Source: Phycisphaerae bacterium (GTDB taxonomy: Bacteria; Planctomycetota; Phycisphaerae; SM23-33). From it: a stretch of DNA of 45,223 nucleotides. The notes beneath the pieces were generated by a model. The model had not been told where the DNA came from. It saw nothing but the letters and a program-made list of their open reading frames with translations, and made no database searches. Below are positions 1 through 45,223 of this stretch, piece by piece (positions within the stretch are counted from its first letter, which is position 1; each line of letters begins with the position of its first letter). The stretch spans positions 1 to 45,223 of the forward strand of contig DRGC01000040.1 in assembly GCA_011050235.1 (NCBI GenBank), read 5' to 3'. Made by a program: the position numbers and the translations under genes.

Positions 1-333
1 GCCGGAGAGTCCGGAGAGGATGCCCCCCCGCCAATTCAGGCCCTCGCCAGGGCTCTCGCCAGCCAGCCCGAGGTGGTCGATCTCCTCACCAAGCTCCCCA
101 AGAGCGTCTACAGCAAGACCGTCGGGGGCGGGACGTTCTCCGACGCATACGGCCAAGAGATGGATTGGGACCCCCGCGGCAGCATGGGCGAAGGCCCGCT
201 GCTCGTCTCGGCGGGAGCGGACGGCAAGTTCGGCCACGGGCCCAACGGGAAGTTCGGCCACGACACCTACACCGAAGAGCAACTCAAGGACCAGAAGGAC
301 AACATCCGCTCCGACGATCGCACCCGGGACTAA
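1..333 (+). CDS. Type II secretion pseudopilin-like protein, C-terminal fragment
   Basis: Only the 3' end is present; the frame is open to the left edge. The last 110 residues include a run of the form DAYGQEMDWDP, then GPLLVSAGADGKFG, which matches the C-terminal pattern of GspG/GspH-type pseudopilins, where a DP(W/Y)G..Y segment is followed by a 'S.GADG..G' motif, often Ca-binding. A GKFGH motif occurs twice, six residues apart. The N-terminal methylated helix that would prove the family lies outside the window. The gene ends 34 bases before the stop of the convergent gene. A general prepilin-like (DUF1559-type) protein is the alternative. The fragment is probably real because its reading frame is coherent and the overlapping frames encode Arg/Pro-rich shadows. 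Confidence 0.6.
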   Translation, partial: AGESGEDAPPPIQALARALASQPEVVDLLTKLPKSVYSKTVGGGTFSDAYGQEMDWDPRGSMGEGPLLVSAGADGKFGHGPNGKFGHDTYTEEQLKDQKDNIRSDDRTRD

Positions 334-335
334 GA

Positions 336-366
336 CCCTTACCCCTGGTCAGGCCCTTACCCCTGG

Positions 367-371
<5 letters not shown>
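336..371. repeat. Perfect 18-bp tandem duplication
   Basis: Two identical adjacent 18-bp copies (336-353 and 354-371) lie between the convergent pseudopilin fragment and the GlmU-like gene; the second copy contains that gene's stop codon. Nothing suggests a function beyond a recent slippage event. Confidence 0.8.
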
Positions 372-1644
<1,273 letters not shown>

Positions 1645-1686
1645 GCCGCGACCTCCCAATCCATGCCCTCACATCGGGCGAGGCGA

Positions 1687-3021
1687 TTATAGGCTCCCCC
1701 CGCACCGCCTCGCAAGCCGTCGCCGCCGGGGCCAGGTATACAACCACCGCAGCGCCCCCGGCGACGCGCCCAGCCAGTACGCCGCGACCACAATCTGGTT
1801 GATTAGCATCGTCCGCCACACGCCCAGCTCGCGCCACCGTCGCCCCGACGTCCGCGCCGCCGCCGGCATCACCGCCACCCGCCCGCACAACCGCAGCCGG
1901 GCAGCGAAGTCCAGGTCCTCCCCCACCGGCCAGTCGCGATACCCGCCCAGCGATTCAAAGACGCTGCGCCGCACGAACACCCCCTGGTCGCCGTAGGGCA
2001 GGTGGAGCTTGTCCGCCCGAAAGGCCACCAACGCGGTGACCACCCGCATCGCCCAGCCGCCTTCGTCCGTCGAAAAACCCAGCGCCCCACCCACAACCTT
2101 GGGATCGAGCATCGCCTCGAAGACCGCCTCGCCATAACCCGCTGGCAAGAGTGTGTCGGCGTGCAGGAACAGCAGCACGCGTCCGCGCGCCGCGGCCGCT
2201 CCGCTATTCATCTGCACGGCCCGCCCGGGCGACGTCCGCAACACCCGCGCGCCGGCCTGGGCGGCTAGCTCGGCCGTCGCGTCGTCGCTGCCGCCGTCGA
2301 CGACCACAACCTCCACACCCTCCCCGCGAGCCGATGCGACCGCCTGCTGAATGGTCGCCTGCTCGTTCAGTGCGGGCACGATCACGGACAGGTATGGCCG
2401 CCGGGCCGCCTCCACCCATGGCAGGCAATCCAAATCGCCCGGTTCGTCGATGTCCTGTTTCTCGGTCAGCGTGCCAGCGGCCAAGCCGGCCTCCTTGGCG
2501 CGCCCCAGCGTGGCCGACAGGACAGACGGCCCGCCCCACTCGATGCCGGCCAGCACCTCCGCTCGCCGGCGCAGGGCGATCAGCCAATAGCCGCCGTCGC
2601 CGCAGGGCCCCAGAACCATGTCGCATTCCTCCAGCGCCGCAATCGCCTCGGTCAGATCGTCGGCCGTGATCGACGGGCAGTCGGCCCCGATGATGACCAC
2701 GTGCCGACAGCCCTCATCAAACCCCCGGTCGAATGCCCGCCGCATTCGCTCCCCCAGATCGCCCGTCCCCTGCCCCGCCATCGCCATTGCACCGCCCAGC
2801 CAGCGCCGCATCTGCCGTCTGGATCCGCCCGTATAGCAGACCTCCACGTCCGCTGTCGAGGCGGGCACGCTCGCAGCCGTCGCCAGCGTCTGTTCGGTCA
2901 TACGGCGTTGCACCTCGGCCGCGCCGAGCGCGCCCACAGCCGCGATCAGCCGCGTCTTTACCCGACCGGCTGCGGGATAGCGCGTGAACACCACCACTTT
3001 CCCTCGCGACGGGCCGGCCAT
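1687..3021 (-). CDS. Fused TIGR04282/TIGR04283-type nucleotidyltransferase-like + GT2 glycosyltransferase
   Basis: Two domains that are usually separate proteins are joined in 444 residues. The N-terminal 200 residues are a DUF2064/CofC-like domain, with VVVFTRYPAAGRVKTRL at the start and IIGADCPSITADDL in the middle. The remainder is a family-2 glycosyltransferase with LSVIVPALNE, VVVVDGGSDDAT, a FLHADTLLP metal-site region and GEDLDFAARL. In family naming these are the rSAM/selenodomain-associated transferases 1 and 2, now linked to arsenosugar biosynthesis. The partner radical SAM ArsS and the methyltransferase ArsM are not in this window. The start is the ATG at 3021; a TTG at 3057 would overlap the upstream gene. 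It begins 17 bases after the flavoprotein stop, so cotranscription is likely. Confidence 0.82.
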   Translation of the reverse strand: MAGPSRGKVVVFTRYPAAGRVKTRLIAAVGALGAAEVQRRMTEQTLATAASVPASTADVEVCYTGGSRRQMRRWLGGAMAMAGQGTGDLGERMRRAFDRGFDEGCRHVVIIGADCPSITADDLTEAIAALEECDMVLGPCGDGGYWLIALRRRAEVLAGIEWGGPSVLSATLGRAKEAGLAAGTLTEKQDIDEPGDLDCLPWVEAARRPYLSVIVPALNEQATIQQAVASARGEGVEVVVVDGGSDDATAELAAQAGARVLRTSPGRAVQMNSGAAAARGRVLLFLHADTLLPAGYGEAVFEAMLDPKVVGGALGFSTDEGGWAMRVVTALVAFRADKLHLPYGDQGVFVRRSVFESLGGYRDWPVGEDLDFAARLRLCGRVAVMPAAARTSGRRWRELGVWRTMLINQIVVAAYWLGASPGALRWLYTWPRRRRLARRCGGSL

Positions 3022-3038
3022 GCGATCACCCACCGCCG

Positions 3039-4556
3039 TCACCGCCCCCGTCGCCAACGCAGCAACGTTTCAAAGAACATTCGAACGCGCGGCGTCAGGC
3101 GCTCGCGATTGTACTGATCGGCGGCTTGTTGAATCGCCTGCGAGATCGTCGGATACGGATGGATCACCTCGGCCAGCTTCTTCAGCCCCGCGCCCATCCG
3201 CATCGCCAGTGTGATCTCACTGATCATCTCGCCGGCGCGGTCGCCCACGATGGTCGCGCCCACAATTCGATCGCCCCGCCGCCGGGTGTGAATGCAGACC
3301 ATGCCATCGGTCCGCCCATCCGTTATCGCGCGGTCCACGTGCGACAGCGACTGCGTGAAGGTGCGGATCGCGATGCCCTGCTGCCCCGCGGCCCGTTCGG
3401 TCAACCCCACGCTCGCGATCTCCGGATCGGTATACGTGCAATGCGGTATCGTCAGCGACCTGAACGATCGATGTCCGAAGAACAACGCGTTCGCCAGGAC
3501 GATCCGGGCGGCCGCATCGGCGGCATGCGTGAATTTTTCCTGCAAGCACACGTCGCCGGCGGCGTAGATCCGCCGATTCGTCGTTCGAAGGCGATCGTCG
3601 ACCACGACCCCGCGATGCACGTCGTGGGCTACGTCGGCCGCATCCAGGTCCAACCCGTCGACCACCGGCGCCCGCCCGACGGCGACCAGAATCTCGTCGA
3701 CCTCGACGGTCGTCTCATCGTCGAACGTCAACTCTCTGCCGCCGTCCACAACCGCTGCGCGGCGGAGCGTCGCCTGGCGCCGAATATCCACGCCGTCTTG
3801 CGCCAATGCCTCAGCCACCAGCGCCGCAGCCCCGGCGTCTTCGCGCGGCAATATCTGGTCATGTCGTGCGATGATCGTCACCCGGCATCCCAGCCGCGCC
3901 ATCGCCTGCGCCAGCTCGCACCCCAACGGTCCGGCCCCCAGCACGGCCAGCCGCTTGGGCCGCGCGGTCAGCGAAAAGACGGTCTCGTTGGTCAGGAAGC
4001 CCGCCTCAGCCAGACCGTCGATATCCGGCGCCCGCGGCCTCGCGCCGGTGGCGATGCACGCCCGCGCGAAGTGCAGCTCCTGGCCCGCCACGTCCACGCA
4101 GTCGGGCCCGACAAACCGAGCCTGGCCGAAGAACACGTCCACGCCCATGTTGCGAAATCGTTTGGCCGAATCGTGCGCGCTGATCTCGCTGCGGATCTCG
4201 CGCATGCGCTGCATGACGGCCCCGAAGTCCACCTCCACCGCCCCGCCGCCGGCCGCCCCACAGGCTGCCGCGTCGCGCGCGATCTTGACCTGCCGCGCGC
4301 TGTGGATCAACGCCTTGCTCGGCACGCAGCCATAGTTCAGGCAGTCGCCGCCGAGCAGGTGGCTCTCGACCAGCGCCACCGATGCCCCCAGCGCCGCCGC
4401 CCCCGCCGCCGTTACCAGCCCCGCCGACCCCGCGCCGATGACGACCATGTTGTACCGCCCGCGCGGCGTCGGGTTCACCCATCCCGGCGGGCGAACATTC
4501 GCCACGAGCGCTTCATTGTGCTCGTCGGCGGGAATCATGGAAAGCCGTTCGCTCAT
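3039..4556 (-). CDS. Mercuric-reductase-like FAD/NAD(P) disulfide oxidoreductase
   Basis: This 505-residue class I pyridine nucleotide-disulfide oxidoreductase has an FAD motif GAGSAG at 41-46, a redox pair Cys72/Cys77 in CLNYGCVPSK, an NAD(P) motif GAGPLGCELAQAMARLG, an AAGDVC segment and a C-terminal dimerisation domain with HPYPTISQA near residue 466. The position of the usual catalytic His is Tyr, as in MerA and MerA-like proteins. It lacks the N-terminal HMA domain and the C-terminal Cys pair that bind Hg in true MerA, so mercury reduction should not be assumed. The family is commonly fused or adjacent to a TVP38/TMEM64 domain; here the TVP38 gene lies two genes upstream. The ATG at 4556 follows AAGAGACGGCG; upstream in-frame codons read as shadow sequence. 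Confidence 0.9.
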   Translation of the reverse strand: MSERLSMIPADEHNEALVANVRPPGWVNPTPRGRYNMVVIGAGSAGLVTAAGAAALGASVALVESHLLGGDCLNYGCVPSKALIHSARQVKIARDAAACGAAGGGAVEVDFGAVMQRMREIRSEISAHDSAKRFRNMGVDVFFGQARFVGPDCVDVAGQELHFARACIATGARPRAPDIDGLAEAGFLTNETVFSLTARPKRLAVLGAGPLGCELAQAMARLGCRVTIIARHDQILPREDAGAAALVAEALAQDGVDIRRQATLRRAAVVDGGRELTFDDETTVEVDEILVAVGRAPVVDGLDLDAADVAHDVHRGVVVDDRLRTTNRRIYAAGDVCLQEKFTHAADAAARIVLANALFFGHRSFRSLTIPHCTYTDPEIASVGLTERAAGQQGIAIRTFTQSLSHVDRAITDGRTDGMVCIHTRRRGDRIVGATIVGDRAGEMISEITLAMRMGAGLKKLAEVIHPYPTISQAIQQAADQYNRERLTPRVRMFFETLLRWRRGR

Positions 4557-4597
4557 CGCCGTCTCTTGGCCCTTTCGCCGCGCGGGCCCGGACCTTC

Positions 4598-5542
4598 TCA
4601 ATCGCCGTGCCCATCGATCGCACAGAACTGCATCAGCTCTTCCAGCCTGACCGTGCCGACGCAAATGCACGTGTCGGCGGCGCCATAGTACAGACGGATA
4701 TGCTGATCGTCGTCCATGATAGCCCCGGTCGAGAAGACCACGTTCGGCACGTCGCCGACGCGCTCATAGTACTCCCGAGGCGCGAGAATCGGGATCGCCG
4801 AGCGGCAGAGCACCTTCGCGGGATTGTCCAGGTCCAGGATAGCCGCCCCCAGGCGATAAATCATCCCCGACGCGCTGCGCTTGACCCCGTGATAGATCTC
4901 CAGCCAGCCGTATGTGGTCTCAATGGGCGGCGCCGAGGCCCCCACTCGCCAGGAATCCCAGCTTTCCGGCCGGATGGGCATGACGGCCTCCGAGGACCCC
5001 CAATCGATCAGGTCGTCGCTGTAGCTGATCCAGATGTTCCCCGTCTCGCCCGTCAGCGGACGGTCGAGACGCGCATATCGCCCGCCTATCTTACGGGGAA
5101 ACAACACGCCGTCCTTGTTGTCCGGTTCGGAAATCAACGCGATGCGCTCGAACGACTGAAAGTCCTCGGTCTTCGCCAACGCCAGCCGCGGACCGAACTC
5201 GGACGCCGCCGTGTACATGATGTAGTACACCCCCTCCAGCAGCGTGATACGCGGATCCTCAACGCCCTTGCGCTCGTAGCGTGGGAACGGCTCGCCGCCG
5301 CAACAGGGCTCCATCACGGGCTCGTCGTGGACGTCGAAGTGATAGCCGTCCGCGCTGCGGGCGAGGGCGAAGACCGATCGGCCCTGCAGGTCCTCAACGC
5401 GAAGCAGGAGGATCGTCTCGTCTCCCTTCTGAACCGCCGCGGCGTTGAACACCGCATTGCACGGAAACGGGATGTCTTCCACCGTCAGAATCGGGTTCTC
5501 TTCCCATCGCCGCACAACATCATGCCTTCGTCGTTTGCCCAT
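4598..5542 (-). CDS. GH130-like glycoside phosphorylase/hydrolase
   Basis: A five-bladed propeller protein of 314 residues fits glycoside hydrolase family 130 (mannosyl phosphorylases and relatives). It shows an N-terminal ENPILTVEDIPFPCNAVFN, an acidic KGVEDPRITLLEG motif that includes the family's catalytic Asp region, GRYARLDRP, and a late YGWLEIYHGV. The likely reaction is phosphorolysis or hydrolysis of a beta-mannoside-type oligosaccharide, with the exact substrate unknown. Two starts are plausible: ATG 5542 with GGGAG about 11 bases upstream (chosen) and ATG 5563 with GAAGG at a similar distance. Both overlap the upstream TVP38 gene (stop at 5520), which indicates translational coupling. 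The flavoprotein gene follows after 41 bases. Confidence 0.85.
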   Translation of the reverse strand: MGKRRRHDVVRRWEENPILTVEDIPFPCNAVFNAAAVQKGDETILLLRVEDLQGRSVFALARSADGYHFDVHDEPVMEPCCGGEPFPRYERKGVEDPRITLLEGVYYIMYTAASEFGPRLALAKTEDFQSFERIALISEPDNKDGVLFPRKIGGRYARLDRPLTGETGNIWISYSDDLIDWGSSEAVMPIRPESWDSWRVGASAPPIETTYGWLEIYHGVKRSASGMIYRLGAAILDLDNPAKVLCRSAIPILAPREYYERVGDVPNVVFSTGAIMDDDQHIRLYYGAADTCICVGTVRLEELMQFCAIDGHGD

Positions 5543-6287
5543 GCGATTGGTCGCTCCCGTCATTGATCGCCACAGCCTTCAACGCCCGCCGCGCCACGCG
5601 CGCGACGAAGACAGCCACCCCCACCGCAATCGCCAGCCCCGCCCAGAACATCACCTGCACGCGCCAATCCGCCGCTAAGTCCCCGCTTGTGGCGTCCAGA
5701 AGCGATCGCGCCGCCGAACCGAGATACACGTAGAGCACCGTCCCCGGCAGCATGCCGATCCACGACGCCAAGGCGTATTTCCAGAAGCCCACCGTCGTCA
5801 GCCCGTAGGCGAAGTTCTGAAGGTTAAACGGAAAGATCGGGCTCAGCCGAGTCAGCAGGACGATTTTGAACCCCTCGCGCCCGACGGCTGCGTCGATGGC
5901 GGCGAAGCGGGCGTTGCCGGCCACCTTCTGCTGCACCCACCCTCGCCCGACGGTCCGGCCCACCCAAAACGCCGCGCACGCCCCCAGAACGCTCGCCACC
6001 GAAACCGTCGCCACGCCCACCCCCACACCGAAGACATAGCCCACCGGCACGGTCAGCAGGACCCCCGGCAGCATCAGCACGCACGCCACCGCATAGACGC
6101 CCACGATCACCACCGGGCCCCAAACGCCCTGCTGCTGCACCCACCGCAGGAATGGCTCCACATGCGCCCCCACATTGAAGACCTTGCCCATAACCGCCAA
6201 CGCCCCCAGCGCCAAGATGGCGATGACGATCGGCCAGATGCGGCGCCAGCGACGCGACTCTTGTCGGGCAGAGGTGGCAACTTCCAT
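5520..6287 (-). CDS. TVP38/TMEM64 (VTT-domain, DedA-like) membrane protein
   Basis: A 255-residue integral membrane protein with an N-terminal TM segment (IWPIVIAILALGALAVM), further hydrophobic segments, and the VTT-domain signature VLLTRLSPIFPFNLQN followed by FAYGLT. Family members are thought to act in lipid or solute handling in the inner membrane. It is the first gene of the five-gene minus-strand operon and overlaps the start of the GH130 gene. In many bacteria a TVP38 domain is fused to, or beside, a mercuric-reductase-like flavoprotein, so the pairing with the gene at 3039-4556 is meaningful. The ATG at 6287 is chosen (AAAGGG 7-12 bases upstream); an earlier in-frame start would add a non-hydrophobic, cysteine-containing leader. 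Confidence 0.9.
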   Translation of the reverse strand: MEVATSARQESRRWRRIWPIVIAILALGALAVMGKVFNVGAHVEPFLRWVQQQGVWGPVVIVGVYAVACVLMLPGVLLTVPVGYVFGVGVGVATVSVASVLGACAAFWVGRTVGRGWVQQKVAGNARFAAIDAAVGREGFKIVLLTRLSPIFPFNLQNFAYGLTTVGFWKYALASWIGMLPGTVLYVYLGSAARSLLDATSGDLAADWRVQVMFWAGLAIAVGVAVFVARVARRALKAVAINDGSDQSHGQTTKA

Positions 6288-6324
6288 GGCCGGGCCCTTT
6301 CGTCGGCAACCCGCGTGCCACCTA

Positions 6325-6330
6325 AGTATA
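6325..6330 (-). promoter_or_regulatory. Candidate -10 box for the TVP38 operon
   Basis: TATACT on the minus strand lies about 38 bases before the TVP38 start codon, in the only gap upstream of the operon. No convincing -35 hexamer is seen at 16-18 bases, so this is a weak call. Confidence 0.3.
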
Positions 6331-6427
6331 GGGGGGCAGCCCACCGGGATGCGCAACGGTTGAAATGCCCTGCAATCTTAATACACAGACCGCAACGATA
6401 CCACAGCTTGTCGGCGGTCAACGGCGG

Positions 6428-7714
6428 TCAGGATCCATCCTCGCCGGCGGCTCCGTCGTCCTCGGGCTCTGAGCCTTCGTCCTCGTCGGGCCGCTTGACA
6501 CGCACAACGACAGCGGCAACCCGGCCGCCCTTGAGCCTGAAAGAGCCTGTGAACGTCGTGCCGTCCTGGCTGACCATGATCAATCGCGGCGTCGACTCCG
6601 ACTCGGACTCCGACAGCTCCAGGCGCCACTCCTTCGGGGCCAGTTCACGGGCGTCGGCGCGCTGCTTGAGCTTCATCATTCGGCTCAGCACGCTGTGTAG
6701 TAGCGTCGGCGGCAGCCACTGTCTGGTCTTGGTCGTCGGCAGCTTGAGATCACCATTGCCCGCCGCTGCCAGGAAGTCCTTGGCCGTGCTGAATGTCTGG
6801 CCCTGGGCATGCGCCCGCGCCAGAAAGCTCGTGAGCGTCGCCACCACGGCCTTCCACTCGCGACGGTGCGAGTCGGTCAGGGCGGTCTCGGTCCACCACT
6901 CGGTGTAGGGCTTCTGGAGCGTCCGTATCGTCGTGCGGAACCTATGCACCCGCTGCACGCGCCCGCCATGCAGATCGGTCAAGAAGCCGTCGAGCGTCTT
7001 GACATACTTGCCGTCCTCGCCATGGATCAGAAAATGTATCAGCGACCAGCTCTGTATGTAGTTTCGGTGTGCGGCCTCCGGTTCATCCGCGATCTGTTCA
7101 TCCCACTGCTTGCGTGTCAAACGAACCAACTTGTCGATCAACAGAAGCTGCTTCGCATTCATGTAGCTCCGCACGTCGCGGAGATCCTTTTCCGGTATGA
7201 TCCCGGGAACGTACCCGTCCCCCGTCCAGATGGCCCGCTCGAAGTACTCGGCCAGCCCTTCGTTCGCCCAGGTCGGCATGCTGGGCGTAATGACGGTGTA
7301 GCAGAACTGGTGGAACGCCTCATGCTGCATCGTCGCCCACAATGCCGCGCTTGGCCGGCCTGCGCTGACGGCCATTAGGCCCAGCTTCGGTGAGAAACAC
7401 CCAATGCTGCCCTCCTGGCCCCCGGCAACGTGGTAGGTGGCCAGTGAGTTAAACAGATAGAACGGGAGTCGCTTCTGCGGGCGGCCGAACTTCTTGGACC
7501 GACGCGTGAACTCCTCGAACATTCGCGTGATCCGCGCAGCCGCCTCCATCGTCCTGGGCCGATTCAAAGCACTGTACAGGTTGTAATACTTCGTCTTGTA
7601 ACGCGGCAGGCCGTGCGTTTTTTCCGCCCAAACAGGCGTCCCCACCCAGGCCACCGTCACCAACAGAACCCACAAGAAGCAACAATGATGTCGTGATCTC
7701 TCGGTCGCTCGCAT
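6428..7714 (-). CDS. Secreted DUF1570-type putative zinc metallopeptidase
   Basis: The 428-residue product starts with a signal peptide (hydrophobic FLWVLLVTVAWVG, probable cleavage after PVWA at residue 30). The core has HEAFH at 131-135 and WANEGLAEYFE at 149-159, the gluzincin arrangement of two His plus a downstream Glu seen in DUF1570/peptidase-MA-like proteins common in planctomycetes. Catalysis is therefore plausible but unproven. The C-terminus holds a separate beta-rich stretch and ends in a very acidic tail (DEDEGSEPEDDGAAGED). AAGGGG lies 8 bases before the ATG at 7714. It is a stand-alone gene 140 bases upstream of the TVP38 start on the same strand. Confidence 0.8.
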   Translation of the reverse strand: MRATERSRHHCCFLWVLLVTVAWVGTPVWAEKTHGLPRYKTKYYNLYSALNRPRTMEAAARITRMFEEFTRRSKKFGRPQKRLPFYLFNSLATYHVAGGQEGSIGCFSPKLGLMAVSAGRPSAALWATMQHEAFHQFCYTVITPSMPTWANEGLAEYFERAIWTGDGYVPGIIPEKDLRDVRSYMNAKQLLLIDKLVRLTRKQWDEQIADEPEAAHRNYIQSWSLIHFLIHGEDGKYVKTLDGFLTDLHGGRVQRVHRFRTTIRTLQKPYTEWWTETALTDSHRREWKAVVATLTSFLARAHAQGQTFSTAKDFLAAAGNGDLKLPTTKTRQWLPPTLLHSVLSRMMKLKQRADARELAPKEWRLELSESESESTPRLIMVSQDGTTFTGSFRLKGGRVAAVVVRVKRPDEDEGSEPEDDGAAGEDGS

Positions 7715-7823
7715 CTGCGTACCCCTTCATCGGTCACTCCGCCCGCGCCACACGTGAACCGCATTCTAACACCCCCCCTGCCGCAGTGCAAGGCCCCACC
7801 GATCCCGCCGCGCACCCGCCCGG

Positions 7824-7854
7824 GCAAAACAAAGGCCCCGCTCCGGCGGGGCCT
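7824..7854 (-). terminator. Rho-independent terminator after tRNA-Gln
   Basis: A 9-bp perfect G/C stem (7833-7841 with 7846-7854) with a 4-base loop is followed on the minus strand by TTTGTTTTG. It starts 7 bases after the tRNA 3' end, so it ends the tRNA transcript. Confidence 0.9.
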
Positions 7855-7860
7855 GGGAAA

Positions 7861-7931
7861 CTGGGGATCAAGGATTCGAACCTTGACTAACTGATCCAGA
7901 ATCAGTCGTGCTGCCGTTACACTAATCCCCA
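7861..7931 (-). tRNA. tRNA-Gln (anticodon CUG)
   Basis: The minus strand folds into a full cloverleaf. The acceptor stem TGGGGAT pairs with ATCCCCA, with G as discriminator. The D arm is GTGT/GCAC. The anticodon stem ACTGA/TCAGT encloses the loop TTCTGGA, with anticodon CTG at 7897-7899. The T arm is CAAGG/CCTTG around TTCGAAT. The variable loop is 4 bases. CCA is not encoded. It sits alone between the DUF1570 and PilZ genes and has its own terminator. Confidence 0.95.
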
Positions 7932-8028
7932 GGGTCACATCTTCACCATGAACTCATGTCGGCAGCGGATTCATTTTAGCTGTGGGCGAGGTAAAGTCAA
8001 GACGCCCTCCCTGCCACTCGCTAGGCGC

Positions 8029-8060
8029 ACAGAGAAGGCCGGTCAGGCCGGCCTCTCTGT
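8029..8060 (-). terminator. Hairpin downstream of the PilZ gene
   Basis: A long stem (about 13 bp, one bulged A, 4-base loop) lies 35 bases after the PilZ stop on the minus strand. There is no U-tract after it, so it may be a Rho-independent-like 3' stabiliser or a bidirectional hairpin rather than a classical terminator. Confidence 0.45.
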
Positions 8061-8094
8061 TCCCTCCAAGCTGTTATCTCGCTTGTCTGTTCCT

Positions 8095-8487
8095 TCAGGC
8101 AGCAACCCTCAGAGCAGGTCTCACCTCCGCCGCATCGCCGATGGTCGCGGCGTCGAATGCCAAGCCGATCTGGAAGCCGCCCTCCCGATCCGGCTTGCAC
8201 CGCACGACCGTCGCATAGATGTTTCGTTGCTTGCTCTCGCCGGCCCGGAGAATGCTCGTCAGGACCCGCTGGCCAGGGTAATACCGATGGTCGGAAATGG
8301 CGCCGACCCCTCCCTTGGAGATATTCACCGCCTCGAAAAGGTCCAGGATGCGCGGCCCGTCAGGATCGAGAAATACGCATCGCATCTCCATTCGAATCTG
8401 CGTCCTGGGGTGGCGACGCCTCTCGCGGCCTCTGAGGTAGAAGTCTATCGGGAACCGCGTGGCCAAGTCTATGGTGCCGGGTGCCAT
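8095..8487 (-). CDS. PilZ domain protein (putative c-di-GMP receptor)
   Basis: A single-domain cytoplasmic protein of 130 residues. The two c-di-GMP-contacting motifs of PilZ are both present: RRHPR (R24xxxR28) and NISKGG (N55, S57, G60). The rest fits a PilZ six-strand barrel (LFEAVNISKGGVGAIS, GGFQIGLAFD). It probably binds c-di-GMP and signals to an unknown partner; no motility or cellulose gene is adjacent. The ATG at 8487 is used; a TTG at 8502 is an alternative and neither has a strong Shine-Dalgarno. The 5' leader holds an imperfect inverted repeat around 8515-8548 (TTAAGAATC against GATTCTCTTAA) and two AAGATTC direct repeats near 8583-8602, possible control sites. Confidence 0.85.
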   Translation of the reverse strand: MAPGTIDLATRFPIDFYLRGRERRRHPRTQIRMEMRCVFLDPDGPRILDLFEAVNISKGGVGAISDHRYYPGQRVLTSILRAGESKQRNIYATVVRCKPDREGGFQIGLAFDAATIGDAAEVRPALRVAA

Positions 8488-8502
8488 GTCAGGTAATTCC
8501 AA

Positions 8503-8865
8503 TCTTTCGTACCATTAAGAGAATCGACCCTCATCAGCAGATTCTTAAGGGTTTCTCCACGAATTAACCCACCCATGGAAAGAAAGATTCGCCGCAAGAT
8601 TCAACATGTTGTTCCTGCTGCACTTACAGGCACGCCGTCCAAGGCCGCATGCTCACGTATCCAACAGTCCCCTGGGATACGGGCATCCATCGTCGATTCG
8701 GCCTGCCAGCCTTCAGGGCTAAACAAGGAGATCCCCCGGCGGGAGCCGTAGGAGTACCGATGGCCGCCCTCCTTCTGGCTATGCTCACGCCTCACGGCGA
8801 ACGGGCCCGGCTAACATCTGACAGCCCTACCGGGCCTGGCCAGGGCGGGGCGAGCGGGACGTGGG
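8503..8865. other. Intergenic region with a chain of hairpins (8649-8836), function unknown
   Basis: No convincing gene lies here; the two short ORFs (8649-8921 plus, 8601-8795 minus) lack ribosome sites and follow the palindromes. Stems seen: ATGC+CGTATCC with GGATACG+GCAT (8649-8686); AGCC/GGCT (about 8708-8720); a compound stem GGCG-GCC-GTA with TAC-GGC-CGCC (8738-8768); CGCC/GGCG near 8790; and GGCCCGG/CCGGGCC (about 8803-8836). This is dense for unconstrained DNA and suggests a structured RNA or a palindromic repeat element. The strand is unknown: a plus-strand RNA would have no gene downstream for 4.5 kb, while a minus-strand RNA would lie in the PilZ leader. Confidence 0.45.
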
Positions 8866-9648
8866 CTAATCGGCCGCGGGCGGCTGAACGTCCAGGACGG
8901 TCTCGTCGTTGCGGGCAATGATCGTCGCTGCGGGCGGGACGATCACGAAGTCGTCATCCCACTGGCCGGTGAAGAGCTTCTCCAGCAACGTCAGCTTGCC
9001 GTCGCGCAGCTCGAACTGCCAACCGCGGTCGCTGGCCCCCTTGCGAGTCTGCTCGATGTAGTCATCTTCGGGGCAGATGCCCATTTTCAGATACAGGGCG
9101 CGCGTGTAATTCTGCTCCCAGTTGCCCAGCGTCTCGGCGATGAAGGCCGCATTCTCCTCGCCGTATTTCTTGACGAGCTCCTCATAGGGCTCGGCCAGGC
9201 CGAGCTTGCCCATCACGCCCGTCTGTCCGTAGGCCGGTTGCATGTAGTCGCCGGACTCGTCGTAGGCGTTCCGTTCGCTCCAGCCGCTGGTCATGTAGAA
9301 CGTCCCCGGGTGGTTGTCGAAATACTCCCGATAGGCCGCCCGTGATCCGAAGAAAAACGTAATGCAATCGTGCGCCCGCGGGACCACCAGCGGGATGTCG
9401 CGCGCCCGCACGCCGACCAGGCCGTCGTTGCATCGGCCGTAGCCCAGTAGGATCGCCTCGTAGCCCGCCTCGGCTCTGACGGCATCGATCGCGGCCTGGA
9501 CCTTGGCGACCATGTCCGGCGTTTCCAGGTCGTGCAGTCCCTTCTGCAGGAACTCGACGTCCACCCGTTGCGGCCCGACGGCGGCCAGGTAGCAGGCCTC
9601 GCGGTAGATGATCTCACAGCCGATGAATTTGAATCGCCTCCGGTCCAT
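8866..9648 (-). CDS. DUF1638 family protein
   Basis: This 260-residue protein matches DUF1638 through ILLGYGRCNDGLVGV and IPLVVPRAHDCITFFFGSR with a following YREYFDNHPGTFY. The family's function is not known; it is common in anaerobes and methylotrophs, sometimes near corrinoid enzymes, none of which are nearby. Cys residues in FIGCEIIYREACYL and GYGRCNDG, with His in RAHDC, could make a metal site (inference). ATG 9648 is chosen over GTG 9657 because GAGG lies 8 bases upstream. It is the third gene of the nadE operon, 26 bases after the zinc-ribbon gene. Confidence 0.85.
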   Translation of the reverse strand: MDRRRFKFIGCEIIYREACYLAAVGPQRVDVEFLQKGLHDLETPDMVAKVQAAIDAVRAEAGYEAILLGYGRCNDGLVGVRARDIPLVVPRAHDCITFFFGSRAAYREYFDNHPGTFYMTSGWSERNAYDESGDYMQPAYGQTGVMGKLGLAEPYEELVKKYGEENAAFIAETLGNWEQNYTRALYLKMGICPEDDYIEQTRKGASDRGWQFELRDGKLTLLEKLFTGQWDDDFVIVPPAATIIARNDETVLDVQPPAAD

Positions 9649-9674
9649 TGGGGACACCTCGTGCGTTGGCGCTA

Positions 9675-11369
9675 TCAGGGGTCGAAAATTGTTTTCCCCC
9701 CGCCCGTGGGATCGGTCCGGTCCGGTTTCGTGGGGGAGTCCGAATCGCCGGGGGTGTGGATCGGCTTGGCCAGCGTTCCCGGCTCGGTTCCGGCGTCGGC
9801 CTGCAGTTGGATCGCCGCATCGGGCGGCGACACCGGCGCGCCGGCCCGCGCGAATGTCAGTTGCCCGAACGGCTGGCGCGACAGGTACAGAATCAGCCGC
9901 CGCCCGCCGTCAACGACCCGCAGCGTCGCGCCCATCGAGTGTTCGCCCCGATGCAGGCGGACCACCATCGTCTCCACCACATCGCCGGGCGTCCCAGTGA
10001 CCTTCGCCGCCGGCAGTTCGATGACCAGGCCGTCGCCTTCCCTGCGGATCACGAGCGTGTGCGTCGCTTGCCTCTGGATCGCCGAGGCCACCGGATCGGA
10101 CATCAGGGCCTTGAGGTTCCGCGGGCGCAGTTCGACATAGTCGCCGACAAGCGTCTCGGCCGACACGGCCGGCGGCGGAGGCGGGACGGCCAAATCGGCT
10201 TGGCCGACGTTCACCACGCTCAGCCGAGCGCCCGTTGTCGATGACCGCGCCGACGTGGGCAACTGGAATAGAAATGTCAGCGTACGTGTCTCGTCGCCCG
10301 CCACGTGGACGTCGGCCCGAAGACCGGTCAGGGGGAACACGGATTGACCGATCGCGCCCATCGCCTCGTAGGTCTTGCCGCCGACGGCCAGCGTCACGTC
10401 GGGGCCGAAGCTGCGAAATACGATCGTCTTGCCCCCGCCGGCAACCTGGGCGGTCACCTTCCAGTACTCCTGACCCAGCGGGGCAACCAGATAACCGGCG
10501 CTGGCCAGGACATCGCGGGCGACAGCTGCAACGGAGATTTCCGGCTTGCCGACATCGGGTGGATCGTCAGGGATCACCGGCGGCAGTGGCTCGACGTCGA
10601 TATCGATATCAGCGTCGGCGTCGGCAAGATTCTCCGCGCCCGCCGGCGACTCAGTCGAAGGCGTTTCGGGCAAGAAGGCGCCCCCATCGCCGGTATCGTT
10701 CAGCACATACAGGATCACGCCGGCCGCAATCACCGCCGCCCCGCCCACCCCGCAAAGGGCCCATTTCAACGAGCTGCGGCTGCCGCCCGTTTTCGCCCGT
10801 CGCCTTGCGGCGGTCGCAGCGTCTGCGGCCTGGGCAAGTTGGTCGTCGGCAGGGAAGCTGGGAGGCGGGCGCTCAGATTCCGGCTGTTGCGGCTTGGCCG
10901 AGCCCGGGGCCACCGGCCAAGGATCGACGGACGCGTCGGTCAGTTCCAGATCGCCATCGAAGATATCCTCCGATGCCGCGCCCCCTGTCGGTTTCTTCGC
11001 AGGCGCCTTCTTGCCGCGTGTCTTCTTGCCGCGCGCCTTCTCGTCGCGCGGCTGCTCGGCGTCCAGGCGAGGCACGGTGACCCGCACGCCGCAGCGAATG
11101 CAGGCGACGCGCTGGCCCGCCCGCTGCAGAGGGGCCGCCATCCGCTTGCCGCACTTGCGGCAGATGAACTCGATCCGACCCGCCCGGACGCTGCGGGCCA
11201 CCGCTGCAAACCCGTCAAGTTCGGCGAATGCCTCGGTGCGGTCGTCGGACGGCTGCCTGTCGCCAGCCGGCAACTGGATCGGCTTGTGGCAGTGTGGGCA
11301 GGCGACAGCGCCCTCGGCCGTGTCCGCCACGGTCGCCGCCCTGCCGCAATGTTCGCACAGTACCTGCAC
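9675..11369 (-). CDS. Zinc-ribbon, single-TM protein of unknown function
   Basis: A 564-residue protein has two CxxC...CxxC zinc ribbons (Cys5/8/24/27 and Cys70/73/90/93), a basic linker with repeated RGKK units (about 112-126), a TM helix at about 203-223 (WALCGVGGAAVIAAGVILYVL), and a large probably exported C-terminal half. Two beta-rich segments follow; the last, near GDYVELRPRNLKALMSDP, has the look of a periplasmic lipid- or peptide-binding domain, but I do not recognise it. The ribbons would be cytoplasmic and the C-terminal half outside. It starts with GTG and has GAGG 8-9 bases upstream, the start lying 9 bases after the nadE stop. Confidence 0.75.
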   Translation of the reverse strand: MQVLCEHCGRAATVADTAEGAVACPHCHKPIQLPAGDRQPSDDRTEAFAELDGFAAVARSVRAGRIEFICRKCGKRMAAPLQRAGQRVACIRCGVRVTVPRLDAEQPRDEKARGKKTRGKKAPAKKPTGGAASEDIFDGDLELTDASVDPWPVAPGSAKPQQPESERPPPSFPADDQLAQAADAATAARRRAKTGGSRSSLKWALCGVGGAAVIAAGVILYVLNDTGDGGAFLPETPSTESPAGAENLADADADIDIDVEPLPPVIPDDPPDVGKPEISVAAVARDVLASAGYLVAPLGQEYWKVTAQVAGGGKTIVFRSFGPDVTLAVGGKTYEAMGAIGQSVFPLTGLRADVHVAGDETRTLTFLFQLPTSARSSTTGARLSVVNVGQADLAVPPPPPAVSAETLVGDYVELRPRNLKALMSDPVASAIQRQATHTLVIRREGDGLVIELPAAKVTGTPGDVVETMVVRLHRGEHSMGATLRVVDGGRRLILYLSRQPFGQLTFARAGAPVSPPDAAIQLQADAGTEPGTLAKPIHTPGDSDSPTKPDRTDPTGGGKTIFDP

Positions 11370-11378
11370 GTGGCGTCC

Positions 11379-13031
11379 TCAGCAGCGATAGCCTTGGGCG
11401 ATCGGCATCCGCCGGCCCGTACCGAATGCACGCGGCGAGATCTTCAACGTCGGCGCCGCCTGCCGTCGCTTGTATTCCGCCCCATCGACCATGCGCACAA
11501 CCCGCGCGACAATCTCGGCATCCAGCCCGGTCGCGACGATCTGCTCGGCCGTCCTGTCCTGCTCGACATATTGCCGCAGGATCGCGTCCAGCACGTCATA
11601 GGGCGGCAGCTTGTCCTGGTCGGTCTGGTCGGGCTTCAGTTCGGCGCTGGGCGGTTTGGTGAAGATGCCCCGCGGAATCCGCTCGTCGCCCGTCTCGGCG
11701 TTGAGTTGGCGGCCAAGGTCGTAGACGACCGTCTTGAGCACGTCGCCGATCGGCGCCAGCCCGCCGGACATGTCGCCGTACAGCGTGCAGTAACCGACCG
11801 ACAGCTCCGACTTGTTCCCTGTCGCCAGCGGAAGGTGGCCGAACGCGTTGGAAAACGCCATCACGATATTGCCCCGCAAACGGGCCTGGATGTTCTCAGC
11901 CGCGATCTCCTTGCGCGCGATCTCCTCGCGACCGCTGGCAAGCATATCCTTCAGCGCGCTCTCGTAGGCCGCGTGCATCGATTCGATCCCCACGACGCGA
12001 TACTCGATGCCCAGGTTCTCGGCCAGCTGCTGAGCGTCGGTGAGGCTGTGGTCGCTGCTGTAGCGGCTGGGCATGGCCAGGGCGACGACGTTGTCGCCTC
12101 CCAGCGCGTCGGCGGCCAGCGTGGCGACGACGGCTGAATCGATCCCGCCCGACAGCCCCAGCACGACGCGCGAAAAGCCGCACTTGGCGACGTAATCCCG
12201 CAGGCCAAGCTTCAGGGCCTCGCTCACTCGCGCGATGGGCTCGTCGATCGGTTCGCACCGGCCGGCGCGGGCGTCCAGGTCGACCACGAGCAGGTCTTCG
12301 CGGAAACTGGCCGCCCTGCCGATGACCTCGCCGCCCGGGCCGATCACACAACTGCCGCCGTCGAAGATCAGATCGTCGTTGCCGCCGACCTGGTTGACGC
12401 AGACGATCGCGCAGGCGGCGCGGGCCGCCTGGCGGACGAAGAGTTCCTCGCGCCGGGCGGCCTTGCCGACCTCGAACGGGCTGGCGGCCATATTAATGAT
12501 GACGCGGGCGCCCTGGGCGGCCAAACGGGCGATGGGGTCCTCGCCGTAGAGTTCGCGGCCCAGCGCCTCGGCGTCCCACAGGTCTTCGCAGATGCTCAGG
12601 CCCAACGGCGTCTGGGCCAGGTTGAACACCCCGCTGGCCGAGCCCGGCTGGAAGTAGCGCGTCTCGTCGAACACGTCGTAGGTCGGCAGCAGTGTCTTGA
12701 CGTGGACGTGGCCGATCTCGCCACCGGCCAGCAGAGCGGCCGTGTTTTCCAGCGGCCGACCGGTGGCCTGCGGCGCGCGGCGGACAAAGCCCACCAGCGC
12801 CGCGACTGTCTTGCAGTGCGAGGCCAACGCCTCGACGGCCCGTTCGCTATCGGCGACGAAACGTTCCTTGCGCAGCAGATCGCGCGGCGGATAGCCCACC
12901 ACCGACAGTTCGGGAAAGACGACCAGATCGGCCTCGGCCTCGACGGCCCGATCGATAAAATCGGCGATCTTGCCCGTGTTGCCGGCAATGTCGCCGACCA
13001 ACGGGTTTATTTGCGCCAGTGCGATTTTCAC
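11379..13031 (-). CDS. nadE: Glutamine-dependent NAD+ synthetase
   Basis: It converts nicotinic acid adenine dinucleotide to NAD+ using glutamine. The 550-residue two-domain enzyme has an N-terminal nitrilase-like glutaminase with the catalytic triad Glu in FPELSVVGYPPRDLL, Lys in HVKTLLPTYDVFDE and Cys in LSICEDLW. The C-terminal synthetase has the P-loop LGLSGGIDSAVVATLAADAL and PSRYSSDHS. The length is normal for the two-domain form. The start is GTG at 13031 with AGGA about 8 bases upstream; a stop lies just ahead in frame. It is the first gene of an operon with the zinc-ribbon and DUF1638 genes. An intrinsic terminator sits in its leader (13100-13145). Confidence 0.96.
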   Translation of the reverse strand: MKIALAQINPLVGDIAGNTGKIADFIDRAVEAEADLVVFPELSVVGYPPRDLLRKERFVADSERAVEALASHCKTVAALVGFVRRAPQATGRPLENTAALLAGGEIGHVHVKTLLPTYDVFDETRYFQPGSASGVFNLAQTPLGLSICEDLWDAEALGRELYGEDPIARLAAQGARVIINMAASPFEVGKAARREELFVRQAARAACAIVCVNQVGGNDDLIFDGGSCVIGPGGEVIGRAASFREDLLVVDLDARAGRCEPIDEPIARVSEALKLGLRDYVAKCGFSRVVLGLSGGIDSAVVATLAADALGGDNVVALAMPSRYSSDHSLTDAQQLAENLGIEYRVVGIESMHAAYESALKDMLASGREEIARKEIAAENIQARLRGNIVMAFSNAFGHLPLATGNKSELSVGYCTLYGDMSGGLAPIGDVLKTVVYDLGRQLNAETGDERIPRGIFTKPPSAELKPDQTDQDKLPPYDVLDAILRQYVEQDRTAEQIVATGLDAEIVARVVRMVDGAEYKRRQAAPTLKISPRAFGTGRRMPIAQGYRC

Positions 13032-13384
13032 ATCATCATCCTACTGGCCCGTTGGGGGCGATTTCACTCCCAAATTGGCGCATCCGCCTATCGGCCCGCA
13101 AAAAAACACACGCCTGGGCCCACCCAACGCAGGCGGACCCAGGCGCAGCGAGTTAGTTCATTCCCGACCGTTTAACGTCACTACTCTATGAGACGCCCAT
13201 CTGCGCAGTCTGTTCGGCAAAAGATTGAAAAAAAATCTGCCCGGAAATAGCCCTCAGCCCACGCGGAGCTTATGATCGGCCTGCCCCGCGGTGGGTGGCA
13301 CATGGGACGGGATGCCTAGCATGTCATGGACGTTGTTCTTGTAGCGACCGGCAAGACCGGCCGCCTGATCGAGGATCGCCGACA
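13032..13384. other. nadE leader and decarboxylase upstream region
   Basis: This divergent gap holds a strong minus-strand terminator (13100-13145) 69 bases before nadE. Upstream of it is an unexplained segment to about 13245 with an A/T-rich palindrome (AGATT/AATCT around a run of A). No clear -10/-35 pair was found for either gene. A small RNA or a nadE attenuator would fit. Confidence 0.5.
13100..13145 (-). terminator. Intrinsic terminator in the nadE leader (possible attenuator or sRNA end)
   Basis: On the minus strand an 8-bp stem CGCCTGGG/CCCAGGCG (13138-13145 with 13111-13118), extended by an inner G/C stem, is followed by TGTGTTTTTTT. No minus-strand gene that could need it ends upstream before 15478, so it either attenuates nadE or ends a small transcript. 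Confidence 0.75.
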
Positions 13385-15043
13385 ATGACGACCATCAGCA
13401 GCTACCTCCTGACGCGGATGCACCAGGCCGGCGTCGGTCACGCCTTCGGCGTGCCCGGCGACTATGTGCTGGACTTTATGGACCGTGTGGTCGAAAGCCC
13501 TATCGAGCTGATCTGCACCTGCAACGAGTTGAACGCCGGCTACGCAGCCGACGCCTACGGGCGGCTGGGCGGGATCGGGGCGGCCGTGGTGACTTACGGC
13601 GTGGGCGGGCTTAGCATCCTCAACGCCGTCGCCGGCGCATTCGCCGAGCGCGGGCCGCTCGTGCTGGTCAGCGGGGCGCCGCACTCCAAGATGCGCCACC
13701 GCGGCATGCTGATGCACCACCTGGCGGGCGACTATCACATGCAGTTGGATATCTTCCGCAACGTCACGGCCGCGGCCGTCATGCTCACCGACGCCCGCAC
13801 CGCCCCCGAGCAGATCGACCGGGCCATCGCCGCCTGCATCAACGAAAAACGCCCCGTCTATATCGAGATCCCCGTGGACCTGGTCGACCAACACTGCACC
13901 GATCCGGACGATGGGCCGCTGGCCGTGGCGCCCACAAGCGACTCGAGTGCGCTTTGCGAGGCGGTGGCCGAGGCGGCTGAGCTTCTGGCTGAGGCCGACA
14001 ACCCCGCCGTGCTGGTCGGCCTGGAGGTCCGGCGGTTCTCGCTGGCCCAACAGGTCACCGATCTTCTGGAAAAGACAGGCTGGCCGTTCGCGACGACGAT
14101 AAACTCCAAGACGGCCGTCACCGAATCGCACCCGCACTATCTCGGCGTGTATCAGGGCGGTTTTTCGCACGGGCCCGCCCATGACACGATCGAACAGGCC
14201 GACTGCCTGCTGACGCTGGGGGCGTGGATGACGGATATCACCACCGGCGGGTTCACCGCGCACCTGGACGACAGCCGAATGATCGCCGTCAACAGCGACA
14301 AGGTCCGCATCCGCCACCACTACTACGACCAGGTCGCCCTGGGCGATTTTGTCGTCGCCCTCACCAGCGCCTTGCAGGGGGTCCCCAGCGACCTGCACGC
14401 CCATTCGCCCACGCCCTACCAACGGCCCGCCGAGTTTACCCCTGCCAAGGACGCCGCCCTGACGGTCCGGCGGTTCTTCGAGGCGCTGAATCACTGGCTC
14501 GACGACGACATGATCGTCATCAGCGACATCGGCGACGTGATCTTCGGCGCGACCGAGCTATACCGCCCGCAGACCGAGACGTTTATCGCACAGGGCTATT
14601 ACATGTCGATCGGCTATTCGCTGCCGGCGGCGCTGGGGGCGTGTTTCGCCCGGCCCGACCGGCGAGCGATCGTGTTTGTCGGCGACGGCGCGTTTCAGAT
14701 GACGCCCCAGGCAATCAGCACGCTGATGCGGTACGGCAAGGCCCCGATCGTGGTCGTGCTGAATAACGACGGCTACGTCATCGAGCGGATGATCCACGAC
14801 GGGCCGTATAACGAACTGCAGATGTGGCGATACAGCGCCCTGGCTGAGGCCTTTCAGACCGATGGCGCGGCGGCGGAAGGGCGCCTCGTCAAAACCGAGG
14901 CCGAACTGGCGGCCGCTCTCAAGACAGCCGCCGACACCACCGACCGGCTCGTGGTCATCGAAGCCCAGGTCCAGCGCACCGACTGCACCGAAATCCTCGC
15001 CCGCGTCGGCCAGCACCTGCGCGACCTGGCTGCCGAGCACTAG
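13385..15043 (+). CDS. Thiamine-diphosphate 2-keto acid decarboxylase (pyruvate/indolepyruvate decarboxylase type)
   Basis: The 552-residue ThDP enzyme matches the PDC/IPDC group in length and motifs. It has the catalytic Glu48 in CNELNAGYAADAYGR, the dihistidine in LMHHLAGDYH near 111-112 that separates PDC-type decarboxylases from other ThDP enzymes, and the ThDP/Mg motif from GDGAFQ at 433 to NNDGY. The likely reaction is decarboxylation of pyruvate or an aromatic keto acid to the aldehyde; no alcohol dehydrogenase or tryptophan gene is adjacent to decide. The ATG at 13385 has GAGG 10 bases upstream and follows a non-homologous stretch. It is a single-gene transcript, followed by the palindromic repeat at 15084-15350. 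Confidence 0.9.
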   Translation: MTTISSYLLTRMHQAGVGHAFGVPGDYVLDFMDRVVESPIELICTCNELNAGYAADAYGRLGGIGAAVVTYGVGGLSILNAVAGAFAERGPLVLVSGAPHSKMRHRGMLMHHLAGDYHMQLDIFRNVTAAAVMLTDARTAPEQIDRAIAACINEKRPVYIEIPVDLVDQHCTDPDDGPLAVAPTSDSSALCEAVAEAAELLAEADNPAVLVGLEVRRFSLAQQVTDLLEKTGWPFATTINSKTAVTESHPHYLGVYQGGFSHGPAHDTIEQADCLLTLGAWMTDITTGGFTAHLDDSRMIAVNSDKVRIRHHYYDQVALGDFVVALTSALQGVPSDLHAHSPTPYQRPAEFTPAKDAALTVRRFFEALNHWLDDDMIVISDIGDVIFGATELYRPQTETFIAQGYYMSIGYSLPAALGACFARPDRRAIVFVGDGAFQMTPQAISTLMRYGKAPIVVVLNNDGYVIERMIHDGPYNELQMWRYSALAEAFQTDGAAAEGRLVKTEAELAAALKTAADTTDRLVVIEAQVQRTDCTEILARVGQHLRDLAAEH

Positions 15044-15083
15044 TAGTTTTACGTAAGTCCGTAGCGATCGAGCCGTCAACTCA

Positions 15084-15350
15084 GGCCCGAGGGGCCGTCT
15101 TGCTTAGCCCAGGGCGAAGCCGAAGGCAAGCCCTGGGGAATGAACCCGCCAATCGGAAAGCCCCAACGGGGCGTCTTGACGGGCCCGATCGCGCCGGCTG
15201 CTGGGGTGCGATGGGCACAACGATGGTCTCAAGCGCATCGTCGACAAAGCCAAGGCACCCCTTACGGGGCTTGCCGCATTGCCGACGATAACCCAGGGCT
15301 TGGCCTGACGGCCTACGCCCTGGGCTAAGCAAGGGGCCCCGTTGGGGCCC
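15084..15350. repeat. MITE-like palindromic element with hairpin-forming inverted termini
   Basis: Termini at 15099-15137 and 15292-15333 are inverted copies of each other; each is a hairpin with stem CCCAGGGC/GCCCTGGG and a second inner stem. Further hairpins flank or fill it: GGCCC/GGGCC (15084-15096), GCCCC/GGGGC (15160-15172) and GGGCCCC/GGGGCCC (15334-15350). It encodes no transposase. The inner stems differ in sequence yet keep pairing (GCC/GGC against GGCC/GGCC), which suggests selection for structure. The remaining bases of the gap (15044-15083 and 15351-15477) show nothing recognisable apart from two GCTTAG-type direct repeats near 15450-15480. Confidence 0.7.
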
Positions 15351-15477
15351 AACGATCAACAAGGCCGCGTAAGAGCAGCCGGACATCCCGATGTGTCCCG
15401 ATTTACATCGGAAGGACGCCACCCAAACGCTACAGACTCATGGTAGACCGCTTAGCCCCGCGCACCCGCCAACGCGC

Positions 15478-16761
15478 TTAGCTGTCCTGCTCGGCGGCGA
15501 AGAGGTCGTCGTAGGTCTCGCGGCGGCGGATGAGGCGCCACTGGTCGCCCTCGACCAGGACCTCCGGCGCACGCGGGCGCGAATTGTACTGGCTGGACAT
15601 CACCGCCCCGTACGCCCCGGCCGAGAACACCGTCAGCAGATCGCCCCGCTCCATCACGGGCAGGACGCGGTCCTTGGCCAGGAAGTCGCTGCTCTCGCAG
15701 ACGCCGCCGACAATGTCGACCCGGATGCCGTCGGGCGCCTCGTAATCGGGCCGGCGCGTGGGCGGCTGGGCGCCGTCGGCCAGGCGGGCGGGGTAGACAA
15801 AATGTTCCGACTCGTACAGGGCCGGGCGGATCAGGTCGGTCATGGCCGCATCGACGATGACGAAGTTCCGCTCGCCCCCCTGCTTGACGTACAGCACCGT
15901 CGTCGCCAGAACGCCCGCATTGCAAACGATCTGTCGGCCGGGCTCGAGGATCACATCCAGATTCGTTCCGGTCAGAAGGGGCACGATCTGCCGGGCGTAA
16001 TCGACGGCCAGGGGGCTCTGCCCTTCGACGTAATCGGCGCCGAACCCGCCGCCGATATCGAGCGTGCGGATCTCAAGACCCTTGGCCGACAGGCGGGCCA
16101 TCAGCTTCAGCGTCTTGTTGATCGCGTCCACGTAGGGCTGGGCCGAGTAGATGGGCGAGCCGATGTGCAGGTGGATCGCGTCGAGGCGAACGTTGTCGTC
16201 ACGGCCATACGTCTCGAAGAACCGCTCAGCCCGTTCGATGTCGACGCCGAACTTCGTTTCCTTCTTCCCGGTGGTCGTGTAGCGGTGGGTCTTGGGGTCG
16301 ACGTCGGGATTGACCCGCAGAGCTGCGCGGACCGTTCGACCGGCCGCCCCGGCCAGGCGCGATAGGTTCTCGAACTCCTGTTCGCTTTCGACGTTGAACA
16401 GCCCGACCCCGGCGGCGATGGCCTCGTTGATTTCGCGGTCGGTCTTGCCGACACCGGCGAAGACAACCCGCCCCGGGTCCGCCCCAATCGCCAGCACGCG
16501 CGCGACCTCCCCGCCGGAGACGACATCGAACCCGCTGCCCTCATCGGCCAGCAGTCGGAGAATCTGCAGGTTCGACAGCGACTTGATCGAAAAGCAAATC
16601 AGCGGCTTGACGGCCTCGAAGGCCTCGATGATGGCCCGATAGTGATGGCGGATCGTTCCCGCCGAATACACATACACCGGCGTGCCCACCTGCTCGACGA
16701 TGTCGGCCAGGCGAACGCCCTCGCAAAACACGTCCCCGTCGCGATACGAAAAGAGATCCAT
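15478..16761 (-). CDS. lysA: Diaminopimelate decarboxylase
   Basis: This PLP-dependent enzyme makes lysine from meso-diaminopimelate. The 427 residues fit LysA/fold III decarboxylases: PLP Lys60 in CFSIKSLSNLQIL, HLHIGS, a phosphate-binding LDIGGGFGADY, EPGRQIVCNAG, and the catalytic Cys in GGVCESSDFLAKDR followed by the late GAYGAVMSSQYNSRPR. The loop around Lys60 reads FSIKSLSN rather than the common YAVKANSN, an ordinary variant. It is the last gene of the three-gene minus-strand operon and starts 14 bases after the glycerate kinase stop. The link to its two upstream partners is not obvious metabolically. Confidence 0.95.
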   Translation of the reverse strand: MDLFSYRDGDVFCEGVRLADIVEQVGTPVYVYSAGTIRHHYRAIIEAFEAVKPLICFSIKSLSNLQILRLLADEGSGFDVVSGGEVARVLAIGADPGRVVFAGVGKTDREINEAIAAGVGLFNVESEQEFENLSRLAGAAGRTVRAALRVNPDVDPKTHRYTTTGKKETKFGVDIERAERFFETYGRDDNVRLDAIHLHIGSPIYSAQPYVDAINKTLKLMARLSAKGLEIRTLDIGGGFGADYVEGQSPLAVDYARQIVPLLTGTNLDVILEPGRQIVCNAGVLATTVLYVKQGGERNFVIVDAAMTDLIRPALYESEHFVYPARLADGAQPPTRRPDYEAPDGIRVDIVGGVCESSDFLAKDRVLPVMERGDLLTVFSAGAYGAVMSSQYNSRPRAPEVLVEGDQWRLIRRRETYDDLFAAEQDS

Positions 16762-16775
16762 AGGCCTCTGCGTCC

Positions 16776-17984
16776 TTAACGTCGCGCCAGAAATTGTCCT
16801 ACCGCGCGGGCGGCGCGGTCCTTGAGAAGCGGTTCGGGCTGGGCCATCGCCTGGCTGGCGGTGACCTCGCCGTCGACGAGGGCGTGCACCGCATCGAAAT
16901 GGTCATGCGGGCCGTCGTCTTCGGCGATGCCGCTGATGCAGATCACGGGCACGCCGGCCTCCCGGGCCGCTGCGGCCACGCCGAACGCCGTCTTGCCCAG
17001 CGCACTTTGCGAGTCGAACTTGCCTTCGCCCGTGATGCACAGATCGGCTCCGCGCAATCGGGCGTCCAGATCGACCGCATCGGCGATCATCTCCACGCCG
17101 CGTTCGAGCGTCGCCCCGGCGAACGCCATCAGCCCCGCGCCCAAGCCGCCTGCCGCTCCAGCCCCGGGGGTCAATTCCACGTCGACGTCCAACGACTGGC
17201 GAATCACGCCCGCCAGTCGCCGCAGCCCCTGATCCAGCATCGCCACCTGCGCGGGCGTGGCGCCCTTCTGTGGGCCATAAACCGCCGCAGCCCCGTTGGG
17301 GCCCGTCAATGGGTTGGTCACATCGCACGCGACGCGGATGCGGACATCCGCGATGCGGGGATCGCGCGTGCTCAGGTCGATTCGCTCGATCTCGGCCAGC
17401 CCGCCCCCGGCCAGCCCGCACACGCATGGCCCGCCGTCGGTGGCGACGAATGTCACGCCCAGCGCCTGCGCGCACCCACAGCCGCCGTCGGTGGTCGCCG
17501 ACCCGCCAATCCCGATGATGATCTCCTGGGCGCCTTGGTCCAGGGCGGTCATGATCAGCTCGCCCGTGCCGAAGGTGGTCGTGACGGTCGGGTCGCGTTT
17601 TTCGGGCGGGACAAGCTCCAGCCCCGAGGCGGCGGCCATTTCGATGACAGCGGCCTGTCCGCCGTAGCCGCCGAGGCCTTCGGACTGAATCTTCGCGCCG
17701 ACCAGGCCCAGTTCACCCGGCAGGGGTGTTCCGGTGGCATGGCCCAACATACCAAAGCGGGCGCGGATCTTCTTGCCCAACGGGCCGAACACGTCGGCCG
17801 TCAGGAACCGCCCGCCGGTGGCGGCGACCATGGCCTCGACCGTGCCCTCGCCGCCGTCAGCCATCGGGCACAGATCAATCGTCGCATCGCTGCACGTCAG
17901 AAGCACACCTTCGGCGATCGCGTTGGCGACTTCCGTCGCGGTGAGCGTTTCCTTGAACGAGTCTGGCGCAATGATGATCCGCAT
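16776..17984 (-). CDS. Glycerate kinase (GlxK/GarK family)
   Basis: A 402-residue glycerate kinase of the GlxK/GarK type (PF02595). The start APDSFKETLTATEVANAI is diagnostic, followed by CPMADGGEGTVEAM, GIGGSATTDGGCG, DVTNPLTGPNGAAAVYGPQKGA and LCITGEGKFDSQSALGK. It phosphorylates D-glycerate, usually at C2, feeding lower glycolysis. It is about 20 residues longer than the E. coli enzymes, from small loop insertions. The gene starts 11 bases after the metallophosphoesterase stop and is followed by lysA after 14 bases, so the three are one transcript. No glyoxylate or tartronate genes are nearby. Confidence 0.93.
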   Translation of the reverse strand: MRIIIAPDSFKETLTATEVANAIAEGVLLTCSDATIDLCPMADGGEGTVEAMVAATGGRFLTADVFGPLGKKIRARFGMLGHATGTPLPGELGLVGAKIQSEGLGGYGGQAAVIEMAAASGLELVPPEKRDPTVTTTFGTGELIMTALDQGAQEIIIGIGGSATTDGGCGCAQALGVTFVATDGGPCVCGLAGGGLAEIERIDLSTRDPRIADVRIRVACDVTNPLTGPNGAAAVYGPQKGATPAQVAMLDQGLRRLAGVIRQSLDVDVELTPGAGAAGGLGAGLMAFAGATLERGVEMIADAVDLDARLRGADLCITGEGKFDSQSALGKTAFGVAAAAREAGVPVICISGIAEDDGPHDHFDAVHALVDGEVTASQAMAQPEPLLKDRAARAVGQFLARR

Positions 17985-17995
17985 CCGCCGGGTCC

Positions 17996-18937
17996 TTATC
18001 CGCGTGGGGCCGTCTCAGGCTGTGACCGTGCGGTCGAAGCGCGGACACTTTCGCATCGGCCGGCGACCAGGTCAAGCACTTCCAGATGCTTGTGGGTGTA
18101 GGTGCTGCCGATGTTGACCACCTTCACCCCGCCGATACGGCGACGCGCGGGCCAATGCGAATGGCCGCAGTAGACGTGCGTGAGCTTGTCGCACGCCAGC
18201 AGCACCTCGCCGAACCGCCGGGCGCCCATGTAGGCGGCTGCGAAGGCCAGCCGCTCCGGGCGGGAGTCCGGCACGAGCCGCTCGAACGGCAGATGATGCA
18301 GCAGCGCCACCACCCGGTCGCTGCGGGCCGACACGTCGGCCAATTGGCGGGCAAGCTTATGGGCCAGCAGGTCTACGAACTGCTCGTCGGTGAACGGCAG
18401 GCGGACGTGGACGCCGTCCATCCACCGCGCGCCGAAGGTCAGGTGGCGGTCGGTCAACGTGTGACGATGCGCATCAAACAGGTCGTCGTGCTCATCCAGC
18501 CGCGCCGCCGCGCCCGGGGAGACCTTCGCCTCATAGAACGGCAGCGGGATATCGAGCGAATGATCGCGCAGCGAGTAGTCGTACCACCCTACCGATCCGA
18601 CCAGCCCCACGCCGTCGCAGACGACGGGCTCGTGGTCGAGCACGGCGAACCCCTCCTCCCAAGCCGCCGCCGGCAGGATGCGCTCGTAGCGGTCCAGCGA
18701 ATCCTCGTCCGGGTTGCACCACAAGCAATGATTGCCGGGCACGAGCAGCTTTCGGCCCGAAAAATCGGCGAACAGACGAAGGCACGCCCGCAGCGGCCCG
18801 ATCGCGCGTCCGGCGCTATCGCCGACCAACACCAGACAGTCCCCGCCCGTCTCGATCGCACGCCGGGCCAGAGCCTCGGTCGGTTCGCGCGACCGGGCGA
18901 TGTCGTAATGCAGGTCGGCTGTGATCAGGATTCTCAT
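17996..18937 (-). CDS. Calcineurin-like metallophosphoesterase
   Basis: A 313-residue cytosolic phosphoesterase with the five metal motifs: ADLHYD at the N-terminus, VGDSAG, VPGNHCLW, LLHHLPFE and YCGHSHW. The second motif reads GDSAG where GDxxD is usual, a mild departure. The substrate cannot be told from sequence. The ATG at 18937 is chosen because it directly precedes RILITADLHYD; the longer open frame ahead reads as low-quality Arg/Pro sequence and has no ribosome site. It heads the operon with glycerate kinase and lysA and is divergent from the kinase gene at 19098, the 160-base gap presumably holding both promoters. Confidence 0.9.
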   Translation of the reverse strand: MRILITADLHYDIARSREPTEALARRAIETGGDCLVLVGDSAGRAIGPLRACLRLFADFSGRKLLVPGNHCLWCNPDEDSLDRYERILPAAAWEEGFAVLDHEPVVCDGVGLVGSVGWYDYSLRDHSLDIPLPFYEAKVSPGAAARLDEHDDLFDAHRHTLTDRHLTFGARWMDGVHVRLPFTDEQFVDLLAHKLARQLADVSARSDRVVALLHHLPFERLVPDSRPERLAFAAAYMGARRFGEVLLACDKLTHVYCGHSHWPARRRIGGVKVVNIGSTYTHKHLEVLDLVAGRCESVRASTARSQPETAPRG

Positions 18938-19097
18938 GGCAGGGGGACGATTATAGCCTCCGGCGGGCGAACGGGGAAAGTGTCCCCGTCCCCGACAGCC
19001 ACCCGACCCCGCATCGCCGATGGGCAGATGTTTGACAAACATTGCTCGCCCGGTAAGATGCGTCCTTGGGCGCGGGCGGCGGGCGCTCAGGACGGCC

Positions 19098-20138
19098 ATG
19101 GCCAAAACCGACTACGACAAGTTCGACTGGCATGAACTGGCGATCTGTCTGAGCCACTTCGACCTCGGGCCGATCCGCGGCATCACCGAGTTCGAGCGCG
19201 GCTCGCGGCGGGCGCCGAAGCTGATTATCGACGCGCAGCGCGGGAAGTTCCTGTTCAAGCGCCGCGCCAAGGGGCGCGACGATCTGGCCAAGGTCGCCTT
19301 CACGCATCAACTGCAGTTGGCGCTGGCGGGGCAGAACTTCCCCCTGCCGCATCTGATCGGCACGCGGCGGGAGAACAACTCGATGCTCGTCCTCGACGAG
19401 CATATCTATGAGATGTTCGAATACATCGAGGGCGGCAACTATGACGGATCGCTCGAGAGCACCTATCACTCCGGGCATATTCTGGGCCTGTTCCACAAGC
19501 TTCTGGCTGGGTTTGAGACCAGCTATTCGCCGCCGTCGGGGAGTTATCACAACGCCAAGGCGATCCACCAGGCGATCGGCAATACCGTCTCGTCGCTGCC
19601 GACCGCCGATGGCGAGTCGGCCAAGGCGCTCACCCGGGCGGTGGAATCCATCTCCGACGCCTACCGTCAGTGCGCGAAGATCACCAGCGAATTGGGCCTG
19701 GCCCAGTGGGACCGCCAGATCGTTCACGGCGACTGGCATCCGGGCAACATGCTGTTTCGCGATCAGAAGGTCGTCGGCGTGATCGATTATGACGCGGCGC
19801 GCTGCCAGCAGCGCGTGATCGACATGGCCAACGGGACGCTGCAGTTTTCGATCATCGGCGGGGCCGAGGATCCCGCGACCTGGCCCGAGTACATCGACGA
19901 GCAGCGGTTCCGCGAGTTTCTGCGAGGCTACGATGCGGTGAACATCGTCTCGGTGGCCGAACTCAAAAGCATCCCCTACCTGATGTGCGAGGCGATGATC
20001 GCCGAGGCGGTCCTGCCGATCGCGGCCACCGGGTCGTTCGGACGGATGGCGGGGTTCCCGTTCCTGATGATGATCGAGCGCAAGGTCAAGTGGATCCTCG
20101 ACAGCACCGAGGCGCTGCAGCACCTGCTCGACCGGTAG
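19098..20138 (+). CDS. APH-fold phosphotransferase (homoserine kinase/CotS-like)
   Basis: A 346-residue protein of the aminoglycoside phosphotransferase/CotS/ThrB-II superfamily. The catalytic loop is HGDWHPGNMLF near residue 210 and the metal-binding segment is VGVIDYDAA about 20 residues later; a Lys-containing KFLFKRRAKG strand is near 55. The substrate is probably a small hydroxylated metabolite, but nothing nearby decides which. The ATG at 19098 has AGGA 7 bases upstream; 26 in-frame residues before it look non-coding. It is a single gene, convergent with the lipoprotein at 20145-21038 with only 6 bases between the stops. Confidence 0.85.
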   Translation: MAKTDYDKFDWHELAICLSHFDLGPIRGITEFERGSRRAPKLIIDAQRGKFLFKRRAKGRDDLAKVAFTHQLQLALAGQNFPLPHLIGTRRENNSMLVLDEHIYEMFEYIEGGNYDGSLESTYHSGHILGLFHKLLAGFETSYSPPSGSYHNAKAIHQAIGNTVSSLPTADGESAKALTRAVESISDAYRQCAKITSELGLAQWDRQIVHGDWHPGNMLFRDQKVVGVIDYDAARCQQRVIDMANGTLQFSIIGGAEDPATWPEYIDEQRFREFLRGYDAVNIVSVAELKSIPYLMCEAMIAEAVLPIAATGSFGRMAGFPFLMMIERKVKWILDSTEALQHLLDR

Positions 20139-20144
20139 GCAGGC

Positions 20145-21038
20145 TCAGGGGGCCGTGGTGGGGCTCGCCGGCTGGGTGTCCGGCTGGGTGTCCGGTTGAC
20201 TGGCGGGCGGCGGCTTGAGGGCTTCGACAATGATGTCATTGATGCCCTGCTGAGACCACACCCCCTGCATCACCAGCGGCGCGAGCACCTTGCCGGCGAA
20301 CCGCTGATCGGTGTATCCGGCGTGGCCGCCCATGTGTCCAAGCCGCTCCATCCGCTTGTCCCAGATAATCTGATAGAGGCGCTGATAGGCCCAGGACCTC
20401 CCGCCGGGCCCAGTCCATTCGAACCCGAACTTCCCCGCCGCCAGGGCGTGCTGGCCGTCCATCGTGAGAGGCCCAGGGCTGCTGAACCCCGCCAGGACCC
20501 CGTCGCGATGGGAGTAGAAGTTCACGATGCCGCGGCTGCTCTTTTCCAAAGCCGGGATCAGGTTGTAGCCCTGCGACAGCGAGCTGGCCAGCAGGATCAC
20601 GCCGTCGACCTGGCGGCCTTCGGGCATGGCCTCAGCGATCCAGACCGCGATCGCCGTGCCGCCGCTGTGGCCGATCAGCACGACCGACCGGCCGGGGTGT
20701 TCGTCCTGGTAGGCGACGATATGCTCACCGATCTCGGCGGCGATCTTGCGGTTGCGTTTCCGGTCGCCCTGGTTGCCCAGCGGGCCCAGCAGACCCGACC
20801 AGTCCCTCAGCTCGATGGCCCAGTCCAGCCCGCCGCCGGCCAAGCCATAGCAGATGTCGAGATTCAACGCGCTGATGCCCTCGACACCGGGCAGGACGAC
20901 AACGAGGCCGCGATCGAAACGTCCCTCGGTGGTCCACTCGGCGCTGCAGCCCGCGCTCGCCGTCAGCGCCGCCAGCATCATGCCGGCCAGCCAACCCCAA
21001 AGCGCCAGCGCCTGAGATGTCCTTGTCATCGGGTCCAT
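20145..21038 (-). CDS. Alpha/beta-hydrolase-like exported protein (paralogue 1)
   Basis: About 297 residues with an N-terminal membrane segment and a possible but weak lipobox (TASAGC). The core is an alpha/beta hydrolase fold: nucleophile elbow VVLIGHSGGTAIAV, Asp in FYSHRDGVLAG, and a C-terminal GHMGGHAG with candidate His. The C-terminus ends in repeated SQPDTQPDTQP, a low-complexity tail. It is a close paralogue of the next gene, sharing FDRGLVVVLPGVEG near the mature N-terminus. The function is unknown; a lipase/esterase-type activity at the cell envelope is an inference. Starts at 21038 or 21029 are both possible and neither has a strong Shine-Dalgarno. Confidence 0.75.
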   Translation of the reverse strand: MDPMTRTSQALALWGWLAGMMLAALTASAGCSAEWTTEGRFDRGLVVVLPGVEGISALNLDICYGLAGGGLDWAIELRDWSGLLGPLGNQGDRKRNRKIAAEIGEHIVAYQDEHPGRSVVLIGHSGGTAIAVWIAEAMPEGRQVDGVILLASSLSQGYNLIPALEKSSRGIVNFYSHRDGVLAGFSSPGPLTMDGQHALAAGKFGFEWTGPGGRSWAYQRLYQIIWDKRMERLGHMGGHAGYTDQRFAGKVLAPLVMQGVWSQQGINDIIVEALKPPPASQPDTQPDTQPASPTTAP

Positions 21039-21105
21039 AAAAACCAAACGGCTGCAATCATAGCCGCAGCCGATCCACATGCTACCAAGTTACTGCCGGG
21101 CGTGT

Positions 21106-21915
21106 CTACTCTCTCGCATCACGGGCATCACGGCCGGGCGGGTCCGCCGACGAGCTTTCCCAGGCATCACCGTCGCCGGCAATGAACGGCGCAACGTACC
21201 TTCTGACAAACGCCATACTGCCTGAGGTCATGTGCCCGCCGAGGTGACCTTCTCCGATCATCTCCTCGCTCCAGGCGACCTGAATGAGTTTCGGCCCCCT
21301 CGACCGCAGACCAGCCGTAGCGGCTCTGGAAAAGCCCATCATGCCGGCGGAGTTGGTCATCTTTCCGTCGATCGTCCCGTACATCGACGTGCCCAGCCCG
21401 AGGACGACCCAATCGCCCTGCGAATAGAAGTTCACGATCCCGCGATGCGTCGCCAGCAGCGCCGCCAGCAACGGGTACTCCGGCGAGATCGCCGGCGCCA
21501 GCAGAATCACCCCATCGAGTTGGCGGCCGCGAGGCATGCTCTCGGCGACCCAGACGGCTAGCCCGCCGCCGCCGCTTTGGCCGACGACATACGTGGGCCG
21601 GCCCGGATACGTGTCCTGATATTCTGAAATCCGCGCCGCGACCAGGCCCGCCTGACGACGGTTGCGCGAGCGATCCTGAAGGCTCTCCAACGGAGACACC
21701 CATGCGGCCCAGTCGAATATCTCGATCGCGCTGTCGACGCCGCCTCGGTCGAGCCCCTCGCAGATCGCCAGCGTCTGCATGCTCCGCCCTTCGATGCCCG
21801 ACAGAACAATGACCAACCCCCTGTCCAGACGCTCATCATTGACATAGGGCTGAAGGCACCCTGTCACGGACAGCCCAACAGCGATCATCAGCAAGCAAAC
21901 CGCCCAACGCGACAT
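21106..21915 (-). CDS. Alpha/beta-hydrolase-like lipoprotein (paralogue 2)
   Basis: A 269-residue protein with a clear lipoprotein signal (hydrophobic VCLLMIAVGLSVTGC; lipobox VTGC). It has the same architecture as its downstream neighbour: LDRGLVIVLSGIEG, nucleophile region YVVGQSGGGGLAVWVA, Asp in YSQGDWVVLG and C-terminal GHLGGH. The elbow has Gln where the paralogue has His. The ATG at 21915 is chosen for its AAAGGG site about 8 bases upstream. Together with 20145-21038 it forms a tandem duplicate separated by 67 bases. A terminator at 21961-22003 separates it from dnaK, so it must have its own promoter or rely on read-through. Confidence 0.8.
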   Translation of the reverse strand: MSRWAVCLLMIAVGLSVTGCLQPYVNDERLDRGLVIVLSGIEGRSMQTLAICEGLDRGGVDSAIEIFDWAAWVSPLESLQDRSRNRRQAGLVAARISEYQDTYPGRPTYVVGQSGGGGLAVWVAESMPRGRQLDGVILLAPAISPEYPLLAALLATHRGIVNFYSQGDWVVLGLGTSMYGTIDGKMTNSAGMMGFSRAATAGLRSRGPKLIQVAWSEEMIGEGHLGGHMTSGSMAFVRRYVAPFIAGDGDAWESSSADPPGRDARDARE

Positions 21916-21960
21916 CCGTGTCCCTTTCATTTTTCCGGCAGCAGCCTGCCGCCAGCGGTC

Positions 21961-22003
21961 CAAGAACAAACAGCGGACAGGCGGAATCCTATCGCGCCTG
22001 CCC
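21961..22003 (-). terminator. Rho-independent terminator after dnaK
   Basis: On the minus strand GGGCAGGCG pairs with CGCCTGTCC (21995-22003 with 21975-21983, one G-U), with an 11-base loop, followed by GCTGTTTGTTCTTG. It lies 27 bases after the dnaK stop and makes dnaK a single-gene transcript. Confidence 0.8.
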
Positions 22004-22030
22004 CTTGATTTCAGCGATCTTTTACTGAGG

Positions 22031-23950
<1,920 letters not shown>

Positions 23951-24027
23951 TCGTCGTGTCTCTCCCAGTGTCCGTAATCCAGCCGCCCGTCAACACAGGC
24001 GGCGCAATGGTGTCCACCAGTACATTA

Positions 24028-24042
24028 GCAATCACCGTGCCA
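24028..24042 (-). promoter_or_regulatory. Sigma-54 (-24/-12) promoter for dnaK
   Basis: The minus strand reads TGGCAC-GGTGA-TTGC, an exact match to the TGGCAC-N5-TTGC consensus with GG and GC ten bases apart, followed by T as the consensus prefers. It points towards dnaK and predicts transcription starting near 24016. An enhancer-binding activator would be required; no upstream activator site was recognised. Confidence 0.75.
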
Positions 24043-24170
24043 ATAGTGTGCCCCTTGCAAGCTCGACAGTTACGGCGACGCGCCCGCCAATCTGCGTGCC
24101 ATTTCGGCCGCCTCGCCGCCCCGGTCGGCCTCTTTGGCAGAGCGATTCCCGCCACGAGTCAGTTTGCGCA

Positions 24171-24220
24171 CAATAAAAGGCCCGCCGCGGGTCGCCTCTT
24201 GGCGGCATCCGCGGCGGGCC
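24171..24220 (-). terminator. Rho-independent terminator after the receiver-like gene
   Basis: A perfect 12-bp stem (24179-24190 with 24209-24220) with an 18-base loop is followed by TTTTATTG on the minus strand, 19 bases after the stop of the gene at 24239-24691. Confidence 0.88.
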
Positions 24221-24238
24221 CAGTGCCCCAATCGACGC

Positions 24239-24691
24239 CTAAGCCATATCCCTATGCGATGTGTCGCGGCCTGGACCTCCCCGCTCCCGGCCGCTCGAAT
24301 GTTGTCGTGTCAGACCCTTTTCCCCCTTCGGACGCAGGGCCGCTTCCGTCGCAGCCCGCAGTTCGCTGGCGTGAAGCAACGGCTTGGGCAGCACGTCGAA
24401 TCCCCTGGCCAACACCCATTTCCATACGCCAGCGGCCTCATCATCAGTCACCGTCACCAGGAAGGCGGCCCCTTCGAAGGTGTCGGTAAAGCGATCGGCC
24501 AGGGCCTTATCCCACGCCCCGATGTTGCGCCGCGACGCAACGACCAGGTGCGGCCGCCACTGCCGCACCAACTCCAGCGCCTTGGACGGCGAGGCCTCGG
24601 CAAGCACATCGTACCCGTGCTCGCGCAGGTCGCCGAAAGCGAAGGCCAGCAACTGCCAGTCTGAATCCGATATGAGAACCCGTCTTCTCAT
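24239..24691 (-). CDS. Degenerate response-regulator receiver (pseudo-receiver)
   Basis: A stand-alone CheY-like fold of 150 residues with a basic disordered tail. The start RRRVLISDSDWQLLAFAF gives the acidic pocket and LVTVTDD...GFDVLPKPL gives the Thr/Lys end of the site, but the strand that should carry the phosphorylated Asp reads HLVVASRRN, so the phosphoacceptor is missing. It is therefore probably not controlled by a histidine kinase in the usual way. GGAGA lies about 10 bases before the ATG at 24691. It is monocistronic, upstream of dnaK on the same strand but separated from it by its terminator. Confidence 0.78.
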   Translation of the reverse strand: MRRRVLISDSDWQLLAFAFGDLREHGYDVLAEASPSKALELVRQWRPHLVVASRRNIGAWDKALADRFTDTFEGAAFLVTVTDDEAAGVWKWVLARGFDVLPKPLLHASELRAATEAALRPKGEKGLTRQHSSGRERGGPGRDTSHRDMA

Positions 24692-25103
24692 GCTGCGTTT
24701 TCTCCGAGCGATTCTGCCTACAATGGCTCCGGCCCGTCCGACCAATCCCTATGTATAGTACGCAGATAGAGTGCTCCATGACAGCAACGATTATCTCTCC
24801 ACACCTCCGCATATTTCGGATAATCTGCCGACCGCGCGTGCTCGGTCACCGACCATGAAGCGACTAACAATCCTCGGTGCCAAGACATACCAAAAAGAAT
24901 AAAACCGGTAAAATTACACGTCTTTTCGATGTATCAAAGGTGATTTATCTCTACGTTACAAGGTTATTACCCTACAGTAACGCCCCCTCGCCGAATAAGT
25001 TGGACACCTGGCCGGCGGACAGAATGCAGCGCTGTCTTCGGCAAACCGACCGCGTATAATAGCAAGTGAGGCAGCCGCCCTGACACCGGCCGCTGCCAGC
25101 CAA
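24692..25103. other. A/T-rich divergent intergenic region
   Basis: This divergent gap between the receiver gene and the plus-strand gene at 25104 includes a stretch (about 24870-24975) clearly richer in A/T than its surroundings. It holds an inverted repeat CGTTAC-N17-GTAACG (24954-24982), a possible operator, and a TATACA-type -10 near 24747-24757 for the minus strand without a clear -35. A 60-codon plus-strand ORF starting with GTG at 24877 has no ribosome site and is not called. Confidence 0.5.
25055..25060 (+). promoter_or_regulatory. -10 box for the gene at 25104
   Basis: A consensus TATAAT lies 43 bases before the ATG. The -35 region at 17 bases (around TGTCTT) is poor, so an activator or extended contacts may be needed. 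Confidence 0.5.
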
Positions 25104-26246
25104 ATGGGCCTGATGCTCACGCGACGGATCATTCCTGCTGTTATCACCATGGCGATTGCCGTAGCCGCATTTGCCCGCCCGCCCGCCGAGCTCCCCCCTC
25201 CCCGCTCCCCCACGACCCGCCCAGCCGCACAGCAGCCCCGCGGCCTGGACCGGAAAGTGGACGTCTTTTTCGTTAGCGGCACGCTGGAGGAGGCACTGGC
25301 CGAAGTCCAACGCCTCAGCGGCCTGTCTGTTCGCGTCGACTGGCGCGGCCTGGAGGACATCGGCCTGACAAGCAGGTACCGTGTCGTTCTGCGGGCCGAC
25401 CACGTGACGCTGGAACAGGCGCTCGACCTGATCCTCTCCCAAGTCGCCCCGCCCGGGGTCCCGTTGGGCCACGTCGCCCGCGCCAGTACCGTCTACGTGA
25501 CCACGCGCGCCACCATGGGTCGGCTGTCGGCAGCCAAGCCCCTGCCCACCGGCCGATCGCCGGCCTCGACGCGAACACCCTCGGCCCGCACCGCCCGACC
25601 GGCCTCTCCAGCGCGCCGCACAGTCAGCGCCACCACGCCAACGGAGCTCCAGTTCGATGAGACGGCCTTGGAAGACATCATCAACTCCCTGCGGCGGCGC
25701 GGCCTGGACATTGACGTCAACTGGCCCGGCCTACAGGTCGTCGGTATCGATCGCGACACGCCCCTGTCGTTCAACCTGCGCCGCGCTACGTTCGCCCGAG
25801 CCCTCGACCGGATCACGGGACATCTCAATGGGGACAAGGACAAGTTGTCCAAGGTCTACTGGCTGGTCGCCGACGGCGCCGTGCAGTTGACGACCGGCCA
25901 CGCACTCAATAGCGACTTGAAGACCGTCATGTTCGATGTCGGCGATCTGCTGATGACCGCGCCCAACTTTGCCGGGCCCCGCCTGGATGTCGCCGCACTG
26001 ATCAGCGAGCCACAGGGCGAATCATCTGGAAACATTTTCCTCGATGACGAGCAGGAGGAGGAAGAATCCCCCGCCGCCCGGCGGAAGGCAACGCGAGATT
26101 CGCTGATCCATCTCATCAAGAGCCAGATCGGCGAGGACATGTGGGACGACGCCGGCGGCAAGGGATCGATCAAGATTATGGGCGGGCGTCTGATCATCTC
26201 GCAGACGAAGTTGGGCTTTCTGCTGCTGGCGCGCAGCAGCCGCTAG
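25104..26246 (+). CDS. Exported protein with two related secretin/STN-like repeats
   Basis: The 380-residue product has a signal peptide (RRIIPAVITMAIAVAAFA), a Pro-rich linker, and two related 80-residue modules. Module one (VDVFFVSGTLEEALAEV...VRVDWRGLEDIGL...VTLEQALDLIL) is echoed by module two (LQFDETALEDIINSL...IDVNWPGLQVVGID...ATFARALDRI). Each resembles the STN/secretin N-terminal-like beta-alpha domain where 'xxxL..aL..l' helices pack on strands. The C-terminal part has an acidic loop (DDEQEEEESPAARRK) and ends with IKIMGGRLIISQTKLG, a pattern seen in large planctomycete secreted families. The exact function is unknown; periplasmic assembly or interaction is inferred. The ATG at 25104 lacks a strong Shine-Dalgarno. 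Confidence 0.7.
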   Translation: MGLMLTRRIIPAVITMAIAVAAFARPPAELPPPRSPTTRPAAQQPRGLDRKVDVFFVSGTLEEALAEVQRLSGLSVRVDWRGLEDIGLTSRYRVVLRADHVTLEQALDLILSQVAPPGVPLGHVARASTVYVTTRATMGRLSAAKPLPTGRSPASTRTPSARTARPASPARRTVSATTPTELQFDETALEDIINSLRRRGLDIDVNWPGLQVVGIDRDTPLSFNLRRATFARALDRITGHLNGDKDKLSKVYWLVADGAVQLTTGHALNSDLKTVMFDVGDLLMTAPNFAGPRLDVAALISEPQGESSGNIFLDDEQEEEESPAARRKATRDSLIHLIKSQIGEDMWDDAGGKGSIKIMGGRLIISQTKLGFLLLARSSR

Positions 26247-26417
26247 CACAGCGACGAACAAGATCACACCGCACCGCAACGGGTCGAGGCCGTCCGCCCC
26301 GGCCCGCTTTCGTGCGCCTCGCGCGACCTGGCGGGGGGATCCCATCGGCAAAAGTGTTCCCAAATCCGCTCCGCGGGGATAGGGTGTTGGCCTATCCGGA
26401 GGATTCGTGATCCATCG

Positions 26418-27902
26418 ATGGATGCACCACTGACCAACCTGGACCCATCGGCCCACCCGTCGAAATGGGGCTTTGGCGAAGTGCTGCGCCTCAGCGCGCC
26501 GATGGCCCTGGCGATGTTGAGCGGAACGATCGTGCGGTTCGTCGACGGGCGGATGGTCTCGCAGGTGACCTCGTACCAATTCAGCGCCCAGCAGGTCGCG
26601 GGGTTGACATCCTTTGTCGCCGAAGCCTTGGCCGTCGGCGGCCTGGGGGTGATCAGCACCTTCGTCAGCCAGTCGCTCGGCGCGGGCAAGAGTCGTCGCA
26701 GCGGCCTGTACGCCTGGGCCGGCCTGCACCTGGCGTGGATGTATGCCCTGCTGATGCTGCCCTTGATCCCGCTGGCGGGGTCGGCCATGGGCCTGTTCGG
26801 CCACGGCCCGGCGACGCATGGGATGGAGACCATGTACTTCCGCTACATGATCGCCGCCCTGGCCCTGACGGTGCCCGCCCGCGCGTTGGAGCAGTTCTTC
26901 ATCGGCGTTCACCGGCCCCGGGTCGTCTATATCGCAGCCGTCGTCGCCAACGTGTTCAACGTGGGGGCGAACTACTGCCTGATCTTCGGCAAGTTCGGTC
27001 TGCCGCGGCTGGAGCTGGAAGGCGCCGCCATCGGCAGCTGTCTCAGTTGGGCCTTGCAACTGGCGATCCTGCTCGGCGTGTTCCTGGGCCCCCGAATGCA
27101 CGCGACGTTCCGTACGCGCGTGGGCCTGACGCTGCGCTGGCGGCTGATGGGGCAAATCCTCCGCCTGGGCCTGCCCGTGGGGGCGAGGCTCAGCAACGCC
27201 ATGCTCTGCTGGACCATCTTCAGCAACTATTTCGTCGGACGGTTCGGCCCGGCGCACCTGGCCGGCAACAGTGCGGCCATGCGATACGGGCTCATGGCGA
27301 TCCTGCCGGTCGTCGGCGTGGGGATGGCCACCACCGCCCTGGTCGGTCGCTATATCGGCGCAGGCCGGCCCGACCTGGCCAGGAAGCGAACGCACACGTC
27401 CCTGATCGTCGCGGTGATCTACCTGCTGGTGATCGCCTCGGCGACGCTCGCATGGCGAAAGCCGATGGTGGCGTTCTTCGTCCGCACCGACGCCGCCGCA
27501 GCGGTCGACCCGGCCGACCCGGACGATGCGACGGCCCCCACCGAGCGCGATTTGGCCGATCCGGACGACATTGTCCGAATCGGGTCCCAACTGCTGCTGT
27601 TTCTGCTGGTGATCCAGTTGTTCGACTCGGTGAACATCGTCTACATCGGCGCGCTTCGCGGCGCGGGCGACACGCGCAGGCCCATGATCGTGTCGATGTC
27701 TCTGGCGTGGCTGCTCGAAGTCGGCGGCGGCGCCGCCATGGTCGCAGCGTTCCCCTCACTCGAGGCCCGCGGCCCCTACGTAGCGGCCGCGTTCTACCTC
27801 GTCTGCGCCAGCGCCTACATGCTCTGGCGCTTCGAATCCGGCCACTGGCGCAACATCAACGTCTTCCGCGGCAGCCGCGACCCCTCTCCCGAAATCGCCT
27901 GA
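26418..27902 (+). CDS. MATE family multidrug/Na+ efflux transporter
   Basis: A 494-residue inner-membrane transporter with about 12 hydrophobic segments arranged as two MATE halves. MATE features include LSAPMALAMLSGTIVRFVDG near the start, GLGVISTFVSQSLGAG in the first half, and GMATTALVGRYIGAG with the parallel GALRGAGDTRRP late. It exports organic cations or other compounds using an ion gradient. An unusual acidic loop rich in Asp/Pro/Ala (about residues 354-380, TDAAAAVDPADPDD) is inserted before a late helix. GGAGG is 15 bases ahead of the ATG, too far for an ideal site. The stop is only 6 bases from that of the convergent HAF gene. Confidence 0.9.
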   Translation: MDAPLTNLDPSAHPSKWGFGEVLRLSAPMALAMLSGTIVRFVDGRMVSQVTSYQFSAQQVAGLTSFVAEALAVGGLGVISTFVSQSLGAGKSRRSGLYAWAGLHLAWMYALLMLPLIPLAGSAMGLFGHGPATHGMETMYFRYMIAALALTVPARALEQFFIGVHRPRVVYIAAVVANVFNVGANYCLIFGKFGLPRLELEGAAIGSCLSWALQLAILLGVFLGPRMHATFRTRVGLTLRWRLMGQILRLGLPVGARLSNAMLCWTIFSNYFVGRFGPAHLAGNSAAMRYGLMAILPVVGVGMATTALVGRYIGAGRPDLARKRTHTSLIVAVIYLLVIASATLAWRKPMVAFFVRTDAAAAVDPADPDDATAPTERDLADPDDIVRIGSQLLLFLLVIQLFDSVNIVYIGALRGAGDTRRPMIVSMSLAWLLEVGGGAAMVAAFPSLEARGPYVAAAFYLVCASAYMLWRFESGHWRNINVFRGSRDPSPEIA

Positions 27903-27908
27903 TACCCC

Positions 27909-29003
27909 TCACCCCCAATCCCGACGTCTGCGCCCCAGCAACAACACCCCCCCTGCCCCCAACAAAGAAACCGAAACCGGTTCGGGGATGGGGATCAGCA
28001 GGAAGGCACGTTCCTGCCCATTTGAGTTAAGGCCTTTTCCGACGATCCATCCGGCATCGTTGACATCGAACGCGCTCTCCAGCGTCCAGCCCTCATCAGA
28101 AGAAACCAGTTCGTTTAGGTCTGTCATGGCTGTTCCTTCAAAAAGGAAAGCGTGGTTGGCACCAGTCGCTGTCTTCGATGTACCAACAACGGCACCATGA
28201 ACATTGATCCCCTCTGCATTCGCCTGATCACCTCCAAGCGTGCCAAGGTCCGTTGCAGTCCAAGACGGCCCGTTTTCTTGCCAGAGACATGCGCGCATCG
28301 CCTCGTCATTCGTATATGCGTAGCCTACAACTTCTCCCACATCATTGATGTCTCTGGCGAGGCTACGTGATCCGCCCAATGTCCCAAGATCTTCAACACC
28401 ACCAGATTGCCAGATCACTGCGTGGGATACCCCAGATTCGTTGATCCATGAGTACCCGACGATGTCACCGCTGTTGTTTATCCCATAGGCGTTGCTGTGT
28501 GTCGCCCCAAGTGTCCCAAGGTCCGTGACAGTCTCGCCAGACCAAATTGCCGCGTGTGTGTGGCCGGCCGCGTCAATCCCGGCTAGGCCGACGATTTCTG
28601 ACTGATCATTGATCCCATACGCATTGCTGTAGTCCCAAGCTGGTGCATCAAGGGCACCGAGGTCCATCATCGATCCATCCCAGAGAAAGGCATGGTTGGT
28701 GTTGCTGACCGTCCAGGAGTACCCGACGATTTGTCCCAACTCATTGATTGCCATTGCGTAAGCCGGGCCACCAAGTGTGCCCAAGTCGGTCATCGTATCA
28801 GACTCCCAAAGGACCGCATGATACTCGCCAGCGATTTCGGCATACCCAGCAATCTGCCCGGCATTATTGATGCTTTCGGCAAGACTTCGGCCACCCGACA
28901 CGCCCAGGTCCATCAGCAAGTACTTGGGGGACGCGGCAATTGCCGGGCATGTGAAGAGCAGGAACAGTACGGCCACAAGGGATGGCCCCAAGCGATATCT
29001 CAT
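27909..29003 (-). CDS. HAF-repeat PEP-CTERM secreted protein
   Basis: A 364-residue exported protein: signal peptide (LVAVLFLLFTCPAIAA), then six to seven HAF repeats of about 45 residues of the form 'HAFLW...MTDLGTLGG...A..IN..G.IVGYS', predicted to fold as a beta-propeller, and a PEP-CTERM tail starting IPEPVSVSLL and ending GRRRRDWG. The tail directs sorting by an exosortase, after which the protein is released or anchored at the surface. It is the third gene of the SUMF1-LamG-HAF operon; the upstream stop and its own ATG are one base apart (TGA-G-ATG), with AAGGAAG ahead. The repeats are uneven at nucleotide level, so they are old. Confidence 0.9.
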   Translation of the reverse strand: MRYRLGPSLVAVLFLLFTCPAIAASPKYLLMDLGVSGGRSLAESINNAGQIAGYAEIAGEYHAVLWESDTMTDLGTLGGPAYAMAINELGQIVGYSWTVSNTNHAFLWDGSMMDLGALDAPAWDYSNAYGINDQSEIVGLAGIDAAGHTHAAIWSGETVTDLGTLGATHSNAYGINNSGDIVGYSWINESGVSHAVIWQSGGVEDLGTLGGSRSLARDINDVGEVVGYAYTNDEAMRACLWQENGPSWTATDLGTLGGDQANAEGINVHGAVVGTSKTATGANHAFLFEGTAMTDLNELVSSDEGWTLESAFDVNDAGWIVGKGLNSNGQERAFLLIPIPEPVSVSLLGAGGVLLLGRRRRDWG

Positions 29004-29004
29004 C

Positions 29005-29838
29005 TCAGCACTTCCTTATTATCAGGCTGACCCCGTGCCACTGCCGTTGCTTGCGTTTCAGCAGCGCCAGCCCGCCCAGGGCCAACAGCCCCATCGTCGC
29101 CGGTTCGGGAATCGGCGTGATGGGTGCGCCTTCGGTCACCCATGCCGGGTCCCATTGGTCACCGGCAGGCAGGTCATCGTATCCGAGGAGACCGTCAGAG
29201 CCGGTAGCCACTGCGTCGTGCATGATCTGTCCCTGGCCCTCGTTCAATCGCCAGTAGGCCAGCAGGCCTGCCTCTGTCCCGTACAACTCGGAATCCTTCG
29301 TCGCCTGTATCTCCGCAGCCGTGCGTGGTTGACCCCAAATGCGAACTTCGTCGATCAACCCAACGAACCTCAGACCGCCAATGCCGTCATGGTTGTTGTC
29401 GTCGGCCCCCAGAAACACGGGAGAGTCATCATAAGGCCAGGGAGGATTGTACTCCCAGAAGTCAATCTGGATACCGTCCAGGAAAAGCTCTCGGTAAGAC
29501 ACACCGGGGCCTGTCGTCGTAGCCGTTAGGGCGACGTGATGCCAGCGGTTGAGTTCGACGTCATCCACACCAACTTCCAGCGCCATGCGCGTGTTTGGCG
29601 AAAATGCCATCCAGAACGAGTCGCTCACGCCCGTTCCTGTGGGTTTCGTCATCAGGTGGTTCCAACTGCCCGGCGTGGAGTAGGCCTTGAACCACAATTC
29701 GATAGTGAACTCACTGGGTCGAAGAGCAACAGTGTCAGGAATCTTCGCAAACTCACCACCGTCAAAACGCAACGCCCCTGCATGTGCAGACGTGGAGATC
29801 AGGGCCGCGATCAAGCCTGTGAGCAGTCTCCTACGCAT
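29005..29838 (-). CDS. LamG/concanavalin-like PEP-CTERM secreted protein
   Basis: The 277-residue protein has a short signal peptide (LLTGLIAALISTSAHA), one LamG/laminin-G-like jelly-roll domain (FTIELWFKAY, RWHHVALTAT, IDEVRIWGQPRTAAEIQ, LLAYWRLNEG) and a PEP-CTERM tail beginning IPEPATMGLLALGG with LLKRK after it. About a dozen residues (QWHGVSLIIRKC) run past the basic cluster, longer than usual for the tail. Carbohydrate or glycoprotein binding is typical of the fold but unproven. Its ATG overlaps the stop of the SUMF1-like gene by 8 bases (ATGCGTAG), with GAGGAG in front, so it is translationally coupled. Confidence 0.88.
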   Translation of the reverse strand: MRRRLLTGLIAALISTSAHAGALRFDGGEFAKIPDTVALRPSEFTIELWFKAYSTPGSWNHLMTKPTGTGVSDSFWMAFSPNTRMALEVGVDDVELNRWHHVALTATTTGPGVSYRELFLDGIQIDFWEYNPPWPYDDSPVFLGADDNNHDGIGGLRFVGLIDEVRIWGQPRTAAEIQATKDSELYGTEAGLLAYWRLNEGQGQIMHDAVATGSDGLLGYDDLPAGDQWDPAWVTEGAPITPIPEPATMGLLALGGLALLKRKQRQWHGVSLIIRKC

Positions 29839-30874
29839 GGGCTCTCCTCTTCAGCAACGCCAGACTGCCCAGACCCAGCAACCCCAGCGCGGCGGGCTCA
29901 GGGACCTCGGAGACGCGAAACCCGACGTTGAGGCTCTCGGCCGCCGGGGAGCCGTAGTCGGGGAGCAACGCGAGCAGGTAGGGGGCGTAGATGTCGAACG
30001 ACCCGCCCCGAAAGCCGCGATACGACCCGTACAGGATCGCTTCGTTCCACTCGAACACGTTACCGCCCATGTCGAACGTGCCATAGGGACTCGCGGAGTT
30101 CTCGAACTCACCGGGCTCCGTACGGTAGTACGGGCTGCCGATGGATCCGCTGTCGTCGAAGTCGTTGAAGTTGGCATTGTTGCCGGGATCGGGGTCGATC
30201 AGATCGTGGCTCGGAAGGGAGTCGCTGCTCGTGGGGTAGTCGAAGTAGTTGCCAGTCGCGCCGTCGTTCTTGTGATAGGCGGCCTTGTACCATTCATCCT
30301 CTGTGGGGATGACGTAGCGAGCATCGGCCTCCCGCGTTACGGCCAGAAGGTCCGCATCGCTGGTCGCGCCGTTGAGGAAGTACGAACCATCTTCGGTCGT
30401 CGTCAGGTCCTGGCTGCCGGTGGGCATGCCGTTGGTCAGCCAGTTGCTGAATCGTGCCGAATCACCCCAGGACACGTAGTTGGGTGGGCGGTCTTCCCAA
30501 TCGGCCGCCACTGCATAAGTGTAGCTGCCGGCCGAGCCGCTGCGCTGGATGTTGCACCCCCAGACACCCGACGGGTCGGCCATGTTCGTGTTGTACAGCC
30601 CATACGTATCCGTCGCCGCCACGGCGTTGAGGAACTCGGTGTACTGACCGGCCGTCACCTCGAACTTGCCGATGTTGTAGGCGTAGTCCACGCCGCCGTA
30701 GCCGTCGCCGTGGGTGTCGTCGGCGTTGCCCGGATTGCCCACGGTCATCAGCGGCATGTCCATGGTCGTGGCGAAGTCCACCACCGCATCGCCCGACAGG
30801 TCAGCCCGGATACCCGCCTGGACCAGACCCACAGATACGATCAGAACGGCTGCTGCGAAAATAGCCCTTCGCAT
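29831..30874 (-). CDS. SUMF1-like (FGE-sulfatase fold) PEP-CTERM secreted protein
   Basis: A 347-residue exported protein: signal peptide (IFAAAVLIVSVGLVQAG), a SUMF1/EgtB/PvdO-type domain (YNIGKFEVTAGQYTEFLNAV, VSWGDSARFSNWL, YVIPTEDEWYKAAYH, GNVFEWNEA, YRGFRGGSFD, NVGFRVSEV) and a PEP-CTERM tail (VPEPAALGLLGLG). It retains one Cys in the mature protein, so the Cys pair of genuine formylglycine-generating enzymes is absent; it is more likely a binding or structural domain. The ATG at 30874 follows GAAGAGGAG; the longer open frame upstream crosses repeat A and is not used. First gene of the operon; a good promoter lies at 30955-30983. Confidence 0.88.
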   Translation of the reverse strand: MRRAIFAAAVLIVSVGLVQAGIRADLSGDAVVDFATTMDMPLMTVGNPGNADDTHGDGYGGVDYAYNIGKFEVTAGQYTEFLNAVAATDTYGLYNTNMADPSGVWGCNIQRSGSAGSYTYAVAADWEDRPPNYVSWGDSARFSNWLTNGMPTGSQDLTTTEDGSYFLNGATSDADLLAVTREADARYVIPTEDEWYKAAYHKNDGATGNYFDYPTSSDSLPSHDLIDPDPGNNANFNDFDDSGSIGSPYYRTEPGEFENSASPYGTFDMGGNVFEWNEAILYGSYRGFRGGSFDIYAPYLLALLPDYGSPAAESLNVGFRVSEVPEPAALGLLGLGSLALLKRRAHA

Positions 30875-30954
30875 GATGCGCTCCTCTTCAATCTCTCGGA
30901 TGTGATGGCCGGCCCTGGCTGATGCCCGTCCTCCCTGACAGCCGGATGCTACCA

Positions 30955-30983
30955 CGTATAGCAATTCGCCACAATCGGGTGAA
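30955..30983 (-). promoter_or_regulatory. Sigma-70-type promoter for the SUMF1-LamG-HAF operon
   Basis: The -35 TTCACC and -10 TATACG are 17 bases apart, and the -10 is extended (TGC before it). Predicted start near 30948, about 74 bases before the ATG. Repeat A lies 33 bases upstream of the -35 box. Confidence 0.6.
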
Positions 30984-31016
30984 CACCTTACTCCTGCAAG
31001 ATTGTTGGTGGGGAGC

Positions 31017-31094
31017 CGGCCCGCAGCAGGCCGCGATGGCGGCCGGTGCGGCGTGGTGGGGGGTGGTGGGGGTTTTCGCGTGCATTCATCTGCG
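31017..31094. repeat. Dispersed intergenic repeat, copy A
   Basis: About 75 bp nearly identical to copy B at 37176-37245, apart from a short G/T-rich expansion in the middle and a few substitutions. It fills the divergent gap between the SUMF1-like operon and the membrane protein gene. The rest of the gap (30875-31229) holds the promoter above and the ribosome site of the plus-strand gene. Confidence 0.8.
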
Positions 31095-31229
31095 GCGACG
31101 CGGAAGCTTTTTGGGCAGGTCGGGTGGCCGGGAAGCGCCGATTGAAGTATGCTCGTCTCATCGGCTGGCCCGACAAGCGTGTGATGACCACGCTGCCGGC
31201 GAGGGAGCTTCGTTGTGAAAGGGATACAC

Positions 31230-32018
31230 ATGCAGACATTCAAGACATGGTTGACGGTATTGGGAACGGTCCTGATTGGCTACTTCCTGACGATGGTTGT
31301 GGCGGTCTACAGCGTCGTGCTGATTCTTGCCGGAACGAGAGGCGAGATTGTGTATGTGAGAATATCACCGTGGTGGGGATGGAGTTGGCGCTACTCCCAC
31401 GTCACCGAATGGGGCGCTTTGGGCTGGGGAGAGCCGCTGCTCACAGTCATCGTTCCGCTGCTGATTTTCTTTACGATATGGACCCTCCGCAGCCGTCTGA
31501 GTCTGTGGGCGCTGACCTTCGCCGCAGTCGCCATGGGTGCGATGGGCGCCAACCTGCTCAGCAACACAATCACCGAAGTGATCGGCGCCGAATGGTGGGT
31601 GGTCATGGGGACAACCAAGGCATTCCTGGTGGGGGTCAGTTTGGTCCTGTGCGTCGGGTCCTTGATCCTTGCGTTGCCGCTGGCAAGCATGCTGGGACTA
31701 GGACGCGGGCGATGCTCTCTGCTCAAGACGCTCTTGGTGGTGGGCACTCCGATCCTGTGCTATCTGGCAGCCATGATGGCCTACCACTACACCGACAAGC
31801 CGGACTTGCGCATGGTATGGATCGGATACCTTGCCGTTGGAGCAGTCGTGGTCGCGGTGGGCGCGCTGCTGAGTCATCTGGCAGCGCCACTGTTTGATCG
31901 GCCGGAAGTAAAGGCTCGTTCGCCGCAAATCACCTGGCTGACCGCTGGGATGAGCCTGCTGGTCGCCGCAGTGCTCATCACACTGTCGGCCTTGTCCCTG
32001 TACCCCTTCGCCAAGTAG
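31230..32018 (+). CDS. Seven-TM membrane protein of unknown function
   Basis: A 262-residue protein with seven clear hydrophobic segments, for example VLIGYFLTMVVAVYSVVLI, LLTVIVPLLIFFTIWTL and LLVAAVLITLSALSL, and short loops. A Trp/Tyr-rich outer loop (ISPWWGWSWRYSHVTEW) follows the first helix. I recognise no family. Two starts are possible: ATG 31230 with AAAGGG 6-7 bases ahead (chosen) and GTG 31215 with GGGAG 7 bases ahead. It stands between two PEP-CTERM genes transcribed the other way, but nothing in it suggests an exosortase: no conserved Cys, Arg or His pattern of that family was seen. Confidence 0.7.
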   Translation: MQTFKTWLTVLGTVLIGYFLTMVVAVYSVVLILAGTRGEIVYVRISPWWGWSWRYSHVTEWGALGWGEPLLTVIVPLLIFFTIWTLRSRLSLWALTFAAVAMGAMGANLLSNTITEVIGAEWWVVMGTTKAFLVGVSLVLCVGSLILALPLASMLGLGRGRCSLLKTLLVVGTPILCYLAAMMAYHYTDKPDLRMVWIGYLAVGAVVVAVGALLSHLAAPLFDRPEVKARSPQITWLTAGMSLLVAAVLITLSALSLYPFAK

Positions 32019-32102
32019 CCGTGCAGCCGTGTAGGAGGAGGAAAGGGCGCATGGTCCGAAAGCATCTGACTGCGGCGCTCACTTGCGACGTCTCAAGAGG
32101 GT

Positions 32103-33509
32103 TTAGCCTGCGTAGCCGCCTTTTCGGCGAAGCAGGGCCAACCCGCCAAGCCCAAGCAGCCCCAGAGTGACAGGTTCGGGGACAGTGCCTGTGGGGGCCG
32201 CGAGGCCGAAATTGGCTTTCAGGATGGCCAGGTCGGTGCCGTTGACCACGTCGTCCACGTTGAGGTTCGCGCCCGACCAGTCGATGCCGCTATCGCCAAA
32301 CGAGGCTTTCATGATGGCCAGGTCGGTGGCATTGACCAGACCGTCAAGGTTGGCGTCGCCGCGCTTGGTGCCGATGCCGCTTTCGCCGCCGGGCCGGCTC
32401 CACTGGACGAGATTCTCGATCATGTAGATCAGGTCGTCCTCGTCGGCATCGGCGTCGCCGTCGAGGTCGTAGGCCGGGTTGCCCATGTTGGCGACCAGCG
32501 CGGCAATGTCGTCGGCGTCGATGTCCAGATCGTCATCGAAGTCAGCCGCGCGGCTGAGACCGAGGACCTCGGTGAAATAGTAGTCGAGGTCGTCCTGGTC
32601 CAAGGTGTCATCGACGTTCATGTCGTACCAGAATCGGCCTTGCGCCGGCGTGGCGTTGGCGTCGACGGCGCCGCTGAGGATGGCGTAGTCGTCAAGGTCG
32701 CTGTCGCCGTCGAGGTCGAAATCGGCCATGTCCACACCGACGATCTCGGTGACCAGATACTCCAGATCGTCCCGGTCGACGTCGAAATCGAAATCGTAGT
32801 CGCCCAGGTAGTCCCACCCGCCGCCAATGTCCATGAAATCGTTGTGCTGGTGGATGTCGTCGACGTCAACGTCCGCGTCGCGGTCGTAGTCGCCCCAGAC
32901 GATGGAGTCATGCCACAGCCGGCCGTGGACCAACAGATTGCCGGGATTGACATGCTCGGTGGGGTCGACACGGATGTCGACGGCGAACCATTCCGGGTCG
33001 AAGTCCGGGACGATGAAGGGAGGGTCTCTAAAGAACGCGATATCCATGGGCGTGACGGCGGTGGCCTCGTCGATGTAGCCGGCGAAGATCGTCTGTCGGC
33101 CGATGTAGAGGGCTTCCTCTTCCGGCGTCAGAGATCCCACCGGCGGCACCCCAGCCGAACCGGTTTCCGGGTAGTCGGCGGTGGTCCAACTCAGGCCGAC
33201 TTCGATGTAGTGGCTTTGGCCGGTCAGTTCCGGATAGACCATGATCTGGGGCCAAATCTTCTTTCGGGCAGTCTCGCTCGGGTCGAGCGGACTTGGTCTT
33301 TCTTCGAGATCGTTGCCGTCCTGCGTGTTGTAGAACCACTGGCTCTGCCAGGCCGGGCCGGTGTTCTCGGACTCGACCCAGGCCCCGCCGTCGTGGCCGT
33401 TGCCCTCGCCCTCGACGACGAGGTTGTCCGGCGTGATCTCGGCCTGGAAGTAGCCTTGCGCGGGCCCAACCAGCGCGCACAGCACGCACATCGTGATTGC
33501 GATTCTCAT
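32103..33509 (-). CDS. Dockerin-type PEP-CTERM secreted protein
   Basis: A 468-residue protein with a signal peptide (ITMCVLCALVGPAQG), an unrecognised N-terminal beta-rich domain of about 200 residues, then many Ca-binding D-x-D-x-D loops (DYDRDADVDVDD, DFDLDGDSDLDD, DLDGDADADEDD) and two dockerin-like segments (RGDANLDGLVNATDLAIMK, DDVVNGTDLAILKANFG), ending in a PEP-CTERM tail starting VPEPVTLGLLGLGG. The terminal 110 residues are the shared cassette also found in the genes at 35344, 40912 and 42824. It is probably exported and calcium-stabilised; its binding partner is unknown. GGGAGG lies about 9 bases before the ATG at 33509. Confidence 0.88.
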   Translation of the reverse strand: MRIAITMCVLCALVGPAQGYFQAEITPDNLVVEGEGNGHDGGAWVESENTGPAWQSQWFYNTQDGNDLEERPSPLDPSETARKKIWPQIMVYPELTGQSHYIEVGLSWTTADYPETGSAGVPPVGSLTPEEEALYIGRQTIFAGYIDEATAVTPMDIAFFRDPPFIVPDFDPEWFAVDIRVDPTEHVNPGNLLVHGRLWHDSIVWGDYDRDADVDVDDIHQHNDFMDIGGGWDYLGDYDFDFDVDRDDLEYLVTEIVGVDMADFDLDGDSDLDDYAILSGAVDANATPAQGRFWYDMNVDDTLDQDDLDYYFTEVLGLSRAADFDDDLDIDADDIAALVANMGNPAYDLDGDADADEDDLIYMIENLVQWSRPGGESGIGTKRGDANLDGLVNATDLAIMKASFGDSGIDWSGANLNVDDVVNGTDLAILKANFGLAAPTGTVPEPVTLGLLGLGGLALLRRKGGYAG

Positions 33510-33587
33510 TCGATCGTACCTCCCGTCATAGTCGCCCTATCCATGTCTGGATGAACTGCGCCCGGGCTATCCCGAAGCCTGTCCATT

Positions 33588-33615
33588 AGCATAAGCGACC
33601 GCTGTGAAAGTTCAA
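33588..33615 (-). promoter_or_regulatory. Promoter for the dockerin gene at 32103
   Basis: TTGAAC and TATGCT are separated by 16 bases on the minus strand. The predicted start is near 33581, about 72 bases before the ATG. It lies in the divergent gap 33510-33837, which otherwise holds only the opposite-strand promoter at 33684-33712 and sequence with no feature I can support. Confidence 0.55.
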
Positions 33616-33683
33616 GTACATAATTCATTCATCATGCGGCGGCTGCAGGGCCCTCGCTGAAGGACCTCCCGAATGGGTGAACC

Positions 33684-33712
33684 TTGCGATGTTGCGGCCC
33701 AGCGATTATGAT
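33684..33712 (+). promoter_or_regulatory. Promoter for the HtrA-like lipoprotein gene
   Basis: TTGCGA and TATGAT lie 17 bases apart on the plus strand. The predicted start is near 33719, about 119 bases before the ATG. Confidence 0.5.
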
Positions 33713-33837
33713 TCCGCTGTCGGGACAAGCCATGTGGGTTGTGGTCCTGGCCAAGATGAAGCGGCGGACAGCTGCGTCAGGGAGCATGCGAAGCGAGGCG
33801 CCGGGCAGCTTTGGGCCCGCTTGGGAAAGGAAACCTC

Positions 33838-35289
33838 ATGCCATTGAGCATCCGAATCACCACGTTGGCCGTGGTCAGTTTGTTAGCCCTGGCGGCGGGC
33901 TGTGCGCCGACGGAAGCAACAACGCCCGCGACGTCGCCTGCCGGTGACGGCGACGTCGCTTCGTCGCCGCCCGAGGAGCCCTGGCAGCGTGAGCTGGTTT
34001 CGAAGTGTCTTCCAGTCGCCGTCGACTGGCGGGTGCTCCATCTCGGCAAGCACGGGTGGTATGTCGGGGCGGGTGTCCTGCTGCATGAGGCCGGTTACGC
34101 TCTCGTGAACGCCCACGTCTACCTCGTGCCGGGCGCGGGACTGCCGATGGTGCACCTCAGCGACGACAGTTGGCGATCCTGCCGGGTGATGGCCTACTCC
34201 CCGGAGAGCGACCTGTGCGTGGTGAAGTTTGAAACCGGCCCGCCGCTTGAGCCCACCGTCATCGCCGACCTGAACGCGCCCGCGCCCGGCCAGGACGTGC
34301 TGGTTTTCGGGCAGCCCAGGGCCAAGCTGCAAACCCACGCCTGGGCCAGCATCCGGCGATTGAACGCCGATCACGAAGAACGCATGGAGCTGGTGGGCGG
34401 CAACATCCGAAAGGGCTTTTCCGGCGGGCCGGTCTTCAACCGCGCCGGCGAGCTGGTCGGCGTGGTCAACGCCATCGACGTCGATGAAGAGGGCGTCGCC
34501 AAGGCCCTGCCGGTGGGACGACTTCGACGGGAGCTTCGATACGATCTGAACGATGAGGGGCAGTATCCATTTCAATTGGGCATCGGCCTATGGTCGGCGC
34601 GCGAGCCGAAGGTCATTGCCGTTACCGGGGGCAGCCCCGCCCAGCAGGCCGGCGTGAAGCTCGATGACGTGTTGGTGAGAATCGGCGATGTGCGCATCGG
34701 TGATAGCCTGCACTACTACGTGGCCCTGATGGAGTTGAGTTCCACCGATCCGGTCGACATCGTCGTGCGGCGCGACGGTCGAGAGTTGACGCTAACGGCC
34801 AGCCCGGCCGCCCGGGCGGCGCTGGACCCCGTTGCGCCGGTCCGGCCCGGCCTGCGGGCCCGGATTATCTCCGGTCCCCAGGGGCCGGCGTTCGATTTCG
34901 ACTCCAGAGAGCCTACCTTGACGAAGCTCGTTCCTTCGATCGGTGTGGATCGGATCACGGGCCAGCCCGCGGGGTTCACCGTCCGATTCGACGGGTACGT
35001 GTCGGTCCCCGCCACCGGCGAATACACCTTCGCCATCGAGGCTGACCAGGGAGGGAAGGTCTTCATCGGCGGCCATCAGGTTGCGGTGCGCGACGCCCTG
35101 ACGGGCCCGCAAGGCGAGTCGACCCCCATCCGCATGAAGGCCGGCATGCATCCGATCATCGTGGACTTCTTCTGGATCACCGGCCGAAAGACCCTTCAAG
35201 TGACCTACGAAGGGCCGAACTTGCCGCGCCAACCGATTGGCCCCAAAGCCCTTTTCACCCCCTACACGCCGCCGGCGCCCCAGGAGTGA
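33838..35289 (+). CDS. Lipoprotein serine protease: trypsin (HtrA-like) - PDZ - PA14
   Basis: An envelope protease of 483 residues with an uncommon domain order. A lipoprotein signal (LLALAAGC, Cys22) is followed by an HtrA-like chymotrypsin domain with an intact triad: His93 in YALVNAHV, Asp125 in ESDLCVVK, Ser195 in KGFSGGPVFN. A PDZ domain follows (about 255-310; GGSPAQQAGVKLDDVLVRIG), then a PA14 domain (about 335-475; GFTVRFDGYVSVPATGEYTF, GKVFIGGHQV). The anchor suggests a membrane-attached protein working outside the cytoplasm; PA14 usually binds carbohydrate, so a glycan-directed or surface-protein-directed protease is an inference. AAGGA lies 8 bases before the ATG. It lies among PEP-CTERM genes and converges with the FG-GAP gene. 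Confidence 0.88.
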   Translation: MPLSIRITTLAVVSLLALAAGCAPTEATTPATSPAGDGDVASSPPEEPWQRELVSKCLPVAVDWRVLHLGKHGWYVGAGVLLHEAGYALVNAHVYLVPGAGLPMVHLSDDSWRSCRVMAYSPESDLCVVKFETGPPLEPTVIADLNAPAPGQDVLVFGQPRAKLQTHAWASIRRLNADHEERMELVGGNIRKGFSGGPVFNRAGELVGVVNAIDVDEEGVAKALPVGRLRRELRYDLNDEGQYPFQLGIGLWSAREPKVIAVTGGSPAQQAGVKLDDVLVRIGDVRIGDSLHYYVALMELSSTDPVDIVVRRDGRELTLTASPAARAALDPVAPVRPGLRARIISGPQGPAFDFDSREPTLTKLVPSIGVDRITGQPAGFTVRFDGYVSVPATGEYTFAIEADQGGKVFIGGHQVAVRDALTGPQGESTPIRMKAGMHPIIVDFFWITGRKTLQVTYEGPNLPRQPIGPKALFTPYTPPAPQE

Positions 35290-35343
35290 GTTCGAGACAA
35301 TGGGCGGACCCGAGGGGCGCCGATTCGACTCCCAGGAAAACGC

Positions 35344-36957
35344 CTAACGTCTCCGGCGATGGGCCAGGATCCCGCCAACGCCCAGGGCCAACAGACTCAG
35401 GGAGATCGGTTCGGGGACCGCGCCGGTTGGGGCCGCGAAGCCGAAATTGGTTTTCAGGATGGCCAGGTCGGTCGCGTTGACGAGGTCATCGCAGTTGGCG
35501 TTGCCTTGGCTATAGACGACGCCGGTCGTGCCGAACCAGGTTTTCATGATGGCCAGATCCGTGCCGTTGACCAAACCATCGAGGTTGAAGTCGCCGCGCT
35601 TGGTGCCGATGCCGCTTTCGCCGCCGGGCCGGCTCCACTGGACGAGATGCTCGATCATGTAGACAAAGTCGTCTTCGTCAATGTCGCCGTCGCCGTCAAA
35701 GTCGTAGTACTGGCACAGGTCTGGGTCGAACTCCTCGCCGCTACCCACGACACCCGGGCCTGTCAAGGTCTGCGTGTGAGCGGGACCCGTCAGGTCGAAG
35801 ACATACGCCCGTCCGGGCTCCTCGTAGACCGGGTCCTCAGGGATGCTGATATAGGGGTCAGAATAGGGCGCCCCGATCACGGCGGTGTCGCCGTCGAGGC
35901 CGACGGCGTAACCGAACAGGCCGCCGGGCCGCGGAGACGGGGCCATCAGCGAGTACAGGAAGTCGCCAGTGGTCAGATCGAACACGCTTGCTGTTCCGCC
36001 GATCTCAAGAAGATCGCTATTATAAGGCGCCCCCACGATGGCGCGATCGCCGCTGACGGCAACGGAACGCCCAAATCCTTGGTCGTACCCGCCGGGATCG
36101 GTGAGCTTGAACAACTCATCGCCGGTCGTGAGGTCGTAGACGTAGGCAGCCCCGGTGTACCCGAGATCCGCGCCGGGGGCGCCGACGACGGCCAGATTGC
36201 CGTCAACGGCCACCGAAAAACCAAAGTCATTCATCAAGCCGGCGTCAATGGACGGCGTGAGCTTGTAAAGCTGCTCACCGGTGGTGACGTCGAAGACATA
36301 GGCGGCGCCGTCCAGACTGCCGCCGCCGTCATGCCTGTGGGCGCCGACCACGGCCAGATTGCCGCTGAGGGCCACCGTCGCTCCGAACTGATCATCCGCG
36401 GCCCCGTCGGAGGGCGTCAGCTTGCGAAGCTGCGTTCCCGTCATGGCGTCGAACACGTAGGCGGCGCCTGTATCAGCGACCAGCCCGTCGGCGCCCCTGG
36501 CTCCGGCCAGGACCCGCGTGCCGCTCACCGACACCGAACTGCCCAGATAACTGTGCAGCGATGCATCGTCGGCCATCAGCTTATGCATCTCGGCGCCGGT
36601 GGACGTGCTGTAGACGTAAGCGGCGCCGCCGTCACCGGCGGCTTCGTTATCATTGCCGGCCCCAACGACGGCAACAAGGCCATCCACCGAGACGGCGGCC
36701 CCAAATCCTTGGAACTCATAGCCGTCGGACGCCGTCAGGTAGCGCACCTGATCGCCCGTAGCCGTGTTGAATATGTAGGCCGCCCCGGACCAGGTATGGT
36801 CGTTGTCGGCCCTGGAACCAACGATCGTAAGGCCGCTGCGAACCGATACCGCCTGGCCAAACTCGTCGCTGTAGAGGCTCCCATAGGACCTCCCAGCGCT
36901 CAGCAGAAGACACACGCCCATCAGAACAGCCGCACAACAAGTCCGTGTCGCAATCAT
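35344..36957 (-). CDS. FG-GAP seven-bladed propeller, dockerin-type PEP-CTERM protein
   Basis: A 537-residue exported protein: signal peptide (CAAVLMGVCLLLSAG), seven FG-GAP-like repeats of about 55 residues ('FG.AVSV.G..AVVGA......G.AYVFD..TG') predicted to close a beta-propeller, then a Ca-binding region (DFDGDGDIDEDD), two dockerin-like segments (RGDFNLDGLVNGTDLAIMK and DDLVNATDLAILKTNFG) and a PEP-CTERM tail (VPEPISLSLLALG). The last 110 residues are the cassette shared with 32103. The ATG at 36957 has AAAGGGAG 5 bases ahead; the longer open frame upstream holds no domain. A short upstream ORF and a promoter precede it. Confidence 0.88.
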   Translation of the reverse strand: MIATRTCCAAVLMGVCLLLSAGRSYGSLYSDEFGQAVSVRSGLTIVGSRADNDHTWSGAAYIFNTATGDQVRYLTASDGYEFQGFGAAVSVDGLVAVVGAGNDNEAAGDGGAAYVYSTSTGAEMHKLMADDASLHSYLGSSVSVSGTRVLAGARGADGLVADTGAAYVFDAMTGTQLRKLTPSDGAADDQFGATVALSGNLAVVGAHRHDGGGSLDGAAYVFDVTTGEQLYKLTPSIDAGLMNDFGFSVAVDGNLAVVGAPGADLGYTGAAYVYDLTTGDELFKLTDPGGYDQGFGRSVAVSGDRAIVGAPYNSDLLEIGGTASVFDLTTGDFLYSLMAPSPRPGGLFGYAVGLDGDTAVIGAPYSDPYISIPEDPVYEEPGRAYVFDLTGPAHTQTLTGPGVVGSGEEFDPDLCQYYDFDGDGDIDEDDFVYMIEHLVQWSRPGGESGIGTKRGDFNLDGLVNGTDLAIMKTWFGTTGVVYSQGNANCDDLVNATDLAILKTNFGFAAPTGAVPEPISLSLLALGVGGILAHRRRR

Positions 36958-36983
36958 CGCACTCCCTTTCAAGAAAAGTGATC

Positions 36984-37082
36984 TCAATACCAGTAGCGGC
37001 ATCGGCCCCTGGTCGCGGATCGAGTCGTGGCAACGCATGCGAGGACCCCGGCCAAGCAGACGAAGGGGATTTCCCTGCACAT
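36984..37082 (-). CDS. Possible 32-codon upstream ORF
   Basis: A short ORF (MCREIPFVCLAGVLACV then an Arg-rich end) begins 4 bases after AAGGAG and ends 26 bases before the FG-GAP gene. Its Shine-Dalgarno is better than expected by chance and it encodes a hydrophobic segment. It may be a leader peptide or simply noise in the 5' UTR; no homologue is known to me. Confidence 0.3.
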   Translation of the reverse strand: MCREIPFVCLAGVLACVATTRSATRGRCRYWY

Positions 37083-37123
37083 GCTTCTCCTTCCGCCGTA
37101 CCCCGAACAGATGGGACACCACT

Positions 37124-37151
37124 AATCTAACGCGCATTTTGGATAATTCAA
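37124..37151 (-). promoter_or_regulatory. Promoter for the FG-GAP gene
   Basis: TTGAAT and TAGATT are 16 bases apart in an A/T-rich island. The predicted start is near 37117, giving a 160-base leader. Repeat B lies 24 bases upstream of the -35 box. The rest of the gap 36958-37301 holds the short ORF above and the ileS leader. Confidence 0.5.
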
Positions 37152-37175
37152 GACTCAAATACTAAGTCTCGGGGT

Positions 37176-37245
37176 CGGCCCGCAGCAGGAAGCGACGGCG
37201 GCCGGTGCGGCGTGGTGGGGGTTTTCGCGTGCAATCATGTGCGGG
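37176..37245. repeat. Dispersed intergenic repeat, copy B
   Basis: About 70 bp nearly identical to copy A at 31017-31094, in the same orientation relative to the PEP-CTERM gene on its minus side. It lies between that gene's promoter and ileS. Confidence 0.8.
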
Positions 37246-37301
37246 GGCGGTACATTATGGGATTCCTTGAACGCAGAGAGATCGGTGATGGAAACGCGTC
37301 G

Positions 37302-40268
37302 ATGAGCAAAGACAAGAGCAAGTACAAAGACACGCTCAACCTGCCCAAGACCACCTTTGACATGCGGGCGGGGCTGATCAAGAAGGAGCCCACCTTCCAG
37401 CAGCGGTGGCGTAAGGAAGACCTCTACGGCCAGTTGCGCAAGTACCGGGCCGGGTCGCCGCGATTCATCCTCCACGACGGGCCGCCCTACGCCAACGGCA
37501 ACATCCACATGGGCACGGCCCTCAATAAGATCCTCAAGGACATGGTCGTCCGCATCAAGAACATGACGGGCTTCGATGCTCCGTACGTTCCCGGCTGGGA
37601 CTGCCACGGCCTGCCGATCGAGGCGAAGGTCGTCGACGAGTTGGGCGACAAGGCCCGGCAGATGGCGGCGACCGATATCCGTAAGCTATGCGAGGCCTAC
37701 GCCAACAAGTTCGTCGCCATCCAGAGCGAGCAGTTCCAGCGTCTGGGTATCTTCGGCGAGTTCGACGATCCCTACATCACGATGCGGCCCCAGTACGAGG
37801 CCGACGTGCTGGAGGTCTTCGCCCGCCTGGTCGATCAGGGCGTCGTCTACCGCCAGCTCAAGCCCGTGCACTGGTCGATCGACAACCGCACGGCCCTGGC
37901 CGACGCCGAGTTGGAATACCACGACCGTCAGGACCCCGGCGTCACGGTCGCCTTCGAGCTGGCCTCGGGGCTGGACGCCGTGCCGCACACCCACGGCGAT
38001 TTCACCGCGCTGGGCATCTGGACGACCACCCCCTGGACCTTGCCGGCCAATCTGGCCGTGGCCATCCATCCGGCCTACGACTACGTCACGCTCCGCCTGG
38101 AGAGCACCTCGGGCCTGATCTCGCTGATCGTCGCCGCCGACCGCTGCCAGGCCATCCTCGACGCCATCGCCGCCGACCGCGGGGACTGGCTCACCAACCA
38201 CTCCGTCTCCGAGCCCTTTAAGGGCCAGCGCCTCCTGGACGCCAAGGTCACCTACCGCCACCCGTTGATCGACGGCAAGGTCTGCCCCGTCGTGGCGGCG
38301 GACTATGTCACGCTCGAAGACGGCACGGGCCTGGTCCACACCTCGCCCGGCCACGGGCTGGACGACTACCACACGGGCCTGGCCAACGGGCTGGACATCT
38401 ACTGCCCCGTCACCGCCGACGGCACGTTCGACGAGACGGCGCCCGAGTTCATCCGCGGCGTCAGCGTCTGGGACGCCAACGGCCTGATCATCGAACACCT
38501 GCGAACGCTCCAGACGCTGATCGCGGCCGAGACCATCATGCACTCGTACCCACACGACTGGCGGTCCAAGACGCCCACGATCTTCCGGGCGACCGAGCAG
38601 TGGTTCATCGCCGTCGACAAGCCGCTGGCCGAGACCGACGAGTCGCTCCGCGCGATGGCGCTGAAGCTGTGCAATCTCAGCGAAGACCGCGGCGTGCGGT
38701 TCATCCCCGGGTGGGGGCGGAATCGTATCGTCGGCATGCTCGAAAGCCGCCCCGACTGGTGCCTCTCGCGCCAGCGGTCGTGGGGGCTGCCGATCCCGGT
38801 GTTCTACAACCGCGACGGCCGGTCGCTGCTGACGCCCGACAGCGTGCGGGCCGTGATGAAGGTCATCGCCCAGGAAGGGTCCAACGCGTGGTTCACCAAG
38901 ACGCCGGCCGAACTGCTCGCCGATTATGACGCCGACAGCGACCCCCGTCTCGATGACCCCGGCGAGTTCCCGCTCGACGAGCTGGAGATCGGGCGTGATA
39001 TCTTCGACGTGTGGTTCGAGAGCGGCTCGAGCTGGTACGCCGTCGCGATAGCGCGCGGGCTGGCCGGCGAGATGCCCGTCGACCTGTACCTGGAAGGGTC
39101 CGACCAGCACCGGGGGTGGTTCCAGCTATCGCTGCTGCCGGCTTTGGGGGCGGTCAGCCGCCCGCCGTTTAAGACCGTGCTCACCCACGGCTTCGTCGTC
39201 ACCGAAGACGGCCACAAGATGAGCAAGTCGCTGGGCAACGCGATCGACGTGGTCGACCAGCTCAACACGCGCGGCGCCGATATCCTGCGCCTGTGGGTGG
39301 CCAGCCAAAACTATCAGGACGACATCCGCTGCAGCGACAGCCTGATCGCCCAGGCCGAGGACGCCTACCGGAAAATCCGCAACACGCTACGGTTCTGCAT
39401 GGGCAGTTGCAGCGATTTCGACCCCGCCCGCCACGCCGCCCGGCCCGGGGATCATTCGATCGACCTGTGGATGCGGCTGGAACTGCACGAGCTGATCCGC
39501 AATGTCCGGGCCGCCTACGACACCTACGAGTTCCACCGCGCGACGCGGCTGATGTACGAGTTCTGCACCGTGCAGGCGTCGAGCGTCTACATGGCCGCGG
39601 TGAAGGACCGGCTGTACTGCGAGCATCCCGAATCGCCGCGCCGCCGCGCCACCCAGACCGTCATGCACGAGATGCTGATGACGCTGGTCAAGCTGCTGGC
39701 CCCGATCCTGCCGCACACCTGCGAAGAGGCCTGGGAGCACATTCCCTTCCGCGATGTCACCGAGCCGCACAGCGTGCACCTGGCGTCCCTGCCGGACGTC
39801 GATACGCATCTGCTGCGGCTGGCCGAGGAGCTTCGACCCGTCGCCCCCGACGCCGGCCGATCGCTGCCCGACCAGTTGACCGAAGGCGCGACGTGGATCT
39901 GGGATCGCCTGCTCGACCTGCGGACGATCGGCCTGGGCAAACTCGAAGACCTCCGCAATGCGGGCGTCAAGAATCCCCTCGATACCGAGGCCGTCTTCCT
40001 GGTCCCCGAAGGCGACGACGCGGTGCGGGGATTCATCGAACTGTATCTCGCCGAACTCGAGGACATGCTGGGCGTCGGCCACGCGCGGATCGACACCGGC
40101 CCGGCGGCCGAATCGGCCATCGCCGACGTGACCGTCCACGACACGCGCGACCAATACGAGCGCTGCGCCCGAAGCTGGAAACGCCGCCCCGACGTTGGCT
40201 CGGACCCCGACTACCCCGACCTCTCCGCCCGCGACGCCGCCGCCGTCCGACTGTTGGGCGGTTCGTAG
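37302..40268 (+). CDS. ileS: Isoleucyl-tRNA synthetase
   Basis: This class I synthetase of 988 residues has the HIGH-type motif in GNIHMGTALNK (69-72), the WDCHGLPIE segment, the editing domain, and KMSKS at 639-643 in DGHKMSKSLGN. The C-terminal region keeps the outline of the bacterial zinc finger (ERCARSWKRRPDVGSDP...), but only the first of its four Cys remains: CxxC has become C955-S958 and the second pair reads S975-D978. The enzyme is otherwise complete. ATG 37302 is used; an in-frame ATG at 37257 would add 15 residues. The last few codons and stop are duplicated, decayed, at about 42295-42318. Confidence 0.96.
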   Translation: MSKDKSKYKDTLNLPKTTFDMRAGLIKKEPTFQQRWRKEDLYGQLRKYRAGSPRFILHDGPPYANGNIHMGTALNKILKDMVVRIKNMTGFDAPYVPGWDCHGLPIEAKVVDELGDKARQMAATDIRKLCEAYANKFVAIQSEQFQRLGIFGEFDDPYITMRPQYEADVLEVFARLVDQGVVYRQLKPVHWSIDNRTALADAELEYHDRQDPGVTVAFELASGLDAVPHTHGDFTALGIWTTTPWTLPANLAVAIHPAYDYVTLRLESTSGLISLIVAADRCQAILDAIAADRGDWLTNHSVSEPFKGQRLLDAKVTYRHPLIDGKVCPVVAADYVTLEDGTGLVHTSPGHGLDDYHTGLANGLDIYCPVTADGTFDETAPEFIRGVSVWDANGLIIEHLRTLQTLIAAETIMHSYPHDWRSKTPTIFRATEQWFIAVDKPLAETDESLRAMALKLCNLSEDRGVRFIPGWGRNRIVGMLESRPDWCLSRQRSWGLPIPVFYNRDGRSLLTPDSVRAVMKVIAQEGSNAWFTKTPAELLADYDADSDPRLDDPGEFPLDELEIGRDIFDVWFESGSSWYAVAIARGLAGEMPVDLYLEGSDQHRGWFQLSLLPALGAVSRPPFKTVLTHGFVVTEDGHKMSKSLGNAIDVVDQLNTRGADILRLWVASQNYQDDIRCSDSLIAQAEDAYRKIRNTLRFCMGSCSDFDPARHAARPGDHSIDLWMRLELHELIRNVRAAYDTYEFHRATRLMYEFCTVQASSVYMAAVKDRLYCEHPESPRRRATQTVMHEMLMTLVKLLAPILPHTCEEAWEHIPFRDVTEPHSVHLASLPDVDTHLLRLAEELRPVAPDAGRSLPDQLTEGATWIWDRLLDLRTIGLGKLEDLRNAGVKNPLDTEAVFLVPEGDDAVRGFIELYLAELEDMLGVGHARIDTGPAAESAIADVTVHDTRDQYERCARSWKRRPDVGSDPDYPDLSARDAAAVRLLGGS

Positions 40269-40302
40269 CGGCAGACGCTCGCCCCTGAAGGAATCCTGGC
40301 TC

Positions 40303-40478
40303 GAAAACACCGAGAGCGGGATTGGGGATTATGGGGATTAGAGGATGTACTTCTGGGGCGGCCGGACTTGCGCGACCGCTTTGCGATGTCGAAAACAGCG
40401 AGAGCGGGATTTTGGGATTGGGGGGATTGGGGTATGTTCTTGGCATGGCTGGAGTTGCGCGGCCGCTTTGCGGCGTCG
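40303..40478. repeat. Two tandem 88-bp segments
   Basis: Segments 40303-40390 and 40391-40478 are similar copies beginning GAAAACA(C/G)CGAGAGCGGG and containing GGGATT runs. One related copy occurs in unit 2 at about 42349-42437. No gene is evident in 40269-40795. Confidence 0.75.
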
Positions 40479-40501
40479 CGCTCTTTGTGCTCTTTCCGCC
40501 T

Positions 40502-40611
40502 GCGGCGGATCTTCGACCCTCCTGCGGCGGATCTTCGACCCTCCTGCGGCGGATCTTCGGTCCTCCTGCGGCGGATCTTCGGTCCTCCTGCGGCGGATCT
40601 TCGATGTGGCC
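40502..40611. repeat. 22-bp tandem repeat, five copies (unit 1)
   Basis: Units start at 40502, 40524, 40546, 40568 and 40590, each containing GCGGCGGATCTTCG. Copies 1-2 and 3-4 form pairs differing by two bases. The 22-bp period shifts frame each time, so it is not coding. It lies about 80 bases upstream of the TATACT box. Confidence 0.9.
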
Positions 40612-40689
40612 TTTGTGGTGAGCTGTTTCTTTGTTCGCAAACGGTCGAAATCCCCTGCCGGATATTCTAGCATTTTCGCTGGTTTCGGT

Positions 40690-40695
40690 TATACT
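40690..40695 (+). promoter_or_regulatory. Candidate -10 box, unit 1
   Basis: TATACT in a segment that is strongly conserved in unit 2 (TTTTCGCTGGTTTCGG precedes both). No good -35 hexamer is present, so an activator binding the tandem repeats upstream is conceivable. Confidence 0.4.
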
Positions 40696-40795
40696 GTCGG
40701 TGGTTATTGACGCCCTCGGGGCAGTCATTCCTTTGGGGCGTACACGTGTCGGATGGGCGAGACGAGTTGAGCAGGAGCAACGATGGGGACATCCA

Positions 40796-40897
40796 ATGAT
40801 GAAGACACTTCAACCCATCGCATTGACGATGGGTCTGCCATCGATTGGCGGCGTGGCCCTGTTGCGACGCCGGCGGAGCGGAGGTCGGACAACATAA
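40796..40897 (+). CDS. 33-residue ORF resembling a free-standing PEP-CTERM tail (unit 1)
   Basis: The ORF reads MMKTLQPIAL then TMGLPSIGGVALLRRRR and a short SGGRTT end. It is a hydrophobic segment followed by an Arg cluster, the layout of a PEP-CTERM anchor without the PEP triplet or a preceding domain. GGGGA lies 6 bases ahead of the first ATG, and the TAA stop overlaps the AAGGAG site of the next gene, so the two could be translationally coupled. The same ORF is identical in unit 2. A different frame from 40783 (AGGAG 6 bases upstream) reads through into the next gene and is the competing explanation. It could also be the relic of a lost gene's 3' end. Confidence 0.45.
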   Translation: MMKTLQPIALTMGLPSIGGVALLRRRRSGGRTT

Positions 40898-40911
40898 GGA
40901 GACTGTGCGTG

Positions 40912-42261
40912 ATGAGAAAGTCAATGAGTGTGTGGGTCGTATCCCTGGTCTTGGCCTGCCTCGCCATCGTGGGCGTTGCCTCGCCGGCCAGCGCGGTAGT
41001 GCAGGCCGGCGTTGTCGGCGGGGGCATACACAACCAGTACGGCCCGCAGGACGCCGGCGGCAACTACATGGGCATCGCCTCGGAGTCGTATGACTTCTAC
41101 AGCGACGCCCTGTGGGGCTTCACAGGATGGGGCGACAACTTCCCCACGTGGTCCGGCGCTCAGAGGCCACCGGACGGCATCGGCTATGGCTACGTACTGC
41201 TGGCGTTCAACCCGTACACGGGCGAGGTATGGAACGACATACCGGCAACGCATCAGGCACTGAACCCCGCTGGCACCTACTCTGGCCATACCCCCACGGT
41301 CGGCCTGACCGGTGTCGACGGCAACGGTGACCCCGTCTCATCCGACGTCGTCACGGAAGACCTGGCCCGCGGCTATGCCGAGGACACCGTCTACATCACC
41401 GGTGCCTTCATCCCGCGCCCCAATGATGGCGTGAACGTCGAGCCCTTCGGCTCGTTCGTCAATACCTCGGCGGATGGCGGCATCCTCGGCGTCCTCTCGG
41501 GCAGCCGAGAGGTGGCCTACAACACCAGTTGGGGCGCCCTGCTCCCTGATGGGGCCGAGGTCAAGACCTATGCTGCCGGCGATGGCGATAGGCCTGGTGG
41601 AATGTATGGGGACCCAGGCGGCGACCTGGACTTCGACCACAACAAGACCTGGGGATACACGGGATTCTGGAACTGGAGGGGGTGGTACGCGGGCGATGAG
41701 GGTGGCGTGGCGGACTCGATCTTCGGCTTCGAGATGGACGGCATCAAGGGCTGGATGAGGCTGGACTTCGCCGCCAACCACAGCGGCGTGCGGCTGACGG
41801 AGTACTACTTCGATCTCTTAGTGCCGGGCGATTTTGATGGCGACGGCGACGTCGACGCCGACGATATCGACATCCTGTGCGACAACTTGGGCGACGTGGC
41901 CTACGACCTGGATGGCGACGGCGACGCCGACGAGGACGACATGATCTTCCTGATCGAGACCCTCGTCGAATTGCAGGACGCTTCGGGACGTGTCGGTACC
42001 AGGCGAGGCGACTTCAATCTGGACGGTTTTGTAGACGGGACGGACCTGGCGCTGATGAAGACCGCGTTCGGCCAGCCGGGCCAAAGCTATGCCGACGGCA
42101 ACGCCAACTGCGACGCCTTCGTCGACGGCACGGACCTGGCGATCCTGAAGACCAACTTCGGCTTCATCGCCCTCCCAAGCCCAGGCGGCGTCCCCGAGCC
42201 GGCGACCTTGGCCTTGCTGACAATGGGCGGCCTAACGCTGCTGCGGAGGCGGCGAAAGTAG
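40912..42261 (+). CDS. Dockerin-type PEP-CTERM secreted protein (unit 1)
   Basis: A 449-residue exported protein with a signal peptide (VWVVSLVLACLAIVGVASPASA), an N-terminal domain of about 280 residues that I do not recognise (GGGIHNQYGPQDAGGNYMG, FNPYTGEVWNDIP, IFGFEMDGIKGWMRLDF), a Ca-binding region (DFDGDGDVDADDIDILC, DLDGDGDADEDD), two dockerin-like segments and a PEP-CTERM tail (VPEPATLALLTMGG). ATG 40912 has AAGGAG 10 bases ahead and is followed at once by the signal peptide; the in-frame ATG 40783 would place 43 polar residues before it. Paralogue of 42824-44119, from the tandem duplication. Confidence 0.88.
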   Translation: MRKSMSVWVVSLVLACLAIVGVASPASAVVQAGVVGGGIHNQYGPQDAGGNYMGIASESYDFYSDALWGFTGWGDNFPTWSGAQRPPDGIGYGYVLLAFNPYTGEVWNDIPATHQALNPAGTYSGHTPTVGLTGVDGNGDPVSSDVVTEDLARGYAEDTVYITGAFIPRPNDGVNVEPFGSFVNTSADGGILGVLSGSREVAYNTSWGALLPDGAEVKTYAAGDGDRPGGMYGDPGGDLDFDHNKTWGYTGFWNWRGWYAGDEGGVADSIFGFEMDGIKGWMRLDFAANHSGVRLTEYYFDLLVPGDFDGDGDVDADDIDILCDNLGDVAYDLDGDGDADEDDMIFLIETLVELQDASGRVGTRRGDFNLDGFVDGTDLALMKTAFGQPGQSYADGNANCDAFVDGTDLAILKTNFGFIALPSPGGVPEPATLALLTMGGLTLLRRRRK

Positions 42262-42459
42262 CGCCCCCAAATTAAGGTCCTTGATAGGTACGGCCGCCTG
42301 TTGGCCGAGTCGTAGGGCACACGCTCGCCCCTGAAGGGGTCCCGCCTCCAAAACAACGAGAGCGGGATTTCGGGATTATGGGGATTGGGGGATGGTCTTG
42401 GGGAAGCCTGAGTTGCGCGGCCGCTTCGTGTCGTCGCGATCTTTGTGCTCTTTCCGCCT

Positions 42460-42525
42460 ACGGCGGATCTTCGGCCCGCCTACGGCGGATCTTCGGCCCG
42501 CCTGCGGCGGATCTTCGACCTGGCC
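42460..42525. repeat. 22-bp tandem repeat, three copies (unit 2)
   Basis: Copies start at 42460, 42482 and 42504, with the core CGGCGGATCTTCG as in unit 1. Here two copies keep a complete CCGCC-TAC-GGCGG palindrome at their junctions. The copy number (3 against 5 in unit 1) has changed since the duplication. Confidence 0.88.
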
Positions 42526-42602
42526 TTTGTGGTGAGCTTCTTTTCGTTCGCGGACGGGCGAGATTACCTGCCGGCTCTTCTAGCATTTTCGCTGGTTTCG
42601 GT

Positions 42603-42608
42603 TATACT
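42603..42608 (+). promoter_or_regulatory. Candidate -10 box, unit 2
   Basis: TATACT in the same context as 40690-40695, including the identical TTTTCGCTGGTTTCGGT stretch ahead of it. Confidence 0.4.
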
Positions 42609-42707
42609 TCGGGTGGTTATTGACGCCTCGGGGCCGTCATTCCTTTGGGGCGTATACTTGTCGGATGCGCGAGACGAGTTGGGCAGGAGCAACTATGGGG
42701 ACAGCCA

Positions 42708-42809
42708 ATGATGAAGACACTTCAACCCATCGCATTGACGATGGGTCTGCCATCGATTGGCGGCGTGGCCCTGTTGCGACGCCGGCGGAGCGGAGGTCGG
42801 ACAACATAA
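42708..42809 (+). CDS. 33-residue ORF resembling a free-standing PEP-CTERM tail (unit 2)
   Basis: Identical in nucleotide sequence to the ORF at 40796-40897, while the bases just before and after both copies differ at roughly one in ten positions. It ends in TAA overlapping AAGGAG, 14 bases before the ATG of the dockerin gene. The conserved core is a hydrophobic stretch plus RRRR. Confidence 0.45.
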   Translation: MMKTLQPIALTMGLPSIGGVALLRRRRSGGRTT

Positions 42810-42823
42810 GGAGACTGTGCGTG

Positions 42824-44119
42824 ATGAGAAAGGCAACGAGTGTATTGGTCGTATCCCTGATCTTCGCCTGCCTCGCCTCGTCGGCGAGCGCAGCGGTGCA
42901 GGCCGGCGTTGTCGGCGGCGCCGGCATCCACAACCAGTACGGCCCACAGAACGCAGGGGGTGACTACCTGGGCATCGCGTCGGAGTCGTACGAGGCCCTG
43001 ACGGATTGGGAGGCGGGCTTTTGGGAATTTGTTGCCGCCCAAACCACCCCGGACGGCTTTGCCGGCTTTGTGCTGCTGGCCTTCGACCCCTACACGGGCG
43101 AAGTTTGGAGCCAGGTCCCGGACGACCAGCAGGCGCTGGGCGGCGCTGGCAGCTACGTCGGCCATGCCCCGACGGTCGGCCTGAGTGACGTGGATGGTGG
43201 CGGCGACCCCATCTCCTCCGACGTGGCAGTACAGGACATGGGTCGCGGGTATACCGACGACACCATCTTCATCACCACCTTGTTCGCTGATTTTGCTCCG
43301 TATTACCAGTACGGCATGTCCGTTCACACGTCCCCCGATGGCGGCCTCCTGGCGGGCCCCGGCCCCGTCTCCGGCGAACGGGGGCTCTTGTACGGTGGTG
43401 AGGAGATCAGGCCCTACGGGGCTGGCGAGGCCCTTCCAGTCTACGACGCCGTCTACGCCGGTCTTGCCCAGGACTTCTCCTATACCACGGCCCAGGCCTA
43501 CAACGATTGGTGGTACGCCGAGGGCGAAACCTCCGTCTACGCCGGCCACAATGGCGAGGGCGGCCTCTTCGGCTTTGAGATGGATGGCATCCGCGGCTGG
43601 ATGCAGCTGGACTTCTCCCCCGGGGCGGGGGCGGGCGGCGTCCGCCTGACGGAGTACTACTTCGATCTCTTGACGCTGGGCGATTTTGATGGCGACGGCG
43701 ACGTGGATGCCGATGACATCGACATCCTGTGCGACAACTTGGGTGACGCGGCCTACGACCTGGACGGCGACCTCGACGCCGACGAGGACGACATGATCTT
43801 CCTGATCGAGACCCTCGTCGAGCTGACCGATGGCGTTCGCGTGGGCACCAAGCGCGGCGACTTCAACCTCAACGGCCTGATCGACGAGACGGACCTGGCG
43901 CTGATGAAGACCTCCTTCGGCCTGCCGGGCATGGGCTTTGCCGACGGCAACGCCAACTGCGACGCCTTCGTCGACGGCACGGACCTGGCGATCCTGAAGA
44001 CCAACTTCGGCTTCATCGCCCTCCCAAGCCCAGGCGGCGTCCCCGAGCCCGCCTCCGCGGCCCTAATGTTGATCGTCGGTGGTTTCCTGGTCCGGCGCAA
44101 GCGCAGGGCCCTTGCTTAG
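42824..44119 (+). CDS. Dockerin-type PEP-CTERM secreted protein (unit 2)
   Basis: A 431-residue paralogue of 40912-42261. Signal peptide LVVSLIFACLASSASA; N-terminal domain with the same landmarks (GIHNQYGPQNAGGDYLG, FDPYTGEVWSQVP, LFGFEMDGIRGWMQLDF) but clear divergence; Ca-binding region DGDGDVDADDIDILC; dockerin-like segments RGDFNLNGLIDETDLALMK and CDAFVDGTDLAILKTNFG; and a PEP-CTERM tail starting VPEPASAALMLIVGG, ending RRKRRALA. This tail differs more from copy 1 than the adjacent dockerin does. After its stop codon the same frame continues into a second tail (44120-44206). Confidence 0.88.
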   Translation: MRKATSVLVVSLIFACLASSASAAVQAGVVGGAGIHNQYGPQNAGGDYLGIASESYEALTDWEAGFWEFVAAQTTPDGFAGFVLLAFDPYTGEVWSQVPDDQQALGGAGSYVGHAPTVGLSDVDGGGDPISSDVAVQDMGRGYTDDTIFITTLFADFAPYYQYGMSVHTSPDGGLLAGPGPVSGERGLLYGGEEIRPYGAGEALPVYDAVYAGLAQDFSYTTAQAYNDWWYAEGETSVYAGHNGEGGLFGFEMDGIRGWMQLDFSPGAGAGGVRLTEYYFDLLTLGDFDGDGDVDADDIDILCDNLGDAAYDLDGDLDADEDDMIFLIETLVELTDGVRVGTKRGDFNLNGLIDETDLALMKTSFGLPGMGFADGNANCDAFVDGTDLAILKTNFGFIALPSPGGVPEPASAALMLIVGGFLVRRKRRALA

Positions 44120-44206
44120 ACGCGGCGCGCTACGGCGGACAGGCCCGCCACGATGGGCTTGCTGGCGTTGGGCGGTGCGGCGCTGTTGCAACGCCGACGG
44201 TCGTAG
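44120..44206 (+). pseudogene. Orphan second PEP-CTERM-like tail, in frame after a stop codon
   Basis: Directly after the stop of 42824-44119 the same frame reads TRRATADRPATMGLLALGG then AALLQRRRS and a stop. That is a typical PEP-CTERM anchor (proline near the start, small hydrophobic segment, Arg cluster) with RPAT where PEPAT would stand. It is either a leftover of the tail that was once joined to this gene, or the end of a third repeat unit. It would be translated only by stop-codon read-through. Confidence 0.55.
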
Positions 44207-44294
44207 ATCCGCCGGGGCGGGAAGTAACGGTCGCTGCCAAAACGACTGTCTCGTCCCCCTTGTCGCCGGAGGCGGCATTGGGTAGCCTCTCGCC

Positions 44295-44918
44295 ATGGCG
44301 ACCTCCGCGATTCGACTGGGCGTTCTGATCTCCGGCGGGGGGCGGACGCTGTTGAATATCTGCGACGAGATCGACGCCGGGCGGCTGGATGCGCAGGTGG
44401 TCGTCGTGATCGCGTCGCGTCCGTGTAAGGGCATCGAGCGCGCCCGCTCCCGCGGGCTGGACGTGCAGGTTGCGGCTTACAAGCAGATGCCCGACACCGA
44501 GACCTACTCCGCCCGCATCGTCGAGATCCTCGATGCCGCCGGGGTCGAGTTGGCCCTCCAGGGAGGATTCCTGAGCCTCTGGCACATCCCGCGGCAGTAT
44601 GAGGGCAAGGTGATGAACATCCACCCCGCCCTGCTGCCCACCCACGGCGGGCGCGGCATGTGGGGCCATCACGTCCACGAGGCGGTCCTGGCCGCCGGTG
44701 AGAGCGAGTCCGGGTGCACCGTCCACTTCGTCACCAACGAATACGACGCCGGCCCCGTCATCCTGCAGAAGCGCGTCCCCGTCCTGGCCGGCGATGACGC
44801 CGACGCGCTGGCCGACCGCGTCTTCGAGGCCGAGTGCGTCGCCTACCCCGAGGCCATCCGCCTGTTCGCCGCCGGGCGGTTGACCATCGAGAACGGCTGC
44901 GTCGTCATCGCCGAATGA
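44295..44918 (+). CDS. purN: Phosphoribosylglycinamide formyltransferase
   Basis: This 207-residue folate-dependent GAR transformylase of purine synthesis converts GAR to FGAR using 10-formyl-THF. It has GVLISGGGRTLLNI at the start (an accepted variant of GSGSNLQ), the catalytic His in VMNIHPALLP, and the Asp in TNEYDAGPVILQ. The length is normal. It begins at ATG 44295 without a clear Shine-Dalgarno, in the gap after the dockerin gene, and stands alone here. It converges with the membrane protein at the window's end. Confidence 0.93.
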   Translation: MATSAIRLGVLISGGGRTLLNICDEIDAGRLDAQVVVVIASRPCKGIERARSRGLDVQVAAYKQMPDTETYSARIVEILDAAGVELALQGGFLSLWHIPRQYEGKVMNIHPALLPTHGGRGMWGHHVHEAVLAAGESESGCTVHFVTNEYDAGPVILQKRVPVLAGDDADALADRVFEAECVAYPEAIRLFAAGRLTIENGCVVIAE

Positions 44919-44921
44919 TCC

Positions 44922-44977
44922 CGCTTGGCGTCAATCAATCCCAAGCGGCGACAGAGCGCCCCGTATAACGCTGTCGG
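44922..44977. terminator. Two hairpins between convergent genes
   Basis: CCGCTTGG/CCAAGCGG (44922-44929 with 44942-44949) and CGACAG/CTGTCG (44950-44955 with 44972-44977) lie back to back between the convergent stops. Neither is followed by a clear U-tract, so they are likely a bidirectional stop region rather than a textbook terminator. Confidence 0.45.
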
Positions 44978-44978
44978 A

Positions 44979-45223
44979 CTAATCGGCTTGCTCGTCGGGG
45001 GTGTCCCGGTCGGCGCCGGTGTCGGCATCGGGCTGGTCGGCGTCCTCGAGCTGGAAGCGTCGTCCGGCCTCGACCCAGGCATCGGTGCGGGGCCCGGCCG
45101 GGCGCTCCGGCTGCTCGACTTTGCGCCGCTGACGGACGAACCGAAGCGTCGCCCACGCCAGCAGCACCACCGCCCCCAGCATCAGCGTCAGACTCAGCCA
45201 CGCGAGCCTCAGCAGCACCCGCC
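44979..45223 (-). CDS. Small single-TM membrane protein, truncated by the window edge or starting at GTG 45218
   Basis: About 79 residues are seen: one hydrophobic segment (LAWLSLTLMLGAVVLLAWATL), a basic patch (RFVRQRRK) and an acidic disordered tail (DADQPDADTGADRDTPDEQ). The frame stays open to the right edge; a GTG at 45218 is a possible start. Topology inside-out or outside-in cannot be told. No family is recognised. Confidence 0.55.
   Translation of the reverse strand, partial: RVLLRLAWLSLTLMLGAVVLLAWATLRFVRQRRKVEQPERPAGPRTDAWVEAGRRFQLEDADQPDADTGADRDTPDEQAD

Follow-up and report, generated by a model that had tools for sequence, protein, structure and literature searches.

The window, a stretch of 45,223 nucleotides, comes from a phycisphaeran planctomycete with an assembly of 4.0 Mb. 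On its reverse strand lies dnaK (22031..23950), which encodes a protein of 639 amino acids from an ATG start and is assigned to Pfam HSP70 and to the NCBIfam DnaK equivalog PRK00290 (969 bits). Its Shine-Dalgarno sequence, GGGAGAG, occupies 23966-23960 on the same strand. Further upstream, at 24042-24028 and again on the reverse strand, we find TGGCACGGTGATTGC, an exact match to the sigma-54 (-24/-12) promoter consensus TGGCAC-N5-TTGC with GG-N10-GC spacing. An earlier note on this DNA had described the consensus, spacing and orientation correctly; it placed the site 78 bases from the dnaK start, where we measure 77 bases up to the ATG at 23950. The predicted transcription start of this promoter is at about 24016 (reverse strand).

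The promoter region is isolated by an intrinsic terminator of the preceding gene at 24172..24220 (reverse strand; -37.8 kcal/mol, z -4.05), composed of a GC-rich 13-bp stem followed by TTTTATT. Another hairpin, followed by GCTGTTTGTTCTT, forms a possible weak terminator 3' of dnaK (21976..22004, reverse strand). The earlier note derived a single-gene transcription unit from a downstream terminator: as the strong terminator stands upstream of the promoter and the hairpin following dnaK reaches no more than moderate strength (z -2.2), the single-gene unit is plausible but not proven.

The gene upstream of dnaK (24239-24745) was compared with the receiver-like protein that precedes groES (see below); they show no similarity, and kinship between them was rejected. 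Elsewhere in the window, genes at 29005-31243 (reverse strand) encode PEP-CTERM-tagged Laminin_G_3 and FGE-sulfatase-like proteins.

Conservation of the sigma-54 promoter

Taken alone, the exact match is weak evidence. Dinucleotide shuffles give a chance expectation of 0.17 exact matches per window, so that the earlier estimate of about 0.1 was somewhat low; a second exact match is present in the window at 6306-6320 (reverse strand), and in the whole genome TGGCAYN5TTGC occurs 11 times and its reversed control 10 times. Such uninformative genome-wide counts were dropped as proof of the dnaK site, whose significance comes from its conservation at dnaK.

We surveyed the 185 bp before the dnaK start, allowing at most one mismatch to the sigma-54 consensus. 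A site was found at 30/30 loci of the family and order relatives, at 20 of the 21 from the remaining Phycisphaerae and in 21 of 36 genomes from other planctomycete classes; with permuted consensuses the figure was 0.24-0.28 for each set, and 0 or 1 sites came from the opposite strand. Class-wide, dnaK orthologues thus keep the element, as do more than half of the genomes sampled from other classes. A strict composite pattern, joining the promoter to the enhancer described below, retrieved 15 contigs from about 85,000 genomes, 14 of them phycisphaeran dnaK upstreams, and in the source genome it occurs only at dnaK. The nearest named relatives retrieved by motif search include Phycisphaerae bacterium SM23_33.

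The machinery that the earlier note would have looked for is encoded as well: rpoN was identified on contig C76 (PF04552, E 3.3e-57), together with six full enhancer-binding proteins bearing the Sigma54_activat domain.

Three other sigma-54 matches may be mentioned. The second match of the window, TGGCACGCGGGTTGC, lies about 33 bases 5' of a membrane-protein ORF (MEVATSARQESRRW...); the TGYCA palindrome is absent there, and the match may be due to chance or serve another activator. Elsewhere in the genome, perfect sites stand before a periplasmic-binding-protein-like gene (L036, G000:C42:41949-41963) and before a NusG-like gene (L040, G000:C70:10510-10524), each within about 1 kb downstream of an enhancer-binding-protein gene.

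Upstream activator sites

A palindrome, TGYCA-N3-TGRCA (also given as TGYCR-N3-YGRCA), is located 5' of the promoter in 31 of the 42 dnaK upstreams from class and phylum relatives, against 0.165 expected from shuffled sequence. The distance from its centre to the -24 box is mostly 75-145 bp, with a full range of 75-190 bp. In the family of the window organism, two enhancer copies are found at a spacing of about 30 bp, and each retains a single intact TGCCA half.

In the window, upstream activator site 1, TGCCAAAGAGGCC (24127..24139, reverse strand), has one perfect half-site, TGCCA, and its inner half is degenerate. Its centre precedes the -24 GG by 92 bp; the site is kept in the family and has two mismatches to the class palindrome. 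Upstream activator site 2, GGCCGAAATGGCA (24097..24109, reverse strand), is made of a degenerate inner half and a perfect TGGCA half-site, its centre preceding the -24 GG by 62 bp and lying 30 bp from site 1. Among the family members in which both half-sites were matched, nearly all show a spacing of 54-57 bp between site 2 and the -24 box. Two in-phase dimer sites, about 60-90 bp before a -24/-12 promoter, are what textbooks describe for a sigma-54 enhancer.

Only one half of each copy in the window fits the palindrome. In the source genome the compact palindrome was found in 10 places against 15 for the control, none of them the dnaK enhancer, both copies of which are degenerate, and this line of evidence was dropped. 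A different inverted repeat, TAAC...GTTA (e.g. TAACACCTTGCAAAACAAGATGTTA), is placed between enhancer and -24 box in the dnaK upstreams of several relatives (L010, L013, L020 and L022), possibly as the site of a second regulator or a bending site.

Other members of the regulon

Run over 397 Phycisphaerae, a looser composite of promoter and enhancer matched 53 genomes, compared with one match in the reversed control. The downstream genes, named by reading their translations, include dnaK, hsp20 (L090, L091, L092, L107), groEL (L093, L100) and a gene for an htrA-like protease (L103), as well as the gene of a small receiver-like protein with groES and groEL behind it. Both promoter and enhancer are present at the hsp20 genes of G009, G035 and G037.

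In the source genome, a perfect sigma-54 site (C62:90799) with a palindrome heads the operon of the receiver-like protein, groES and groEL; two of the eleven perfect sites of this genome therefore front its two main chaperone units. Its hsp20-like gene has no sigma-54 site and gives a broken match; it was rejected as a member. From these patterns we conclude that dnaK would belong to a regulon of classic heat-shock genes served by sigma-54 and an enhancer-binding protein.

The receiver-like protein itself (L255:2403-2840, on G000:C62) is small and degenerate. As the first gene of a sigma-54-headed groES-groEL operon, it is also seen in L108, L112 and L113, from the family of the window organism.

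A candidate activator

One of the six enhancer-binding proteins stands out as the candidate activator. It is an NtrC-type response regulator encoded on contig C62 at about 20.0-21.5 kb (locus L247:4551-5951), in which Pfam recognizes a receiver domain (REC), the AAA+ domain Sigma54_activat and a Fis-type helix-turn-helix. It scores below every NCBIfam equivalog cut-off shown; NtrC is the best of these (TIGR01818), with 424 bits against a cut-off of 558.6. A histidine kinase belongs to the same cluster in the source genome, and is directly 5' of the activator in G027, G045 and G464.

The candidate has a reciprocal-best orthologue in all seven comparison genomes, with 46-68% identity, and it is the only enhancer-binding protein of its genome that has one of at least 46% in all seven. 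Comparison genome G049 encodes just four enhancer-binding proteins, yet the orthologue is one of them.

In ten genomes, all from other planctomycete classes, a homologue of the activator is linked to dnaK. The best homologue is directly upstream of dnaK and on the same strand in eight (G466, G408, G399, G420, G428, G433, G467, G415) and about 1.8 kb upstream in G490, while in G440 it is a lower-ranked homologue (46%) that adjoins dnaK. In a tree, the window organism's activator and all eight dnaK-adjacent proteins included form one clade (support 100/95), whose recognition helices are nearly invariant, GERTLYRKIKEY. The sister clade, from G414, G432, G455, G477 and G495, has the helix LRTLQRKLKEY; these five genomes are without a clear sigma-54 site at dnaK.

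A phylogenetic profile was tried as further evidence: among 29 genomes from outside the class, the dnaK site is found in about 12 of 18 with the activator and in 5 of 11 without it, a difference that is suggestive and not significant. Activator and site do not track significantly, partly because several genomes in which the activator adjoins dnaK have no clear sigma-54 site between the two. The argument for the activator therefore rests on synteny and orthology, which make the C62 response regulator the likely activator of the dnaK promoter. Self-control of the activator gene was also considered and set aside, as we found no sigma-54 site with palindrome before it.

Alternative controls of dnaK

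DnaK is usually needed at all times, and an additional basal promoter of another type could be in use in unstressed cells, to which the sigma-54 promoter would add the stress-induced part. We regard this arrangement, compatible with our main explanation, as a possible if rather doubtful addition. It has a parallel in the hrcA-grpE-dnaK operon of Chlamydia trachomatis, with tandem sigma-66 and sigma-54 promoters (PMC8762339, citing Soules et al. 2020). Against it, the 290 bp 5' of dnaK, including the interval between the terminator and the gene, contain no good sigma-70-like site, where the phycisphaeran sigma-70 consensus is itself not established; moreover, low-level sigma-54 activation could supply the basal DnaK. 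We infer that a second promoter is absent.

It is quite unlikely, in our estimation, that the promoter is real and served by another of the six enhancer-binding proteins, responding to a stimulus other than heat, such as nutrient or envelope stress. Planctomycete genomes encode many similar proteins, and the stimulus is not readable from sequence; however, a single one of these proteins is orthologous across all compared genomes, its clade adjoins or neighbours dnaK in the ten genomes of other classes, and the regulon is composed of classic heat-shock genes.

Sigma-32 and HrcA/CIRCE are the established systems of dnaK control in other bacteria, and, with 0.17 expected, a chance exact match within the window is not improbable, but that dnaK should answer to either of them here, its sigma-54 match being accidental, is extremely improbable and already largely refuted by conservation, the match being kept class-wide at a fixed distance from a second conserved motif. 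HrcA was detected in none of 60 genomes, the source genome included, and in 7 of 14 control genomes. As the earlier note had stated, CIRCE is not found: within 290 bp upstream of the window dnaK the best candidate for TTAGCACTC-N9-GAGTGCTAA has 8/18 mismatches, and no surveyed planctomycete dnaK upstream contains one. In the same 290 bp, the best candidate for a sigma-32 promoter (CTTGAAA-N11-16-CCCATNT) has five mismatches, no better than shuffles.

Discussion

With good confidence, we read the conserved promoter and enhancer sequences, the members of the regulon, rpoN, and the activator's domains and synteny with dnaK as signs that an enhancer-dependent sigma-54 promoter drives dnaK, with the C62 NtrC-type protein as activator. 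The sigma-54 dependence put forward in the earlier note thus finds support in the conservation of the site, in rpoN and the six enhancer-binding proteins, and in the absence of HrcA from 60 genomes. To that picture we add what the note had not described: the upstream activator sites, the recurrence of the arrangement at groESL and hsp20, and the candidate activator, syntenic with dnaK in other classes.

We propose that RNA polymerase with sigma-54 would bind 24042-24028 as a closed complex. Dimers of the NtrC-type regulator would occupy the two TGYCA-N3-TGRCA-like sites, 62 and 92 bp upstream, and open the complex through DNA looping and ATP hydrolysis. We infer that the regulator is probably phosphorylated by the histidine kinase of the same cluster, upon heat or misfolded-protein stress. 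In this genome the same device would drive groES, groEL and the receiver-like gene before them; in relatives it would act on groEL, hsp20 and the htrA-like gene. The sigma-54/activator system would then take the role held elsewhere by sigma-32 or HrcA/CIRCE. The sigma-32 (RpoH) and HrcA/CIRCE regulons have the same targets, namely dnaK, groESL and small heat-shock proteins, but the transcription proposed here depends on sigma-54 and an activator, not on a heat sigma factor or a repressor. With NtrC, AtoC and ZraR, the candidate shares the REC, Sigma54_activat and Fis helix-turn-helix domains and the histidine kinase in the same cluster; it differs in being tied to dnaK, and not to nitrogen, acetoacetate or zinc genes. 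Studholme and Dixon (2004) reportedly dealt with the activators of Pirellula.

Predicted sigma-54 promoters are reported as statistically enriched at the GroEL, IbpA, GroES, GrpE, DnaJ and DnaK COGs in Planctomycetia, and less so in Phycisphaerae, in a study whose enrichment at chaperone genes covers Planctomycetota and Bacteroidota (PMC12316311, PLoS One 2025). The available passages of that study name no enhancer motif or activator for the chaperone regulon; here we propose both, and add the groESL and hsp20 members and the absence of HrcA. A likeness in mechanism can be drawn with Chlamydia, from the same wider PVC group, with a sigma-54 promoter at the dnaK operon and a two-component NtrC-type activator; its AtoS-AtoC pair rises on heat shock (PMC8762339). 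Chlamydia, however, keeps HrcA/CIRCE and a main sigma-66 promoter, whereas our searches detected no HrcA here, and dnaK is separate from hrcA and grpE. With these predictions and the chlamydial promoter at hrcA-grpE-dnaK on record, it would go too far to call our proposal unprecedented. In the available literature passages and searches we met no trace of the enhancer motif, of which protein is the activator, or of its synteny with dnaK; these parts appear to be new.

In Rhodopirellula baltica, dnaK, groEL and hsp20 are heat-induced and rpoN itself was not seen to be regulated by heat (PMC2754498). An unchanged rpoN is compatible with sigma-54 control, since the control acts through the activator.

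The heat-shock response of Phycisphaerae is probably run by sigma-54 and a dedicated activator, not by sigma-32 or HrcA. On a larger scale, we give even chances to the idea that Planctomycetota ancestrally exchanged sigma-32 and HrcA for a two-component sigma-54 master heat-shock system, with the TGYCA-N3-TGRCA operator and a kinase sensing heat or misfolded proteins.

Teaching usually places dnaK under either a heat sigma factor or a repressor. Transcription by sigma-54 requires ATP hydrolysis by its activator and can leak only little. If true, its use across a whole phylum would amount to a third way of dnaK control and, with enhancer and activator named, the proposal is open to direct tests on planctomycetes in culture. 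It would further account for the failure to link the heat-induced chaperone genes of R. baltica to any heat sigma factor.

Follow-up and report, generated by a model that had tools for sequence, protein, structure and literature searches.

The window is the whole stretch of DNA that was analysed, 45,223 nucleotides corresponding to contig C40 of the draft genome (4.0 Mb, 98 contigs) of an uncultured bacterium. No other genome among the listed relatives belongs to its genus. Towards the 3' end of the window four genes follow one another on the forward strand in the order ileS, gene 1, gene 2 and purN, and all four can be identified with curated models. The isoleucyl-tRNA synthetase gene ileS (37302–40268, 988 aa) matches TIGR00392 (E 1.8e-242) and PF00133, and purN (44295–44918) scores over the cut-off of TIGR00639. 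The two genes between them encode proteins of the same architecture, which consists of a putative signal peptide, a unique N-terminal domain (N-domain), a Dockerin_1-like module and a PEP-CTERM tail. Gene 1 (40912–42261) is 449 aa long; gene 2 (42824–44119) is 431 aa long and 65% identical to it.

In related genomes the two flanking genes can be found without this pair. Twenty-nine relative loci were scanned, seven of which were left out of the count with the ileS end or its flank cut short. In the other 22, which have at least 1 kb past a complete ileS C-terminal end, purN lies behind ileS six times, with gaps of 18–968 nt, and a PEP-CTERM tail lies behind ileS in none. The pair thus appears to be an insertion that is absent from the other lineages examined. 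More PEP-CTERM genes are located across ileS from the pair, on the minus strand (28900–32600 and 35344–36957). Directly past the stop codon of the gene that ends at 32103 lies a second-tail remnant, which falls below the threshold of the relic count given further below.

Putative signal peptides of both proteins were recognised by eye from a basic start, a hydrophobic stretch and an A-x-A-like site. The N-domain that follows has no Pfam or NCBIfam match. The genome has this domain three times, in gene 1, in gene 2 and on contig C18. No copy was found in the 346 other genomes of the class that were searched (347 including the host), and none was confirmed in GTDB contigs, in a search that may omit near records. 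On contig C18 (L062:4112-5356) an intact-looking orphan PEP-CTERM tail ORF lies directly upstream of the third homologue, and the same locus holds what we take, by eye, to be an IS66-like transposase remnant.

For the tails, TIGR02595 gives 25.5 and 27.5 bits in genes 1 and 2 (cut-off 16), and PF07589 gives 21.5 bits in gene 1, over its cut-off of 20.7, and 17.0 in gene 2, below it. Profile models of the PEP-CTERM domains, together with the signal peptides seen by eye, thus bear out the proposal of an earlier, sequence-only reading that these are surface-protein genes. A single EpsH exosortase is encoded in the genome (contig C43, PF09721, 187.7 bits). Judging from family membership, both proteins are most likely secreted, and this one enzyme would then cut them and either anchor or release them. 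The module resembles type I dockerins (PF00404) in its two Ca-binding-like repeats, calcium binding being a feature of that family. It scores 26.3 bits in gene 1 and, unlike a type I dockerin proper, only 16.2 in gene 2, below the curated cut-off of 22.9. A further difference is that no cohesin (PF00963) was found in the genome, and because of this cellulosome-type docking by the module is unlikely. A structure of gene 1 was attempted with AlphaFold2 from two sequences; the model reached a pLDDT of 30 and was discarded.

Gene 1 and gene 2 lie in two units of a tandem duplication. By repeat search and alignment, unit 1 spans 40244–42290, its 3' limit being approximate, and unit 2 spans 42291–44226, its 3' part apparently replaced. 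Collinear copies can be followed from 40270 versus 42316 (54 nt, 87%) through both genes, with identities by unit 1 segment of 86.5% (40389–40559), 85% (40630–40708) and 95% (40714–40965). The longest exact runs common to the units measure 128 nt (40793–40920, equal to 42705–42832) and 111 nt (42090–42200, equal to 43939–44049). At the junction, unit 2 opens with flanking-gene sequence (42291–42315) that derives from the ileS 3' end and has decayed. It matches the last 25 nt of ileS (40244–40268, inside unit 1), stop codon included, at 20 of 25 positions in register. Because this match fades upstream of 40244, where 30 nt still give only 20 matches, the breakpoint of the duplication is placed about 25 nt inside ileS. 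The sequence-only reading had described a tandem duplication at 40250–44206 that carried the ileS 3' end and broke inside or just before the end of that gene. The duplication and its break are confirmed. The extent is not, since unit 2 is homologous to unit 1 only as far as about 44049–44052 and not to 44206.

It is extremely improbable that the ileS-like bases of unit 2 arose by chance and that the duplication started just past the ileS stop. The match is indeed short and only 80%, and its TCGTAG recurs at PEP-CTERM gene ends in this genome owing to the GTAG repeats. However, 20 of 25 matches in register have a binomial p of ~1e-7, and 14 of 19 positions still agree (p 5e-5) once TCGTAG is removed. 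In local alignment the score was equalled in 0–1 of 1,000 shuffles. Among 532 ORF ends, ileS is the only one with at least 17 matches to the unit 2 start, the next best having 16. A match no better than chance, which the sequence-only reading had named as refuting, is therefore not what the alignment gave. A dispersed-repeat origin of the unit starts was likewise rejected: the ~40 nt behind ileS are not dispersed, in contrast to the REP-like and GGGATTGGGG-like motifs that come later.

Each gene is preceded by a leader that contains several small repeats. Unit 1 alone has an internal tandem duplication of ~88 nt (40301–40478; 40301–40391 versus 40389–40478, 79%). Its leader also has five 22-nt REP-like palindromes (GAAGATCCGCCGCAGG..) on the minus strand (40496–40604), and the unit 2 leader has three, likewise on the minus strand (42454–42514). 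A putative promoter may be present in a 29-nt motif (40667–40695) that is identical in both units and, with up to 3 mismatches allowed, recurs nowhere else in the genome. A 33-aa mini-ORF in the unit 1 leader (40796–40897) is a decayed PEP-CTERM tail (tail HMM 16.0 bits), and an identical copy is found in unit 2 (42708–42809, 17.0 bits). A GGGATTGGGGATT-rich motif at 40312–40356 and 40394–40441 has about ten further sites elsewhere in the genome, with two close inverted pairs among them (contigs C35 and C46), and may be a small hairpin-forming repeat.

The two genes were compared by Nei-Gojobori counts. Their N-domains differ at a pS of 0.515 and a pN of 0.290 (dS 0.87, dN 0.37). With dN/dS at ~0.4 there is no sign of positive selection on the N-domain, and the diversification of a surface protein that had been suggested is not visible in that form. 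Elsewhere pS is 0.17 in the signal peptide (from 18 synonymous sites only), 0.27 at module codons 302–355, 0.57 at codons 356–385, 0.02 at codons 386–427 and 0.54 in the tail. Such jumps inside one gene pair would not be expected from a single duplication date.

The pair can be judged against the other members of the family. Forty-two ORFs were found, of which two were dropped as too little of the module was covered, and the remaining 40 paralogues form 780 pairs. At codons 386–427, where 0 of 38 same-residue codons differ, gene 1 and gene 2 rank first of the 780; at codons 356–385 they rank 401st, which is ordinary. Their longest run of identical same-residue codons is 48, a length reached in 0 of 2,000 permutations, and 38 of the 780 pairs have a permutation p<=0.0005. 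Twenty-four copies of an 84-nt module core are present at >=90% over at least 68 nt, among 66 genome matches that include the window's two. Leaders had been said to be more alike than N-domain and tail; this holds, and it holds for the C-terminal module likewise. Because the synonymous divergence forms a mosaic, the similar parts look copied between units and not merely retained, and conversion or ectopic recombination between the copies seems the simplest reading of the pattern. Codon preference may contribute to the likeness of the module end. A GC-rich preference, together with a family-wide dip of mean pS to 0.31 at codons 391–405, could lower synonymous differences without conversion. In the leader, conversion cannot be separated cleanly from selection, because the leader is present only twice in the genome.

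An example of sharing between unlinked genes is provided by the 3' end of gene 2. A tract of 548 nt (43679–44226) is 93.8% identical to part of a paralogue on contig C61 (L065 6614-7161). The tract runs from the start of the module to 107 nt past the stop, with the last ~440 nt of gene 2 included. The tail codons are 100% identical, ranking first of 725 pairs, and the likeness is lost abruptly at 44226, 107 nt past both stops. The N-domain of the C61 gene is unrelated to that of gene 2. Since 43679–44226 nevertheless matches, the 3' end appears to have been exchanged between unlinked genes, and homologous-recombination copying would account for the sharing that is observed. Inside the module this pair has no significant run (p 0.11); the case for an exchange rests on the tail and the 3' flank. 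The tails had earlier been taken to have diverged in place, and that of gene 2 is instead common to the C61 paralogue.

Directly past the stop codon of gene 2 lies, in frame, the relic of a second PEP-CTERM tail (44120–44206, tail HMM 31.9 bits), which is also found at C61. Such relics were counted with a profile derived from this genome's own tails, a second tail being accepted within 120 nt past the stop. They occur on the same strand in 8 of 58 PEP-CTERM genes, the related gene 2 and C61 gene making up two of the eight. In the controls, the opposite strand gave 0 of 58, and three farther offsets gave 0–1 of 55–57. Five shuffled sets gave no tail HMM match of at least 14 bits. A common 5' junction motif (CTACGGCGG) was tried at the relic tails and is not convincing (4 of 58, versus 1–2 in controls).

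The relic tail of gene 2 is ended by the TAG of a REP-like palindrome (44203–44221, forward strand). GTAG REPs are described, as far as the source outlines them, as a GTAG with a short palindrome that occurs behind ORFs and whose TAG serves as a stop, Planctomycetes being among the reported carriers (Di Nocera et al. 2013, PMC3733652). The elements seen here resemble those of that outline in all these features, the TAG often being the stop codon. Many dispersed copies are present: the core AGATCCGCCG-n-GGCGG, mostly with GT or GA before it, has 28 exact sites in 4.0 Mb, and the reversed pattern has 0. In contrast to the outlined elements, the exact sites number only these 28, and 13 of them closely follow a PEP-CTERM tail on its own strand. 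Four of the others lie in the two window leaders, and 11 have no tail nearby. A looser form of the motif is located around or up to 120 nt past 9 of 58 PEP-CTERM stops (controls, 0 of 56–58 intervals). A further difference is that the pattern occurs within 1.5 kb of none of the six Y1 transposase (Y1_Tnp) genes. Mobilisation of the REPs by a RAYT was rejected, since none flanks these six genes. Four of the six lie up to 6 kb from a family match, a limit picked post hoc; at 4 kb the count is two of six (p 0.08). Because 3' ends are common by descent, the position of REPs behind tails is no proof that they bring about the exchanges.

Other repeat elements occur elsewhere in the genome. At L144, L147, L152, L162 and L170 a longer hairpin-like element holds the REP core between arms gcgGTGGATC and GATCCACCGC-like, not near PEP-CTERM tails. 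At L063:14841-17242 (contig C60) a tandem array of ~67-nt units with GGTCGG/CCGACC and AGAACGTCCG/CGTTCTCC palindromes lies behind PEP-CTERM genes.

According to Haft et al. 2006 (PMC1569441), PEP-CTERM tails are modules that expand rapidly within particular lineages and sit on proteins with no other relationship to one another. Within what that source sets out of the PEP-CTERM/exosortase (EpsH) system (TIGR02595/PF07589), the present family agrees in the putative signal peptide, in the PEP motif followed by a hydrophobic stretch and a basic cluster, in lineage-specific paralogous expansion, in proteins that lack homologues outside the tail, and in an exosortase in the genome. It differs from the system as set out there in that ~40 paralogues carry a Dockerin_1-like module of ~145 aa ahead of the tail, and in that tails and 3' flanks are common to unrelated proteins, with relic tails. 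The ~40 paralogues have the same C-terminal cassette and mostly unrelated N-domains. Because five of the 58 family matches lie right at the end of a contig (C60, C64, C71, C82 and C89), this number is probably an underestimate, and paralogue arrays may have been broken by the assembly. Open-licence papers searched for PEP-CTERM with gene conversion or tail relics, for exosortase with REP sequences, and for PEP-CTERM with dockerin and planctomycetes yielded none; PEP-CTERM together with domain shuffling came up in one paper.

Several simpler histories of the locus can be weighed against this evidence. A plain duplication, after which N-domains and tails diverged while selection kept the leader (promoter and 5' UTR), is an unlikely account. 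It would explain the 128-nt identical run in the leader and the 29-nt motif that only these two leaders have, but synonymous divergence is also low in the signal peptide and the module end, at codons 386–427, and the gene 2 tail is common to another contig. Nor did a scan find a sigma-70 promoter above chance in the leader, and a regulatory RNA was rejected with no Rfam match to E 1. Moreover, the most conserved leader stretch contains the decayed PEP-CTERM tail. The sequence-only reading was close to this account: the near-identity of the leaders stands, and so does the duplication, but retained control is neither borne out nor sufficient as the sole reason, and simple divergence is at odds with the pS mosaic and the C61 tail. 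Somewhat less probable still is a history in which no conversion occurred and strong codon preference with purifying selection was enough by itself to keep the end of the module similar across all paralogues. The dip in mean pS is family-wide, as this would require; yet at these codons gene 1 and gene 2 stand at the extreme among 780 pairs, their rank being ordinary one segment upstream, and the identity with C61 past the stop would be left unexplained. An assembly artefact, with units collapsed or chimeric, is very improbable. A draft of 98 contigs, identical runs of 128 and 111 nt, and family matches at contig ends all invite that suspicion. However, the units differ by ~5–47% per segment outside the identical runs, and gene 2 and C61 show scattered differences within their common tract, which a chimeric join would not be expected to leave.

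The reading that we favour, and consider quite likely, combines insertion, tandem duplication, drift and copying. In this model, a PEP-CTERM/dockerin-like surface-protein gene would first have arrived between ileS and purN. Next it would have been duplicated in tandem, with one break ~25 nt inside the ileS end, as the junction displays. The N-terminal domains may then have drifted apart under relaxed purifying selection, while the two copies were presumably homogenised in the leader with its adjoining signal peptide and in the last part of the C-terminal module. Finally, gene 2 would have exchanged its 3' end by homologous recombination with a paralogue elsewhere in the genome, with which it visibly shares module, sorting tail and 107 nt past the stop. 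That exchange may be one case of a genome-wide habit, reflected in the common cassette and in the discarded tails of the eight genes with relics.

A bolder model, which we regard as doubtful, is that the sorting signal is a movable cassette. REP-bounded tails would repeatedly be inserted before a resident tail or swapped for it, and the old tail would be left as a relic. An equally doubtful corollary is that the REPs bound the tails on the 3' side and supply the stop, with one such swap captured in unit 2. If this were true, REP-bounded tail exchange would re-address surface proteins, or would keep the common anchor uniform while N-domains vary.

The processes invoked in the favoured reading of duplication, drift and copying are mostly of known, ordinary kinds, the relic tails being the one unusual trait. 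These relics past the stop codon provide a concrete mark by which tail replacement can be counted in other genomes. Fast expansion of PEP-CTERM tails is known, although the way in which they spread has, as far as we found, not been worked out. The locus offers a nucleotide-level view of how such a family may grow, by duplication beside housekeeping genes, with N-domains that drift and anchors that would be kept alike by copying.
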